Shown here: positions 1 to 64,000 of the stretch, in pieces
Layout of the letters: every line of letters starts with the position of its first letter
Numbering within the stretch: the stretch's first letter is position 1
Origin: Terriglobia bacterium
Lineage (GTDB): Bacteria; Acidobacteriota; Vicinamibacteria; Vicinamibacterales; CAVVIG01
Direction of reading: 5' to 3'
Length of the DNA stretch: 64,000 bases
NCBI GenBank assembly: GCA_020073005.1
Contig: JAIQFX010000002.1
Span: 62,001-126,000, forward strand
Made by a program: the position numbers and the translations under genes
The notes under the pieces: model-generated
Database searches by the model: none
What the model was told of the DNA's origin: nothing
What the model saw: the letters and a program-made list of their open reading frames with translations, nothing else

Positions 1-830
1 TGAGCCGGTCGAAGGAGGACGGCGAATTCCGGATCGTCTTCATCGGAGGCTCCACGGTGCAGGATTTCCAGTCCGACGACGAGATGATGACGGCGCAGTT
101 CGGGAACGTCGTGAAGTCCGGCCGAACCGGGCGAGTCACGGTGCTGAACGCCGGCCGGAGCGGATTCAACAGCGCGAACATTCTCGAGGACTACACGAGC
201 CGCGTCGGCGCGTTCCGGCCGGACGCGGTCCTCTACTACGAGGCGTGGAACGAACAGCCGCACGACCTCAAGCCGATGGCGAGAGCCGACGCAATGGTCC
301 GCGCCTTCGGGAGCGCCGCGCACAAGGCCTTGCGCTACCGATCGATGCTCTACACCTATCTGATCGAGAAGTACGCCTTCCTGCAGGCCTCGAAGACCAA
401 CTTCTTCAGGCTCGACGCGACGCAGGTGCGGCGGCCCTTTGCAGCGCTCGCGCAGACCGCGCGCGGCCAGGACGCCCGATTCGTGTTCGTGACGCAGGTG
501 GTCAACTTTCCGCGGATGTGGAAGGGCGTCGACACGTACGATTACGAGGCGGTCGATCGCCTGCTCGTCCGCATGCAGGCGGACCCGCAATACGACTACG
601 ACGTCCAGGAAATCAGCGCGCTGAACCAGCGTCTGACCGTGGCCTACACCGTCGCCTTGTGCCGCGAACTGGACGTGCCGGTCATCAACATCCTCGAGGC
701 GGTGGAGGGCCTCGGCGCCGCGCAGCGCGCGGAGATGTTCATGGATCTGGGACATCTCACGGCCAAGGGCGATCGGATCGTCGGGAAGCTCATCGCCGAC
801 GAATTCCTGGCCTTGCCGTCGCCGCGCTGA
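1..830 (+). CDS. SGNH/GDSL-type hydrolase family protein, 5' end outside the window
   Basis: The frame is open from the first bases of the window, so the gene starts upstream. Near the edge it reads FIGGSTVQDFQ, where GGST replaces the GDS block I of SGNH hydrolases. Near the C-terminus DLGHLTAKGDRI supplies the DxxH block V (Asp and His of the triad). Such proteins are esterases or acyl/acetyl hydrolases acting on lipids or glycans; the substrate cannot be read here. About 275 residues are present and the stop is TGA at 828-830. The first 16 bases resemble the palindromic GAGC..GTCGAAGG element found again in topA, so the residues just before the GGST block may be repeat-derived. Family call fairly sure, function unsure. 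Confidence 0.7.
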   Translation, partial: SRSKEDGEFRIVFIGGSTVQDFQSDDEMMTAQFGNVVKSGRTGRVTVLNAGRSGFNSANILEDYTSRVGAFRPDAVLYYEAWNEQPHDLKPMARADAMVRAFGSAAHKALRYRSMLYTYLIEKYAFLQASKTNFFRLDATQVRRPFAALAQTARGQDARFVFVTQVVNFPRMWKGVDTYDYEAVDRLLVRMQADPQYDYDVQEISALNQRLTVAYTVALCRELDVPVINILEAVEGLGAAQRAEMFMDLGHLTAKGDRIVGKLIADEFLALPSPR

Positions 831-838
831 CGCGGCGC

Positions 839-1030
839 CTACGGCGCCCAGGCTTCGCGCGCGACGCGTGCGTCGTAGCTCTCGCCGTAGATCGACGGCA
901 CCTTCGCGCCCATCGGACGGAGGTACATCGACAGCTGTCCGCGGTGATGGATCGAATGGTTCAACCCGAGTGACGCGTAGATGACCGCGGGGAACTGGAA
1001 GCGCGAGGCTTTAGCCGAGCGTTTTCCCGC
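839..1030 (-). pseudogene. C-terminal remnant of a DinB-family protein
   Basis: Read on the minus strand, the stretch ending at the TAG at 839-841 gives LNHSIHHRGQLSMYLRPMG followed by AKVPSIYG. This is the hallmark C-terminus of DinB/YfiT-like four-helix metal proteins (H..HHRGQL..YLR). No start codon or N-terminal two thirds is present: the frame fades upstream at about 1030, where a 7-bp palindrome (1048-1069) lies next to the remnant of a different gene. It looks like the surviving 3' end of a deleted gene. The family is recognised by motif only; where similarity begins would need an alignment. Confidence 0.7.
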
Positions 1031-1047
1031 GACAGCGGTATCGCTCG

Positions 1048-1069
1048 CGGCGCCGCCATTCGGGCGCCG
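1048..1069. repeat. 7-bp palindrome at the junction of two gene remnants
   Basis: Arms CGGCGCC (1048-1054) and GGCGCCG (1063-1069) pair perfectly around an 8-nt loop. The palindrome lies exactly between the DinB remnant and the TPR-gene remnant, so it may mark a deletion end point or be the scar of a small palindromic element. A chance origin in GC-rich DNA is possible. Confidence 0.4.
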
Positions 1070-1074
1070 GGAAA

Positions 1075-1674
1075 GCGCGCTCCGGGCTCCTGCTCAAGGA
1101 CCAGATGAATGAATTCTTCGCACTGCACGGGCACGCTTGCATCGAGTAGCGGGGCCGCGAAGGCGTCGCGATATCGCCTGTACGCATGATCGAGATCTCC
1201 CTCGTACGCACAGAGAAAGGCCTCGCCATACCGCCACGACCCGTCGTCGATATGTCTGCAGGCGTCATACTCTCTCCGCGCTTGGACCACGTCGCGGCGT
1301 AAGACCGTAGATGACGAAGTGGCAGTTCGTCTTGGCAGCCAGCCAGGAGACTTGGCCCTCTACGAACCGGCGGGCTAGTCGCGCGTCGAACTCCACAAAA
1401 TGAAACGTGTGCCTGAGTCTCTCTGAACCTTGGACAAGTTCGCGGAGCCGTGCCACAAAATACGCGGCAATGCCGTGAACCACCAGAGGCCTACGACAAC
1501 CGCCATCGAGGCAACGAAGAGAATCCACTGTCCAGTCGAAATCTTCGACAAATCAACGGACGTAAAAAGCCAAATCAGGAGGGCTGCAACAGTAGCGAGG
1601 ACCAGCAGGAGACCTTTCTTGGTACTCCATTGCGCCTCGACATCGGCGAACAGCTTTGCCAGGTCTTGTGCCAT
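1075..1674 (-). pseudogene. Decayed membrane/TPR-like protein gene
   Basis: Three successive reading frames carry pieces of what looks like one protein. The first (start ATG at 1672-1674) has two hydrophobic helices, LLLVLATVAALLIWLF and WILFVASMAVVVGLWWF. Near 1465-1480 the sense shifts to a second frame reading FVARLRELVQGSERLRHTFH and NCHFVIYGL. Near 1290 it shifts again to RREYDACRHIDDGSWRYGEA and PVQCEEFIHLVLEQEP, which looks like TPR helices. No single frame holds all pieces and the expected middle is missing, so the gene has suffered frameshifts and at least one internal deletion. Base composition is visibly less GC-rich than the neighbours, which suggests foreign origin. The native function is not recognised. 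Confidence 0.55.
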
Positions 1675-1684
1675 GAGATTAATG

Positions 1685-1716
1685 AAAAAGGGCCGGACGC
1701 TGACGCGCCCGGCCCT
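1685..1716 (-). terminator. Rho-independent terminator downstream of nrdJ
   Basis: On the minus strand AGGGCCGG and CCGGCCCT form a perfect 8-bp stem (1709-1716 with 1689-1696) around a 12-nt loop, followed at once by a run of T. It lies 42 nt past the nrdJ stop, just beyond the heptamer array. Confidence 0.75.
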
Positions 1717-1757
1717 GACTAACGACTAAAGACCAACGACTAACGACTAACGACTAC
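1716..1757. repeat. Heptamer array, unit CGACTAA, six copies
   Basis: Six 7-nt units (CGACTAA with variants TGACTAA, AGACCAA and CGACTAC) fill exactly the 42 nt between the nrdJ stop codon and its terminator. Read in the nrdJ direction the unit is TTAGTCG. The same unit family recurs at 9440-9570 and 57249-57290. Confidence 0.9.
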
Positions 1758-4721
1758 TTAGGCGCAACCCGACGTATTCCCGCAGTTCACGCACTTGTAG
1801 CACGCGCCGCTGCGGATCATGATCGCGCCGCAGGTCGAGCACGGCGGCGCGTCTTCCTGATTCTGAATCGTCGAATGCGGGTTCGCGTCGGTCGGCCTGA
1901 CCGCCGAAGCTGCCTGCTCAGATGCGGCAGCGGAGGCGGACGCAGGGCCGGCCGCGGAGGCGGTGGGCGTCAGCGTGTGCCCGTGCCCGTGCTCGTCCAG
2001 CTCCCGCCCGTTCACGCCGGCGTGGAACTGCGCCTCGGGCGACATGAACTTCGACGCCATCCACCGGAAGATGTAGTCGACGATCGACTTCGCGAACCGG
2101 ATCTCCGGATTGCGCGTCATCCCCGACGGCTCGAAGCGGACGTGGCTGAACTTGTCGACCAGCGCCTGCAGCGGCACGCCGTACTGCAGCGCGTACGAAA
2201 TCGCCTGCGCGAACGCGTCGGCGAAGCCCGAGATCGTCGAGCCTTCCTTCGCCATCACCAGGAAGATCTCGCCCGGCTGGCCGTCCTCGAACAACCCGAC
2301 GGTGATGTAGCCCTCGTGCCCGGCGATGTCGAACTTGTGCGTGATCGCCTGCCGCTCGTCCGGCAGCTTGCGGCGGACCGGACGCGTGACGAGCTGCGCC
2401 GCCGCCTGCGCCAGCTCGGCCGCCGTCTTGTCCTTCGACGTGTTGAGCGGCTGCGTGCGCTTGCTGCCGTCGCGGTAGATCGAGATCGCCTTCGCGCCCA
2501 GCTTCCACGACTGGATGTAGGCCTGCATGATCTCGTCGACGGTCGCTTCCTTCGGCACGTTGACCGTCTTCGAGATCGCGCCCGAGATGAACGGCTGCGT
2601 GGCGCCCATCATCTTGATGTGGCCCATGTAGTGGATCGACCGCTGCCCCTTCGCCGCCTTGAACGCGCAGTCGAAGACCGGCAGGTGCGAATCCTTGAGG
2701 CCCGGCGCGCCTTCGATCGTCTCGTTCTTGTCGATGTAGTCGACGATGGCGTCGACCTGCGGCTGCGAGTAGCCGAGCTTGCGGAGCGCCATCGGCACGG
2801 TCTGATTGACGATCTTCATCAGCCCGCCGCCGACGAGCTTCTTGTACTTGACGAGCGCGATGTCCGGCTCGACGCCGGTCGTGTCGCAGTCCATCATGAA
2901 GCCGATCGTGCCGGTCGGCGCCAGCACGGTCGCCTGCGCGTTCCGGTAGCCGAACTCCTCGCCCAGCTCCACCGCATCGTCCCACGAGGACTTCGCGGTC
3001 TGGTAGAGGTCCGGCGGCACGTTGCGGCTGTTGACGTCGCGCATCGCGTCGCGGTGCTTGCGCATCACGCGCAGGAACGGGTCGCGGTTTTTCTCGTAGC
3101 CGGAGAACGGACCGCCGTGATCGCGCGCGATCCGCGCCGACTGCGCGTACGCTTCGCCGGTCATCAGCGCCGTCAGCGCGGCGGCGTAGTCGCGGCCGCC
3201 GTCGCTGTCGTACGGCAGGCCGCGCGACATCAGCAGCGCGCCCAGGTTCGCGTAGCCGAGGCCGAGCGGCCGGTACGCGTGGCTGTTGTCGCCGATCGCC
3301 TTGCTCGGGTAGCTCGCGTTGTCGACGATGATTTCCTGCGCAGTAATAAGGGTACGAATCGCCGCCTTGTAGGAGATGGCGTCGAACTCAACGTTGTTGG
3401 GATCATCACCAACAACTTTGACGAACTTCATCAGGTTGATCGACGCCAGGTTGCACGCCGAGTCGTTCAGGAACATGTACTCCGAGCACGGGTTGCTCGC
3501 GTGGATGCGATCCGTGTTCGGGCACGTGTGCCACTCGTTGATCGTCGTGTCGAACTGCATGCCCGGATCGCCGCAGACGTGCGTGCCTTCGGCGATGAGG
3601 TGCATCAGGTCGCGCGCCTTGTAGGTGTCCATGACCTCGCCGGTCCTGACCGCCTTGGTCTCCCACTCGGCATCGTCGAGGACGGCGCGCATGAAGTCGT
3701 CGGGCACGCGGACGCTGTTGTTGGAATTCTGGAAGAACACCGACGAGTAGGCCGGGCCGGTGAACGAGCCGTCGTAGCCGGCGTCGATCAGCGCCCAGGC
3801 CTTCCGCTCTTCATCGACCTTGCAGTTGATGAAGTCGACGATGTCCGGGTGCTCGACGTTGAGGATCACCATCTTGGCCGCGCGGCGCGTCTTGCCGCCG
3901 GACTTGATCACGCCGGCGAACGCGTCGTAGCCCTTCATGAACGACACCGGGCCCGACGCCGTGCCGCCGCCCGCGAGCAGCTCGCGGCTCGAGCGGATCG
4001 GCGAGAGGTTCGTGCCCGTGCCCGAACCAAATTTGAAAAGCATGCCCTCGGTCCGGGCCAGCGTCAGGATCGAATCCATCGTGTCCTGGACCGAGTTGAT
4101 GAAGCAGGCCGAGCACTGCGGCGCTTTCTCGAAGCCGCAGTTGAACCACACCGGGCTGTTGAAGGCGGCTTTCTGGTAGACGAGGATGTGCTTGAGATCG
4201 TCGCTGAACGCCTGCAGGTCCTCGTCGCTCGCGAAGTACTTCTGCGCGCGGCCCCACTCGGTGATCGTGTTGACGACGCGGCCGATGAGCTGCTTGACGC
4301 TGCGCTCGCGCTCCGGCGTGCCGATCTGTCCGCGGAAATATTTCGAGACGACGATGTTCGTCGCCTGCTGCGACCAGGACTTCGGGATCTCGACGTCGCG
4401 CTGCTCGAAGACGAGCTCGCCGCGCTCGTTGCCGATCAACGCGGCGCGCAGCTCCCACTCGATCTCGTCGAACGGATCGACACCGGCTTCGGTGAAGAAG
4501 CGAGGAAACGTCAGGCCGACGACGGCGGGGGCGGTGCGGACTTTACCGCGGGGCTTGTCTTTTTCCAGCAGGGCATCCACCGGCGTCGGGGCGCCTGTGC
4601 CCCCACTGCTTTCTACCGTCTGTTGGCCGCCGCTCGCGGCCTGGTAGGCAGCGCGATCCTTCATGTTCCCCGCTCCGTTGTCCGCCGGGAGTTCGCCCCC
4701 CGGATCAAATGGCGTTCGCAT
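1758..4721 (-). CDS. nrdJ: Adenosylcobalamin-dependent (class II) ribonucleoside-diphosphate reductase
   Basis: Makes deoxyribonucleotides for DNA synthesis, using coenzyme B12 as the radical generator, in the cytoplasm. The 987-residue protein carries the ten-stranded barrel signatures of the family: N-terminal FPRFFTEAGVDPFDEIEWEL, GSGTGTNLSPIRSSRE, the active-site loop NPCSE at about residues 408-412, and a C-terminal zinc-binding tail with C-x2-C pairs (CSTCGA, CYKCVNC) in the last 25 residues. The cysteine-rich tail is typical of the long NrdJ form that needs no separate small subunit. The gene stands alone, with its own promoter (4860-4888), a NrdR-like operator (4897-4912) and a terminator (1685-1716). 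No cobalamin riboswitch is seen in the roughly 140-nt leader. A proline/alanine-rich stretch precedes the zinc tail. Confidence 0.97.
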   Translation of the reverse strand: MRTPFDPGGELPADNGAGNMKDRAAYQAASGGQQTVESSGGTGAPTPVDALLEKDKPRGKVRTAPAVVGLTFPRFFTEAGVDPFDEIEWELRAALIGNERGELVFEQRDVEIPKSWSQQATNIVVSKYFRGQIGTPERERSVKQLIGRVVNTITEWGRAQKYFASDEDLQAFSDDLKHILVYQKAAFNSPVWFNCGFEKAPQCSACFINSVQDTMDSILTLARTEGMLFKFGSGTGTNLSPIRSSRELLAGGGTASGPVSFMKGYDAFAGVIKSGGKTRRAAKMVILNVEHPDIVDFINCKVDEERKAWALIDAGYDGSFTGPAYSSVFFQNSNNSVRVPDDFMRAVLDDAEWETKAVRTGEVMDTYKARDLMHLIAEGTHVCGDPGMQFDTTINEWHTCPNTDRIHASNPCSEYMFLNDSACNLASINLMKFVKVVGDDPNNVEFDAISYKAAIRTLITAQEIIVDNASYPSKAIGDNSHAYRPLGLGYANLGALLMSRGLPYDSDGGRDYAAALTALMTGEAYAQSARIARDHGGPFSGYEKNRDPFLRVMRKHRDAMRDVNSRNVPPDLYQTAKSSWDDAVELGEEFGYRNAQATVLAPTGTIGFMMDCDTTGVEPDIALVKYKKLVGGGLMKIVNQTVPMALRKLGYSQPQVDAIVDYIDKNETIEGAPGLKDSHLPVFDCAFKAAKGQRSIHYMGHIKMMGATQPFISGAISKTVNVPKEATVDEIMQAYIQSWKLGAKAISIYRDGSKRTQPLNTSKDKTAAELAQAAAQLVTRPVRRKLPDERQAITHKFDIAGHEGYITVGLFEDGQPGEIFLVMAKEGSTISGFADAFAQAISYALQYGVPLQALVDKFSHVRFEPSGMTRNPEIRFAKSIVDYIFRWMASKFMSPEAQFHAGVNGRELDEHGHGHTLTPTASAAGPASASAAASEQAASAVRPTDANPHSTIQNQEDAPPCSTCGAIMIRSGACYKCVNCGNTSGCA

Positions 4722-4859
4722 CCCGCCCCAAGGAAGCGACCGTCAAGTTTTTTGGAAAAATCTGTCAGCTGACCGACCGGATTCCCTGTGAAAACCTCGG
4801 CGAGTCTACGAGAAGCTGGGAGATCCTCGCGTCTTCACCTTGTTGCGTTACGGCGACCC

Positions 4860-4888
4860 AATATGCGCCCGCCTCGTACGTTTGTCAA
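4860..4888 (-). promoter_or_regulatory. Sigma-70-type promoter of nrdJ
   Basis: On the minus strand a perfect TTGACA (-35, 4883-4888) is separated by 17 nt from CATATT (-10, 4860-4865). The predicted transcript start is about 130 nt upstream of the nrdJ ATG. Confidence 0.65.
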
Positions 4889-4896
4889 GCGTGTAA

Positions 4897-4912
4897 ACAC
4901 CACATATTGTGG
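4897..4912. promoter_or_regulatory. NrdR-box-like operator upstream of nrdJ
   Basis: ACACCACATATTGTGG (plus strand) matches 13 of 16 positions of the NrdR consensus ACACwATATATwGTGT when read on the minus strand. It lies 8 nt upstream of the nrdJ -35 box. NrdR sites usually come in pairs about three helical turns apart; only this one is evident here. Confidence 0.6.
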
Positions 4913-4954
4913 CTTTCTTTTAGGTCAGTCGCAAGATGTTGACAATTTCGTTAT

Positions 4955-5563
4955 TCAACGTCCTGCCAGTTGCGCGGCCAGCGCGGCCGCTTTGTCGGCC
5001 AGCGTGCGGGCAAAGACGAGATTCTTCGCGCGAATCGCTTCCTCTGCCTGGCGTGCGAATCGTGAGGCCGTGTCGTACTGCTCGCGGGCTTCGGCGCCGA
5101 GCCGTCGCGCGTCGATCCGCTGCAGATCCGCGGTCGCGCGCGCGAGCGTCGCACGAATCGTACGTTCCAGCTCCGCGTCGGCTGCTGTCGGCGTCGTCTG
5201 GAGCGTCGTCGGCGGCTTGACGCTTTCGTCGACCGGCTTCGGCGCAGCGGGTGCGGGCTCGGGCTTCGGTGCTTCGGCGGGCCGCGGTCGCGCCGGCGCC
5301 GGACGCGCGGGCTCGGGCGCGGTCGGGACAGGTGCGGGAGGCACGGGCGCCGGCGGCGGCTCGACGTCGCGGACTTCGATGTCGCGAGGCGGCGGCGCGG
5401 GTACTTCGAGCGGTGGACTCGGAATCGCAGCCGCGTGCGCCCGCACGCACCCGGAGAAAAGCGTTAACCACAGAGCACACGGCAAGACGAAGAGCAGGGA
5501 GAGCCACCTCTTCAGCGTCCTCCGCTCGACTCCGCGTCCTCCGTGGTTTCTCGTCTCGTTCAT
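4955..5563 (-). CDS. Proline-rich lipoprotein of unknown function
   Basis: A 202-residue protein whose lipobox LFSGC places the lipidated Cys at residue 39, predicting export and membrane anchoring. A proline/alanine-rich linker of about 60 residues (many PAP and PEP steps) follows, then a helical C-terminal domain rich in Ala and Arg (DLQRIDARRLGAEAREQYD, ending LADKAAALAAQLAGR) that looks like a short coiled coil. The start ATG overlaps the TGA of the histidine kinase gene (ATGA), so the two are translationally coupled. The first 33 codons lie in an inverted nonamer array (5465-5551), so the N-region and part of the hydrophobic core of the signal peptide are repeat-encoded. No family is recognised. 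Confidence 0.75.
   Translation of the reverse strand: MNETRNHGGRGVERRTLKRWLSLLFVLPCALWLTLFSGCVRAHAAAIPSPPLEVPAPPPRDIEVRDVEPPPAPVPPAPVPTAPEPARPAPARPRPAEAPKPEPAPAAPKPVDESVKPPTTLQTTPTAADAELERTIRATLARATADLQRIDARRLGAEAREQYDTASRFARQAEEAIRAKNLVFARTLADKAAALAAQLAGR
5465..5551. repeat. Inverted nonamer array inside the lipoprotein signal-peptide region
   Basis: Degenerate 9-nt units run through the segment. The left arm has units such as ACCACAGAG and CACACGGCA; the right arm has GCGTCCTCC-like units ending in CCGTGGTTT, roughly complementary to the left arm, with the turn near 5505. The array codes for residues 5-33 of the overlapping lipoprotein. Confidence 0.7.
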
Positions 5564-7038
5564 GCCTGAGCCTGCGGCAGCAGTACCGTGAACGTCGTTC
5601 CCACACCGGGCGTCGACTCGACCTCGATCTCCCCGTCGTGCATCTGGATCGTACGGTACACCATCGACAGCCCGATGCCACTGCCCTTTTCTTTCGTCGT
5701 GAAGTAGAGATCGAAGATGCGCTGCAGGTGCTCGGGCCGGATGCCGACGCCGGTGTCGGCGAACGCGATCGCCACGCGGCGATCGCGGCGGGCGTCGCAC
5801 TGGATCCGCAGCGTGCCGCCGTTCGGCATGGCCTGACACGCGTTCAGCGCCAGGTTCAGGAACGCCTGCCGCAGCATGGTCGGATCGCCGTTGACGTCGG
5901 GGGCGCTGCCGCCCTCGATCGTGACGGTGACGCCGTGACGCTCGGCGTCGGGCTTGACGACACGCAGCACCTCGTCGAGCAGCGGCGCGAGCGGGACGCG
6001 CTCCAGCTTCAAATCCTCGGGCCGCGCGAATTTCAGAAAGCTCTGCACGACCTCGTCGAGCCGCCGGATCTCGTTGCCGATGACGTCGACGTGCTGCAGC
6101 GCCGGCGCCGCGGTGTCGCCCGCGGCCGCCAGCTGCTGTCGCAGCAGCTCGAGGTGAATCGTCATCGCGTTCAGCGGATTCTTCACTTCGTGCGCGACGC
6201 CGGCCGACAGGCGGCCGAGCGCGGCCAGCTTGCGCGCGTAGCGGACGGCGGCCTGCTCCTGGGCGGCGGGATCGAGCGCCGAATTGGCGCCGCGGTCGGC
6301 CGACAGTTGATCGCTGACGGCGTTGAAGAACGTGCCGATCTCGCCGAACTCGTCGTGCGGATCGAGATCGAGCCGGACGCCGAACTCGCCGCGGCCGAGC
6401 CGCGTCAGGCCGCTCGTGATCACGTGAATCGGCCGGAGCAGCAGCTGCGCGAGCAGCATCGCGCCGATGACGGCGACGGCGAGCGACGCCAGCGCCGTCC
6501 AGAGCGAGGGGCGGAGCGACGTGTTGAGATCGGCGCGGATCAGCAGCGTCGAGATGCCGACGCGAATCGATCCGAAGTCGGTGTCGCCGAGCAGCAGCGG
6601 CTGCCGCAGCTCGAGCGTGCGCCCGGGCCCGCGGTAGATCGCGGCGAGCTGGGCCATCTCCGATCGGGTGAGGAGCGCGGCGATATCGTCGCCGGCCGGG
6701 ATCGCGAGGCCCTCGCGCGAGGCGTCCGCGTGCGCGACCGCGACGCCGCGTGGATCGACGATCGCGGCGAAGGTGACGTGCTTGGAGTAGGCGCTCGACT
6801 CGAGAATCGATCGCAGGCCGGGATCCTGGCGCAGCGCCAGGTACGGGTCGCTGCCGGCGGAGACCACGTCGCGCGCCCGCTGGTAGACCGCGTTGGCCAG
6901 CAGCTCTGCGCGCGCGCGGCTTTCCTCGAGGCTGACGCTGGCGAGCCGCGCCAGATGCAGCACGCTCAGCACGACGACGACCGCGCCGACGATCGACGTC
7001 ACGCCGAGAACCTGCTTGCCCTTGATTCCTAAACGCAC
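5560..7038 (-). CDS. Membrane sensor histidine kinase (HAMP, HisKA, HATPase)
   Basis: Inner-membrane sensor kinase, predicted to autophosphorylate and pass phosphate to the NtrC-type regulator encoded just upstream. The 492-residue product has a first transmembrane helix (about residues 8-28), an extracytoplasmic segment, a second helix plus HAMP linker (LLLRPIHVITSGLTRLGRG), an H-box AGVAHEVKNPLNAMTIHLEL and ATP-lid motifs DTGVGIRPEH and GSGIGLSMV. I chose the GTG at 7036-7038 because everything upstream in this frame is the heptamer array and would give a repetitive, unhydrophobic extension. The stop overlaps the lipoprotein start. The signal sensed is unknown. Confidence 0.9.
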   Translation of the reverse strand: MRLGIKGKQVLGVTSIVGAVVVVLSVLHLARLASVSLEESRARAELLANAVYQRARDVVSAGSDPYLALRQDPGLRSILESSAYSKHVTFAAIVDPRGVAVAHADASREGLAIPAGDDIAALLTRSEMAQLAAIYRGPGRTLELRQPLLLGDTDFGSIRVGISTLLIRADLNTSLRPSLWTALASLAVAVIGAMLLAQLLLRPIHVITSGLTRLGRGEFGVRLDLDPHDEFGEIGTFFNAVSDQLSADRGANSALDPAAQEQAAVRYARKLAALGRLSAGVAHEVKNPLNAMTIHLELLRQQLAAAGDTAAPALQHVDVIGNEIRRLDEVVQSFLKFARPEDLKLERVPLAPLLDEVLRVVKPDAERHGVTVTIEGGSAPDVNGDPTMLRQAFLNLALNACQAMPNGGTLRIQCDARRDRRVAIAFADTGVGIRPEHLQRIFDLYFTTKEKGSGIGLSMVYRTIQMHDGEIEVESTPGVGTTFTVLLPQAQA

Positions 7039-7043
7039 AAGAT

Positions 7044-7170
7044 GGTGCTGGGTGCCGAGTGCTGCGGTGCTGGGTGCTGCGGTGCTGAGTGCTGTGTGCT
7101 GCGTGCTCCGCACCAGGCACCCGGCGCCCGGCACGGCACCAAGCACTCCGCACCCGGCACCAGGCACCCG
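7044..7170. repeat. Inverted heptamer array between regulator and kinase genes
   Basis: The left arm (7044-7108) is built of GGTGCTG-type 7-mers; the right arm (7109-7170) of GCACCAG and GCACCCG 7-mers, the rotated complement. Together they can fold into a hairpin with arms of about 60 nt. The array begins right after the TGA of the response regulator (7172-7174) and ends 5 nt before the kinase start, so it fills the whole gap inside this operon. Confidence 0.9.
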
Positions 7171-7171
7171 A

Positions 7172-8569
<1,398 letters not shown>

Positions 8570-8602
8570 TATGGCTTATGGCTGAGGGCTAAGGGCTGAG
8601 GG
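8570..8602. repeat. Heptamer array, unit GAGGGCT/TATGGCT, at the regulator start codon
   Basis: Four 7-nt units and a partial one (TATGGCT twice, then GAGGGCT and AAGGGCT) touch the start codon of the minus-strand regulator. They are complementary to the CAGCCAT array at 8704-8760, so the two arrays form inverted arms around a spacer of about 100 bp. Confidence 0.85.
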
Positions 8603-8703
8603 AATGGTCGATGGCGGAAGAGAGATGGCGTTTGAGGTACCCTGAACGCCGTGAGCGACAACCGCGGCGTTCCACCGCTGGACGATCAACCACGTAACCA
8701 CCC

Positions 8704-8760
8704 GCCATCCAGCCATCAGCCATCCCTCAGCCATCAGCCATCAGCCATCAGCCATCGCAT
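8704..8760. repeat. Heptamer array, unit AGCCATC, at the CPBP gene start
   Basis: Mostly AGCCATC units, with one 4-nt interruption, end 2 nt before the GTG start of the CPBP protease gene. They are inverted relative to the array at 8570-8602. Confidence 0.9.
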
Positions 8761-8761
8761 C

Positions 8762-9442
8762 GTGGCGATCATCGAGGTTCTCCTCTGCTCGGACTTCCCG
8801 ACGCAGCTCGCGATTGGCGCCACGTTCACCGCGTTCGGCTACACGCCCTTCGTCTCTCCCGGCCAGCTCCGTCTCAGCTACGTCGTCTGGCTGTCGGTCG
8901 CCGACTCGGCCGCGCTCATCGCGCTCGTGCTGCTGTTCCTGTACGCGCACGGTGAGCGGCCGCGCGACGTCCTGCTGGGCCGGCGGCCGGTCGTCCAGGA
9001 GTTCCTGCTCGGCGTGCCGCTGATCCTCGTGGCGCTCGCGCTCGGCGGCGGCATCCTGCTCGCGACGCGGCATTTCGCGCCGTGGCTGCGCACGGTGGAA
9101 CGCAATCCGCTGCAGGAGCTGCTGCGCTCGCCGCGCGAGGCGTGGCTGTTCGCGTTCGTCGTCTTCGTCGCCGGCGGCCTGCGCGAGGAGATCCAGCGCG
9201 CGTTCCTGCTGCATCGTTTCGACGTCTGGCTCGGCGGCGGGACCGCGGGTCTGCTGGTGACCAGCGTCGCGTTCGGCGCGGGACATCTGCTGCAGGGCGC
9301 GGACGCGGCGATCGCGACGGGGCTCCTGGGCGCGTTCTGGGGCCTGGTGTACCTGCGCCGCCGATCGTGCCTCGCGCCGCTGGTGAGCCATGCGGGATTT
9401 GACTTGATGCAGATCGTTCAGTACATGGCAGTGGGCAAATAG
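8762..9442 (+). CDS. CPBP-family intramembrane glutamic endopeptidase
   Basis: Polytopic membrane protease of the Abi/CAAX prenyl endopeptidase-like family, 226 residues. The family motifs are in order: EExxR as EEIQR (about residue 140), a membrane His in GHLLQG (about 173) and SHAGFD (about 207), between several hydrophobic helices. In bacteria such proteins process membrane proteins or exported peptides; the substrate here is unknown. I prefer the GTG at 8762 because the in-frame extension upstream (possible GTG at 8651) is mostly the Ser/His/Pro translation of the heptamer array. The TAG stop is itself the first bases of another heptamer array. Confidence 0.85.
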   Translation: MAIIEVLLCSDFPTQLAIGATFTAFGYTPFVSPGQLRLSYVVWLSVADSAALIALVLLFLYAHGERPRDVLLGRRPVVQEFLLGVPLILVALALGGGILLATRHFAPWLRTVERNPLQELLRSPREAWLFAFVVFVAGGLREEIQRAFLLHRFDVWLGGGTAGLLVTSVAFGAGHLLQGADAAIATGLLGAFWGLVYLRRRSCLAPLVSHAGFDLMQIVQYMAVGK

Positions 9443-9570
9443 TCGTTCGTCGTTGGTCGTTGGTCATTGGTCGTTCGTCGTTAGTCGGCGTTGCGACTCT
9501 TCGACAAACGACCAATGACGAACGACCAACGACTATCGACCAACGACTAACGACTAATGACCAACGACTA
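9440..9570. repeat. Inverted heptamer array between convergent genes
   Basis: The left arm (9440-9488) has seven units of TGGTCGT/TAGTCGT type; the right arm (9504-9570) has nine units of ACCAACG/ACTAACG type, its complement, separated by about 15 nt. The stop codons of both flanking convergent genes (TAG at 9440-9442, and TAG on the minus strand at 9568-9570) are part of the outermost units. It can form a hairpin acting on either transcript. Confidence 0.92.
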
Positions 9571-10110
9571 CCGCCCAGGCAAATACAGATCGAGAACATT
9601 TCCCCGCCGTCTCAATCCCGCCACCCAGTCGTCGATCAGCGCCTGTCGTCGCTCGCCGGCCGCGGTGAATCGCTGATCCAGATACGCGGCGATGCGCAGG
9701 TTCTGGCGCACGGTCTCGCGCAGGTGCTGCGCGTCGATGCCGGATCGCGCGACGGCGGCGTCGAACTCGGCCTGCGATGCGAACCGCGCCCGCACCCGCG
9801 CCACGTCGCGGTCCACCGCCTCGGTGGTCGGCTCCGGCGGACCGTAGCGGTCCGTCTCGGCGAGCATCAACTCGCGATCGATCAGCTTCGACAGAATCGC
9901 GCGCATCGGATCGGACGCGCCGTCCGCCGACTGGAACCCGAGATCGCGCGCGCCGACGACGTCGCTCAACGTGATCGGCTGCCCCGCCACGACGGCAAGC
10001 ACGCGCTCGATGAGCTCGGCGTGAGCAGCGCGCGCAGCACCCGTCAGGAGCGCGAGGGCGATCAGCGCGCGCGCAATCTGAATTCTGAATTCTGAATTCT
10101 GAATTCGCAT
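9568..10110 (-). CDS. SurA N-terminal-like periplasmic chaperone, without PPIase domain
   Basis: A 180-residue exported protein. After a signal peptide (cleavage near AARAAHA) it reads RVLAVVAGQPITLSDV, the hallmark opening of SurA/PpiD chaperone domains, then helices including LIDRELMLAE and a C-terminal helix ending in LPGR. No parvulin-type PPIase domain follows, so it is much shorter than SurA. It lies 2 nt downstream of the BamA-like gene in an apparent operon with the TamB-like gene, which fits a role with outer-membrane proteins. I chose the ATG at 10108-10110; the codons right after it (RIQNSEFRIQ) are encoded by a CTGAATT heptamer array, so the signal peptide N-region is repeat-derived. 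Confidence 0.8.
   Translation of the reverse strand: MRIQNSEFRIQIARALIALALLTGAARAAHAELIERVLAVVAGQPITLSDVVGARDLGFQSADGASDPMRAILSKLIDRELMLAETDRYGPPEPTTEAVDRDVARVRARFASQAEFDAAVARSGIDAQHLRETVRQNLRIAAYLDQRFTAAGERRQALIDDWVAGLRRRGNVLDLYLPGR
10078..10105. repeat. Heptamer array, unit CTGAATT, four copies at a start codon
   Basis: Four perfect CTGAATT units (10078-10105) lie just inside the start codon of the SurA-like gene. The AT-rich unit, containing overlapping EcoRI-type GAATTC sites, contrasts sharply with the GC-rich surroundings. Confidence 0.92.
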
Positions 10111-10112
10111 GT

Positions 10113-12989
10113 TCAGAATGCCTGTCCAAAACTGATGAACCACGCCGAGAGCGGCTCGCCGGTCTGACGATTGACCTTGAAGCCCACGTCGAAGCGCAAC
10201 GGACCGAACGGCGACTTGTACCGCAGGCCGAGGCCCGGCGTGCTGCGCAGCTCGGTGAGATCGATGTCGGTGACGCGCGCGAAGACGTTGCCGACGTCGA
10301 GGAACGGCACGACGCTCACGCCGCCGAAGACGGGCGTGCGCAGCTCGACGTTGAAGATCACGAGGCCGTTGCCGCCGACCGAGAACCCGTCCTGATCGAT
10401 CGTGTCGCCCGGCTGCAGCGGCGTGTGCCGCACGCCGAGCTGGTCGAGCGTGAAGCCGCGCACGGTCGTGTCGCCGCCGGCGAAGAAGCGCTCGCTCGGG
10501 GGCAGCTGCCCGTCGTTCGAGAACCCTTCGGCCATGCCGAGCCGGACATTCGCGGCGAACACGATGCGATTGGTGTGCGGGATCGTGCGGAACAGCTGTC
10601 CCGTGACGATCGACTTGACGAACCCCACCTCGGACCAGATGTGCTCGCCCGCCAGCTGCGCGCTGATCGTGCCCGATTCGCCGCTGTGGGGATCGACGGG
10701 ATCGTCACGCGTGTCGTAGATGCCCGATCCCGAAAACGACGACAGGCGGAACTGCGTGAAGAGGCGCGGGATCAGCAGTTGATCCTCCGGGCTCAACTTC
10801 AAATCGAACAGCCGCGTCCGCTGCAGCTGATAGCTCGCCGTGGCGCTGATCGTGCGGCTGAACCGGCGCGCGATGTCCGCGCTGAGGCTGCGCCGCGCGA
10901 AGTTGAAGCTCGATCGAATCTGCTGCTCGAAGATGACGTTCACTGACCCGTCGGCGGCCGTGTCGAACACGCGCGGCTCGTGGAGGACGCCGCCGAGCCG
11001 GTACTCGGCCAGCCCGAACCCGGCGATGCCCGTGCCGCTCGTCTGGCCCGTGTCCTCCGGATGCACCGACACGCTCGAGAAGAAGTCCGCCGACCGGTTC
11101 TTGCCGAACAGATTGCGCCGGCTGATCTGGAACGACGCGCGCGGCGCGAGCTCGAGCTGATCCACCGCCGTCGTGCTGTTCGGGGCCTGGACGACGCGCG
11201 AGCGGAACTCGACGCCGCCGCCGAATCCGATCGTCGTCGGCGGCGCCTCTTCAACGGTCACGAGCAGATCGCGCGTGGTCTCCTCGCCGTGCTGCAGCTC
11301 CCGGATGTCCACGCGCCGGAACAGGCCGAGCGTCGTGAGCCGGCGGCGGCTCTCGGTGATCAGCGCGAGGTTGAACCGGTCGCCAGCCTGCACCTGCAGC
11401 TCGTGCTCGATGGTCGCCGTGCTCGTGCGCACGTTGCCGACGATGAGCACGTGATCGACGAAGATCTGCGGCCCCTCGCGGATCGTGAACACGACCGACA
11501 CGCGCGTGCCGTCGGCGCTGAAGGTCGACGCGGCCTCGACCGACGCGTTCTCGTAGCCGAGATCGAGGTACGCGAGATGGATCGCGTCGCGGTCGACGTC
11601 CTGCTGCGCCGGCACGTACGGCTCGCCCGCCCGCAGCGCGGTGCGGCTGCGCAGCGTCGTCTCGTCCATCGCCGCGTTGCCGGAGAAGGTCACGCGATCG
11701 ACGACGGTGCGGACGCCCTCGGTGACCGTCAGGCTCACGGTGACCAGCACGACGTTGGGGTCGCTCGTCGGCGCGGTCGTGACGTTCGGCTGCACGGCGG
11801 CTCTCGCGAACCCGCGTCCGTGATAGACGCCCGCGATCAGAGACACGTCCGCTTGAAGCCGCGCGTCCGAAAACGGCGCGCCCTCGCGCAACTGCAGGCC
11901 GGGCTCGAAGTCGGCGAGCGGAATCGACGGGTTGCCCGAGATCGCCGGCGGCGCCGACAGACGGTACTGCGGCCCGCGTGTCACGTCGAAGGTGATCGCG
12001 AGCTCGCCGTCGGTCTCTTCGCGGCGATGCGGTGCGGTCGCGTTCCGGTAACCCAGCGCCCTGAAGTACTCCTCGATGCGGTTCTGCGCGTCCTCGAGCA
12101 GATCCTCGTCGACCGAGCCTTCGCGCTCGACCGGCAGGAACTCGGCGCGCCTGTCGGACGGCAGCGGATCGCCCGTGAAGACGACGCGCACGTGCGGGCC
12201 CGGCGAGACGGTGACCGTGATGTTCGCGACGCGATCGTCGTCCGCGAACCGCACGTCGGGCACGACCTTGTCTTCGTAAAAGCCGCGGCTGCGGCGCTCG
12301 GCGACGTACTTCTCGATGCGCGCATCCAGCGCGTCGTGCTCGTACGGCTCGCCGGGCTTGAGGCCGAGCCGGTTCAGGAATTCCGCCTCGGGCACGGTCG
12401 GCCGGCCGACGACGGTGATCGCGCCGAGGCGCGTCCGGTCGCCGGGTTCGATCGTGAACACCAGCGTCGTGCGATCGCCCAGCGCGTCGGCGCGCGGCGT
12501 GATGACCGCGTGGAGGTAGCCGCGCGCGCGCAGCGCGTCCTCGATGAGCAGGCGCATGTCGGTGACGCGGCCGAGCGGCGGCGACACGCCGTACCGATCG
12601 GTGATCGTCCGGCGCAGCGCGCCGGCGTCCACGCCCGGCGCGTCGAGCCGGCCGAGGAATTGGAGGCGGGCCACCGGATGAATCGGCACGAGGTCGTAAC
12701 GCAGCGCGACGCGCCCGTTCTCGAGCACGGCATCGGCGCGCACGTCCTCGAAGCGGCCGAGGCTGAAGAGATGCGTGACCGTCTCGCGCACCTGCGCGAT
12801 CGAGAGCGGCTGGCCGGCGGCCGTCTGGACGACGTGCATGAGCACCTGCTCCGTCGTCTCGCGGCCGTCGAGCACCAGGCGGACGGATCCGATCGTCCGG
12901 CCGACGTAGTCGGCGACGTCCGCGTGCGCCGCGCGGCCGAACAGCGCGCACAGCGCGATCGCGCCGGCCACGCGGCCGAGGACGCGCAT
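10113..12989 (-). CDS. BamA/TamA-family outer-membrane assembly protein with about seven POTRA-like repeats
   Basis: Omp85-family outer-membrane protein that inserts beta-barrels or works with TamB-type proteins. The 958-residue product has a signal peptide (ends near GRAAHA), then a periplasmic region of about 570 residues in which I count seven POTRA-like units (for example openings RTIGSVRLVLDG, RLGAITVVGRP, VVDRVTFSGNA and VDHVLIVGNV), then a C-terminal barrel ending in Phe (WFISFGQAF). Barrel landmarks include FFAGGDTTVRGF and GLGLRYKSPFGPLRFDVGF, typical of BamA. BamA usually has five POTRAs and TamA three, so this is an expanded form. The start overlaps the TamB-like stop (TGATG). The repeat count is by eye. 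Confidence 0.92.
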   Translation of the reverse strand: MRVLGRVAGAIALCALFGRAAHADVADYVGRTIGSVRLVLDGRETTEQVLMHVVQTAAGQPLSIAQVRETVTHLFSLGRFEDVRADAVLENGRVALRYDLVPIHPVARLQFLGRLDAPGVDAGALRRTITDRYGVSPPLGRVTDMRLLIEDALRARGYLHAVITPRADALGDRTTLVFTIEPGDRTRLGAITVVGRPTVPEAEFLNRLGLKPGEPYEHDALDARIEKYVAERRSRGFYEDKVVPDVRFADDDRVANITVTVSPGPHVRVVFTGDPLPSDRRAEFLPVEREGSVDEDLLEDAQNRIEEYFRALGYRNATAPHRREETDGELAITFDVTRGPQYRLSAPPAISGNPSIPLADFEPGLQLREGAPFSDARLQADVSLIAGVYHGRGFARAAVQPNVTTAPTSDPNVVLVTVSLTVTEGVRTVVDRVTFSGNAAMDETTLRSRTALRAGEPYVPAQQDVDRDAIHLAYLDLGYENASVEAASTFSADGTRVSVVFTIREGPQIFVDHVLIVGNVRTSTATIEHELQVQAGDRFNLALITESRRRLTTLGLFRRVDIRELQHGEETTRDLLVTVEEAPPTTIGFGGGVEFRSRVVQAPNSTTAVDQLELAPRASFQISRRNLFGKNRSADFFSSVSVHPEDTGQTSGTGIAGFGLAEYRLGGVLHEPRVFDTAADGSVNVIFEQQIRSSFNFARRSLSADIARRFSRTISATASYQLQRTRLFDLKLSPEDQLLIPRLFTQFRLSSFSGSGIYDTRDDPVDPHSGESGTISAQLAGEHIWSEVGFVKSIVTGQLFRTIPHTNRIVFAANVRLGMAEGFSNDGQLPPSERFFAGGDTTVRGFTLDQLGVRHTPLQPGDTIDQDGFSVGGNGLVIFNVELRTPVFGGVSVVPFLDVGNVFARVTDIDLTELRSTPGLGLRYKSPFGPLRFDVGFKVNRQTGEPLSAWFISFGQAF

Positions 12990-15900
12990 CAGAACACGAC
13001 CCTCTTGCGGAGCTCGATCGCGTAGGTCTGCGAGTCCTCGTTCCGCGAGATGATCCACGACGAGCTGTCGCTCTGCTCGATCTCGAGGAGCAGGATCTGA
13101 TCGTTGATCGTCGTGCCGAGGCTCCGCGAGAACGTGAAGAAGACGCGATCCGAGATGCGCTTGCCGATCGTCAGCCGCGCCGTCGGATTCAGGCGCGACG
13201 CCTGCTGGCTGCTGAGCGATCCGTAGGGATCGACCAGGGAGGGCGTGAGCGCGAACGTATCGACGCCGAACGTCTGCTCGACGACCTTGCCCACTTCGGA
13301 CGACAGCGGCGCCGCGAGCGCCTGCGTGGCGCGCGCGGTGAGGATGTCGGTCTCGGTCTGATTCGGATTCTGCAGCGTGCGCAGCTCGACGTCCGGCGAT
13401 CGCCGCACGTCGCTGAAGAGCAGCGCCAGGACGTCGGCCGCCGGCAGCGCGGGATCGGACGTCAGCGTCGACCGCATCCGGTCGCTCGTGCCGCTGGCGG
13501 TGACGGTGACGCGATAGGTCTGGCCGGACGTGCTGCCCGTCGGGCCCACGCCCGCGACGCGCACGTTGGTCTCGGCCTCGATGTCGAAGAACGGTTCGAT
13601 CTTGCCGGGGTTCGTGAAGTCGATCGACCCGCGCGTGATGCGGTAGCGGCGGCCTTCGAACGTGGCTTCGCCGCGCTCCAGATCCGCGCGGCCCAGGATC
13701 ACCGGATGATCGTAGGTGCCGCGCAGCGTCAGGTCGGCGCTCGCCGTCATCCGGACGAGGTTGTTCTCGACCTTCAGCGTCGACGGCACGAGGATCTGGA
13801 TGTTGAACCGCAGCGGGGTCGGGGTCTCGACGCCACGCGCGACGCCACCGCCGCCACCGCCCGCGGCGTCCGGCCGCGAGGAGAAGTCGAAGATGTTGCC
13901 GGGCGCGTCGATGCGGCGGGTCCAGACGGCGCTCTTCACGGTCATCGTGCCGCCGAGCGTCGGCGCCTTGACGCTGCCGCTCACGGACAGGTCCGCGTCC
14001 ACGACCGATCGAATGCCCTCGGGCCAGCGCAGCTGCATGCCCTCGCCGCGCACCGTGACGTCGACGTCGCCAATCTGGTAGCCGTCCATCGCGATGCGGC
14101 CGCCGAACTGCACGCGCCCGCGGCCGAGCGTCGCGGACACGCCGTCGAGCCGGATGCCGCCCGAGTCGAACTGAATCGTGCCGTTCACCGCGTCGAGCGC
14201 ATTCGGCAGCGAGAAATGCCGGACGCGGCCGTCGGTGATCGTCGCGCTGCCGGAGAGCTGCGGCTGGCGGAGCGGCCCGTTGATCGCAGCCGTCACGGTG
14301 GCGTGCCCGGATCCCCGGACGTTCCTGAAGAAGCCCTGCAGGATGCCGAGGTTCGCCTCGCCCGCGGCCTGCAGCGCGATGCGCTCGTCTTTGAGCGCGA
14401 CGGTGCCCGCGAGGCGGAGCCGCGTGTCTTCGCCGACGAGCTGCACTTCCTCGAGCGTCGCCACCTGATGATCGAGCTTGAGGCGCACGGGCGCGGCGTT
14501 CTTGACGGCGTAGTCGAACAGCCGCATGTCGAGGAGGTCCACGGTGCTGTCGACGACGAGGCGATCGAGGTTCGACAGATCGCCGACGGCGTGGATCGAC
14601 CCGCTGGCGACGGCGGTCGTGAACGGCGACAGGTTGGGCACGAACAGCCGGACGTACGGATCGAGCGAGCTGTCGTGGAACCGGAACGTGAGATCGGCCT
14701 GCGACTGCGGCGACAGCGTGATGCGGCCGCCGCCCGTGACCGCGAGGCGCGCCGATTGCGCGGTGATGTCGCCGTTCAATTCCTTGCCGCGGCGCGCGAG
14801 CGTGCCGCTCACGTCGCCGATGCCTTCCTCCGCGTAGAAGAGATCGCTGACGTGGAACCTGACGTCGAACCGCGGGTCGTCGAACGTGGCGTTGCCTTCG
14901 GCCGTGAACTCGGCGGTGCCGGTCAGGGGGAGATTCGGCGACGCAAGGAGCGCGAGGCGCTCGATCGGCAGGCGGCGGCCGCTGGCGTTGAAGGAGTACG
15001 TCGAGTCCCAGCCGACGAACGCCGCGCCGGTGATCGCGCTCGAGCTCTTCGCAATCGAGACGGTGTCGAGCCGCACGCCGGTGCCGTCGAAGCGCAGCGC
15101 CGCCGTCGCCTTCTCGAACGGCTCGCCGTACGCGACGCCCTCGTCGACGGTCATGCTGCCGAAGCCGACCGGCCGCTCGTAGTCGCCGGTGAGATGGAAG
15201 TCGCCCGACAGCAGGCCCGACACCGGATAGTCGTCGATCCCGAACGCGTGCCGCAGGCTGTCGACGTCGTGCCGCGCGACGCGGATCCGCGCGTCCATCT
15301 CCTCGCCGCCATCGTCGCGCGGGTAGCCCAGCGAAAAGAGGCCGTCGGCGCGGATTTCGGAATCGGCGATCTTCACGAGCCCGTTGGTGACCGTGAGGTA
15401 GCTGTTCTCGACGACGATGCGGCCGGTGGCGGCGCCCCAGAGCGTGTCGAAGCCGCGCAGATCCTCGCCGCTGAACGCGCCTTCGATCCGCGGCCGCTTG
15501 AACGCGCCCGTCATCACGCCGTCGAACTCGCCGCGGCCGCCGAACGGCACGACGTGCGCCGGCGAGTTGAAGTCCTGAATGATGCCGACGAGCACCTCAT
15601 CGCTCTCCTGCCAGTCGCTGCTCGTCACGTGAAACGGCAGGCGCGAGCGATCGCCCCACGCGGTCGTCCCGTCGAACGTCACGTACGTCCGCTCGGTCGC
15701 GAAGCGTCCCGCGTCGATCGTCACCTCGCCGGGCGTGAAGCGATACGTCAACTCGCCGGCGACCGGCAGATGCGCCGGCAGCGGCGCCGGCGCGAACGGC
15801 CCCCACTCATGGCGCGAGTGATCGGCGTCCGCTTCGCGCGCGGCCGCGAGCGACGCGGTCATCGTGCCGTGCGGCAGCTGGCCCGGGAGCGGCGTCACGA

Positions 15901-17134
15901 CCATGTGGCCCTCGCCGCGGTGCTCGGCGAAATGTCCCGCGGGCCACTCGAGCACGTTGCGGCCCGACGCGGCGCCGGCAAAGCGGAGCCCGGGCAGTTG
16001 CTGGAAATCGGTGAACTGCTGCAAGTCGAGGTTGGCGATCGTCGTGTCGAAATGATGCGTCGGCCGCTGGTCCTTCCGGCCGAGCGGCTTGATGCCGTAC
16101 GAGAACTTCGCGTCGCCGCCGGAGAACCTCGAGCCGGCGTTCGTGACGTCGAACGCCTCCGGCGTCCAGTGCAGCGATCCGTAGAGCTTCGGGAACCGGT
16201 AGGTGTTCACGCCCGCGAGATCGCTCGTGAACTTGCCGGACAGATCGTGGCCCTGGCCCTTCGTCAGGCGGAAGACGCCGGTGAAGTCGCCGTCGCCGCT
16301 CAGATCCCACGTCTCGTCCTTGAAGAAGAGCTGCCGCATGCGCGGAAAGTTCACGCGCGACTGCACGGTGTAGAACTGGTTCGGCCAGTTCGCGAAATCG
16401 ACCTCGCCGCGCGCCACGGACTTCGCGCCGTCGGTGTCGAGATCGATCCGGCTGAGACGGATGTGCGGGCCGTCGATCACGAAGTCGGCTTTCATGTTCG
16501 TCCACATGGGGACGAAGTCCTGGATGCGCACGGTGCCGTCGTGGAACGTCGCCCGACCGTGATAGTTCGGCAGGTTGCCGATGAAGATGTCGAGGTTCGG
16601 GCAGATGATGCTCCACGGCGCCTCGTGATCCTCGAACGCGAACTGTCCCCGGTACGCGTGCAGATACTGGAGCGTCACGGTGAAGCGGCGCGGACCTGTC
16701 GGCCGAGTGTCTTCGTGCACGAACTTCGGGAAGTTGTGGCCGGACTCCCATTTCTCGACGAGCATCTGCCAGTCGGTCATCGCGACGGACGAGATCACGA
16801 ACTCCGGCTTCAGGCGGAACGCCGGAAGCCAGTCGAGGCCGATGTCGATGCGCCTGGCCGAGAAGAACGGCCGGTCGCCCGGGTGAAGGCCGTCGATCGT
16901 GATGTTCTCGACGACGAATTTGCCCGTCAGCAGGCGGATGCCGAGGGATCCGATGCGCGTCGGGCGCTCGAGATAGTCCGACGCGCCCTTCTCCGCCGCG
17001 TGCCGCGCCGCGGGCCCGAGGTCGACCGTCAGCGACGCCACCACCGCCGCCGCGAGCAGCGCGGCGACCGACGCGACGGCGTAGGTCGCGTAGCGAAGGA
17101 CCGGGTGGTCGCGAAGTCGGGTGAGCAGTTTCAC
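12989..17134 (-). CDS. TamB-like translocation and assembly module / AsmA-type lipid-bridge protein
   Basis: A 1381-residue envelope-spanning protein with one N-terminal anchor helix (YAVASVAALLAAAVVASLTV), a long beta-rich midsection and a C-terminal TamB (DUF490) region (FEGRRYRITRGSIDFTNP, PALPAADVLALLFS, ISDRVFFTFSRSL). TamB-family proteins bridge the periplasm and are implicated in phospholipid transport and outer-membrane protein assembly. The tandem arrangement with the BamA-like gene directly downstream supports a TamA/TamB-type module. The GTG start overlaps the stop of the biotin carrier gene, so the envelope block is translationally coupled to the carboxylase genes. Confidence 0.92.
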   Translation of the reverse strand: MKLLTRLRDHPVLRYATYAVASVAALLAAAVVASLTVDLGPAARHAAEKGASDYLERPTRIGSLGIRLLTGKFVVENITIDGLHPGDRPFFSARRIDIGLDWLPAFRLKPEFVISSVAMTDWQMLVEKWESGHNFPKFVHEDTRPTGPRRFTVTLQYLHAYRGQFAFEDHEAPWSIICPNLDIFIGNLPNYHGRATFHDGTVRIQDFVPMWTNMKADFVIDGPHIRLSRIDLDTDGAKSVARGEVDFANWPNQFYTVQSRVNFPRMRQLFFKDETWDLSGDGDFTGVFRLTKGQGHDLSGKFTSDLAGVNTYRFPKLYGSLHWTPEAFDVTNAGSRFSGGDAKFSYGIKPLGRKDQRPTHHFDTTIANLDLQQFTDFQQLPGLRFAGAASGRNVLEWPAGHFAEHRGEGHMVVTPLPGQLPHGTMTASLAAAREADADHSRHEWGPFAPAPLPAHLPVAGELTYRFTPGEVTIDAGRFATERTYVTFDGTTAWGDRSRLPFHVTSSDWQESDEVLVGIIQDFNSPAHVVPFGGRGEFDGVMTGAFKRPRIEGAFSGEDLRGFDTLWGAATGRIVVENSYLTVTNGLVKIADSEIRADGLFSLGYPRDDGGEEMDARIRVARHDVDSLRHAFGIDDYPVSGLLSGDFHLTGDYERPVGFGSMTVDEGVAYGEPFEKATAALRFDGTGVRLDTVSIAKSSSAITGAAFVGWDSTYSFNASGRRLPIERLALLASPNLPLTGTAEFTAEGNATFDDPRFDVRFHVSDLFYAEEGIGDVSGTLARRGKELNGDITAQSARLAVTGGGRITLSPQSQADLTFRFHDSSLDPYVRLFVPNLSPFTTAVASGSIHAVGDLSNLDRLVVDSTVDLLDMRLFDYAVKNAAPVRLKLDHQVATLEEVQLVGEDTRLRLAGTVALKDERIALQAAGEANLGILQGFFRNVRGSGHATVTAAINGPLRQPQLSGSATITDGRVRHFSLPNALDAVNGTIQFDSGGIRLDGVSATLGRGRVQFGGRIAMDGYQIGDVDVTVRGEGMQLRWPEGIRSVVDADLSVSGSVKAPTLGGTMTVKSAVWTRRIDAPGNIFDFSSRPDAAGGGGGGVARGVETPTPLRFNIQILVPSTLKVENNLVRMTASADLTLRGTYDHPVILGRADLERGEATFEGRRYRITRGSIDFTNPGKIEPFFDIEAETNVRVAGVGPTGSTSGQTYRVTVTASGTSDRMRSTLTSDPALPAADVLALLFSDVRRSPDVELRTLQNPNQTETDILTARATQALAAPLSSEVGKVVEQTFGVDTFALTPSLVDPYGSLSSQQASRLNPTARLTIGKRISDRVFFTFSRSLGTTINDQILLLEIEQSDSSSWIISRNEDSQTYAIELRKRVVF

Positions 17135-17661
17135 TGAATGACGATGAGCAGGGCGCCGGCGTCGACCGACACCCCTTCCCGCGCGTGAATCTCGGACACC
17201 GTGCCGTCGCGGCCGGCGCGAAGTTCGTTCTCCATCTTCATCGCCTCGACGACGACGAGCGGCTGACGGGCCTTCACGGTCTCCCCCGGCGCGACGAGCA
17301 CGCGGACGACCTTGCCGGGCATGGGCGCCGCCAGCCGCTGCGGCCCCGATCCCGCCACCGCACCATCATCTTTGCGTCCCCAGCGCCGCCGCCCGTTCAC
17401 CGCCACGGTCACGGGCGTCGACCCGACGTGGACCGTCAGCGAGCCGGTCGAGTCGGACGCGATCGTGACGTCATGGCTGACGCGTCGCCCGGGAGTGTCA
17501 CTCCGACCCGGTGCCGACACAAGGAGTGACCAGCGTTGCGCGTCGATGCGCGTCGCCTGGACCTGATGCGTGCGTCCGTCGACGGTGACTGCAAAATCGT
17601 CGCCGGATCGCGTCAGGGCGACGCGGCGTGTCCGGCCGCCGATGTCCAGCTCGTAGTGCAC
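17131..17661 (-). CDS. Biotin/lipoyl-binding carrier protein of an acyl-CoA carboxylase
   Basis: Carries the biotin arm between the biotin carboxylase and carboxyltransferase subunits. In this 176-residue protein the last 80 residues form a biotinyl domain with EAMKM, whose Lys142 is the expected biotinylation site. The N-terminal part (DIGGRTRRVALTRSGDDFAV) resembles the domain that tethers the carrier in propionyl-CoA or related carboxylases. The biotin carboxylase gene lies just upstream (3-nt gap) and the likely carboxyltransferase partner at 24272. It overlaps the TamB-like start downstream. Confidence 0.9.
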   Translation of the reverse strand: MHYELDIGGRTRRVALTRSGDDFAVTVDGRTHQVQATRIDAQRWSLLVSAPGRSDTPGRRVSHDVTIASDSTGSLTVHVGSTPVTVAVNGRRRWGRKDDGAVAGSGPQRLAAPMPGKVVRVLVAPGETVKARQPLVVVEAMKMENELRAGRDGTVSEIHAREGVSVDAGALLIVIQ

Positions 17662-17664
17662 GCG

Positions 17665-19188
17665 CTACCTCAGTCCCTCGAGCCGCGCGTCGGTTTTCCA
17701 GCGTCCCGCCGCCGCTTTCCCGTTCCCGCCGTTGCCGTGGCCGTTCGCGGGCACCGACAGCACGGTGTGAATGGCGGCGGCGATCGCGGCGATCTCTTCG
17801 ATGTCCTCGGACGGCTCGACGAACGGCCGGCCGTTGCGCGACGCCAGGATCTCGTCCAGGTACGTCGTGTGGAACCGGCCGTCGACGAACTCCGGCTGCG
17901 CCAGCAGCCACGTGAAGAACGGCACCGTCGTCTTGATGCCGGCGACGAGGTACTCGTCGAGCGCGCGGCGCATGCGCGCGATGGCGAGCGGCCGGCTCCC
18001 GGCCCACGCGATGAGCTTCGAGATCAGCGGGTCGTAGAAGATCGGCACGTCCAGGCCGGCGGACGCGGCGCTGTCGTCGCGGACGCCCGGGCCGTTGGGC
18101 GCCCGGAGCGCGACAATCGTTCCTGGCGACGGGAGGAAGTTGTTGTCGGGATCTTCGGCGTAGATGCGGCACTCGATCGCGTGGCCGCGCGGCGCGAGCA
18201 GCGCGGCGGGATCGAGATCGAGCGTCTCGCCGCGCGCGATCCGGATCTGCCACTGCACCAGATCGAGCGCCGTCACCATCTCCGTGATCGGATGCTCGAC
18301 CTGCAGCCGCGTGTTCATCTCCAGGAAGTAGAAGCGGCCGTCCTCGTCGAGGAGGAATTCGATCGTGCCGGCGTTCGTGTAGCCGACCGTTTTCGCGACC
18401 GCGGCCGCCGCCGACGTCATCGACGCGCGCAGCGCGGGCGACACGACGGGCGACGGCGATTCCTCGACGACTTTCTGGTGGCGCCGCTGAATCGAGCACT
18501 CGCGCTCGACGAACGGCAGCACGGTGCCGTGCAGATCGCCGAGCAGCTGGACCTCGATGTGCCGCGGCCGCACGAGGCGCCGCTCGAGGTACACCGTCGA
18601 GTCGCCGAACGCGGTGCCCGCCTCGGACCGCGCGGCGCGCACGGCGCTCGCGAGATCCGCCGGCGACTCCACGATCCGCATGCCTTTGCCGCCGCCCCCG
18701 GCGACGGCTTTCACCAGCACGGGATAGCCGATCGTGCCGGCAAGTTTCGCGATCTCGGCGTCGGACACATGCGCGTCGAGCGCGGTCCCGGATCCCGGGA
18801 CGACGGGCACGCCCGCGCGAATCGCCGCGGCCCGCGCCGCCGTCTTGCTGCCCATCGTCTCGATCGCTTTGGGCGTGGGGCCGATGAAGGTGAGCCCCGC
18901 GTCGCACACGGCGGCCGCGAAGTCTTCGTTCTCGGCGAGGAAGCCGTAGCCGGGATGGACGGCGTCGGCGCCCGACTGCTTCGCCGCGTCAATCAGCTTG
19001 TCGATGCGGAGGTAGCTCTCGCGGGGCGCGCTCGGCCCGATCGCGTACGCCTCGTCCGACATCCGCACGTGCGGCGCGATGCGATCGCAGTCGGAGTACA
19101 CGGCCACGGGCGAGATGCCCATCTCGCGGCACGCGCGGATGATCCGCACGGCGATCTCGCCGCGGTTGGCAATGAGCAACTTACGCAC
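17665..19188 (-). CDS. accC: Biotin carboxylase subunit of an acyl-CoA carboxylase
   Basis: ATP-dependent carboxylation of biotin, the first half-reaction of acetyl- or propionyl-CoA carboxylation. The 507-residue protein opens RKLLIANRGEIAVRIIRACR and has the ATP-grasp glycine-rich loop KAVAGGGGKGMRIV, the ERECSIQRRHQKVVEESP segment and EMNTRLQVEH. It ends with a lower-complexity tail (ANGHGNGGNGKAAAGR) that is not part of the enzyme core. The start is GTG. The neighbouring carrier gene fits an acyl-CoA carboxylase rather than pyruvate carboxylase. Whether the substrate is acetyl- or propionyl-CoA cannot be told here, so the symbol denotes the subunit type only. Confidence 0.92.
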   Translation of the reverse strand: MRKLLIANRGEIAVRIIRACREMGISPVAVYSDCDRIAPHVRMSDEAYAIGPSAPRESYLRIDKLIDAAKQSGADAVHPGYGFLAENEDFAAAVCDAGLTFIGPTPKAIETMGSKTAARAAAIRAGVPVVPGSGTALDAHVSDAEIAKLAGTIGYPVLVKAVAGGGGKGMRIVESPADLASAVRAARSEAGTAFGDSTVYLERRLVRPRHIEVQLLGDLHGTVLPFVERECSIQRRHQKVVEESPSPVVSPALRASMTSAAAAVAKTVGYTNAGTIEFLLDEDGRFYFLEMNTRLQVEHPITEMVTALDLVQWQIRIARGETLDLDPAALLAPRGHAIECRIYAEDPDNNFLPSPGTIVALRAPNGPGVRDDSAASAGLDVPIFYDPLISKLIAWAGSRPLAIARMRRALDEYLVAGIKTTVPFFTWLLAQPEFVDGRFHTTYLDEILASRNGRPFVEPSEDIEEIAAIAAAIHTVLSVPANGHGNGGNGKAAAGRWKTDARLEGLR

Positions 19189-19209
19189 AAGAACAATTGT
19201 ACTTCGGTG

Positions 19210-19320
19210 AATTGGGTAATTGAGGGGTTGGGTAATTGGGTAATGGGCGCGTCGCCGCCTGCAGTGCGGCGATTACTCTCTTACCCACTTACCCACTTAC
19301 CCACTTACCCACTTCACCTA
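19210..19320. repeat. Inverted octamer array between amidase and biotin carboxylase genes
   Basis: The left arm (19210-19247) has 8-nt units AATTGGGT; the right arm (19275-19314) has ACCCACTT units, four of them identical, followed by the amidase stop (TAG on the minus strand, 19318-19320). The middle contains a GC-rich hairpin, CGCCGC pairing with GCGGCG. The unit length is 8, unlike the 7-nt arrays elsewhere. The array occupies almost the whole intergenic gap. Confidence 0.92.
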
Positions 19321-20868
19321 GCGGAGCGGCGGAGTCGTGTTTGGAGGCCGCCGATGATGGCTCGCTTGTTCGTACGCGTACGCGAGCCTCAGCAGCGTCA
19401 TTTCGTCCCAGGCGCGGCCGAAGAACTGCAGGCCGGCGGGCAGCGTGTCGCCGCGCGTGTAGCCCATCGGCACGGTGATCGCGGGGAAGCCGGTGCTCGG
19501 CGAGAAGATCTGATTGTTGTCGCCGCCCGGAGTATTCAAATCGCCGATCAGCCGCGGCGGATTGCTCCACGTCGGATAGATGAGCGCGTCGAGCTGCATC
19601 GAATCCATCAGCGTCACGACCGCGGCGCGCAGCTTCTCGCGGTACTCGTCGCGCGCCTTGCAGCCCGGCGATTGCCCGGGGACGTCGTCAGAAGCTTGCG
19701 CGCTTTCCAGGCGTGTCTGGATCGACGGATGGAAGCGGCGCGACTTGAGGATCTCGTCGAGCGAATGCATCGGCGCCTTGTCGCCGAGTCCCTTCAAGTA
19801 GCTGTTCAGATCGTACTTGAACTGGTTGCAGCCGCCGCCCTGCGCGCGCCGCATCGTGTCGTAGTCCGGAATCGCGACGGGATCGATCACCTCCGCGCCG
19901 AGATCGCGAAGCTCGCCGATGGCGCCGCGAAACACGCCGTCCACTTCGCGATCGAGCGTCGCCGTGTCGTACGCCTGATGCAGGACGCCGAGCCGCGCGC
20001 CCTTCAATCCGTCGCGCCGCAGCGCGCTCGCGTAGGTCGCGTTCACGTGACCGCGGCTCGCCGCGGTGACGGGATCGTTCGGATCTTCGCCGGCGATCAC
20101 CTGCAGCACCGCCGCGGTGTCGGCCACCGTGCGTGTCACCGCGCCCGCGATGTCCGCCGCCATGCTCAGCGGTACCACGCCCGCGCGGCTGACCAATCCC
20201 ATCGTCGAGCGCAGGCCGACGAGCGCCTGATGCGACGCCGGACCGCGGATGGAATCTCCCGTGTCGCTCGCGAGCGCGAGCGCGGCGAAGTTCGCGGCGG
20301 TCGCCGCCGCCGATCCGCCGCTCGATCCGGCGGTCACGCGGCTCGTGTCGTACGGGTTGCGCGTGTAGCCCGGAAGAATCGAGTTCACGGTCTCGACCGG
20401 ACTGAACGCCCACTCGGCCATGTTGGACCTGGCGATCATCACGCCGCCCGCGTCGCGCAGCCGCTTGACGACGAAGGCGTCCTTGCCCGTCATCATGCCC
20501 TTGAGCGCGAGCGACCCCGCCGTCGTCGGCATGTCGATCGTCTCGTAGTTGTCCTTGACGATGATCGGGACGCAGTGCATCGGGCCGACGGCGCCTGACT
20601 GGCGGAACCGGCGATCGAGATCGTCGGCGATCCTCAGCGCGTCGGGATTCGTCTGCACGATCGCGTTCAGCGCGGCGCCGCGTTTGTCGTTCGCCTCGAT
20701 GCGGGCGAGGTACTGCTCGACGAGCGCGCGGCAGGTCAGCGACCCGTCGCGCAGCGCGCTCTCGATCTGCGTGATGGTGGTTTCTTCGAGCGTGAACGGC
20801 CGGGGAGTCTGAGCGGAAAGCGTCGCCGCCGCGAGGACCGCGGCGGCGGCGAAGGTGTGCTTGCGCAT
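19318..20868 (-). CDS. Secreted amidase (amidase-signature family)
   Basis: Hydrolyses a C-N amide bond by the Ser-cisSer-Lys mechanism. The 516-residue protein has a signal peptide (residues 1-19, ending TLSAQ), then Lys105 in VPIIVKDNYE, the Ser-rich loop TAGSSGGSAA (Ser182 region) and the nucleophile context SDTGDSIRGPAS (Ser206). The usual nucleophile loop is DTGGSIR; here one Gly is Asp, a mild deviation. Export suggests it acts on peptides or amides outside the cytoplasm. It lies between the biotin carboxylase and TonB receptor genes on the same strand. The natural substrate is unknown. Confidence 0.92.
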   Translation of the reverse strand: MRKHTFAAAAVLAAATLSAQTPRPFTLEETTITQIESALRDGSLTCRALVEQYLARIEANDKRGAALNAIVQTNPDALRIADDLDRRFRQSGAVGPMHCVPIIVKDNYETIDMPTTAGSLALKGMMTGKDAFVVKRLRDAGGVMIARSNMAEWAFSPVETVNSILPGYTRNPYDTSRVTAGSSGGSAAATAANFAALALASDTGDSIRGPASHQALVGLRSTMGLVSRAGVVPLSMAADIAGAVTRTVADTAAVLQVIAGEDPNDPVTAASRGHVNATYASALRRDGLKGARLGVLHQAYDTATLDREVDGVFRGAIGELRDLGAEVIDPVAIPDYDTMRRAQGGGCNQFKYDLNSYLKGLGDKAPMHSLDEILKSRRFHPSIQTRLESAQASDDVPGQSPGCKARDEYREKLRAAVVTLMDSMQLDALIYPTWSNPPRLIGDLNTPGGDNNQIFSPSTGFPAITVPMGYTRGDTLPAGLQFFGRAWDEMTLLRLAYAYEQASHHRRPPNTTPPLR

Positions 20869-20886
20869 CCGGCTAGTGTAGGCCTC

Positions 20887-23800
20887 TTAGAACAGGAACT
20901 TCGCGGCGAACTGCAGCTGTCGCGCCGATCCGGAGTCGCCCGTCGGGAACCGCGTGTTCGAGATCACACCGAGGGACGTGCTGCCGACGGTTGCGATCCG
21001 GCCCGGCTGCCCGAGGTTCGCCTGGTTGAACAGGTTGAACGCCTCGAGCCGCAGTTGCACGCGGGCCGAGCCCTGCAGCGTGATGTTCTTGATGATCGAC
21101 AGGTCGGTGTCGCCGAAGCCGGGTCCGTAGATGGCGTTCCTCGGCAGGTTGCCGAAGTGCGCCACGCCGCCGGCCGAGTACGGCAGGGCGAACGGCGTCG
21201 ACGAGGTGCACGAGCCCGCGATGCGCGGATCGCAGACCGTGTTGCTGGCGAACCACGTGTAGCTCGTGACCGCGCCGGTCGTCGCGTCGAGCACCGGATT
21301 CGGCGTGATCGTCGGCAGGCTGCCGACAAGGTCCGGGCGCACTGACGAGACACCCGTGATCGTCGTGACGTTCGTGATGATGTTCAACGGATTGCCCGTC
21401 TGCGCCTGCTCGACGACGACCACCTGCCAGCCGTCCTTCCAGCGGTTGCCTTTGAACGGCAGGTCGTAGCTGGCGTTCACCGAGAAGCGATGGCGGACGT
21501 CGAAGTCCGACACTGCCTCGCTGTCGGCGAGGTTCGTGCTGTCCTGCAGCGAGCCGTTATTGCCGGCGCCCGTGGCGTCGTACGAATTGGTATCGGTCGC
21601 CTTCGACAGCGTGTACGACGCCGCCATCTGGAGGCCCTGCGTCACGCGCTTGTTCGCGGTGACCCACAGCGCCTTGTAGTCCGACCAGCCCAGGCTGGTC
21701 TGTTCCGTGATATTGCCCAGCGTCGCGCCTGGCAGAATCGGGCTCGAGGCCGACAGCCTCGGGTACGGACGGACCGTCCCGCCCGCCGTCGTGAACTGGT
21801 TGAGGTTGATCGGAATGCGCTGGCGATCGCCGTGCGATCCGAAGTAGCCGGCCATCACGCCCATCGTGCCGATCTCGTGCTCGACGTTGGCGTTCCACGT
21901 CTGCATCCGGCCCGGCAGGAAGTTCGGGTCGGTGAACGCCGGCGCAAGGCTCGCGGACGCGCCTGCGCTGTTGATGGCGTTGTCGAGCTTGATGTTGCTG
22001 GTCGCGGTGCCGTTGGCCTGCGCCGAGAGCGGCGTGACGAGCGGGGGATTGCCGGTCTCACCGGTGAAGTAGCCGGTGTTGCTCTGATTGACCATGATCG
22101 CGTACGCGCCGCGGACGACCGTCTTGCCGTCGCCCTTCGGATTCCAGATGACGCCCACGCGCGGCTGGAAGTCGCTGCCGTTCTTCGTCACCTGCGTGAA
22201 GCCGTTCGAACCGATCTGCTTCAGCGAGAGGGTCGCGGTATCGAACCCGATGAGCTTGTTGTCGGCCTCGGTCGGCGACGGCAGGTAGTCGTAGCGCAGT
22301 CCGAGATCGAGTTTGACGTTCGATCCGAGCGAGATCGCGTCCTGGATGAACGCGCCGATGGCGTTCACGTAGGCGTTGTACGACCGGTCGCCGAGCGTGA
22401 TCCCGAAGGCGCTCCCGAAGCCCGACTGGAACGCGGCGACGCTCGGATAGGTGAAGGTGCCGGGATCGCCGTTGAAGCTGTAGTGCTTCACGCGACGGAC
22501 CTCGCCGCCGAACTTGAAGATCTGGTTGCCACGCAGATACGTCGCCGTATCGCCGACGGCGAACGTCGTCACTTCGCGGCCGCTGGGGAATCCGGCCGGG
22601 CCGCCGATGTTCAGGCCGATGCCCGAGATCGCGATCTGCGGCAGCGCGATCGGCATCGCGGTCTGTCCGACGTTGAGCCCGAGCTGGGTCGTGTCGACGA
22701 GCGTGTTCGGATCGAAGTGAATCATGATCCGGTTGAAGCCGCCGCGTACTTCGTTGACCAGCGCCTGGCCGAAGATGTGCGTCTCGTTGATGGTCAGGAT
22801 CTGACGGTGGCCGCCGCGCTGGTCGCCGAACCCGGCCACGGTATTGCCCTGCGCGTTCGGCTCCGTCCGCAGATCGTTCTGGAACGCGTAGTAGACGTGG
22901 AGGTCGTCGCTCGCCCGGAGGTTGTTGCGCGAGTCGATCGTGGACTGATCGATCTTGACGGGCGCGAGCTGCGAGCCGATCACGCGGGTGCCGGTGGAAT
23001 CGTTCGCGGCGGGCACGTAGGCGAGGAGTTTCTTCGCCAGCGGATCCGTCACCGCGGCGCGCTGCGCGGCGCTCAGGGTTCCGGAGTTGAGGTCGACCGC
23101 CTGCAAGTGGCGGAGACCCTCATAGCTGCCGAAGAAGAACGAGCGGTTCTTCACCACGGGTCCGCCCAGGTTGACGCCGAACTGCTTGCGGTTGAACACC
23201 GACTGCGCGGCGGGCTCCGGGTTGAAGTAGTTGCGCGAGTCGTACTTGTCGTCGCGGTAGAAGTCGAACCCTTCCCCGTGCATCGTGTTGCTGCCCGATC
23301 GCGTCGCCACGTTCACGATCGCGCCGGAGTTGCGGCCGTACTCGGCGCTGAACGTCGAGTTGTCGACCTTGAATTCCGACACGGTGTTGATCGACGGCTG
23401 GAACGTCACCTGGCTGTTCGACAGGTCGTTCAGGTTGATGCCGTTCAGCATGAAATTGACCGACGTCTCGCGATTGCCGGCCGACATGAAGGAGAACGAG
23501 CCCTGGCCGCGCAGCGGCGCGCTCAGGCCGGCGTTCTGCGGCGACGTGCTGCCGCCGGGCATCAGCGGCCCGAGGTCCACGAAGTGACGTCCGTTGAGCG
23601 GAACTTCCTGCACGGTCCGCTCCGCCATCACCTGACCGACGGAGACGGTCGCCGTTTCGATGAGCGGCGACGCGCCGGTGACCGTGACGTTCTCGGCAAT
23701 CGCGGCCACGCCGAGCTTCACGTTGACGACCGCGATCTGTGCGACCTGCAGCTCGACGTCGGTCGTTTGATCCTTGAAGCCCTCGAGATGCGCCACCACC

Positions 23801-24036
23801 GTGTAGCGGCCCGGCGCCAGCGACGCGGCGACATACTGGCCGGCGGCATCGGTCACGACCGTGCGCTCGGCGCCGGTCGCGATGTTCTTGATGGAGATCG
23901 TGACGCCAGGCATGACCGCGTTCTGCGTGTCGGTGATCGTGCCCTGGAGCGTGGCCGTGGATTGCGCGTGCGCCGTTCCGGCGGCCAGCAGCGCCAGCGC
24001 GAGGACGGCCGCAACCATCGATGTCCGTCGAAGCAT
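20887..24036 (-). CDS. TonB-dependent receptor with carboxypeptidase-regulatory-like domain (Oar-type)
   Basis: Outer-membrane receptor for TonB-energised uptake, a type expanded in Acidobacteriota. After a signal peptide (ends TAHAQ) the 1049-residue protein has a carboxypeptidase-regulatory-like Ig-type domain (ATLQGTITDTQNAVMPGVTI), then a plug (LNGRHFVDLGPLMPG, FMLNGINLND) and a large barrel ending in a C-terminal Phe (LQFAAKFLF). I chose the ATG at 24034-24036 for its strong GGAGGAGAG ribosome-binding site; a longer frame upstream lacks a signal-peptide rationale. A promoter is seen at 24179-24207. The ligand is not evident. The final TonB-type C-terminus suggests a complete protein. Confidence 0.93.
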   Translation of the reverse strand: MLRRTSMVAAVLALALLAAGTAHAQSTATLQGTITDTQNAVMPGVTISIKNIATGAERTVVTDAAGQYVAASLAPGRYTVVAHLEGFKDQTTDVELQVAQIAVVNVKLGVAAIAENVTVTGASPLIETATVSVGQVMAERTVQEVPLNGRHFVDLGPLMPGGSTSPQNAGLSAPLRGQGSFSFMSAGNRETSVNFMLNGINLNDLSNSQVTFQPSINTVSEFKVDNSTFSAEYGRNSGAIVNVATRSGSNTMHGEGFDFYRDDKYDSRNYFNPEPAAQSVFNRKQFGVNLGGPVVKNRSFFFGSYEGLRHLQAVDLNSGTLSAAQRAAVTDPLAKKLLAYVPAANDSTGTRVIGSQLAPVKIDQSTIDSRNNLRASDDLHVYYAFQNDLRTEPNAQGNTVAGFGDQRGGHRQILTINETHIFGQALVNEVRGGFNRIMIHFDPNTLVDTTQLGLNVGQTAMPIALPQIAISGIGLNIGGPAGFPSGREVTTFAVGDTATYLRGNQIFKFGGEVRRVKHYSFNGDPGTFTYPSVAAFQSGFGSAFGITLGDRSYNAYVNAIGAFIQDAISLGSNVKLDLGLRYDYLPSPTEADNKLIGFDTATLSLKQIGSNGFTQVTKNGSDFQPRVGVIWNPKGDGKTVVRGAYAIMVNQSNTGYFTGETGNPPLVTPLSAQANGTATSNIKLDNAINSAGASASLAPAFTDPNFLPGRMQTWNANVEHEIGTMGVMAGYFGSHGDRQRIPINLNQFTTAGGTVRPYPRLSASSPILPGATLGNITEQTSLGWSDYKALWVTANKRVTQGLQMAASYTLSKATDTNSYDATGAGNNGSLQDSTNLADSEAVSDFDVRHRFSVNASYDLPFKGNRWKDGWQVVVVEQAQTGNPLNIITNVTTITGVSSVRPDLVGSLPTITPNPVLDATTGAVTSYTWFASNTVCDPRIAGSCTSSTPFALPYSAGGVAHFGNLPRNAIYGPGFGDTDLSIIKNITLQGSARVQLRLEAFNLFNQANLGQPGRIATVGSTSLGVISNTRFPTGDSGSARQLQFAAKFLF

Positions 24037-24178
24037 GAATCTCTCCTCCATAACGAAGTGACGGCAAACAAAGAGAACAAACGAAACGACGCCGGCGGGA
24101 AGCGCTGAGGCGCCGCGCGTGGCCTCTATGGACAGGTACAGCTTGAACGCACGGTCAACAGCATGTCTCGGCGACGTA

Positions 24179-24207
24179 TTGATACGACGCTTGTCACCGG
24201 ATGTCAA
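24179..24207 (-). promoter_or_regulatory. Sigma-70-type promoter of the TonB receptor gene
   Basis: On the minus strand TTGACA (24202-24207) is followed after 17 nt by TATCAA (24179-24184). The leader to the ATG is about 135 nt and includes AT-richer sequence with a weak 9-nt period (24066-24100). Confidence 0.65.
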
Positions 24208-24271
24208 CGGGCAGGAACGTCTCTTTGTGGGTCGGCCGACGATCGCGTCAGCCGTCGATCCAAAAAACCGG

Positions 24272-25813
<1,542 letters not shown>

Positions 25814-26467
25814 TTACGCCTTTACCGCCTGCGACTTCTCCCAGTCCTTCAGGAACTTCTCGAGCCCGATGTTCGTGAGCGGGTGGTTGAACATCTGATC
25901 GATCACCGCGGGCGGGCACGTCGCGACGTCGGCGCCCATGCGCGCCGATTCGACGACGTGAATCGGGTGACGGCAGCTGGCAACGAGGACTTCCGTCTTG
26001 AAGTCGTAGTTGTCGTAGATGTCCACGATCTCGCGAATCAATCCCATGCCGTTGGTCGCGATGTCGTCGAGACGGCCGACGAACGGGCTGATGTAGCTCG
26101 CGCCGGCCTTCGCCGCCAGCAGCGCCTGCGCGGCCGAGAAGCAGAGCGTCACGTTGACGCGAATGCCCTCGCCCGAGAGCGCCTTGCACGCCTTGATGCC
26201 CTCGCGCGTCAGCGGCACTTTGACCACCATGTGCGCGTCGATCTTCGCGACGTCGTGGCCCTGCTGCAGCATGCCGGCGAAGTCGGTCGCCGTCACCTCG
26301 CCGCTGACCGGCCCCTTGACGATCTGGCAAATCCGCTTGAGGTTGTCGCGATAGTCGCCCGGTTCCTTCGCGAGCAGCGAGGGATTCGTCGTCACGCCGT
26401 CGATGATGCCCAGCGCGGCCAGCGTCTCGATGTCTTTGATGTTGCCGGAATCGATGAAGAGCTTCAT
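25814..26467 (-). CDS. fsa: Transaldolase-like fructose-6-phosphate aldolase
   Basis: Small class I aldolase of the TalC/Fsa group, acting on fructose 6-phosphate or as transaldolase in the pentose phosphate pathway. The 217-residue product starts [20 protein letters not shown], has the GVTTNPSLL loop, and Schiff-base Lys83 in HMVVKVPLT, all characteristic. The start ATG overlaps the stop of the fumarylacetoacetase-family gene (ATGA), and the stop abuts the carboxyltransferase start. Transaldolase versus F6P aldolase activity cannot be settled from sequence alone. Confidence 0.92.
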
Positions 26468-27252
26468 AAGATCACTCCCACGTATTCGTTCATGACGGGA
26501 TTGCTCAACTCGCCCACGCCTTCCACTTTCACCGTCACCGTGTCGCCGCTCACGAGCGGCCCGATGCCTTCGGGCGTGCCCGTGGAGATGATGTCGCCCG
26601 GCTCGAGCGTCATCACGAACGAGATGTACTCGACGAGATAGTCGATCGGGAAAATCAGGTGCCGCGTGTTCGACGCCTGGCGCCGCTGGCCGTTGACCCA
26701 CGCCTGGACGTCGCGCGGCTCGCCGTTGAGTCCGGTGACGATGGACGGCCCGACGGGCGCGAACGTGTCGAAGCCCTTGCACCGCGTGAACTGCGACTCC
26801 GTGTTCTGCATCTCGCGCGCCGTGACGTCGTTGAGGCACGTCAGGCCGAGCACGTAATCCCACGCGCGCGCGCGCGGCACGCGGTGCGCGCGGCGGCCGA
26901 TGACGAGCGCCAGCTCGGCCTCGTGATCGACGCGCCCGACGCCGGGCGGCAGCCGGATCGGATCGCCGGGGCCGATCACGGCGGTCGGCGGCTTGAGGAA
27001 CAGCAGCGGCTCGGACGGCAGTGTCATGCCGGTCTCCGCCGCGTGATCTTTGTAGTTGAGCCCGACGCAGATGATCTTCGACGGCGTCACGGGGGCGAGC
27101 ACGCGCAGCCCTGTCGCGTTCAGGCCGCCGGGAATCGCCGCGCCGAGCGTGTGCGTCCCGAAAATGTCCCCGCTGACCGGATACAGCGCGCCTGCGCGCT
27201 CGACGGCGTGCTGCACGGCGCCCTGATAGCTGATGCGGAAGAGGCGATCCAT
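26464..27252 (-). CDS. Fumarylacetoacetate hydrolase-family protein
   Basis: Metal-dependent C-C bond hydrolase, isomerase or decarboxylase of the FAH fold, 262 residues. It shows [15 protein letters not shown], the acidic metal site [12 protein letters not shown], and [15 protein letters not shown]. The family includes acylpyruvases, oxaloacetate decarboxylases and enzymes of aromatic degradation; no neighbouring aromatic pathway genes are present to narrow the role. It is coupled by overlap to the aldolase gene. Confidence 0.9.
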
Positions 27253-27271
27253 GCGCGGCCACGATTTTAGA

Positions 27272-28611
27272 TCAATCCCGCGCGGATTCCTGCTTGCGAT
27301 TGGACACTTGGCTGACGTTGCCGGCGGCGTCCACCGCCTGGATGGCGTACACGTACGCCGTGCCCGCCGGCACGCTGTCCTTGAAGAATGTCTGCTGAAT
27401 CGGCGCCGGCGTGATCGGCTCGAGCGCGTCGCCGTCCGCGGGGCCGCGCAGCACGATGTAGCCGGCGAGATCCTTTTCGGCGTTCGCCTCCCAGATCAGG
27501 CTGATCGCGCCGTCGCCCGGGACCGCGTCGAGCCCCTTGGGCGCGGCGGGCGGGAACGTGTCGACGAGCGTCTCGCAGGCGGTGAACGCGGGCTCGCTCT
27601 CGAGCGACAGGCCGTTGCGCGTCTCGACCGCGCGCACGCTGTAGCAGCGCTCCTCGTTCCACGCGATGCGCGGGTCCGAAAACTCCGGTTTGCTGATGGG
27701 CGCCGGCGTGAGCTTGAGATCGAGCGCGGCGTCGTACACGTTGTAGGCGATCGACGGCAGCTCCACGCCGATCGGCGTTGACGGCAGGACCTCGTCGCCT
27801 TCGGTGGTCGGCGCCTGAATCGCGCCGCGCAGCTCTACCGGCGTCCACGTCACCGCGATCGCGGCCTCGTCGTACGTGAACTCGGCGGAATCGGGCGCGT
27901 CGGGAGGATCCAGCAGCGGCACCGACACGCGCGTGGACAGCGGACCCGGACGGCCGCGCGTCGTCACGCCGACGCTGACGTACGTGCGCGAGGGCGCAAT
28001 CCACGGCGGCGAGAGCAGCGGCCGCGGATTTTCCTCGCCGACCTGCTGCGGCGTCGAACTCGAAGATCCGCCGCGCGTCGGCCGCTTCGCGGGCGCGACG
28101 ACCTCGGCGTCGAGATCGTCGGACACGCGCGCGACGGCGCCCTGATCCAGACCCTTCCCTTCGGGCGCGTCCATGTCCGAATCCGGATCGTCGGGCTCGA
28201 TCGTGGCGTTCGGATCGCGCGGCGCCTTCACGGCGACGCTCGCGACCTTCGTCGCGGACTTCAGGATCTCGTCGACCGTCAGCGGCGGCGGCGCGATCGC
28301 CGGTCCCGCCGCGCGCGGATCCGGCTCGGCCGGCGCGGGCAGCGCGTACACGTCGACGCGCGCGACGTTGGCCGGACGCGTGCCGTCGGTGTTGGCGCCG
28401 GGCACGACGAAGCGGAATTCGACCGTGCCGGCGCGGCGCTCGGCGCTGAACTCGGCCGGCGGCGTGGGCACTTTGACGAGCGGCGGCAGCGGCGGGCCCT
28501 TCTTCCCGCACGCGCCACACAACAAAACGACGATCAACGCAGAAACCGCTGAACCCGCAGAGAAAAGACGGCTCTGCGTGTTCTGCGAGTTCTGCGTTGT
28601 ACGTCGTGCGA

Positions 28612-28615
<4 letters not shown>
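27272..28615 (-). CDS. Fibronectin type III domain lipoprotein
   Basis: A 447-residue exported lipoprotein. The lipobox LLCGAC is followed by GKKGPPLPP, which resembles the CGxKGPL motif of small LptM-type lipoproteins. Pro/Ala-rich and beta-rich segments follow; the last 95 residues form a clear FN3 domain ([33 protein letters not shown]). Residues of the signal peptide ([15 protein letters not shown]) are encoded by an inverted nonamer array (28537-28599). The GTG start overlaps the hslU stop, so it is coupled to hslVU. Function unknown; FN3 suggests binding in the periplasm or at the cell surface. Confidence 0.82.
28537..28599. repeat. Inverted nonamer array in the FN3 lipoprotein signal-peptide region
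   Basis: Seven consecutive 9-nt units: three of ACGCAGAAA type, a central AAAGACGGC, then three of TCTGCGTGT type that are complementary to the first three. The array is translated as part of the lipoprotein N-terminus, including hydrophobic residues of the signal peptide. Confidence 0.9.
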
Positions 28616-30518
<1,903 letters not shown>

Positions 30519-30529
30519 GGATTCTTCCG

Positions 30530-30558
30530 ACTGTATCGGCCGGGGATCGGGGTGTCAA
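30530..30558 (-). promoter_or_regulatory. Sigma-70-type promoter of hslVU
   Basis: On the minus strand TTGACA (30553-30558), a 17-nt spacer and TACAGT (30530-30535). The -10 box is only 12 nt from the hslV ATG. Confidence 0.65.
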
Positions 30559-30661
30559 GAAAACGGGACGGCGTGTGCTCGACGGGGGACAAATGCCTTC
30601 TTTAAGTGCGTGCAAATCAGCCCGAACAGGCCGATACTGGGGCGATCTGGAATACCCCGTT

Positions 30662-30677
30662 TGGCAGATGGGTTGCT
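30662..30677 (+). promoter_or_regulatory. Sigma-54-type promoter of the PEGA protein gene
   Basis: TGGCAGATGGGTTGCT has the invariant GG and GC at exactly the spacing of the -24/-12 consensus (TGGCACG N4 TTGCw), with two changes in the less conserved positions. It lies about 30 nt before the ATG at 30704, leaving a short leader with a GAGG ribosome-binding site. Confidence 0.65.
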
Positions 30678-30703
30678 GGTTTTCTTATGCGAGGTTCTCT
30701 GCC

Positions 30704-31750
30704 ATGAAGCGAATGCTTTCTGCCTGTTCCGCGGCGGCGTTGACCGTGCTGGTGGGAACGTGGGGTCTGGCCGCGCCGGCCAGCGCGCAGGAGAACCGCG
30801 GCGCCGCGAGCAGCGGTGCTGAACGCGGCGGTGGCGGCGGCGCCGCGACGGCCGCGCCATCGGGCGGCGGCTCGACGTCAGCGGGGAGCGGCGGCTCGAG
30901 CGCGGGCGGCTCGACGTCGAGCGGCGGGTCCGGATCGGGCTCGTCCGCCAGCGGCTGGTCCGGCGGCGGCGGTGGTGCGCGCATGGGCGCCCACAGCGGC
31001 GGGGCGACCGGCGGCACCGGCATGCGCAACGAATCGAGCGGCGCGCGCAACGGTGGCGGCACGGCGGTGTCCCGCGGCGGAGCCGGTGGAGATCGCGGCG
31101 GGCGCGCGTCCAGCGGAAGCGGCGGCGGCTCGGGAAGCTCGACGGCCCGCGGCACCGGCTCGGCGACCGGCGCGACATCTTCTTCAGGTGACGGCGGCCG
31201 CGCCACGACGCGCGACGGCGGAAGCAGGAACCCGCGGACGCAGGATGGAACCGACGGCGTGCCCTCCTACGCGAGGCCGCGTGACGGCAAGCCCGTGATC
31301 GGCACGGCCACGCCGCGCGGGACGACGCCGGGCACGTCCACACCCAGCACAGTCGTGTGGGTTCCGGGCGGCTACTACGGCGGCGGCCTCTACGACCCGT
31401 GGGGTTACGGCGGATACGGGTACGGCGGGTACGGGTACGGTGGCGACTACGGCGGCTACTACGACCCGTGGTACGGCGGCTATCCCACCACGTACCAGTC
31501 CAACGCGGCATATAAAGAGGAAGGCGCGCTCAAGCTCAAGATCAAGCCGCGCGAAGCGGAGGTCTACGTCGACGGCTACTACGTCGGCATCGTCGACAAT
31601 TTCGACGGCCTGTTCCAGAAGCTGCACGTCGAATCGGGCCCGCACCGGATTGAAGTGCGCGCGCCCGGCTACGAACCGCTGGCGTTCGACGTGCGCGTCA
31701 CGGCCGACCAGACGACGACGTATCAGGGCGAGCTGAAAAAGATTCAGTGA
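30704..31750 (+). CDS. Secreted Gly/Ser-rich protein with C-terminal PEGA domain
   Basis: A 348-residue exported protein. A signal peptide (MKRMLSACSAAALTVLVGTW, cleavage near ASAQ) is followed by about 200 residues of Gly/Ser/Ala/Thr-rich low complexity, then a Tyr/Gly segment (GYGGYGYGGYGYGG), then a PEGA domain (ALKLKIKPREAEVYVDGYYV and HRIEVRAPGYEPLAF) that packs as a small beta-sandwich, often at the cell surface or in the periplasm. The low-complexity part suggests a flexible tether. I chose the ATG at 30704, which has a signal peptide and ribosome-binding site. It lies behind a sigma-54-type promoter and overlaps the next gene by GTGA. Function unknown. Confidence 0.82.
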   Translation: MKRMLSACSAAALTVLVGTWGLAAPASAQENRGAASSGAERGGGGGAATAAPSGGGSTSAGSGGSSAGGSTSSGGSGSGSSASGWSGGGGGARMGAHSGGATGGTGMRNESSGARNGGGTAVSRGGAGGDRGGRASSGSGGGSGSSTARGTGSATGATSSSGDGGRATTRDGGSRNPRTQDGTDGVPSYARPRDGKPVIGTATPRGTTPGTSTPSTVVWVPGGYYGGGLYDPWGYGGYGYGGYGYGGDYGGYYDPWYGGYPTTYQSNAAYKEEGALKLKIKPREAEVYVDGYYVGIVDNFDGLFQKLHVESGPHRIEVRAPGYEPLAFDVRVTADQTTTYQGELKKIQ

Positions 31751-32148
31751 CGATTCGCGCGGCGGCGGCGGTCTCGGCCATTTACGACGCACTCGTGGGT
31801 GTGTTGATGCTGGCGGGACGGCCGCTGCTCGCGGGTCTCTTCGGTGTCCCGCTTCCCCAGCCTCCCATCTTCGCGGATCTCGACGGCGTGTTCCTGCTCG
31901 CGGTCGCGGCCGGCTACCTGATTCCCTATCGCGAGCCTGACTCGCGCGGCGGGCGGTTGTACTTGTGGGTGATGGGACCGCTGTTGAAGGGCACGGGCGC
32001 GCTGACGTTCGTGCTGGACTTCGTCTTCCGTCAGTCGCCGCGATCGTTCCTGCTGTTCGCCGTCAGCGACGGCGCGCTCGCGCTGCTCACGCTGTGGGCG
32101 CTTACTTCGTCAGCAGCTCCCGGACAATCGGATACTCGCCGATCTTGA
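31747..32148 (+). CDS. Small hydrophobic membrane protein of unknown function
   Basis: A 133-residue protein with about four hydrophobic helices (AAAAVSAIYDALVGVLMLAG, GVFLLAVAAGYLIPY, GPLLKGTGALTFVLDFVF, SFLLFAVSDGALALLTLWAL). The GTG start overlaps the stop of the PEGA gene (GTGA), so the two are probably cotranscribed from the sigma-54-type promoter. The 3' end overlaps the convergent lipoprotein gene by 47 nt. No catalytic motif is seen. Confidence 0.7.
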   Translation: MTIRAAAAVSAIYDALVGVLMLAGRPLLAGLFGVPLPQPPIFADLDGVFLLAVAAGYLIPYREPDSRGGRLYLWVMGPLLKGTGALTFVLDFVFRQSPRSFLLFAVSDGALALLTLWALTSSAAPGQSDTRRS

Positions 32149-32584
32149 CCCACTGCGTCGACGCGTACTTCGCGAAGAGCTGGACCTTCGCGTCGACGAA
32201 GTGCGTGTTCTGCAGCATCTCCGCGCGCGTCTGATCGCTGCCGGTGTAGCCGAGTTGCGATCGGGCGGTGAGCACGTCCGTCGTCGCGCCGGGCGCGAGG
32301 CCCTGGGATCCGACGGCCGTCAAGAACGCGCTGCCCCACTCGTCGTTCTCGTTGACGCGCCGGAACAGCGCGTTGATCTGGAGCGTGACGAGCTTCTGGT
32401 CCGAGACGTTCTTCAGCTTGAACGAGGCCGTGGGCACCAGCTTGTTCTGGCCGTTGACGATGCCGGCGTCGAACCAGCCGGTGGAGACCATCTCCACCTG
32501 CAGGCCTTTGGCGAGGTCGACGGTCGGACCGCACGCGGCGCAGACGAGAGCCAACAGGATCGGCAGAACAGCGGACGCGCGCAT
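32102..32584 (-). CDS. Conserved lipoprotein of unknown function
   Basis: A 160-residue protein with a signal peptide and lipobox VCAAC. The mature part (ASFKLKNVSDQKLVTLQINA, GLAPGATTDVLTARSQLGYT) reads as a beta-sandwich with transthyretin- or FxLYD-like flavour. It is convergent with the membrane protein at 31747 and the coding regions overlap by 47 nt, so antisense interaction of the two mRNAs is possible. Upstream, separated by 9 nt, is another secreted protein on the same strand. Function unknown. Confidence 0.75.
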   Translation of the reverse strand: MRASAVLPILLALVCAACGPTVDLAKGLQVEMVSTGWFDAGIVNGQNKLVPTASFKLKNVSDQKLVTLQINALFRRVNENDEWGSAFLTAVGSQGLAPGATTDVLTARSQLGYTGSDQTRAEMLQNTHFVDAKVQLFAKYASTQWVKIGEYPIVRELLTK

Positions 32585-32593
32585 CCGCGTATT

Positions 32594-33529
32594 CTAGAAC
32601 ACCCTCACCTCAATCCGCTTCAGCGCCTCCTCGCGCGTGATCTGGCGCGCCAGGTACGCCGCGAGATCCGATCCGCGCAGGCGGATGACGCGCGTGTGCG
32701 CATCGCTGTCCGCCGGCGCCAGGCGCGGCCGATCGTCGTTGCCCTTGGCGGCGATGGTCAGCCATTCGTCGGGGCCGATCCCGAGCGACGCGCTGTAATC
32801 GAGCATCACGTCCTTGAGCGCCTGCGTGACCTCGGTGCGATACGCCTCGTTCGGATCTTCGAGGATCGGGTCGACACCCGCAGGGGCGGGAGCCGGCGGA
32901 GTGACGCTCGCCGCCGAGACGGACCGCGTGCTCGCGGACGTCACGGTCCGGTCGCCTCCTCCGGACGCGGGTGGCGCCGTGCCGACGCCCGCCGCTGAGA
33001 CCGAGCCGGTCGCATCCCGCGCGCCGGCAACTGCCGGCGCCGTCGAGCGCGCCAGCACCGCGGGACCCATCTGCAGCTCGATGCGCTTGAGCGCCTGCTC
33101 GGCGTCCGTATCGCCGGCCGCCTTCAATCGCAACTGCCTGAGCGCGCTCTCGAGCCCGAGATCGTTCTGATCGAGCGTGCGGAGCGACCACGCGAGCGTC
33201 GATTCCGTATAGAACGGCGGCACGATGACGTCGAAGAAGACGCCGTACCCCTCGAGGCGGAAGCCGCGCGCCTGCGCGTTCTCGCCGGTCATGCTCGTCT
33301 GATTGGGCGGCAGCACGGCCTGCAGGCGATCGCGCGTCACCGCGGCGCCGTGCTCGACGGCGCCCTCGACCACGCGCTCCATCTGGCCGATTTGGTACCG
33401 CGACTGCCGCTGCTCGGCCGAGATGCGGGCCGCGGCCGCCGCCGACTGCGCGCCGGCCGTGGCGGGCGCGAGCAGCGTGCCGCCCACAAAGATCGCGAGA
33501 CACCCCTTCACGCTGTTCACCGAAGTCAC
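32594..33529 (-). CDS. Secreted protein of unknown function
   Basis: A 311-residue exported protein with a signal peptide (cleavage near ATAGAQ). A helical region rich in Gln and Arg (ISAEQRQSRYQIGQMERVVE) is followed by LEGYGVFFDVIVPPFY, a Ser/Thr/Ala/Pro-rich linker, and a C-terminal region (VTQALKDVMLDYSASLGIGP, LRGSDLAAYLARQITREEA). The gene lies 9 nt downstream of the anti-sigma gene, so it belongs to the ECF sigma/anti-sigma operon and may be part of the same envelope response. No family name is recognised. Confidence 0.75.
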   Translation of the reverse strand: MTSVNSVKGCLAIFVGGTLLAPATAGAQSAAAAARISAEQRQSRYQIGQMERVVEGAVEHGAAVTRDRLQAVLPPNQTSMTGENAQARGFRLEGYGVFFDVIVPPFYTESTLAWSLRTLDQNDLGLESALRQLRLKAAGDTDAEQALKRIELQMGPAVLARSTAPAVAGARDATGSVSAAGVGTAPPASGGGDRTVTSASTRSVSAASVTPPAPAPAGVDPILEDPNEAYRTEVTQALKDVMLDYSASLGIGPDEWLTIAAKGNDDRPRLAPADSDAHTRVIRLRGSDLAAYLARQITREEALKRIEVRVF

Positions 33530-33538
33530 AGGCTCCCC

Positions 33539-34351
33539 CTACTGTCTTTGCGACACGCGCATGAGCATGTTGAGATTCTCACGCTGTTTGAGTACTTCCA
33601 CGCCCAGACGGTTCTGCATGTCGTTCACGTTGCGATCAATCGTGCGCAGATCGGCCTGCCGCGCGGCGTTGACGTCGCGCAGCACTTCGCCGACGCGGAG
33701 CGCCAGCTCGCGCTGTTGCCGTTTTTCGCTCTCGTCGAGCAACGCGCGCACGCGGCGCAGGAGGTCCGCGTCGCTGCTCTGCGCGGCACGCGCGGGCACG
33801 GACACGTCGACCGGCGCCGGGGCGCTCGCCGGCACGGCGCGGATCTCTCCACGCAGCCGCTGCTCGAGCGCCGTCAACTCCGCGCGCCAGGGCGCCGCCG
33901 CCTCGGAATTCTGCGCGGCGCGCGCCGCCACGGGCGCCGGCGTCGCCCAGCCGGTCCGCACGCTGAGCCCGTTGCCGTCGTAGCGCACGTCGAGGTTGGC
34001 CACGCCCGCCGACACGCCGAGGACGAGCAGCGCGGCAGCCACTTGCGCCCACGCGGGAATCTCGTGCCACCAGGCCCGGTGACCGGTGGCTGGTGACTGG
34101 TGGCTGGTGGCTGCCTCGTCACTCCCGACTCCCGACGTTAGACTCTCGACTGTGAAGTTCACTTCGGGCGGCGCCCAGCGCGCGAGCTGGCGGCGCACGC
34201 CTCGCAACGCGTCCACTTCGGTGCGACAGCGCGCGCACGCGGCCAGATGCGCTTCGAACCCGGCGCGCGCCGCCGGATCGCCATCGTCGTAGAGGTAGGC
34301 GATCATCGCGTCGTCACGATCGCCCGCGTAGCCGCACGCCATCTCAGTCAC
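33539..34351 (-). CDS. Anti-sigma factor with zinc-finger domain and transmembrane helix
   Basis: Membrane anti-sigma factor, predicted to hold the cognate ECF sigma factor. The 270-residue protein has a zinc anti-sigma domain with His35, Cys39 and Cys42 (HLAACARC), a linker, one transmembrane helix (about 98-119), and a long periplasmic coiled coil (LEQRLRGEIRAV, LRRVRALLDESEKRQQRELA). The linker residues just before the helix (about 66-92) are encoded by two heptamer arrays (34085-34154). Its ATG overlaps the 3' end of the sigma gene. Confidence 0.88.
   Translation of the reverse strand: MTEMACGYAGDRDDAMIAYLYDDGDPAARAGFEAHLAACARCRTEVDALRGVRRQLARWAPPEVNFTVESLTSGVGSDEAATSHQSPATGHRAWWHEIPAWAQVAAALLVLGVSAGVANLDVRYDGNGLSVRTGWATPAPVAARAAQNSEAAAPWRAELTALEQRLRGEIRAVPASAPAPVDVSVPARAAQSSDADLLRRVRALLDESEKRQQRELALRVGEVLRDVNAARQADLRTIDRNVNDMQNRLGVEVLKQRENLNMLMRVSQRQ
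34085..34154. repeat. Two adjacent heptamer arrays within the anti-sigma gene
   Basis: Four GGTGGCT-type units (34085-34112) are followed by GACTCCC-type units (34120-34154, period 7, degenerate). Both lie in the coding region for the linker before the transmembrane helix of the anti-sigma factor. Confidence 0.8.
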
Positions 34352-34949
34352 GGTCGTTTCCTCTGATGAAGACCGGCGCCTTGGGCGCGTTGGGGTTCTT
34401 CGCCAACTCGCGCCGCAGCACGGTCAGTCCTTGATACAAACGCGTCTTCACCGTACTCAACGGGCAGCCGACCAGCTCCGCGATTTCCTGGAACGTCAGC
34501 CCGTGGTATTCCTTCAGCACGATGGCCGTCCGCTGTTCCTCGGGGAGCGCGGCCATCGCGCGCTCCACCGCGCGCGCGAGATCCTTGCGCGACACGAGCT
34601 CCTCGACGGACTCCGACGGCTCGGCCGCCGCGGCCAGCTCCATCAGGTCCACGTCCTCGGGCGGCTGCACGACCGGCGTCCGGCGCTCGCGCCGGATCCA
34701 GTCGCGGCACAGATTCAGCGCGATCCGGTACAGCCACGACGAGAACTTGGCCTGGCCCCGGAAGCCCGGCAGCGCCCGAAACGCGCGCAGGAACGTCTCC
34801 TGGCACACGTCTCTCGCCTCCTCTTCGCGACCGATCGTGCGGTACGCGAGGGCGTAGATGGGCCGTTCCCATCGCAGGATGAGCTCGTTGAAGCTGTTGG
34901 CGTCGCCGCTAATCGATCGAGCGACGAGCTCTTCGTCCGTCCACGTCAT
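34344..34949 (-). CDS. ECF RNA polymerase sigma factor
   Basis: Extracytoplasmic-function sigma factor of 201 residues. Region 2 is seen as EEARDVCQETFLRAFRALPG and FSSWLYRIALNLCRDWIRRE; region 4 as LPEEQRTAIVLKEYHGLTFQ and STVKTRLYQGLTVLRRELA. It is cotranscribed with the zinc-finger anti-sigma gene, whose ATG overlaps the sigma 3' end by 8 nt, a standard ECF pair. A TATAAT hexamer on the minus strand at 35032-35037 may be its -10 box, without a good -35. It is one of two ECF factors in this window (the other at 55617). Confidence 0.95.
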   Translation of the reverse strand: MTWTDEELVARSISGDANSFNELILRWERPIYALAYRTIGREEEARDVCQETFLRAFRALPGFRGQAKFSSWLYRIALNLCRDWIRRERRTPVVQPPEDVDLMELAAAAEPSESVEELVSRKDLARAVERAMAALPEEQRTAIVLKEYHGLTFQEIAELVGCPLSTVKTRLYQGLTVLRRELAKNPNAPKAPVFIRGNDRD

Positions 34950-35112
34950 GCGGAGCGCGGAAGGTCCTCTCTTCTCGGTTGTTAAGACGGCGCATCCCGT
35001 CCCAGAGTCGGGGGAACGGCCGCGTTCGTCAATTATAGTCCGCCGGCAGCTAACCGACTGTCAGACGACGGGTTACGGAAGAGCGACGGACTGGGGCCGC
35101 GCGCGCGGAGAT

Positions 35113-35142
35113 TTGGATCGCGTCGATCGATCGCAGTAGAAT
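35113..35142 (+). promoter_or_regulatory. Sigma-70-type promoter of the GAF/PAS histidine kinase gene
   Basis: TTGGAT (35113-35118), an 18-nt spacer and TAGAAT (35137-35142) lie 40 nt before the ATG at 35182. Confidence 0.5.
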
Positions 35143-35181
35143 CCCGAACACGACGGCCGGTCGGCCCTCCCGATATCCATC

Positions 35182-37284
35182 ATGCCCCGCGAGACCGGAA
35201 CTCCACGACGCCCACGAGGCTCCGGCTCCGGGTCCCGGACGGGCGCTGAAGAGCGTCCGCTGATCTCGCGGCTGGTTTATTCGGCGCGCGCCAACGATCT
35301 GCTGCCGCACCTGCATCAGCACGCGCTCGACATGACCGGCGGCACCTGCTCGCTGCTGTTTCAGCACAACCCGCGCAACGGCGTCCTGCAGGCGACGTCG
35401 GGGTTCGGCCTGGACACGCTGCGCACCGATCCGTGGCTGCCCGCCGAGGGCGAGGCCGCCGTCGTCGCCGGCGTGTTCGAGCGGCAGGGCCCGACGCTCG
35501 TCGCCGACGCCGAGCGGCAGATGCCGGATCTCGCCGCGCGGCTCGACTGCCGCAGCGCCCTGCTGCTGCCGCTGGTCCGGTCGTCGGAGCGCATCGGCCT
35601 GCTGGCGGTCGGCTTTGCGACGCCGCCATCGGGCAGCACGATGCTCGACGGCGCGGCCGAAGCGGCCGACGCATTTCTCGCTGCGCTCGAACTGCTGCAC
35701 CTGCGCCAGAGCGACGAGCTGCAGCGCGACGTTCGCGGTCTGCTCGAAGAGTTCTCCGCGAGCCTGTCCGCGACGCTGAATCTCGCGGCCGGGCTGGACA
35801 TCTTCTGCCACGGCGCCAACCGGCTGTTCGCGGCCGACTGCACGTCGGTGTGGATTCACGATCGGCGCGCGCGCCACCTCGTGCTCCAGGCGTCGTCGGA
35901 CACCGAGGGCGTCGCGCGCGGCACGCGGGTCGAGGCGGCCGACGCGACGGCGCCCGCGGCCGTCGCGATGCGCCGGACGCGCGCCGAAATCGTCTCGTCG
36001 GCCGTCGACGACGTGACGGCCATGGTGACGGTGCCGCTGCGCGGCTGCCGGCGCGCGCTCGGCACGATTGTGTTCGAGGGCGTGCGCGTGGAGACCGGCG
36101 GCGAGCTCGACCTGCTCGATCGCGCCGACGAGCTGGGCCGCCAGCTGTCGAGCGCCATCGAGAACATGCAGCTGCTCGACGACGTCGTCCGGGCCCGGCG
36201 CGAGCTCGAGAACACGTTCGACTCCATCTCGCATCTCGTGGCGGTCTCCGACACGCGCGGCCGGATCGTGCACGTGAACCAGGCGTTTGCGGCGCGCGTC
36301 GGCCGCCGCCGCGCGGACCTGCTCGATCAGCCGCTCGCCGATCACATCGGGCCGGAGCTGGCCGGGTGGCTCGAGCATCACCAGACGGCGCGCACGGGGA
36401 AGTCGGGCAGTCTGGCGACGACGGCCGAAGTCGTCGATCCGACGCTCAACGGCCGGTTCGTGGTGACCGTGACGGACCTGCTGAATCACGACCGGGAGCC
36501 GGTCGGCAGCGTGATCGTCGCCCGCGAGCTGACGCCGCAGACGCAGCTCGAAGTGGAGCGCGAGGAGCTGCGCAAGCGCCTGACGCAGTCCGAGAAGCTC
36601 GCCGCGCTCGGCCAGTTCGTGGCCGGGATCGCGCACGAGCTCAACAACCCGCTGCAGGGCGTCCTCGGCCATCTGGAGCTGCTGCGCACGACGGGGGCGT
36701 TCCCCAAGCACCTGCGCCGCGAGGTGCAGACGATTTACCGTGAAGCCGACCGCGCCGCGAAGATTGTGCGCAACCTGCTCGTGTTCGCCGGATCGCGCCG
36801 TCTGACGCTGCGCTCGGTCAGCCTCAACGCCGTCCTGCAGAAGGTCCTCGCGCTGCGCGCGTCCGCCTGCCGTGCGGCGGACATCGAAGTCGTGCGACAC
36901 TATGACGAGCAGCTGCCGCGCGTGAAGAGCGATCCGCTGCTGCTCCATCAGGTCTTCCTGAACATGGTGATGAACGCCGAACACGCGATCGCGTCCACCG
37001 GTCGCGGCGGCACGATCGAAGTCCGGACGGCCGTCGCGCCCTCGGGCGATCGCATTGTCGCGACCGTGCGCGATACGGGCACGGGAATTCCCGAGGACAC
37101 GCTGCCGCGCATCTTCGAGCCGTTCTACACGACGAAGGAAGTGGGCAAGGGAACCGGGCTCGGTCTGGCCATCGCGTACGGCATCGTGCAGGAGCACGGC
37201 GGCCAGATCATTGCCGGCAATCACCCCGACGGCGGCGCGATCTTCACGGTCGAGCTGCCGAAGGCGCCGCCGCCAGGACGCTGA
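35182..37284 (+). CDS. Soluble sensor histidine kinase with GAF and PAS domains
   Basis: A 700-residue cytoplasmic kinase without membrane helices. Two GAF-like regions (about 25-170 and 190-330), a PAS domain (FDSISHLVAVSDTRGRIVHV, about 340-450), a coiled linker, an H-box with His near 486 in GIAHELNNPLQGVLGHLELL, and an ATPase domain with DTGTGIPEDTLPRIFEPFYT and GTGLGLAIAYGIVQ. It probably senses an intracellular ligand or redox signal. The gene for a response regulator follows after 3 nt, and an ABC-F gene is coupled to that. Confidence 0.92.
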   Translation: MPRETGTPRRPRGSGSGSRTGAEERPLISRLVYSARANDLLPHLHQHALDMTGGTCSLLFQHNPRNGVLQATSGFGLDTLRTDPWLPAEGEAAVVAGVFERQGPTLVADAERQMPDLAARLDCRSALLLPLVRSSERIGLLAVGFATPPSGSTMLDGAAEAADAFLAALELLHLRQSDELQRDVRGLLEEFSASLSATLNLAAGLDIFCHGANRLFAADCTSVWIHDRRARHLVLQASSDTEGVARGTRVEAADATAPAAVAMRRTRAEIVSSAVDDVTAMVTVPLRGCRRALGTIVFEGVRVETGGELDLLDRADELGRQLSSAIENMQLLDDVVRARRELENTFDSISHLVAVSDTRGRIVHVNQAFAARVGRRRADLLDQPLADHIGPELAGWLEHHQTARTGKSGSLATTAEVVDPTLNGRFVVTVTDLLNHDREPVGSVIVARELTPQTQLEVEREELRKRLTQSEKLAALGQFVAGIAHELNNPLQGVLGHLELLRTTGAFPKHLRREVQTIYREADRAAKIVRNLLVFAGSRRLTLRSVSLNAVLQKVLALRASACRAADIEVVRHYDEQLPRVKSDPLLLHQVFLNMVMNAEHAIASTGRGGTIEVRTAVAPSGDRIVATVRDTGTGIPEDTLPRIFEPFYTTKEVGKGTGLGLAIAYGIVQEHGGQIIAGNHPDGGAIFTVELPKAPPPGR

Positions 37285-37287
37285 CGC

Positions 37288-37875
37288 ATGATGGACGAAA
37301 CGTTTCTCACCACGGAAGAAGTCCTGGAATACCTCCAGGTCAACCTGCGGACGGTCTACCGGCTGATCAAGGCCGGGAAGATTCCCGCCGTCCGGGTCGG
37401 CCGCCAATGGCGGTTCCGCAAGCGCGACATCGACGCCTGGCTCGACAGCCAGCGCCCGCGCGGCGGATCGCGCGCCGCCGCGGCGCCGGCGCGTCCGGCC
37501 GCCGCCACGAGCACGCGCCCGCGCGTCCTCGTCGTCGACGACGAGGCCAGCATCCGGGATCTGCTCGCGAAGACGCTCGCGCTGGCCGAGTACGACGTGG
37601 ACGTCGCGCCCGACGGCCGGTCGGCGCTCGAGCGCATGCGGCTCTATCCCTACGACCTGCTGATCGCGGATCTGAAGATGCCCGGGATGGACGGGCTCAC
37701 GGTGATCCGCGAGGCGAAGCGCTACAAGGCGGATCTGCCGGTGATCATCATCACCGGCTTCTCCACCGAATCGAGCGCCATCGAAGCGGTGAACCTCGGC
37801 GTGGCCGGCTACCTCACCAAGCCGTTCCGCGTGCCCCAGGTGCTCGCCGCGGCCGCCAAAGCTCTTGGAGAATGA
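37288..37875 (+). CDS. Response regulator with N-terminal excisionase-type HTH and C-terminal receiver
   Basis: A 195-residue protein with an unusual order. Residues 5-55 form an excisionase/MerR-like helix-turn-helix (FLTTEEVLEYLQVNLRTVYR, then KIPAVRVGRQWRFRKRDIDA), then an Ala/Pro linker, then a receiver domain (RVLVVDDEAS, phospho-acceptor Asp128 in LLIADLKMPGMDG, and the conserved Lys in YLTKPFR). Most regulators have the receiver first. It is almost certainly the partner of the kinase just upstream. It begins MMDE, and either Met may be the start. The ABC-F ATG overlaps its stop (ATGA). Confidence 0.92.
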   Translation: MMDETFLTTEEVLEYLQVNLRTVYRLIKAGKIPAVRVGRQWRFRKRDIDAWLDSQRPRGGSRAAAAPARPAAATSTRPRVLVVDDEASIRDLLAKTLALAEYDVDVAPDGRSALERMRLYPYDLLIADLKMPGMDGLTVIREAKRYKADLPVIIITGFSTESSAIEAVNLGVAGYLTKPFRVPQVLAAAAKALGE

Positions 37876-39878
37876 TCCAGCTTTCGGAGCTCACGAAGTC
37901 CTTCGGCGACCGCGTCCTGTTCGATCACGTCACGTGGCAGATCACTGATCGCGAGCGCGTCGGCCTGTGCGGCCCGAACGGAGCCGGCAAGACGACGCTG
38001 ATGCGCATGATGGCCGGGCTCGAGGAGCCCGATTCGGGCGCCATCCTCACGCCGGCGGCGCTGACCGTCGGCTACCTGCCGCAGGACGGCCTCACCCACA
38101 GCGGACGCACCGTCTTCGAGGAAGCGTCGAGCGCGTTCGACGCGCTGCTCGACATGAAAGCCGAGATGCACGCGCTCGAAGCGCGGCTCGGCGATCAATC
38201 GATCCCGGAAGCCGAGCACGACGCGATGCTGCACCGCTACAGCGATCTGCAGGATGGGTTCCGCATGCAGGACGGCTACAGCATCGAGCTGAAGACCGCC
38301 ACCGTGCTGCAGGGCCTCGGCTTCTCGCCGTCCGATTTCGAGCGGCGCACCGAAACGTTTTCCGGCGGCTGGCAGATGCGCATCGCGCTCGCGAAGCTGC
38401 TCCTCGGCCAGCCGAACCTCCTCCTGCTCGACGAGCCGACGAACCATCTCGACCTCGAGGCGCGCAACTGGCTCGAGGAGTATCTCAACGCGTACCCGCA
38501 CGCCGTCATCCTCGTCTCGCACGATCGCTTCTTTCTCGACGCGGTCGTGACGCGGATCGCCGATCTCACGCTGCGCAAGCTGACGGATTACAACACCAAC
38601 TACAGCGGCTACCTCGCCGAGCACCACGAGCGCATCGAAGCGCTGCGGAAGGCCAAGCGCGAGCAGGACGAGGAAATCGCGCGCGTGAAAATGTTCATCG
38701 ACCGGTTCCGCTATCAGGCGACCAAGGCGTCCCAGGTGCAGAGCCGGATCAAGATGCTCGAGAAGGTCGTGCCGATCGAGGTCCCGCCCGAGCGCAAGAA
38801 GATCCACTTCGATTTCCCGGTCTGCGCCAAGAGCGGCCGGACCGTCCTCGAGCTCACGCACGCGCGGAAGGGGTACGGCGACCTCGTCGTGTTCAAGGAT
38901 CTGAACCTGCACATCGAACGCGGCGACCGCATCGCGCTCGTCGGCCCCAACGGCGTCGGCAAGTCGACGCTGATGCGGATGCTGTCCGGCGAGGAACCGC
39001 CCGACAGCGGCGAGCGCGCGCTGGGCCACAACGTCGTGATGCAGTACTTCGCCCAGGACGAAGCGACGCGCCTCGATCCGGGTCCGACGGTCTACGAGAC
39101 GCTCTCCTCCGGATCGCCGCTGCAGATGGTGCCGATGATCCGCAACATCCTCGGCGGCTTCCTGTTCTCGGGCGACGACGTGTACAAGCACGTGCGCGTG
39201 CTGTCGGGCGGCGAGCGCACGCGGCTGGCCGTGGCGCGCATGCTGCTGCGGCCGTCGAACGCGCTGCTGCTCGACGAGCCGACGAACCATCTCGATCTCG
39301 ATTCGAAGGAAGTGCTGCTCGACGCGCTGGTCGACTACGGCGGCACGCTCATCTTCGTGTCGCACGATCGATACTTTGTCGAGCGGCTCGCCACCAGGAT
39401 CATCGAGATCGGCCACGGCGAGGCGACACTGTTCCCCGGGACGTACAAGGAATTCCTCTGGCACAAGGAACACCGCGACGATCGGCAGGAGGGGCGGGCA
39501 AGGCAGGAAGGGCGGGAGGGAAAGAAGAAGGATGCAGAGCGAGCCGTTCAGGCGAGCCGGAAGCAGCCGGCGCCCGCCGCCGATCCACAGAAGCCCTCAC
39601 GCGAGGATCGGAAGAAGGCCGACACCGAGGCGCGGAAGAAGCAGCGCGAAGTGCAGGCGCGCCGAACCAGGATCGAACAGCTCGAATCGCGCATCGCCGA
39701 GTGCGAAGCCTCGCTCCGGACGATCGAACAGGAGATGTCGGCGCCGGGTTTCTACGAGAATCGCGCCGCCGCGCAGCCGGTGATCGAACGCCATCAGGCC
39801 CTGATGTGGCAGGTCGGCGACCTCATGCATCAGTGGGAAGAACTGCAAAGCGCAAACGATCTCGCCACCGAGCCTTGA
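37872..39878 (+). CDS. ABC-F family ATPase (ribosome-associated)
   Basis: Duplicated ATP-binding cassette protein without membrane domains, 668 residues. Walker A motifs are GPNGAGKTTLMRMM and GPNGVGKSTLMRML; signatures are FSGGWQMRIALAKLLL and LSGGERTRLAVARMLL; an interdomain linker (LRKAKREQDEEIARVKMFID) and a C-terminal coiled coil (ARRTRIEQLESRIAECEAS) are present. ABC-F proteins act on the ribosome in translation control or antibiotic protection; the linker resembles the YheS/Uup housekeeping type. Codons between the second cassette and the coiled coil (RQEGRARQEGREGKK) come from a nonamer array (39484-39519). Translationally coupled to the response regulator gene. Confidence 0.93.
   Translation: MIQLSELTKSFGDRVLFDHVTWQITDRERVGLCGPNGAGKTTLMRMMAGLEEPDSGAILTPAALTVGYLPQDGLTHSGRTVFEEASSAFDALLDMKAEMHALEARLGDQSIPEAEHDAMLHRYSDLQDGFRMQDGYSIELKTATVLQGLGFSPSDFERRTETFSGGWQMRIALAKLLLGQPNLLLLDEPTNHLDLEARNWLEEYLNAYPHAVILVSHDRFFLDAVVTRIADLTLRKLTDYNTNYSGYLAEHHERIEALRKAKREQDEEIARVKMFIDRFRYQATKASQVQSRIKMLEKVVPIEVPPERKKIHFDFPVCAKSGRTVLELTHARKGYGDLVVFKDLNLHIERGDRIALVGPNGVGKSTLMRMLSGEEPPDSGERALGHNVVMQYFAQDEATRLDPGPTVYETLSSGSPLQMVPMIRNILGGFLFSGDDVYKHVRVLSGGERTRLAVARMLLRPSNALLLDEPTNHLDLDSKEVLLDALVDYGGTLIFVSHDRYFVERLATRIIEIGHGEATLFPGTYKEFLWHKEHRDDRQEGRARQEGREGKKKDAERAVQASRKQPAPAADPQKPSREDRKKADTEARKKQREVQARRTRIEQLESRIAECEASLRTIEQEMSAPGFYENRAAAQPVIERHQALMWQVGDLMHQWEELQSANDLATEP
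39484..39519. repeat. Nonamer array, unit GGCAGGAGG/GGCGGGCAA, within the ABC-F gene
   Basis: Four 9-nt units in a purine-rich strand, translated as an Arg/Gly/Glu linker. On the opposite strand they read as CCCGCCCTT-type units, the same family as the array at 42769-42813. Confidence 0.75.
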
Positions 39879-39932
39879 CAGGATCGTAATCTCATTACAA
39901 TTTTGTTATCATCGTTTGGGCTCCGTACCTCT

Positions 39933-39960
39933 AACCCGCTGATTTTACGCGGGTTTCTTC
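39933..39960 (+). terminator. Rho-independent terminator-like hairpin after the ABC-F gene
   Basis: AACCCGC and GCGGGTT form a 7-bp stem around a 9-nt loop, followed by TCTTC. The T tract is short. It separates the kinase/regulator/ABC-F block from the next kinase gene. Confidence 0.55.
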
Positions 39961-40027
39961 ACTAAGTCGGACGCAGAACACGGGCACACGATTTGCCCAT
40001 CGTGACCGCGTTCCTGTGCGCGCCATC

Positions 40028-41230
40028 ATGCCCAACACGCCCCCGCGTTCGGACCGCCGCCACCCGCGCCGTGCGTCTGCGGCGCCGCCCCGCGCCCGCG
40101 CCAGACGATCGACCGAGCGGCCCGATGCCCCTCTGGCCGATCGCTTCTTCCGCCAGATCGTCAGCAGCATGCGCAACGGCGTCATCGCCATTCACCGCGA
40201 CGGCACGGTCGCGCTGATGAACGACGAGGCCTACCGGATTTTTGGTCTGACGCGACGGGCCGGCGATCTCGGCCGGCTGTTCACGGACGTGCTGCGCGAG
40301 CGGCCGGCGATCATCCGCGTGCTGTCGGGCGCCTTCGAGCTGAGCCATCTGCCGAATCGCGCGGAGCTGCGGATGCGCGATCTGGATCGCGTGATCGGCT
40401 ACACGCTCTCGCAGGTCGTCGACGACGACGGCACGTCGATCGGCGCGGCGATGTTCTTCAAGGATCTGACGCTGGTCGAGCAGCGCGAGGAGAGCGAGCG
40501 CCTGCGCAATCGCCTCGCGTCGCTCGGCGAGATGGCGGCCGGCATCGCGCACGAGCTGAAGAATCCGCTCGCGGGCATCGAGGTCATGGCCGGCCTGCTG
40601 CGGCGCCAGGTGCCGGACTCGAAGGACGCGCAGTCGCTGCTCGCCGACATCCTGAGCGAGGCCAAGCTGGCGAACGCGATCGTCGTCGAGATGCTCGAGT
40701 TCGTGCGGCCCGTGCGGCTGCAGGTCGAGCGGACCGACGTCGCGGACGTGCTCCAGCAGGCCGTGACGATGGCCGAATCGAAGACGTCGCGCGGCGCCGT
40801 GAACGTCAGCGTCGACGTCGAGCCGGGACTGGCGATCGAATGTGACGATCACCAGCTCAGCCAGGTGTTCACGAATCTGATCGCGAACGCCTTCGAGGCG
40901 CTCGAAGGCAAAGGCCACCTCGCCATCACGGCCGTCTCGAAACTCGTCGAGGCCGACCCGGCGTTCGCCGCGTCGCCGTCGCCCGCGCCGACGCCGATGG
41001 TGATCGTCGAAGTGGCCGACGACGGTCCCGGGCTGCCGGTGGAAGTCACCGACAAGATTTTCGATCCGTTCTTCACGACCAAGCCGCAGGGATCGGGTCT
41101 TGGTCTCGCAATCGTGCGGAAGATCGTCGACGCGCATGACGGGCGCATCGACGTCAGCAGCACGCCGGGCGTCGGCACGCGATTCCGCGTGACGCTGCCC
41201 GTGTCGAGCGCTTCGGGATGGTTCAAGTGA
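40028..41230 (+). CDS. NtrB-like soluble histidine kinase
   Basis: A 400-residue cytoplasmic kinase with a PAS domain (ADRFFRQIVSSMRNGVIAIH to about residue 150), an H-box (AAGIAHELKNPLAGIEVMAG) and an ATPase domain with DDGPGLPVEVTDKIFDPFFT and GSGLGLAIVRKIVD. The basic, disordered N-terminus (RRHPRRASAAPPRARARR) is unusual. I chose the ATG at 40028; a GTG 12 nt upstream is possible. The NtrC-type regulator follows after a gap occupied by an octamer array. The pair resembles NtrB/NtrC in architecture, but nothing shows nitrogen control. Confidence 0.9.
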   Translation: MPNTPPRSDRRHPRRASAAPPRARARRSTERPDAPLADRFFRQIVSSMRNGVIAIHRDGTVALMNDEAYRIFGLTRRAGDLGRLFTDVLRERPAIIRVLSGAFELSHLPNRAELRMRDLDRVIGYTLSQVVDDDGTSIGAAMFFKDLTLVEQREESERLRNRLASLGEMAAGIAHELKNPLAGIEVMAGLLRRQVPDSKDAQSLLADILSEAKLANAIVVEMLEFVRPVRLQVERTDVADVLQQAVTMAESKTSRGAVNVSVDVEPGLAIECDDHQLSQVFTNLIANAFEALEGKGHLAITAVSKLVEADPAFAASPSPAPTPMVIVEVADDGPGLPVEVTDKIFDPFFTTKPQGSGLGLAIVRKIVDAHDGRIDVSSTPGVGTRFRVTLPVSSASGWFK

Positions 41231-41236
41231 ATTTGA

Positions 41237-41318
41237 TCATCGAGTCATCTGGTTATCGAGTCAATGGGCGGTCCAGCCACATGACCAGATAACCAAATGA
41301 CTCCGATGACCAGATGGG
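41237..41318. repeat. Inverted octamer array between kinase and regulator genes
   Basis: The left arm (41237-41268) has 8-nt units such as TCATCGAG and TCATCTGG; the right arm (41280-41318) has complementary units such as GATAACCA and CGATGACC, separated by about 11 nt. It fills most of the gap between the two genes of this two-component system. Confidence 0.85.
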
Positions 41319-41333
41319 AGCGAAGGGAACGTT

Positions 41334-42740
<1,407 letters not shown>

Positions 42741-42749
42741 AGTGACAGA

Positions 42750-42813
42750 GGCGGGAGGGTTTCTTACTCTCCCGCCTTTCCTGCCCTTCCGGCCCCTCCC
42801 GCCCTTTCCGCCC
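42750..42813. repeat. Hairpin plus nonamer array between convergent regulator and xerC genes
   Basis: GGCGGGAG (42750-42757) and CTCCCGCC (42769-42776) form a perfect 8-bp stem with an 11-nt loop that holds the xerC stop codon. Five 9-nt units of CTCCCGCCT/TTCCGGCCC type (42769-42813) continue into the xerC coding region and encode its Ala/Gly/Arg tail. The hairpin may act as a bidirectional terminator. Confidence 0.75.
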
Positions 42814-43741
42814 TCGGATGACTCTTCCGATACACGTCCAACAGCTGAGCGGCATTCACGTGCGTGTACCGCTGCGTCGTGCTGAGCCGCGCGTGGCCGA
42901 GCAACTCCTGGATCGCGCGCAAGTCAGCCCCGCGCTGTAGCAGGTGCGTCGCGAATGAATGACGCAGCGCGTGCGGGCTGATGCCCATCCGCGCGCTGCT
43001 CGCGGCGACGTAGCGACCAACCAGTCGCGCGATGCTGCGTACGGTGAGGCGCCTGCCGCGATAGTTCACGAACAGCGGATCGCGCCTCGGGTCCGGCTGA
43101 AGCCGGACGCCCCGGCCCGTACCCACTCCGCGGACCAACTGCTCGCGATCGCTGAAGTACACGCGGAGCGCCTTCGCCGCGCTCGTGTTGAACGGGACGA
43201 TGCGCTCCTTGCCACCCTTGCCGAGGACCCGGACCATTCGCGCGCTCAGGTTCACGTGATCGATGTCGAGACCGGCGAGCTCGCTGACCCGCAAGCCTGA
43301 CGCGTAGAACAGCTCGAGGATCGCGCGATCGCGGCGGCCGAGCGGGTTGTCGACGGCCGGCGCCTCGAGCAGCGCGGACATCTCGCCCTCCGACAGATGC
43401 GCCGGCATCCTGATGTCGCGCTTCGGCGTGGACACCAGCGAACCGGGATCGTCCTCGATCACGCCCTCGCGACGTAAGTACTTCAGAAATGTCCTGGCGG
43501 CCGCGAGCTTGCGCGCCGCCGACGCGCGCGTGTGTCCCTGCTTGTGCAAATCGCCGAGAAAGCCGCGCAACGCCATGCGATCGAGATGCGACGGCTGGAG
43601 ATCGGCGACGGAGATTTTCGCCGCTGCGGCTGTGTAGGCGAGGATCTGGCCGAGATCGCTCTCGTACGCGCGAACCGTGTGCGCGGACGCGTTGCGATTG
43701 AGGGCGAGGAACTGCAGGAACGCCTTGAGATGGCGCGTCAC
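42764..43741 (-). CDS. xerC: Tyrosine site-specific recombinase XerC/XerD-type
   Basis: Resolves chromosome dimers at dif sites, 325 residues. An N-terminal SAM-like core-binding domain (FLQFLALNRNASAHTVRAYE) precedes the catalytic domain with Arg near 151 (ASGLRVSELAG), Lys near 174 (GKGGKER), HxxR near 258-261 (HALRHSFATHLL), His near 281 (LGHARL) and the nucleophile Tyr near 290 (TTQRYTHV). The GTG start overlaps the trmFO stop. There are two oddities: residues VRLQPD come from a palindromic insertion (43091-43108), and the last dozen residues (ERAGGAGRAGKAGE) from a nonamer array. XerC versus XerD cannot be told apart; next to trmFO it is usually named xerC. Confidence 0.92.
   Translation of the reverse strand: MTRHLKAFLQFLALNRNASAHTVRAYESDLGQILAYTAAAAKISVADLQPSHLDRMALRGFLGDLHKQGHTRASAARKLAAARTFLKYLRREGVIEDDPGSLVSTPKRDIRMPAHLSEGEMSALLEAPAVDNPLGRRDRAILELFYASGLRVSELAGLDIDHVNLSARMVRVLGKGGKERIVPFNTSAAKALRVYFSDREQLVRGVGTGRGVRLQPDPRRDPLFVNYRGRRLTVRSIARLVGRYVAASSARMGISPHALRHSFATHLLQRGADLRAIQELLGHARLSTTQRYTHVNAAQLLDVYRKSHPRAERAGGAGRAGKAGE
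43091..43108. repeat. Palindromic insertion in xerC (VRLQPD)
   Basis: GTCCGGCT, a 2-nt loop and AGCCGGAC form a perfect 8-bp hairpin. It encodes VRLQPD in the loop just before the segment DPLFVNYRGRRL, where Xer recombinases normally have no such insertion. Confidence 0.6.
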
Positions 43742-45132
43742 TGATGCACCAGCGTGCGCGGGCGCATCCAGCCGTCGAGATCGGCGAGCGCGCGCTCGGA
43801 GAGCGCCTGGTTGCGCAGCTTCTTCCCGCGAGGCGCGCCGGGCAGCGGCGGAATGATCCCGAACGTGATGTTGGACGGCTCGTAGTGCGCGGGATCCGCG
43901 TGCGCCACGTAGTACGCCAATGCGCCAATCGCCGTCGTCCGCGGCGGCGGCGCGATCGCTTCTCCGCGCGCGAGCGCCGCGGCGTTCACGCCCGCGATCA
44001 GTCCTGACGCGGCGGACTCCACATAGCCTTCGACGCCGGACATCTGACCCGCGAAGAACAGCGTCGGCCGTGTTCTCACCTGCCACGTCTCGTGGAGGAC
44101 CGTCGGCCCGTTGACGTACGTGTTGCGATGGACCATGCCGAAGCGGACGAATTCGGCCCGCTCGAGGCCGGGAATCAGGCGCAGGACGCGCGCCTGCTCG
44201 CCCCATTTGATCTGCGTCTGAAAGCCGACCAGGCTGAAATGATCGCCGGCCAGATTGTCCTGGCGCAGTTGGACCGCCGCGTACGGCTCCCGGCCCGTCC
44301 GCGGATCGACGAGGCCGACAGGTTTCATCGGCCCGAAGCGCAGCGTGTCGCGCCCGCGGTGGGCCATCACTTCAATCGGCAGGCAGCCCTCGAAGAAGCG
44401 CTCCTTGTCGAAGTCGTGGACGGTGGCGGACTCCGCGGTCACCAGCGCGTCGTAGAAGCGGTCGTACTCCTCACGCGTGAGCGGGCAATTCAGATAGTCG
44501 CCCTCGCCATCGTCGACGCCACACGCGGCACCTCGCACCTCGCACCCCGCACCCCTCACGTCGCGCTTGGGGCCGAGGCTTCTTCCCCATCGCGACGCCC
44601 GGAACACCTTCGATCGATCGATGGTCTCGGCGAGGACGATCGGGCTGATGGCGTCGTAGAAATACAAGTGCCGCTCACCGACGAGCGTGGCGATCTCGGC
44701 CGACAGCGCGTCCGACGTCAGCGGTCCGGTGGCAATGATGACGGGATCGCGCTCGCTGGATTCCGGAATCGCTGCGACTTCCTGGCGCGCGACGGTGATC
44801 CGCGGATGCTCGCCGATCGCCCGCGTGATCGTCTCGGCGAAGCGCTCGCGATCGACCGCGAGCGCCGCGCCGGCGGGCACGCGGCTCGCCTCTGCTGCAC
44901 GCATGACGAGCGAGCCCAGCCGCCGCATTTCTTCTTTGAGAAGGCCGACGGCGTTGTCGAGTTTGTCGCCGCGGAAGGAATTACTGCAGACGAGTTCAGC
45001 GAGCCGGTCCGTCTTGTGCACGGCCGTCGGCCGCACCGGGCGCATTTCGCAGAGCCTGACGGGAACGCCGCGTTCGGCCGCCTGCCACGCGGCCTCCGAG
45101 CCCGCGAGACCGCCCCCGATGATCGTGATCAT
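43738..45132 (-). CDS. trmFO: Folate/FAD-dependent tRNA (uracil-54-C5) methyltransferase TrmFO
   Basis: Makes ribothymidine at position 54 of tRNAs using methylenetetrahydrofolate and FADH2. The 464-residue protein opens with the FAD motif ITIIGGGLAGSEAAWQ and has LAELVCSNSFRGDKLDNAVG, EGDYLNCPLTREEYDRFYDA and MSGVEGYVESAASGLIAG, all typical. Residues about 190-202 (RGAGCEVRGAACG) are an extra piece encoded by a heptamer array (44528-44562) just before EGDYLNCP. The product probably tolerates it as a surface loop. It overlaps xerC downstream and follows topA after a short gap. Confidence 0.96.
   Translation of the reverse strand: MITIIGGGLAGSEAAWQAAERGVPVRLCEMRPVRPTAVHKTDRLAELVCSNSFRGDKLDNAVGLLKEEMRRLGSLVMRAAEASRVPAGAALAVDRERFAETITRAIGEHPRITVARQEVAAIPESSERDPVIIATGPLTSDALSAEIATLVGERHLYFYDAISPIVLAETIDRSKVFRASRWGRSLGPKRDVRGAGCEVRGAACGVDDGEGDYLNCPLTREEYDRFYDALVTAESATVHDFDKERFFEGCLPIEVMAHRGRDTLRFGPMKPVGLVDPRTGREPYAAVQLRQDNLAGDHFSLVGFQTQIKWGEQARVLRLIPGLERAEFVRFGMVHRNTYVNGPTVLHETWQVRTRPTLFFAGQMSGVEGYVESAASGLIAGVNAAALARGEAIAPPPRTTAIGALAYYVAHADPAHYEPSNITFGIIPPLPGAPRGKKLRNQALSERALADLDGWMRPRTLVHQ
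44528..44562. repeat. Heptamer array, unit GCACCTC/GCACCCC, in frame within trmFO
   Basis: Five 7-nt units, equal to 35 nt, lie in the coding region and add a short Arg/Gly/Cys peptide to TrmFO without breaking the frame. The flanking sequence is conserved enzyme. Confidence 0.88.
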
Positions 45133-45144
45133 CGGGAGGAACGC

Positions 45145-47616
45145 TCAGGCCGCTGATTCCGGGAGTTCCTCGGACCGCGCATAATCGCAGTCCTCATTGT
45201 TGCAGAGAATCTGCCGGCCGTGCTTCTTCGTCGTCTTCTCGACCAGGAACGGCGCGGCGCACTTCGGGCACGTTTCCGCCACCGGCCGGTTCCACAGCAC
45301 GAAGTCGCAGTCGGGATAGTTCGAGCAGCCGAAAAACATCTTGCCGCGGCGCGACTTGCGCTCGACGACGTCGCCGCCCTTGTCGGCGTCTTTCGGGCAC
45401 TTCACGCCGGTCGTCTTGTGCTTGACGTACTTGCACTCGGGGTACTTCGTGCACGCCGTGAACTCGCCGAAGCGGCCCTGCTTGATGACGAGGTTGGCGT
45501 TGCAGCGCGGGCACAGCTCGTCGAGGATCTGATCCGGCTTCGCCGCTCTGAGGCCGCCCTGCTTGGTCGCGATCAGCTTGCGCGTCGTCTTGCACTCGGG
45601 GTAGCCCGTGCACGCGAGGAACTGGCCGAACCGGCCGCGCTTGACCGCCATCGGCTTGCCGCAGTTCTCGCACGGCTCGATTTCCTCTTCGCCGCTCTCG
45701 GACTCCGGCTCCGCGTTCTCGACTTCGCGCGTGTTCGTGCACTCGGGATAGCCGCTGCACGCGATGAACAGGCCGAACTTGCCGACGCGCTTGAGCATCG
45801 GCATGCCGCACTTGTCGCACGCCTCGCCGATGTCGATCCCCTTCTTGAGATCGATCATCTCCTTGCCCGCGCGCGTGAGGTCCTTCTTGAACTTCTTGTA
45901 GAACTCCTTGAGCGTCTTGACGTAGCCGTTCTTGCCCTGCTCGATCTTGTCGAGGTCGTCCTCGAGGCTGCGCGTGTACTCGACGTCGATGATGTCGTCG
46001 AAGCTCTTCACGAGCAGGTCGGTGATCATCATGCCCATCGGCGACGGCTTGAACTTGCCCTCGCTCTTGCTGACGTACTCCCGATCCTGCAGCACGCCGA
46101 TGATGGACGCGTACGTGCTGGGACGGCCGATGCCGTTCTCCTCGAGCTCCTTGACGAGCGTGGCTTCCGTGAAGCGCGGCGGCGGCTGCGTGAACTTCTG
46201 CTCGGGCCGCAGGGTCTTCAGCTCGAGGCGATCGCCTTCGGCGAGGACCGGCAGCACGCCGGACACCGCGCCGTCGTCGTCGGCGTCCTTTTCCGGCGCC
46301 GAGACCGGTTCCTTCTCTTCTTCGCTCTGGGCCGGACCGTAGGTCGCCGTCCATCCCGCGAACTTGGGAACGGTGCCCTTGACGCGGAACACGTAGTCCG
46401 CCTGCCCTGAGCTTGTCGAAGGGGCCGCGGTGATGTCGACCGTCGTTTCGTCGAACGTCGACGGCGTCATCTGCGACGCAACGAAGCGGTTCCAGATCAG
46501 GCGGTAGAGCGAGTACTGATCCTGCGTGAGGAACGGCCGGACCGTTTCCGGGTCGTACTGCATCGACGTCGGGCGGATCGCTTCGTGCGCGTCCTGCGCG
46601 TCGGATTTCGACTTGTAGGCGTTCGGGCTTTCAGGGAGATAGTCGGGACCGAACGCCCTCGTGATGTGATCGCGGACGGCGGCGAGCGCTTCGTCGGCGA
46701 CGCGCACCGAGTCCGTGCGCATGTAGGTGATGAGGCCGATCGGCCCTTCGACGCCGAGCCCGGGCAGCTCCACGCCTTCGTAGAGCTGCTGCGCGAGCAT
46801 CATGGTCTTCTTCACGGGGAAGCGCGCGGTCTGCTGCAGCTTGCTCGTGATGAACGGCGGCGCCGGGTTGCGTTTGCGTTCCTTGGTCGCGACCGAGGAC
46901 ACGACCCACGACGCGCGCTCGAGATCCGCGACGATCGCCTTCGACTGATCCTCGTTCGCGACGCGAATCGCGTCGCCGCCCTTCTTGAGCAGCTTCGCTT
47001 CGAATTCCGGCGGCTGCGGGCCGGCGAGACGCGCGAAGACGTGCCAGTACTCCTCGGGCACGAACTTTTCGATCTCGCGCTCGCGGTCGCAGACCAGCTT
47101 CAGCGCCACCGACTGCACGCGGCCCGCGCTCAGACCGCGGCGCACCTTGTCCCACAGCAGCGGGCTGATCTTGTAGCCGACGAGCCGGTCGAGCACGCGG
47201 CGGGCCCGCTGCGCGTCGACCATCTTCTCGTCGATGGCGCGCGGATGCTTGAGCGCTTCGGTAATCGCCTTCTTGGTGATCTCGTTGAAGGTCAGCCGGT
47301 GAAACTTCCGCTTCTTCCCCTTCAACTCCTCGATCAAGTGCCAGCCAATCGCCTCGCCTTCACGGTCGGGGTCGGTCGCGACGTAGATGTCCGACGCGTC
47401 CTTGGCCGCGTCCTTCAGCTCCTTGATGACCTTCTTGCGCGATGCGAGCGACTCGTACTCCTCGGCGAACTCGTTCTCGACGTCGACGCCGAGCTTGCTC
47501 TTCGGCAGGTCGCGGATGTGCCCCATCGACGCGACGACTTTGAAGTCGCGGCCCAGATATTTGTTGATGGTCTTCGCCTTGGCCGGCGATTCGACCACCA
47601 CGAGTGCTTTTGCCAT
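45145..47616 (-). CDS. topA: DNA topoisomerase I
   Basis: Relaxes negative supercoils by single-strand passage. The 823-residue protein starts AKALVVVESPAKAKTINKYL (Toprim), has DPDREGEAIGWHLIEEL, the active-site Tyr in GLITYMRTDSVRV, and a C-terminal region with about five zinc-ribbon repeats (CDKCGMPM, CENCGKPM, CPRCNANL, a degenerate one, and CPKCAAPF). The start is the ATG at 47614-47616, not the upstream frame that runs into the heptamer array. A palindromic insertion (46404-46425) encodes PSTSSGQA at about residues 397-404, between VDITA and DYVFRVKG. Confidence 0.96.
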   Translation of the reverse strand: MAKALVVVESPAKAKTINKYLGRDFKVVASMGHIRDLPKSKLGVDVENEFAEEYESLASRKKVIKELKDAAKDASDIYVATDPDREGEAIGWHLIEELKGKKRKFHRLTFNEITKKAITEALKHPRAIDEKMVDAQRARRVLDRLVGYKISPLLWDKVRRGLSAGRVQSVALKLVCDREREIEKFVPEEYWHVFARLAGPQPPEFEAKLLKKGGDAIRVANEDQSKAIVADLERASWVVSSVATKERKRNPAPPFITSKLQQTARFPVKKTMMLAQQLYEGVELPGLGVEGPIGLITYMRTDSVRVADEALAAVRDHITRAFGPDYLPESPNAYKSKSDAQDAHEAIRPTSMQYDPETVRPFLTQDQYSLYRLIWNRFVASQMTPSTFDETTVDITAAPSTSSGQADYVFRVKGTVPKFAGWTATYGPAQSEEEKEPVSAPEKDADDDGAVSGVLPVLAEGDRLELKTLRPEQKFTQPPPRFTEATLVKELEENGIGRPSTYASIIGVLQDREYVSKSEGKFKPSPMGMMITDLLVKSFDDIIDVEYTRSLEDDLDKIEQGKNGYVKTLKEFYKKFKKDLTRAGKEMIDLKKGIDIGEACDKCGMPMLKRVGKFGLFIACSGYPECTNTREVENAEPESESGEEEIEPCENCGKPMAVKRGRFGQFLACTGYPECKTTRKLIATKQGGLRAAKPDQILDELCPRCNANLVIKQGRFGEFTACTKYPECKYVKHKTTGVKCPKDADKGGDVVERKSRRGKMFFGCSNYPDCDFVLWNRPVAETCPKCAAPFLVEKTTKKHGRQILCNNEDCDYARSEELPESAA
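46404..46425. repeat. Palindromic insertion in topA (PSTSSGQA)
   Basis: GCCCTGAGCTTGTCGAAGGG followed by GC: the ends are complementary (GCCC with GGGC; CCT with AGG), forming an imperfect hairpin. It is read in frame. The GAGC..GTCGAAGG core also appears at the left edge of the window (1-16). I recall similar GAGCNTGTCGAAGG elements as frequent interspersed repeats in several bacterial groups. Confidence 0.65.
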
Positions 47617-47628
47617 TAAGTCTTCCGC

Positions 47629-47684
47629 CTTCTCACTTCTCACTTCTCACTTCTCGGTTCCCGGTTCCGACTTCTCTTTTCACC
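47629..47684. repeat. Heptamer array, unit CTTCTCA, eight copies between dprA and topA
   Basis: Exactly eight 7-nt units (CTTCTCA and variants such as CTTCTCG, GTTCCCG, GTTCCGA) fill the gap from the dprA stop codon (47685-47687) to 12 nt before the topA ATG. The first three units are identical. Confidence 0.93.
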
Positions 47685-48776
47685 CTAGCACGTTCTGTCA
47701 AGCCTGACGAACCGGCCGCCGCCGACGCGCGCCACGACGCCGCGCATTTCGAGCTCGAACAGTCGCGGCAACAGTCGCGCGGTACTCAGGCCCGATCGCT
47801 CCGCGATCGCGTCGAGATCGCTCGGTTCGCCGGGCGTCAGACACCCCAGAATCGGATCAAGGGGACGGGAGTCGGAGCCCTGCGGCACGCCGACTCCCGT
47901 CCCCGTCTGCCTCCGACTCCCGTCCCCCTGCGACATGCCAAGCTCCTCCAAGATATCGTCCGCAGACTCCACAATCTTTGCACCGTCCCGTAAGAGGCCG
48001 TGGGCGCCACGGTTACGGCCGCTCAGGACGTTGCCCGGCACCGCGAGCACGTCGCGTCCCTGCTCGAGCGCGCAGCGCGCCGTGATGAGCGACCCGCTCT
48101 TCTCGCCCGCCTCGATCACGACCACGGCGCGCGACAGACCGCTGATGATCCGGTTGCGCTGCGGAAAGAACGGCGGCAGCGGTGGCGTGCCCGGCACGAG
48201 CTCGCTGACGATCGCGCCGCGCTGTTCGATGTCGCGCGCGAGCGCGCCATGCTCGGGCGGATAGATCACGTCGGCGCCGCAGCCGAGCACGGCGACGGTC
48301 AACCCGTGTCCCGCGAGCGCGCCGCGATGCGCGGCCGAGTCGACGCCGCGCGCGAGACCGCTGATGACGGTGACGCCCGACGTCGCCAGATCCGCGGCGA
48401 GATGCCCGGCCACCGACAGACCGTACGGCGACGCGGCGCGCGCGCCGACAATCGCGACCGCCGGCGTGCTGAGCGCGCCGGCGTCGCCCCGCGTCCACAG
48501 CACCGGCGGCGGATCGACAATCGTGGCGAGCGCCACCGGATACGACGCGTCGGACCAGGCAGTCGGTGCAATCTCGTGCGCGCGTGCGCGCGTCAGCGCG
48601 TCTCGCGCACCCGCGTGGAGCGACTCGACCTTTCCGGCCTGGCCGGGCCAGCGGCTGTCGGCAATCTGTCGGAGGATGTCGGCCGGCGGGTCGCCGGCGC
48701 GGAGCCGCTCCGCCACCGCCCGCCAGGTCCAGATGGGCAGCAGCGACAGCGCGACGTAGTCAGCAAGATCGGTCAT
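47685..48776 (-). CDS. dprA: DNA-processing protein DprA (Smf)
   Basis: Loads RecA on incoming single-stranded DNA during transformation. The 363-residue protein has an N-terminal SAM-like region, the Rossmann-like core with PAVAIVGARAASPYGLSVAG, TVISGLARGVDSAAHRGALA and EAGEKSGSLITARCALEQGR, and a C-terminal winged helix (PSDLDAIAERSGLSTARLLP). The linker at about residues 283-305 is encoded by three perfect copies, one inverted, of a 15-nt sequence (47861-47927). The ATG at 48774-48776 is the canonical start; the frame upstream has no matching N-terminus. The TAG stop abuts the heptamer array. Confidence 0.94.
   Translation of the reverse strand: MTDLADYVALSLLPIWTWRAVAERLRAGDPPADILRQIADSRWPGQAGKVESLHAGARDALTRARAHEIAPTAWSDASYPVALATIVDPPPVLWTRGDAGALSTPAVAIVGARAASPYGLSVAGHLAADLATSGVTVISGLARGVDSAAHRGALAGHGLTVAVLGCGADVIYPPEHGALARDIEQRGAIVSELVPGTPPLPPFFPQRNRIISGLSRAVVVIEAGEKSGSLITARCALEQGRDVLAVPGNVLSGRNRGAHGLLRDGAKIVESADDILEELGMSQGDGSRRQTGTGVGVPQGSDSRPLDPILGCLTPGEPSDLDAIAERSGLSTARLLPRLFELEMRGVVARVGGGRFVRLDRTC
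47861..47927. repeat. Triple 15-nt repeat (one inverted) inside dprA
   Basis: GGGGACGGGAGTCGG at 47861-47875 recurs as the exact complement at 47890-47904 and again at 47913-47927. The first two form a 15-bp hairpin; the last two are direct repeats 23 nt apart. All are translated, in the linker between the DprA core and the winged helix. Confidence 0.9.
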
Positions 48777-48822
48777 CCCGCACCTCACGCTGGCGCGGAA
48801 CCCGACCCCAACCTTAACCTTT

Positions 48823-48828
48823 ATTATA
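48823..48828 (-). promoter_or_regulatory. Possible -10 box of dprA
   Basis: A perfect TATAAT on the minus strand, 47 nt before the dprA ATG. No convincing -35 box is seen at the right distance. Confidence 0.35.
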
Positions 48829-48862
48829 GCGACGCAGGAGGACAGCATTGACCGCGTTTGGT

Positions 48863-48901
48863 AAATCGCCGGCTTCGAATCGCGTTGAATCCCGGCGATT
48901 T
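48863..48901. other. 10-bp stem-loop in the divergent dprA/TPR-gene region
   Basis: AAATCGCCGG (48863-48872) pairs perfectly with CCGGCGATTT (48892-48901) around a 19-nt loop. It lies between the divergent promoters and has no T tract, so it is more likely an operator or an RNA structure than a terminator. Confidence 0.5.
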
Positions 48902-48915
48902 TCGGAATGCACTCA

Positions 48916-48931
48916 TGGCACATGGCTTGCT
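48916..48931 (+). promoter_or_regulatory. Sigma-54-type promoter upstream of the TPR gene
   Basis: TGGCACATGGCTTGCT matches the -24/-12 consensus (TGGCAC N5 TTGCw) at every conserved position, with exact spacing. The predicted start is near 48943, about 65 nt before the ATG at 49007. Confidence 0.75.
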
Positions 48932-48962
48932 CCGTTTTCTGGCCATGTGGGGGCCAATTGCC

Positions 48963-48992
48963 TTGCACGCCCGCTCGGCGTGTGGATATAGT
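48963..48992 (+). promoter_or_regulatory. Sigma-70-type promoter upstream of the TPR gene
   Basis: TTGCAC (48963-48968), an 18-nt spacer and TATAGT (48987-48992), about 15 nt before the ATG. It may give constitutive expression besides the sigma-54-type site upstream. Confidence 0.5.
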
Positions 48993-49006
48993 GGCGGTAT
49001 CCAGTC

Positions 49007-49366
49007 ATGAAGATACGCGGAGGAATCGTGGCGGCAGGTGTCGCCTTACTGGCCGCAGCGGCGCCAGCATTGGCCGACTCTAAAGGCGACGCGAAGTCGC
49101 AGGTGGAATTCGGCATCAACGTCGCGCAGCGCGGCCTGTGGCGCGAGGCCATCTACCGGTGGGAAAAAGCCGTCGAGCTCGATCCGACCTACGCCGCGGC
49201 CTACAACGACCTGGCCATCGCGTACGAGCATGAAGGCCAGCTCGACAAGGCGCGGAAGGCGTACGAGAAGGCCATCGAACTCAGTCCCAACAACGAGCCG
49301 ATTCGCCAGAATTACGAGCTCTTCAAGGAAATCAATGATCGGACGACCGTTGGCAAAGACAAGTAG
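49007..49366 (+). CDS. Secreted small TPR protein
   Basis: A 119-residue exported protein: signal peptide (cleavage near PALADS), then two to three tetratricopeptide repeats (FGINVAQRGLWREAIYRWEK and NDLAIAYEHEGQLDKARKAY). TPRs mediate protein-protein contacts, here in the periplasm. The gene is preceded by both a sigma-54-type and a sigma-70-type promoter, and its 3' end overlaps the start of the next lipoprotein gene by 32 nt. The pair probably forms one envelope function, not further recognised. Confidence 0.85.
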   Translation: MKIRGGIVAAGVALLAAAAPALADSKGDAKSQVEFGINVAQRGLWREAIYRWEKAVELDPTYAAAYNDLAIAYEHEGQLDKARKAYEKAIELSPNNEPIRQNYELFKEINDRTTVGKDK

Positions 49367-50213
49367 GCTCGCCCTCGCGGCCGGCGCCGCGCTCGTCGCG
49401 GCAATCGCGCTCGCCTGCGGCCCGGACACCTACGAAATTCCGATCGAAACGCCGATTCAGCCGAAGCTGGACGTCTCCGCGTTTCAGCGCGTGCTCGTGG
49501 CCGGCTTCGTCGCCGGCGGCAACGAGGACATCGACGCGAACCAGGAGACCGTCCGTTTGCTGCGCAGCCAGCTGCGCACGAAGTCCTCGCTGCGCGTGAT
49601 CGACGCCGACATCCTCCCGCTCGTGGAAGTGGCGCAGGATCAAACCGCCGGAAGCGCCGCCGCGACCGACGAGGCGGCGGGCACGCACGACCGCGCCGCC
49701 GCGGCGCCGAAGCCCGCGCCCCCGGCGAGCGCCGGCAGCGCCGCCGACAAGAGCGCGCAGGGACTCGCGCTCGCGAAGAACATCAAGGACGAAAAAGATC
49801 TCGAGCCGTACGAGCGGCTGTTCGCCAACACCGCGTACTGGAAGCGCATCGGCGAGGAATTCCAGAACCCGCTGATCGTCACGGGCACGGTGCTGTTCGC
49901 GAACCGCTCGACGTCGGGCATCGTGCAGCGCGACCAGGAAGTGATGGACCCGTACGGCCGCCGCCGCGTCGTCCCCGTGCGCACCTACATGGAGCGCAAG
50001 GGCTTCCTGCTGCGGCCCAAGTTCGTGTTCATCGACGGCCGCACCGGCGCGACGATGTACTCGGAGAGCTATCGGGAAGAAGTGCTGTACAACGCGCAGC
50101 AGAACACGCCCGCGCTGTCGTCGTACTTCGAGCTGATGGACCGCCTGGTTCCCAACTTTCTGAGCGCGCTCAGCAGCCAGAAGATCAAGGGCACGCGCGT
50201 CCTCCTGAAGTAG
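49335..50213 (+). CDS. Lipoprotein of unknown function
   Basis: A 292-residue protein with a lipobox IALAC and a mature part starting GPDTYEIPIETPIQPKLDVS. It has FQRVLVAGFVAGGNEDIDAN and LVTNFLS-like helices near the end (RLVPNFLSALSSQKIKGTRV), a layout reminiscent of CsgG-like or other nucleotide-binding-type lipoproteins, but no firm match. An Ala/Pro-rich linker lies in the middle. I chose the ATG at 49335, in frame with the lipobox. It overlaps the TPR gene by 32 nt, so they are probably cotranscribed. Confidence 0.75.
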   Translation: MIGRPLAKTSRLALAAGAALVAAIALACGPDTYEIPIETPIQPKLDVSAFQRVLVAGFVAGGNEDIDANQETVRLLRSQLRTKSSLRVIDADILPLVEVAQDQTAGSAAATDEAAGTHDRAAAAPKPAPPASAGSAADKSAQGLALAKNIKDEKDLEPYERLFANTAYWKRIGEEFQNPLIVTGTVLFANRSTSGIVQRDQEVMDPYGRRRVVPVRTYMERKGFLLRPKFVFIDGRTGATMYSESYREEVLYNAQQNTPALSSYFELMDRLVPNFLSALSSQKIKGTRVLLK

Positions 50214-50231
50214 CCCCCGTCGCCCCTTCAG

Positions 50232-50240
50232 TGCTACACT
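50232..50240 (+). promoter_or_regulatory. Extended -10 element before rplU
   Basis: TGCTACACT fits the extended -10 form (TGn plus TACACT), 24 nt before the rplU ATG. No clear -35 box. Confidence 0.4.
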
Positions 50241-50264
50241 AGTTCCTTTGTATAGGGGCAGAAT

Positions 50265-50579
50265 ATGTACGCAATCATCGAGAGCGCCGGACATCAGCTG
50301 AAGGTCACGCCGGGCGGACGGGCGACGCTGGCGGGCACCGCCGGCGAGCCGGGCGCCGAAGTGACCCTCGATCGCGTGCTGCTCGTCGAAAAAGACGGCG
50401 GCGAGATTCTGACGGGCGCTCCTTACGTGGCCGGCGCGCGCGTCGTGGCGGTCGTCGACGGCGAGTCGCGCGGCCCGAAGATCCGCGTGTTCAAGAAGAA
50501 GCGCCGCAAGGGCATGCGCCGGACCAAGGGACACCGCGCCGTCTACACGACCGTGCGCATCAAGGACATCGTCGCGTAG
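50265..50579 (+). CDS. rplU: 50S ribosomal protein L21
   Basis: A 104-residue large-subunit protein that binds 23S rRNA. It begins [20 protein letters not shown] and ends with the basic segment [20 protein letters not shown] that is the L21 signature. It is the first gene of the classical rplU-rpmA-obgE cluster. Confidence 0.98.
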
Positions 50580-50590
50580 GATTCATTGCA

Positions 50591-50848
50591 ATGGCTCACA
50601 AAAAAGGACAAGGCAGCTCACGGAACGGCCGCGATTCGAACTCGCAGCGGCTCGGCGTCAAAGCGCACGACGGCAACGTCGTCACGGGCGGGACGATCAT
50701 CGTCCGGCAGCGCGGGCGCCGGTTCCACCCGGGATTGAACGCGGGCCGGGGCAAGGACGACACGATCTTCGCCAAGGTGGCCGGACGCGTGAAGTTCGAG
50801 GACCACGGCGCCAAGGGCCGCGTCATCAGCATTCAGCCGCTCGAATAA
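50591..50848 (+). CDS. rpmA: 50S ribosomal protein L27
   Basis: An 85-residue large-subunit protein near the peptidyl transferase centre. [20 protein letters not shown] and [15 protein letters not shown] are diagnostic. There is no long N-terminal extension of the kind processed in Firmicutes. It lies 11 nt after rplU and is followed by obgE after 2 nt. Confidence 0.98.
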
Positions 50849-50850
50849 CT

Positions 50851-51909
50851 TTGTTCGTCGACGAAGTCGACATTCACGTCGAAGCCGGAGCCGGCGGGCG
50901 CGGCTGCATGGCGTTCCGCCGCGAGAAGTTCGTCCCGCGCGGCGGTCCCAGCGGCGGCGACGGTGGCCACGGCGGGTCGGTCTTCGTCGTGGCCAGTCCG
51001 CACGTCAACACCCTCATCAACTTCCGGTTTCATCCCGAGTTCGCGGCCGAGCGCGGCGATCACGGACAGGGCTCGAACTGCACCGGCAAGACCGGCGCGG
51101 ACCTCGAGCTGCCGGTGCCGATCGGCACGCTCGTGTACGAACGCACCGGCGATCCGGCCGCGCCGCTCACGCTCGTCGCCGATCTCGCCGCGGAAGGCCA
51201 GCGCGTCCTCGTGGCGAGAGGCGGACGCGGCGGCCTCGGCAACGCGCGCTTCGCCACGTCCACCAATCGCGCGCCGCGCAAAGTCCAGCCGGGCGAGCCG
51301 GGCGAGATCACGGATCTGCGGCTCGAGCTCAAGCTGCTGGCCGACGTGGGACTTGTCGGTTTTCCCAACGCCGGCAAGTCGACGCTGATCGCGCGCATCT
51401 CCGCCGCGCGGCCGAAGATCGCGGACTATCCGTTCACCACGCTGACGCCGAATCTTGGAGTCGTCGGGCTGAGCGGCGACCGGAGTTTCACGGTCGCCGA
51501 CGTTCCCGGACTGATCGAGGGCGCGCACCGCGGCTCGGGTCTCGGGCATCAGTTCCTGCGCCATCTCGAACGCACGCAGCTGCTCGTGCATCTGGTGGAC
51601 GTGTCCGGCGCGACGGGCCGCGATCCGGTCGAGGATCTCGATATCGTGCGGCGCGAGCTGGAGCTGTTCCAGCCGGCGCTGGCGGCAAAGCCGCAGATCG
51701 TGACGGCCAACAAGATCGACGCGCTCGAGCCGGAAGACGGCGAAGCGCGCGTGGCCGCGCTCGCGCAGCGCGCCGCCGCGCTGCGGCTGCCCTTCTTCCG
51801 CATCTCCGGCGTGACCGGCGCGGGCGTGCCTGAATTGCTCGAGGCGATGTGGCGCCATCTGTCGGAGGCGCGGCAGCACGCGCGCGTCGTCTCGTCGAAA
51901 ACTTCGTGA
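50851..51909 (+). CDS. obgE: Obg GTPase (ribosome assembly)
   Basis: Essential GTPase in late 50S assembly. The 352-residue protein has a glycine-rich Obg fold (EVDIHVEAGAGGRGCMAFRR), then a GTPase domain with G1 GFPNAGKSTL, G2 YPFTTLTPNLGVV, G3 DVPGLIEGAHRGSGLGHQFL and G4 NKID. The optional C-terminal OCT domain is absent. The start is a TTG only 2 nt after the rpmA stop, which suggests translational coupling; no ATG fits the conserved N-terminus. Confidence 0.97.
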   Translation: MFVDEVDIHVEAGAGGRGCMAFRREKFVPRGGPSGGDGGHGGSVFVVASPHVNTLINFRFHPEFAAERGDHGQGSNCTGKTGADLELPVPIGTLVYERTGDPAAPLTLVADLAAEGQRVLVARGGRGGLGNARFATSTNRAPRKVQPGEPGEITDLRLELKLLADVGLVGFPNAGKSTLIARISAARPKIADYPFTTLTPNLGVVGLSGDRSFTVADVPGLIEGAHRGSGLGHQFLRHLERTQLLVHLVDVSGATGRDPVEDLDIVRRELELFQPALAAKPQIVTANKIDALEPEDGEARVAALAQRAAALRLPFFRISGVTGAGVPELLEAMWRHLSEARQHARVVSSKTS

Positions 51910-51911
51910 CC

Positions 51912-52622
51912 ATGACGCGACGCATCGGCATCCTGGGCGGCACTTTCGATCCGATTCACTGCGGGCACGTCGACGTGGGACTCGCGGCCCAGGCCACGCT
52001 CGAGCTGCAGCGCGTGTTCGTCGTCACGTCCAACGTGCCGCCGCACCGGCCGCAGCCGTTCGCGTCCGCGTACCATCGCTTCGCCATGACGTCGTTCGCC
52101 GTGGCGGGCCGCGAGGGCTGGCGCGCGTCGGACCTGGAGCTGCGCGTCCACACGCCGTCGTACACGTCGGACACGCTTCACCGATTTCAAGAACGCGGGT
52201 ACGCGGCGACGGAGTTGTACTTCGTCGTTGGCGCCGACGCGTTCACCGACATCGGGAGCTGGCGCGACTACCCGTCGATCCTCGATCTGGCGAACTTCGC
52301 GGTCGTGTCGCGACCCGGATACCCGGTCGACGAGCTGCCGCATCGCCTGCCGCGGCTGGAGTCGCGGATGGTGCGGCCGCCGGCCGACTCGCTGACGGCG
52401 CTGGAGCCGGTGATCTTTTTGATCGATGCGGAGACCGCCGACGTGTCATCTACTGCCATCCGTCGCAAGCTGGCGGCGCGGGAATCGATCGCCGGACTCG
52501 TCCCCCCTGGCGTTCAGCAACACATTGAGCAGCACGGACTTTACTCAGCGATGCCGCCGGGCCGGCGCGCGTCGGACGCGCCGGAGCCATCCGCGGCAGG
52601 CAGGTTGCATGGCCAAGACTGA
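51912..52622 (+). CDS. nadD: Nicotinate-nucleotide adenylyltransferase
   Basis: Makes deamido-NAD from nicotinate mononucleotide and ATP. The 236-residue protein has the N-terminal GILGGTFDPIHCGHVDV (nucleotidyltransferase HxGH), PPHRPQPFASAYHRFAM, VGADAFTDIGSWRDYPSIL and the C-terminal SSTAIRRKLA (ISSTxIR). A tail of about 25 Pro/Arg/Ser residues follows the domain. It is between obgE and rsfS, the common bacterial order. Confidence 0.95.
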   Translation: MTRRIGILGGTFDPIHCGHVDVGLAAQATLELQRVFVVTSNVPPHRPQPFASAYHRFAMTSFAVAGREGWRASDLELRVHTPSYTSDTLHRFQERGYAATELYFVVGADAFTDIGSWRDYPSILDLANFAVVSRPGYPVDELPHRLPRLESRMVRPPADSLTALEPVIFLIDAETADVSSTAIRRKLAARESIAGLVPPGVQQHIEQHGLYSAMPPGRRASDAPEPSAAGRLHGQD

Positions 52623-52989
52623 CAAGCGAAAGAAATCCGCTCGCCTGCCCGCGCAGGTCGAGCACGCGATCGCGGCCGCGGAAGACAAACAGGCCAGGGA
52701 CCTCGTCGTCCTCGATCTGCGCGCGGCTGACGGCTTCACGGATTTCTTTCTGATTTGCTCGGGGACGAACACGCGGCAGACCCGCGCCATCGCCGATGCC
52801 GTGATGGAGAAACTGGCCGCCGGCGGCGCCAAGCCCGCGCACCTGGAAGGCTACGATCGATCCGAATGGATTCTGATCGACTACTTCGATTTCATCGTGC
52901 ACATCTTCGTGCCGGAGACGCGCGTCTTCTACGGGCTGGAGCGCCTGTGGGGCAACGCGGATCGGATCGAGCGTCCCGCGGCTCGATAG
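52609..52989 (+). CDS. rsfS: Ribosomal silencing factor RsfS
   Basis: Binds L14 and keeps subunits apart under starvation. The 126-residue protein has the DUF143 signatures VVLDLRAADGFTDFFLICSG, TNTRQTRAIADAVMEKL and EWILIDYFDFIVHIF. The start ATG lies within the 3' end of nadD. It probably belongs to the rplU-to-comF operon. The next gene overlaps its 3' end. Confidence 0.95.
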   Translation: MAKTDKRKKSARLPAQVEHAIAAAEDKQARDLVVLDLRAADGFTDFFLICSGTNTRQTRAIADAVMEKLAAGGAKPAHLEGYDRSEWILIDYFDFIVHIFVPETRVFYGLERLWGNADRIERPAAR

Positions 52990-53723
52990 CGTCAGCGCTG
53001 CGTCTCGGCCTCGACGCCTTTCTCTCAGTCGTACTCGCGCCCGCGTGCGCGGCCTGCCTCGAGCTTCTCGAACATCCCACGCGCGGCCCGGTCTGCGCGC
53101 GATGCTGGCAGTCGATCCTTCCGTTGACACCGCCGCTCTGCGACCGCTGCGGCGATCCGCTGCCCACGTGGCGATCCATCAGCGTGCCGCTCGCCCGCTG
53201 TCCGCGGTGCCGGCGCTCGCGGCGGCTCGTCGATCGCGCGCGCGCGATTGGCGCGTACGACGGCGCGCTGCGCGCGATCATCCACGCGCTCAAGTACGAA
53301 GGCCGTCGATCGCTGGCAAGGCCGCTGGCGGAGATGATGCGGGCCCGTGGCTTCGATACGCTCAGCGGCGCCGCGTGCGTCGTTCCGGTGCCGCTGCATC
53401 CGTCGCGGCGCCGGCATCGCGGCTTCAATCAGGCCGCGGATCTCGCGGCGCATCTGCCACTGCCACGGATCGCCGCGCTGGCGCGCACGCGCGCGACGCC
53501 GACGCAGACGGGCCTCCCGGCCGCGCGGCGGCACGGCAACGTGCGCGACGCGTTTTGCATCACTCGCGCAGGCCGGCGGCTCGCGGGAGCGGTTGTCGTG
53601 CTCGTCGACGATGTGAGTACGACTGGCGCGACGCTGGAAGCGTGCGCGCGGGAACTGAAGCGGGCGGGCGTGAGAGAAGTGCGCGCGCTTACGGCCGCGC
53701 GAGTCGTGACGCCACCGCGCTGA
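52947..53723 (+). CDS. comF: ComF-family phosphoribosyltransferase-like protein
   Basis: Member of the ComF/GntX group, linked to DNA uptake in transformable bacteria. The roughly 258-residue protein has an N-terminal zinc ribbon (CAACLELL, CARCWQSI, CDRCGDPL, CPRCRR), a PRTase core (RAIIHALKYEGRRSLARPLA, VPVPLHPSRRRHRGFNQAA) and the PRPP loop VVVLVDDVSTTGATL. The start is uncertain; I took the GTG at 52947, overlapping rsfS by 43 nt. The 3' end overlaps convergent tmk by 35 nt. With dprA in the same window it hints at natural competence. Confidence 0.88.
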   Translation: MGQRGSDRASRGSIASALRLGLDAFLSVVLAPACAACLELLEHPTRGPVCARCWQSILPLTPPLCDRCGDPLPTWRSISVPLARCPRCRRSRRLVDRARAIGAYDGALRAIIHALKYEGRRSLARPLAEMMRARGFDTLSGAACVVPVPLHPSRRRHRGFNQAADLAAHLPLPRIAALARTRATPTQTGLPAARRHGNVRDAFCITRAGRRLAGAVVVLVDDVSTTGATLEACARELKRAGVREVRALTAARVVTPPR

Positions 53724-54282
53724 AAACGTCCGCGGCGATCTCGTCCTTCGATCGCTCGCCGTCGATCACGATCCACCGTCCGGCCGCTGCCTGCCGCCGG
53801 TAGCTCTCGCGGACGCGTCCCTGCATGGCGAGGTCGCGCTCGTAGCGATCGCGGTCCACGGATTTCCGTCCCACGGCCGTGTCCGGCGCGATGTCGAGGA
53901 GGATCGTCAGCGACGGCGGCGGAAGAAACTTCTGCATCTCGGTCAGCCACGCGGGATCGAGGCCCATGGCGTCCCCGTACGCGACGCTCGACGCCACGTA
54001 GCGATCGCAGACGAGGACGAGCCCGCCGTCGAGCCAGCGCAGCAGATCCGGCTTCCGCTCGTACCGGTTGGCGATGTAGAGCAGCTGCATCACGTCCGGA
54101 CCGTAATCACGCTCGCCCTGCAGCGCCCGCGCGATCTCCTCGCCGATGGACGTGCCGTAATCCGGAAACGAGACGAGGCGGGCCTTGCCGCCTTCCTGCT
54201 TGAGGCGGTCGCGCAGCCGCTCGGCCTGCGTCTGCTTGCCGCTCTGATCGAGTCCTTCGAACGCGATCAGATGTCCAGACAT
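53689..54282 (-). CDS. tmk: Thymidylate kinase
   Basis: Phosphorylates dTMP to dTDP. The 197-residue protein has the P-loop FEGLDQSGKQTQ, the DRY-type site VCDRYVASSVAYGDAMGLDP and PSLTILLDIAPDTAVGRK. The P-loop reads GLDQSGKQT where the usual bacterial form is GxDGxGKST, a variant I associate with a divergent TMK group. The gene is convergent with comF and their ends overlap. A heptamer array lies between its start and the lysA stop. Confidence 0.93.
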   Translation of the reverse strand: MSGHLIAFEGLDQSGKQTQAERLRDRLKQEGGKARLVSFPDYGTSIGEEIARALQGERDYGPDVMQLLYIANRYERKPDLLRWLDGGLVLVCDRYVASSVAYGDAMGLDPAWLTEMQKFLPPPSLTILLDIAPDTAVGRKSVDRDRYERDLAMQGRVRESYRRQAAAGRWIVIDGERSKDEIAADVFSAVASRLARP

Positions 54283-54300
54283 GCCGCCACCAGTGCCTCT

Positions 54301-54331
54301 GCAATCCGCAACCCGCCATCCGCAATCCGCA
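54301..54331. repeat. Heptamer array, unit GCAATCC, between lysA and tmk
   Basis: Four 7-nt units (GCAATCC, GCAACCC, GCCATCC, GCAATCC) plus a partial unit run up to the lysA stop codon (TAA, 54332-54334 on the minus strand). Read in the lysA sense the unit is GGATTGC. Confidence 0.88.
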
Positions 54332-55588
54332 TTACTGACTCTCCAGGGCCATCATGTCGTCGACGGTCTGGCGCCGCCGGATCACGCGCCACGCGCCGCC
54401 GTCGACCAGCACTTCCGGCGGCAGCGGGCGCCGATTGTAGTTGGACGCCATCGCCGATCCGTACGCGCCGGCGTCGCGGATCGCGACGAGATCGCCGACG
54501 GCGAGCGGCGGCAACTGCCGATCGCGCCCGACGACATCGCTGCTCTCGCAGACGGGGCCGACGAATTCGTACTGCCGCCCGTCCGCATCCGCACGGCGCG
54601 ACACCGGCTCGATCTGGTGGAACGCGCCGTACAGCGCGGGCCGCAGCAACTCGGTCATCCCGGCATCGAGGACGGCGAACTCGCTCTCGGCCGTGCGCGG
54701 CTTCACGTCGATGACCGTCGCGAGGAGCACGCCCGCCGGTCCGGCGATCGCGCGGCCGGGCTCGAGCACGATCGGCAGCGACGTCCGGCTCGCCTCGGCG
54801 ACGAGCGCGTCCACGTACTCCTGTACCGACACGATCTCGCCGCCGTCGTAGGAGATGCCGAGGCCGCCGCCGAGGTCGACGTACTCGAGCGGCAGCCCCC
54901 GCTGCATCAGATGGAGACTGAGATCGGTCGCGACGGCGGCCGCGCGCCGCAGCGGCTCGATCGTCGTGATCTGCGATCCGACGTGCAGATGAATTGCGAC
55001 GAGCGTCAGCGCCCGGCGCGAGGCAAGCGTGTCGAACAGCTCGCGCGCCTCTTCGATCGGCACGCCGAACTTGTTGATCTTCAGGCCGGTGGAAATGTGC
55101 GGATGGCTCTTGGCGTCGATGTCGGGGTTCACGCGAATCGCCACGCGCGCCGTCCGTCCGAGTCGCGTGGCAATGGCCTCGACGCGGCTCAACTCGCCCG
55201 CCGACTCCACGTTGATGGCTTTCACGCCGAGGCTGACGGCGCACTCGAGTTCCGCCTGCGACTTGCCGACGCCCGTGAAGACGATCTGCGCGGGCTCGAA
55301 CCCGGCCCGCCGGGCGACCTCGATTTCCCAGATGGAATTGGCGTCGGCCGCGCTGCCCAGCTCGCGCAGGACCTTCACCAGGGCCAGCGTCGAGTTGGCC
55401 TTCATCGCGTAGTGGAGCGCGTGGGGGTACGCGCCGAACGCGCGATCGATCGCGCGATACCGCTCGCGCAGGACGGCGGCGCTGTAGACGTAGACGGGCG
55501 TGCCCTCCTTCGCGGCGATCGCGGCAAGCGGCACGCCGTCACAGAGGAGGTCCCGGGAAGGTCTCGAGAAGCCGGTCGATGGTGCCAA
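54332..55588 (-). CDS. lysA: Diaminopimelate decarboxylase
   Basis: PLP enzyme for the last step of lysine synthesis. The 418-residue protein has Lys63 in HYAMKANSTLALVKVLRELG for PLP, the glycine loop DLGGGLGISYDGGE, and EPGRAIAGPAGVLLATVIDV and YGSAMASNYNRRPLPPEVLV in the C-domain. The likely start is TTG (55586-55588); no ATG or GTG fits the conserved N-terminus GVPLAAIAAKEGTPVYVYS. It is divergent from the ECF sigma gene at 55617. Confidence 0.95.
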   Translation of the reverse strand: MAPSTGFSRPSRDLLCDGVPLAAIAAKEGTPVYVYSAAVLRERYRAIDRAFGAYPHALHYAMKANSTLALVKVLRELGSAADANSIWEIEVARRAGFEPAQIVFTGVGKSQAELECAVSLGVKAINVESAGELSRVEAIATRLGRTARVAIRVNPDIDAKSHPHISTGLKINKFGVPIEEARELFDTLASRRALTLVAIHLHVGSQITTIEPLRRAAAVATDLSLHLMQRGLPLEYVDLGGGLGISYDGGEIVSVQEYVDALVAEASRTSLPIVLEPGRAIAGPAGVLLATVIDVKPRTAESEFAVLDAGMTELLRPALYGAFHQIEPVSRRADADGRQYEFVGPVCESSDVVGRDRQLPPLAVGDLVAIRDAGAYGSAMASNYNRRPLPPEVLVDGGAWRVIRRRQTVDDMMALESQ

Positions 55589-55616
55589 CGTGGTAGGCTA
55601 TTCTACTCAATCCTTC

Positions 55617-56270
55617 ATGTCGCCGGACTCATCTGCCGCGTCGCCGCCGCCAGCGGACGCTGTCGAGGCGCTCATCCGCCGCTGCCTGAGCGGCGATCAA
55701 GCCGCCTGGGATCAGATCGTCCGCACGTACTGGCGCAAGGTATTCAACGTCGCGTACAAGTTCGTCGGCAAGCACGACGAGGCCGAGGATCTGACGCAGG
55801 ACATCTTCCTGAAGATCTTCAAGTCGCTGAGCACGTTCGACCGGCGCGCCAACTTTCAGACGTGGCTGATCAGCATCAGCCGCAACCTCTGCATCGACCA
55901 CTACCGCAGCGTCCGCAAGGAGCGCGAGACGATCGACCGCGACGTCGACGCCAACGAGTTGACGCCGGCGTCCAAGGAGCCGGGGCCGGTGGCCGCGCTC
56001 GAGCAGCGCGACCGCGTCGCGCTGCTGCGGCAGGCGCTCTCGGCGTTGCCGGAGACGCTGCGCACGGCCGTCCTCATGCGCGACATCCAGGAACTGTCGT
56101 ATCAGGAAATCGCCACCGCGCTGCGGCTGCCGGAAGGCACGGTCAAGTCGCGCATCAACCGCGGCCGGACCGAGCTCGCGCGGCAGATCCGCAAGCTGCG
56201 CGGCGACGACTTCAGCCCGACCGGATCGCGACCCTCCGATTCCGATCGCTCACGAACGGGAGCCTACTGA
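55617..56270 (+). CDS. ECF-type RNA polymerase sigma factor
   Basis: A 217-residue sigma factor with region 2 (DEAEDLTQDIFLKIFKSLST, FQTWLISISRNLCIDHYR) and region 4 (LPETLRTAVLMRDIQELSYQ, GTVKSRINRGRTELARQI). The Ser/Pro-rich N-terminus (SPDSSAASPPP) precedes region 2. No anti-sigma gene follows; instead an STAS-domain gene overlaps its stop by 1 nt and a small helical protein gene follows, so control may use an anti-anti-sigma-like partner. The start ATG at 55617 is preferred over an upstream in-frame GTG that overlaps lysA. Confidence 0.93.
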   Translation: MSPDSSAASPPPADAVEALIRRCLSGDQAAWDQIVRTYWRKVFNVAYKFVGKHDEAEDLTQDIFLKIFKSLSTFDRRANFQTWLISISRNLCIDHYRSVRKERETIDRDVDANELTPASKEPGPVAALEQRDRVALLRQALSALPETLRTAVLMRDIQELSYQEIATALRLPEGTVKSRINRGRTELARQIRKLRGDDFSPTGSRPSDSDRSRTGAY

Positions 56271-56611
56271 TGAATGTGAAAACCGAACAGACCGGCGCGA
56301 TCGCCATCGTCCGCGTCGGCGAGACGCGGCTGATGTATCCGATCCTCGGCGACTTCTCGTCGGCCGTGACCGGCCTGCTCGCCGCAGGCAAGAAGGAGAT
56401 CCTGATCGATCTCGCGCCGGTCACCTACGTCGACAGCGCGACGATCGGCTGCCTGATGGATCTGTATCGGCAGGTGACCAATGCCGGCGGCCACTTGAAA
56501 CTGTCCGGCGTGCAGAAACGCGTCGAGACGATGTTGACCATGACGGGCGCGCAGAATTTCATCGAGATCCATGCCGACGAGCCGAGCGCCGTCAAGAGCT
56601 TCGGGGCTTAA
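56270..56611 (+). CDS. STAS-domain protein (anti-anti-sigma factor-like)
   Basis: A 113-residue STAS protein of the SpoIIAA/RsbV type. The phosphorylatable Ser lies in LAPVTYVDSATIGCLMDLYR, the canonical DSxG-like turn. The TGA of the ECF gene overlaps its ATG. SpoIIAA-type proteins normally answer to an RsbW-type kinase, none of which is coded nearby; the operon link to an ECF sigma is uncommon. Followed after 2 nt by the 88-residue gene. Confidence 0.92.
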   Translation: MNVKTEQTGAIAIVRVGETRLMYPILGDFSSAVTGLLAAGKKEILIDLAPVTYVDSATIGCLMDLYRQVTNAGGHLKLSGVQKRVETMLTMTGAQNFIEIHADEPSAVKSFGA

Positions 56612-56613
56612 CG

Positions 56614-56880
56614 ATGCGCACCATCAAGACCAGCACCGGCGCCTCCATCACCCTCGACGGCGATCTGCTCGCCGTCATGGAGGCGCTCTATCACGAAGTC
56701 ACCGCCAAGCACGAGCTCGAGCGATCGTTCGAGGACATGGTGAAGGAAATCCATCATCTCATCGAGCAGATGGACGAGGGCGAGCGGCGGACGTACCTGG
56801 CCGAGAGTCTCTTCCTGAACACGGTCAAGTACGAGAACGACAAGCTCGAGGCCTACATGAAGAGGCTCACCAAGAAGTGA
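56614..56880 (+). CDS. Small helical protein of unknown function
   Basis: An 88-residue protein, mostly charged helix (LAVMEALYHEVTAKHELERS, SLFLNTVKYENDKLEAYMKR), without signal peptide. It is the third gene of an ECF-STAS operon with 2-nt spacing, which suggests a role in the same regulatory unit, perhaps as a partner of the STAS protein. No family recognised. Confidence 0.75.
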   Translation: MRTIKTSTGASITLDGDLLAVMEALYHEVTAKHELERSFEDMVKEIHHLIEQMDEGERRTYLAESLFLNTVKYENDKLEAYMKRLTKK

Positions 56881-57255
56881 TCAGCGCGGCCTGGCGAACA
56901 CGCCCAGGCTGGTTCCCACCGCGCGCCCAGCGGCGTTGTCCGACGAGCGATTGACCAGCGCGCGCTCTCGATCGTGAACCGGCGAGCCAGCCCTCTGTGT
57001 CAGTGGAAGGAAACGGCAGAAAGAAATGCACGTTGACCGCCAGCTGCGCGGAGGCGACAGCGTGAAGCGCAGACTGGCCGCCGTCAGATCGATTTGCACG
57101 ATGTGCATGTGCACGTCGCGCGGCGCGGTTTCGGTCCGATCGATGTAGGTGATGCCGACGTAGGGCTGTGTAACACGCTGCTCGGCCTCCACGGTGGCGC
57201 AGAGACCGAGCAGCGCGAGCGATGCAAGCAGTCGGGTGAAGAGATTCGCGACCAA
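56881..57255 (-). pseudogene. Internally deleted phosphodiester glycosidase-family gene
   Basis: The N-terminal frame reads a signal peptide (LFTRLLASLALLGLCATVEA) and QPYVGITYIDRTETAPRDVH followed by HIVQIDLTAASLRFTLSPP, which opens NAGPA-type phosphodiester glycosidase proteins. The next piece, AQLAVNVHFFLPFPSTDTEG, lies in another frame. The last piece, in the first frame again, is ALVNRSSDNAAGRAVGTSLG then VFARPR, the usual C-terminus of that family. About two thirds of the normal 350-400 residues is missing from the middle. The ends survive, as in the remnants at 839-1674. The presumed start lies in the heptamer array at 57249-57290. Confidence 0.7.
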
Positions 57256-57290
57256 CGACTAACGACCAACGACCAACGACCAACGACTAC
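57249..57290. repeat. Heptamer array, unit CGACCAA, six copies
   Basis: Six 7-nt units (CGACCAA, CGACTAA, CGACTAC), 42 nt, the same length and unit family as the array after nrdJ. The outermost unit contains the TAG stop of the gene at 57287. Confidence 0.93.
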
Positions 57291-57760
57291 GACTTCGTAA
57301 ACACCTGCTTCGTGTTGAGGTCGCCCTGCGGCGTCGAGATCGCGTTCTCAATCGTCATTTCCTTGCCGTCGGCGCTCAGGCTGCGCGTTTCCTTCGTCGT
57401 GATTGACATGCCGCCCATATCGCGCGTCGTCTCGACAATGAGCTTGGCGCCGTCCCAGTGCGCCTTCGAGGTGACGTCCTGCATGCCGCCGCGGCCCTGC
57501 ACCTGATTCTTGCTCTCGGATCCGTCGAGCGTGTAGGTCAGCGTCTGCTCGCCGCGCTTCTGCGTGAGCTGGGACGCCGTCTGGGTGATCGTGATCGGTC
57601 CCGCGGCCGCGCCGCCGCCGCGGCCGCCGCGGCCCATCGGGGCGTCGCTCTTGGACGGATCGAGCGTCCACGTTCCGGAAAAGTCGGTCTTGCCCTGCGC
57701 GCGGGCGGCAAACGGCAGGATGACGGCACACGCCAGCGCCAGCGAAAGCACGCGTTTCAT
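57287..57760 (-). CDS. Secreted protein of unknown function
   Basis: A 157-residue exported protein: signal peptide (cleavage near ARAQG), then DFSGTWTLDPSKSD, typical of lipocalin-like or beta-barrel stress proteins common in Acidobacteriota, with a Gly/Arg stretch (MGRGGRGGGAAAG) and ITQTASQLTQKRGEQTLTYT and WDGAKLIVETTR strands. The family name is not certain. The TAG stop is embedded in a heptamer array. It is the next gene downstream of lpxC on the same strand, after a 106-bp gap with no strong promoter or repeat that I can see. Confidence 0.8.
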   Translation of the reverse strand: MKRVLSLALACAVILPFAARAQGKTDFSGTWTLDPSKSDAPMGRGGRGGGAAAGPITITQTASQLTQKRGEQTLTYTLDGSESKNQVQGRGGMQDVTSKAHWDGAKLIVETTRDMGGMSITTKETRSLSADGKEMTIENAISTPQGDLNTKQVFTKS

Positions 57761-57866
57761 CGTGAGGCTCCCCTTCGAGAATGTCAGGACGGTGAACGAG
57801 AGGACAGCCTAGCAGAAAGAACGGACGTGCCGGTGTGACAAAAACGCGGCGACCGCGAAAGGGGAT

Positions 57867-58781
57867 CTAGTCGGCCAGCCGGGGGACTGTGCCCTTGATC
57901 GGCGCCGTCAGCGGCAGCGCGGTCGCTTCATCCGGCGACTGCACCAGGCGCCACGCGTGCGTCTCTTCGAGGACCTTCGCCGCAAACGCCGTGTGGAGCG
58001 CGTGGCCGGCGCGGTGCGCAACCAGGTGGCCCACGACCGGATAGCCGACGAGCGCGAGATCGCCGACCGCGTCGAGGATCTTGTGGCGGACGAATTCGTC
58101 TTCGAACCGCAGCGCGTTGTTGAGGACGCCGGTCTCGCCGAGGACGATCGCGTTGTCGAGCGACCCGCCGAGCGCCAGGCCGTTCTGCCGCAGCATCTCG
58201 ACGTCCTTGAGGAACGTGAAGGTGCGGGCCGGCGCGATTTCTTCGATGAAGGATTCTTCGGTGATCCGCAGCGTGCGCGATTGATGGCGCAGCATCGGAT
58301 GATCGTAGCTGATGCTGTAGGTGACCTTGAAGCGATCCGACGGATACAGGGCGATCCGCTTGTCGCCGCGCGACAGCGCGATCGGACGGATGATCTTCAG
58401 GTACGTCCGCGGCGCCGTCAGCCGCTTCACGCCCGCTTCCTGAATCAGGTACACGAACGGCGCGGCGCTGCCGTCCATGATGGGCACTTCGGGCGAGTTG
58501 AGTTCGATGAGGACGTTGTCGATGCCCATGCCGACGAGGGCCGCCAGCAGGTGCTCCACGGTCTCGACCGAGACTTCATTTCTGGCGAGGCCGGTCGCGA
58601 GCTGAATCCCGCCCAGGTTGTCCACCGTGGCCGGCACTTCGCGATGACCTAAATCCGTGCGGCGGAACCGGATGCCGAAGTCGGCCAGCGCCGGCTTGAG
58701 CGTGAGATTGACCTTATTGCCCGAATGCAGGCCGATTCCAACGCAGGAAACTTGTCGACGAAGCGATCGCTGTGCGTCCAT
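57867..58781 (-). CDS. lpxC: UDP-3-O-acyl-N-acetylglucosamine deacetylase
   Basis: Second, committed step of lipid A synthesis; a zinc enzyme. The 304-residue protein has QVSCVGIGLHSGNKVNLTLK at the start, a zinc His77 in TVEHLLAALVGMGIDNVLIE, and HKILDAVGDLALVGYPVVGH plus HRAGHALHTAFA, the second zinc site and catalytic Lys/Asp. I chose the ATG at 58779-58781 (AGAGG ribosome-binding site) over a TTG 15 nt upstream. Its presence proves a lipopolysaccharide-type outer membrane. The 208 bp upstream to uvrA hold the promoter; only a weak candidate (TTGGCT N16 TAGCAT) is visible. Confidence 0.96.
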   Translation of the reverse strand: MDAQRSLRRQVSCVGIGLHSGNKVNLTLKPALADFGIRFRRTDLGHREVPATVDNLGGIQLATGLARNEVSVETVEHLLAALVGMGIDNVLIELNSPEVPIMDGSAAPFVYLIQEAGVKRLTAPRTYLKIIRPIALSRGDKRIALYPSDRFKVTYSISYDHPMLRHQSRTLRITEESFIEEIAPARTFTFLKDVEMLRQNGLALGGSLDNAIVLGETGVLNNALRFEDEFVRHKILDAVGDLALVGYPVVGHLVAHRAGHALHTAFAAKVLEETHAWRLVQSPDEATALPLTAPIKGTVPRLAD

Positions 58782-58989
58782 TAGCCTCTCGGGCAACGGG
58801 GGGTGAGCACAGGCGGATCAAGCAAGGGCAGTGCCCGGAAGTGGTCAATTCGATCGATCACAACAACATTCTATTTCTCAGCCATTTGCGGATGAAATTC
58901 AGCCGACGCATCGGGGACGGAGTTACCGTTTTGTGTTAAGCGCACCACAGCAGTTTCGCGCCAGAGTGTGGCGATGCTACCACAATCAA

Positions 58990-61797
<2,808 letters not shown>

Positions 61798-61821
61798 AGG
61801 AATCCTTGATCGTAACACGCC

Positions 61822-61827
61822 TATAAT
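61822..61827 (+). promoter_or_regulatory. Possible -10 box of the methyltransferase gene
   Basis: TATAAT lies only 13 nt before the ATG at 61841, so a transcript from it would be nearly leaderless. No -35 box is convincing. Confidence 0.35.
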
Positions 61828-61840
61828 CATCCGGATCAAG

Positions 61841-62668
61841 ATGACGGGAGATCCCAACGCCTTCCACGAGTTCGAGCGCGCCGGCTGGGAGCGCGCGTCG
61901 GAACACTACAGCGACGCGTTCGCCTCGCTGACGATCCGGACGGTCGATGCGCTGCTCGACGCGGCGCACGTCTCGCCCGGCACCCGCCTGCTCGACGTCG
62001 CGACCGGACCCGGCCTCGTCGCCGCCGCCGCCGCCGCGCGCGGCGCGACCGTCGTCGGGCTCGATTTCTCTCGGGCAATGATCGCCGAAGCGCGCCGGCG
62101 CCATCCGTCGATCGTGTTTCGCGACGGCGACGCGCAGGCGCTCCCGTTCGACGCGGACAGCTTCGACGCCGTCGTCATGAATTTCGCGCTGCTCCATCTC
62201 GCGCGGCCGGAGGCCGCAGTCGCCGAGGCGCATCGCGTGCTCCGGCGTCGAGGCCGATATGCGCTCACGGTCTGGGCCGGACCGGAACAGGCCGTCGGAT
62301 TCGGGATGGTGCTCGAGGCCGTAAAGGCGCACGGCAATCCCAACGTGCCGCTGCCCGAGGGCCCGCCGTTCTTCCGTTTCAGCGCCGCCGAAGAATTCGA
62401 GAAGGTCCTCTCACGCGCCGGCTTCTCGGAGATCGAAGTGCGTACCCTCCCGCTGAGGTGGCGTCTCGGCTCTGCTGATGCGGTCTTCGAAGCGGTTTCG
62501 CGCGGCGGCGTTCGGACCGCTGCGCTGCTTCGCGCGCAGACACCGGAGGCGCTCGCCGCGATTCGCGCCGCCGTGCGCCGCGGCGTGGAGGCCTACGCGA
62601 AAGGCGACGCGTTCCTGGTGCCGATGCCGGCCGTGCTGGCGTCGGCGACGCGGCCGCCGCTCACCTGA
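61841..62668 (+). CDS. Class I SAM-dependent methyltransferase
   Basis: A 275-residue methyltransferase with motif [20 protein letters not shown], the acidic loop [17 protein letters not shown], and [20 protein letters not shown] plus [18 protein letters not shown] (motifs of UbiE/COQ5-like small-molecule methylases). The acceptor is not evident. It is transcribed away from uvrA. The ATG at 61841 starts the conserved domain; the frame upstream overlaps uvrA in antisense. A GC-rich hairpin follows its stop. Confidence 0.9.
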
Positions 62669-62675
62669 ACCGCCT

Positions 62676-62693
62676 CCGCCAAGGCTACGGCGG
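62676..62693. terminator. GC-rich hairpin between convergent genes
   Basis: CCGCC (62676-62680) and GGCGG (62689-62693) around an 8-nt loop, 8 nt after the methyltransferase stop. Short stem and no T tract, so termination is uncertain. Confidence 0.3.
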
Positions 62694-62726
62694 TCAAGAG
62701 GGCTCGGGCGACGACCCACCGGTCGG

Positions 62727-63764
62727 TCAGATCACTCCAGCCGCGCGCAGGCGCGCACGCTCCGGCGCGCTGATTCCCGCGCTTTCGAGAAGCGCGTCCG
62801 TATCGGCGCCGAGCGCGGGCGCGTTCCGGCCAGGCGCCGTCGCCAGACCGCGCGCCACGACGTGCGGATCGACCGCCACTTGCCGCGGCGTGAGCACGGG
62901 CGTCAGGCACACATCGGCGTCCGCAAACCGCGTCAGCCATTCATCGCGTGTCCGCGTCCGCATCACGGCGCGCACCTCGTCGACGGTCGCGGTCACCGGA
63001 ATGCCGAGCCGCTCGCAGAATCCATTCCAGAATTTCCTTTCGAGCGCGCCGAGCGCGAGCCACTGACCGTCGGCGGTCTCGTACACGTTGTATCGGGCCG
63101 GCGGGAAATCGGCGGGCGTGGGAAACAGCGCCCACGCGAGCGCCGCGTCATGGATCGAGACGTCGAGCGCACAGCCAACGCCGGTCTGCGATCGCTCGAA
63201 CAACGCGGCCGCGATGCGCAGCGCGGCGCTCATTGCCGAGCCGATGTCGCCGATGAGCGGACCCGGCACCTGTGGAGGACGGAGCAGGCCGGCGAGCGCC
63301 TGGTAGTTGATGTCGTGCGCCGCGCGCTCGACGTACGGTCCGTCCTGCCCGAATCCCGAGATCGACGCGCAGATGAGACGCGGGTGTTTCGCGCGAAGCG
63401 TCGCGGCGTCGACGCCGAGCCGGCGCGCCGTCGACGGCCGGAAGCTTTCGACCAGCACGTCTGCGCGCGCGGCCAGCGCGTCGAGCACGGCCACGGCGTC
63501 CGTCGAGCGGAGATCCAGCGTGACGCTGCGCTTATTTCTGTTGAGGCGCTCGAAGTAGACGTTCACGCCGCCGGTCAGCGGCAGATGCCGCATGCCATCG
63601 CCGCCGCGCGGATCTTCGATCTTGACGACGTCGGCGCCCAGATCGGCGAGCAGCAGCGTCGCGTACGCGCCCGGGAGCAGGCGCGTGAGATCAAGGACGC
63701 GCACACCGCGCAGGGACGGAGGTTGCTCCGCCCTGGACGCGTGCTCCGCCTGTGGGCCGACCAA
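62727..63764 (-). CDS. CaiB/BaiF (family III) CoA-transferase
   Basis: Moves CoA between acyl groups, or racemises 2-methylacyl-CoA; the substrate is unknown. The roughly 346-residue protein has GVRVLDLTRLLPGAYATLLL, the ADVLVESFRPSTARRLGVDA segment, GFGQDGPYVERAAHDINYQA and the catalytic Asp context GPLIGDIGSAMSAALRIAAA. The start is uncertain: I took the TTG at 63762-63764, 8 nt after the permease stop, since no ATG or GTG fits. The first residues are encoded by sequence with two GGCGGAGCA copies 18 nt apart, a hint of another nonamer array. Confidence 0.88.
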   Translation of the reverse strand: MVGPQAEHASRAEQPPSLRGVRVLDLTRLLPGAYATLLLADLGADVVKIEDPRGGDGMRHLPLTGGVNVYFERLNRNKRSVTLDLRSTDAVAVLDALAARADVLVESFRPSTARRLGVDAATLRAKHPRLICASISGFGQDGPYVERAAHDINYQALAGLLRPPQVPGPLIGDIGSAMSAALRIAAALFERSQTGVGCALDVSIHDAALAWALFPTPADFPPARYNVYETADGQWLALGALERKFWNGFCERLGIPVTATVDEVRAVMRTRTRDEWLTRFADADVCLTPVLTPRQVAVDPHVVARGLATAPGRNAPALGADTDALLESAGISAPERARLRAAGVI

Positions 63765-63772
63765 GGGGGCCC

Positions 63773-64000
63773 CTACGCCGTGCGCGACTGCGCGCGCAGT
63801 TTGCTGTGAGTGAATCCGTACGTGAAGTACAGCAGCAAGCCGATGACGAGCCAGATGCCGAAGCGTTCCCACGCCGCGCCCGGCAGGCCGTACATGATGA
63901 ACAGGCATCCGGCCGCCGACAGCCCGCACACCGGCCATACGAACGGCACTCTGAACGGCCGCGGCCGGTCGGGCTCGATGTAGCGCAGCACGAGGACGCC
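63773..64000 (-). CDS. APC-superfamily amino acid permease, C-terminal part
   Basis: The gene enters from the right edge; 75 codons and the TAG stop are present. They read VLVLRYIEPDRPRPFRVPF, a segment typical of basic amino acid/polyamine APC permeases after helix 10, then two hydrophobic helices (VCGLSAAGCLFIMYG and FGIWLVIGLLLYFTYGF) and a short basic tail (SKLRAQSRTA). The substrate cannot be read from this part. The next gene downstream is the CoA-transferase. Confidence 0.85.
   Translation of the reverse strand, partial: GVLVLRYIEPDRPRPFRVPFVWPVCGLSAAGCLFIMYGLPGAAWERFGIWLVIGLLLYFTYGFTHSKLRAQSRTA

Follow-up and report, generated by a model that had tools for sequence, protein, structure and literature searches.

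The genome studied here carries several hundred short arrays of 7-nt repeats, packed into the spaces just 3' of genes. We consider that they are probably heptanucleotide simple-sequence arrays which come from 7-nt slippage and strand-switching and are tolerated beside stop codons, rather than a targeted element or a terminator. The window (the whole stretch of DNA that was analysed, 64,000 nt) corresponds to C119:62001-126000 of a draft genome of 5.86 Mb in 179 contigs, with a G+C content of about 67.5% in the sampled stretches. The original prediction concerned three places of this window at which arrays of one unit family (GTCGTTR) meet stop codons, and the corresponding features are the following:

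1689..1716, minus strand: canonical intrinsic terminator of nrdJ, downstream of the array
1717..1756, minus strand: GTCGTTA/GTCGTTG array of about 6 units, directly after the nrdJ stop
1758..1760, minus strand: nrdJ stop TAA, followed in gene sense by G-TAG-TCGTTA
9440..9442, plus strand: stop TAG of the CPBP (Rce1-like) protease gene, running into the first array unit
9442..9487, plus strand: left arm, GTCGTTG array
9502..9568, minus strand: right arm, inverted GTCGTTG array (CGACCAA on the plus strand)
9568..9570, minus strand: stop TAG of the SurA-like gene, running into the first unit of the right arm
57249..57287, minus strand: GTCGTTG array
57287..57289, minus strand: stop TAG of gene 57287, inside the first unit (TAA-TAG in the relative)

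Direct reading and TRF agreed that 1717-1756, 9442-9487 with 9502-9568, and 57249-57287 are tandem GTCGTTG/GTCGTTA (that is, CGACCAA/CGACTAA) heptamers, with the stop codons placed as had been claimed. In gene sense, the 3' ends read AAA-TAG-TCGTT for the CPBP gene (TAG 9440-9442), CGG-TAG-TCGTT for the SurA-like gene (9568-9570, minus), TCG-TAG-TCGTT for gene 57287 (57287-57289, minus) and TAA-G-TAGTCGTT for nrdJ (TAA 1758-1760, minus). The CPBP gene encodes a Rce1-like CAAX protease (E 6e-15) and nrdJ a class II ribonucleotide reductase (E 6e-138); the SurA-like gene has a SurA_N_3 match, but below the Pfam cut-off, and gene 57287 gave no Pfam hit. Genome-wide, a 20-nt GTCGTTR pattern allowing up to 1 mismatch is matched 275 times and its reversed control 0 times, so that these arrays are not due to chance. 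Two elements of the prediction had to be revised. The region 9440-9570, described as a single array, is an inverted pair of arrays forming a hairpin between convergent genes, and the length of exactly six units is not special, most arrays having 4-5 units, which rules out six as a preferred length. Close to this pair, a TCTGAAT array (window 10077-10106) falls within the region called as the start of the SurA-like gene; as the relative has a 134-nt gap there, the gene probably begins downstream of this array.

The census of arrays covered 1.23 Mb of this genome, sampled by stretches, the second batch of which came partly from contigs picked for GTCGTTR matches. Genes were called with a home-made codon model (1068 genes, 92.5% coding in the 1.23 Mb), and a few arrays scored as coding may therefore be intergenic. 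The 7-nt tandem unit is the dominant period among short tandem repeats: in 852 kb, we counted 34 strict arrays of period 7, 6 of period 11 and 0-2 for each of periods 4-6, 8-10, 12 and 13, periods 14, 21 and 28 being multiples of 7. The 1.23 Mb contain 120 arrays, 100 of which are mostly intergenic, and the density per Mb is 1089 in intergenic and 18 in coding sequence (about 60-fold). The corresponding densities are 927 and 4 in G041, an order-mate from another family. The arrays fall into dozens of unit families (GTCGTTR, AAAACTG, AAGGCAG/AAGAAGG, ACAGCTG, ACCAGCC, AATCCGC, AATTCAG, AACCCTG, ACTCCCG and others), many of them linked by one- and two-base steps, often inside one array; along an array of genome G009, for example, the units are graded as TTCTGAA-TTCTAAG-TTCTAAC-GTCTAAC.

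We infer from these features, and from those described below, both the process and the part played by selection in the location of the arrays. Replication slippage by 7 nt would add, remove and homogenise units, a switch to the opposite strand would copy one arm into an inverted arm, and arrays would survive where they are least harmful, directly after stop codons and away from promoters. Slippage with strand-switching is supported by the dominance of period 7, the intergenic density, the graded units, the in-place unit differences, the presence or absence of arrays at orthologous junctions and the in-register arms.

Considering the gaps of at least 25 nt in this genome, arrays are present in 20/74 convergent, 54/377 co-directional and 6/142 divergent ones. 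Per kb, the arrays number 2.65, 1.23 and 0.30, respectively; convergent gaps show no array excess in G041. Where a co-directional gap has 20 nt or more to spare, the array starts within 6 nt of the upstream stop in 19 cases, where 4.4 are expected by random placement, and in 10 cases versus 2.1 in G041. The predicted association of arrays with gene 3' ends is thus found in both genomes. Array ends within 6 nt of the next start number 9 and 4, respectively. The proposal of a seeding at, or a replacement of, the region right after the stop codon is borne out in so far as the post-stop sequence differs in place between relatives, but targeting as its mechanism finds no support: in a genome that is 92.5% coding, selection alone would leave the post-stop bases as the permissive place. 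As arrays would grow up to and over the stop codon, they often supply the stop themselves, and the codon is entirely covered in 16 of the 57 stop-adjacent arrays (about a quarter). Stop-adjacent arrays are also purine-rich in gene sense (43/59, p 6e-4), a strand bias that plain slippage does not predict and that counts against it.

The stops beside arrays comprise 25 TAG, 15 TAA and 17 TGA, against 323, 170 and 559 overall in the sample of this genome (p 0.04 for TAG; p 3e-4 for TAG and TAA together). The expected enrichment of TAG holds for sense GTCGTTR arrays, with a TAG stop in 10/13 versus 323/1052 overall (p 7e-4), and not for the other families, where the embedded stop varies with the unit (TGA in AAAACTG, TAA in AAGAAGT); antisense GTCGTTR arrays have a TAA stop in 3/3. 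TAG is therefore special for GTCGTTR only and stop identity otherwise tracks the unit. The overlap with stops is likewise not peculiar to one unit family, since dozens of heptamer families behave alike. When the stop is partly covered by the array, the same stop recurs in the rest of the array in 19/20 cases versus 7.9 expected, a test which is partly circular because an open frame entering an array must end at one of its stops. The bias in stop codons is absent beside the arrays of G041, so that this claim holds for the genome studied here and fails for G041. Because a period of 7 nt shifts the frame at each unit, any unit that contains a stop ends all three frames within 21 nt. One could suppose from this that selection maintains arrays behind genes as stop barriers independent of frame, in line with the GTCGTTA units that place TAG in every frame and with a stop identity that follows the unit. 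We give this reading very little credence, because 29/54 stop-adjacent arrays have a consensus unit free of stops on both strands and stops are not significantly more frequent in sense than in antisense (11 vs 4, p 0.12).

The RNA of the region 9431-9580, between the convergent CPBP and SurA-like genes, is predicted to fold into one long hairpin (-80.3 kcal/mol, z -9.5). When two arrays share a gap, they are inverted in 14/16 pairs in this genome and 1/6 in G041, and 38/120 versus 7/47 arrays have an inverted partner. The two arms in the convergent gap at C11:34580 are 92% identical along 51 nt, a stretch that continues past both stops into both genes, and they score 39 where registers shifted by 7 nt reach at most 18; at C106:48690, 31/31 bases match, unit change included. 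The window's own pair (9442-9568) is less decisive, the in-register score being 30 vs 27 in the next-best register. If one arm served as template for the other, this agreement in register is what one would expect. This genome and most of the order (genomes G000-G059) give no match to SbcD (TIGR00619); the nuclease is present in G041, G029, G009 and G023, and 13/14 control genomes match. Absence of SbcD could allow hairpins to be retained. Because of the confounding effect of kinship, the contrast between 38/120 and 7/47 in inverted partners is only suggestive in this respect, and G023 has SbcD and yet contains at least one inverted pair (C78).

These hairpins might instead be functional RNA structures at mRNA 3' ends (bidirectional terminators or stabilisers), the hairpin being selected and the unit not. 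Convergent gaps are indeed the richest per kb, pairs in one gap are mostly inverted, the fold of 9431-9580 has a strongly negative z, and the inverted pair is kept in relatives while the unit differs. We nevertheless hold this explanation to be unlikely: beyond its array, nrdJ has a terminator of its own, the arrays show no association with U-tract terminators, only 38/120 have an inverted partner, many orthologous junctions have no array, the convergent excess is missing from G041 and arrays turn over between relatives. The arrays cannot be identified with intrinsic terminators either, as they lack the G+C-rich stem followed by a T run.

The turnover was described by comparing the window with a contig of a same-genus relative (G001:C61), which gave 51 orthologs with a median identity of 89% and 27 paired gaps of at least 30 nt. 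Arrays occur in both genomes in 3 of these gaps, in the own genome only in 2 and in the relative only in 4 (unpolarised); the detector missed imperfect GTGCGGA/GTGCC-type repeats of the relative at 9443, so that one of the own-only gaps in fact has different repeats in both. Other sites of the window are listed below:

7044..7170, no strand assigned: GGTGCTG / GCACCCG inverted heptamer pair; the relative has a GTGGCTA / CCAGCCA hairpin
8569..8756, no strand assigned: GGCTGAG / CCATCAG inverted heptamer arrays in a divergent gap
47629..47668, minus strand: CTTCTCA array, unit family conserved in the same-genus relative
54301..54331, no strand assigned: GCAATCC array of the own genome only; the relative has a different hairpin element

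To judge from the sequences compared, gene 57287 is the clearest case of differing units at one site. GTCGTTG in the own genome faces GTGGCTG in the same-genus relative over the same interval, with matching flanks and in register (unpolarised). The first unit is common to both and the remaining ones differ: the own sequence reads GAAGTC-GTAGTCGTTGGTCGTTGG..., that of the relative GAAGTCCTAATAGTCGTTGGTGGCTGGTGGCTG..., and both then enter an identical GCGAATCT. The CPBP/SurA gap contains a GGTGCTG-type hairpin in the same genus and, in other relatives, a decayed GTCGTTG hairpin, a TTGCTGG array, an AATTAAG hairpin, a CACGGAGG-type hairpin or nothing; one relative has a graded array, from GACGTTA to GAATTCA. 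A dedicated copying by 7-nt steps at gene ends could rewrite the unit while keeping place, length and hairpin, and would be favoured by the loss of the hairpin-cleaving SbcCD; we regard such a process as quite improbable. The proposed comparison of gene ends was run for nrdJ, whose protein has the same last residue in nearly all relatives examined. The array lies there between the stop and the canonical terminator and so leaves the protein end unaltered; many relatives without the array have similar stem-loops after nrdJ.

Arrays can also be present in one genome at junctions where they are lacking in the other. At 25814 and 26468 the own genome has genes that abut or overlap by ATGA, where the relative has arrays or hairpins in between; at 50580 the own genes abut or overlap and the relative has an array between them. 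Together with the presence of one family at many loci, this could be taken to indicate mobile or dispersed elements (REP/RAYT-like) inserted at gene ends, which we judge very unlikely. The loci share neither non-array flanks nor fixed ends, any likeness of their flanks being array or loop sequence only, the unit number is variable and the units are graded, and Y1 transposases occur in G029, whose sample has no arrays, and are absent from the array-rich G013. A REP/RAYT element would be a fixed palindrome with conserved ends that correlates with a Y1 transposase, and neither was found here. Separately, the operon junction at 26468 (window 26464-26467, loci L330-L347) varies across the family: some members have an ATGA overlap there, others hairpins of about 100 nt made of heptamers or of nonamers (ACACAAAGG-type), and the last residues of the upstream protein change along with the hairpins. 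A second class of hairpins, with ends GTAGGGGC...GCCCCTAC, was observed in G001 (L140-L143) in the gaps matching window 25814 and 54283; in the match to 25814, its TAG is the stop of the upstream gene.

Outside this genome, database matches gave at least 110 stretches with four-unit GTCGTTR arrays, in Acidobacteria, Cyanobacteria, Bacteroidales, Gallionella, Omnitrophota, Gammaproteobacteria, Chloroflexi, Meiothermus and others, surrounded by other arrays of period 7 (n=55), 8 (n=6) and 9 (n=11). The recurrence of GTCGTTR in many phyla counts against slippage alone. Within the own phylum, the pattern was found in 6/199 evenly drawn genomes and is therefore patchy. Array abundance differs even within one genus (0 arrays in G029 and six in G041, 100 kb each), which counts against the explanation that we prefer. 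As an observation apart, the recurrence of GTCGTTR in many unrelated phyla (loci L180-L259) is unexplained by simple descent or random slippage.

Among simple repeats with long units, heptamers are the most common in many bacteria. Cyanobacterial STRR heptamers form several families per genome and are intergenic; the arrays described here resemble them in both respects, in a different phylum. Calothrix heptamers are cited by Rehm et al. 2015 (PMC4692102), who studied the G-rich GGGAATC / GGGGAYT heptameric repeats of Xanthomonas and Nostoc. As in the arrays presented here, these have 7-nt units, are intergenic and depleted in coding sequence and divergent gaps, form inverted pairs, and vary in length and sequence between relatives; they lie within 50 nt of stops or overlap them, on the sense strand, and stop proximity and overlap are also seen here. 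On period, intergenic location, depletion in divergent gaps, stop proximity and inverted pairs, our arrays belong to the heptameric intergenic repeats. However, PMC4692102 deals with one G-rich unit type that forms quadruplexes and peaks at four units, whereas here dozens of interchangeable units, most without G-tracts, replace each other in place. GTCGTTR has no G-tract and no single unit dominates the many families, so the arrays are not of that G-quadruplex type. The TAACTGA arrays of Beggiatoaceae (MacGregor 2015, PMC4679880) are also heptamer arrays between genes, with stops in all three frames, but they consist of a single unit and lie mostly just upstream of start codons; the other units and the stop-adjacent placement found here set our arrays apart from this class. 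REP and GTAG- or CGTC-tagged palindromes (PMC3733652) are intergenic and hairpin-capable as well, but are fixed palindromes of 20-40 nt and not period-7 arrays. Mrazek et al. 2007, as cited in PMC4679880 and PMC4692102, found heptamers to be the most abundant class in most genomes and, according to PMC4679880, proposed that polymerase slippage favours 7 nt; as presented there, that work is a survey without gene-end anatomy or orthologous comparison.

Heptameric intergenic repeats are thus already known from other bacteria (Xanthomonas/Nostoc, cyanobacterial STRRs). We found no account of such arrays in Acidobacteria in the open-access literature, and what is new here is the clade, the many interchangeable units in one genome, the in-place unit replacement and the arm-to-arm copying. 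The heptamer-repeat literature cited here has no explanation for the number seven and the gene-end location. In a genome like this one the process can be tested directly, since many units coexist and one site can read differently in a close relative. The annotated stop codons and last residues of some proteins are written by repeats. Finally, two minor observations concern the units themselves: hairpins of about 9-nt units (CACGGAGGA) occupy co-directional gaps at C29:41139 and C122:65209, a minor period beside 7, and the array at the gene end at C11:93704 is made of AGGGTTT, the plant telomere repeat, presumably by coincidence.
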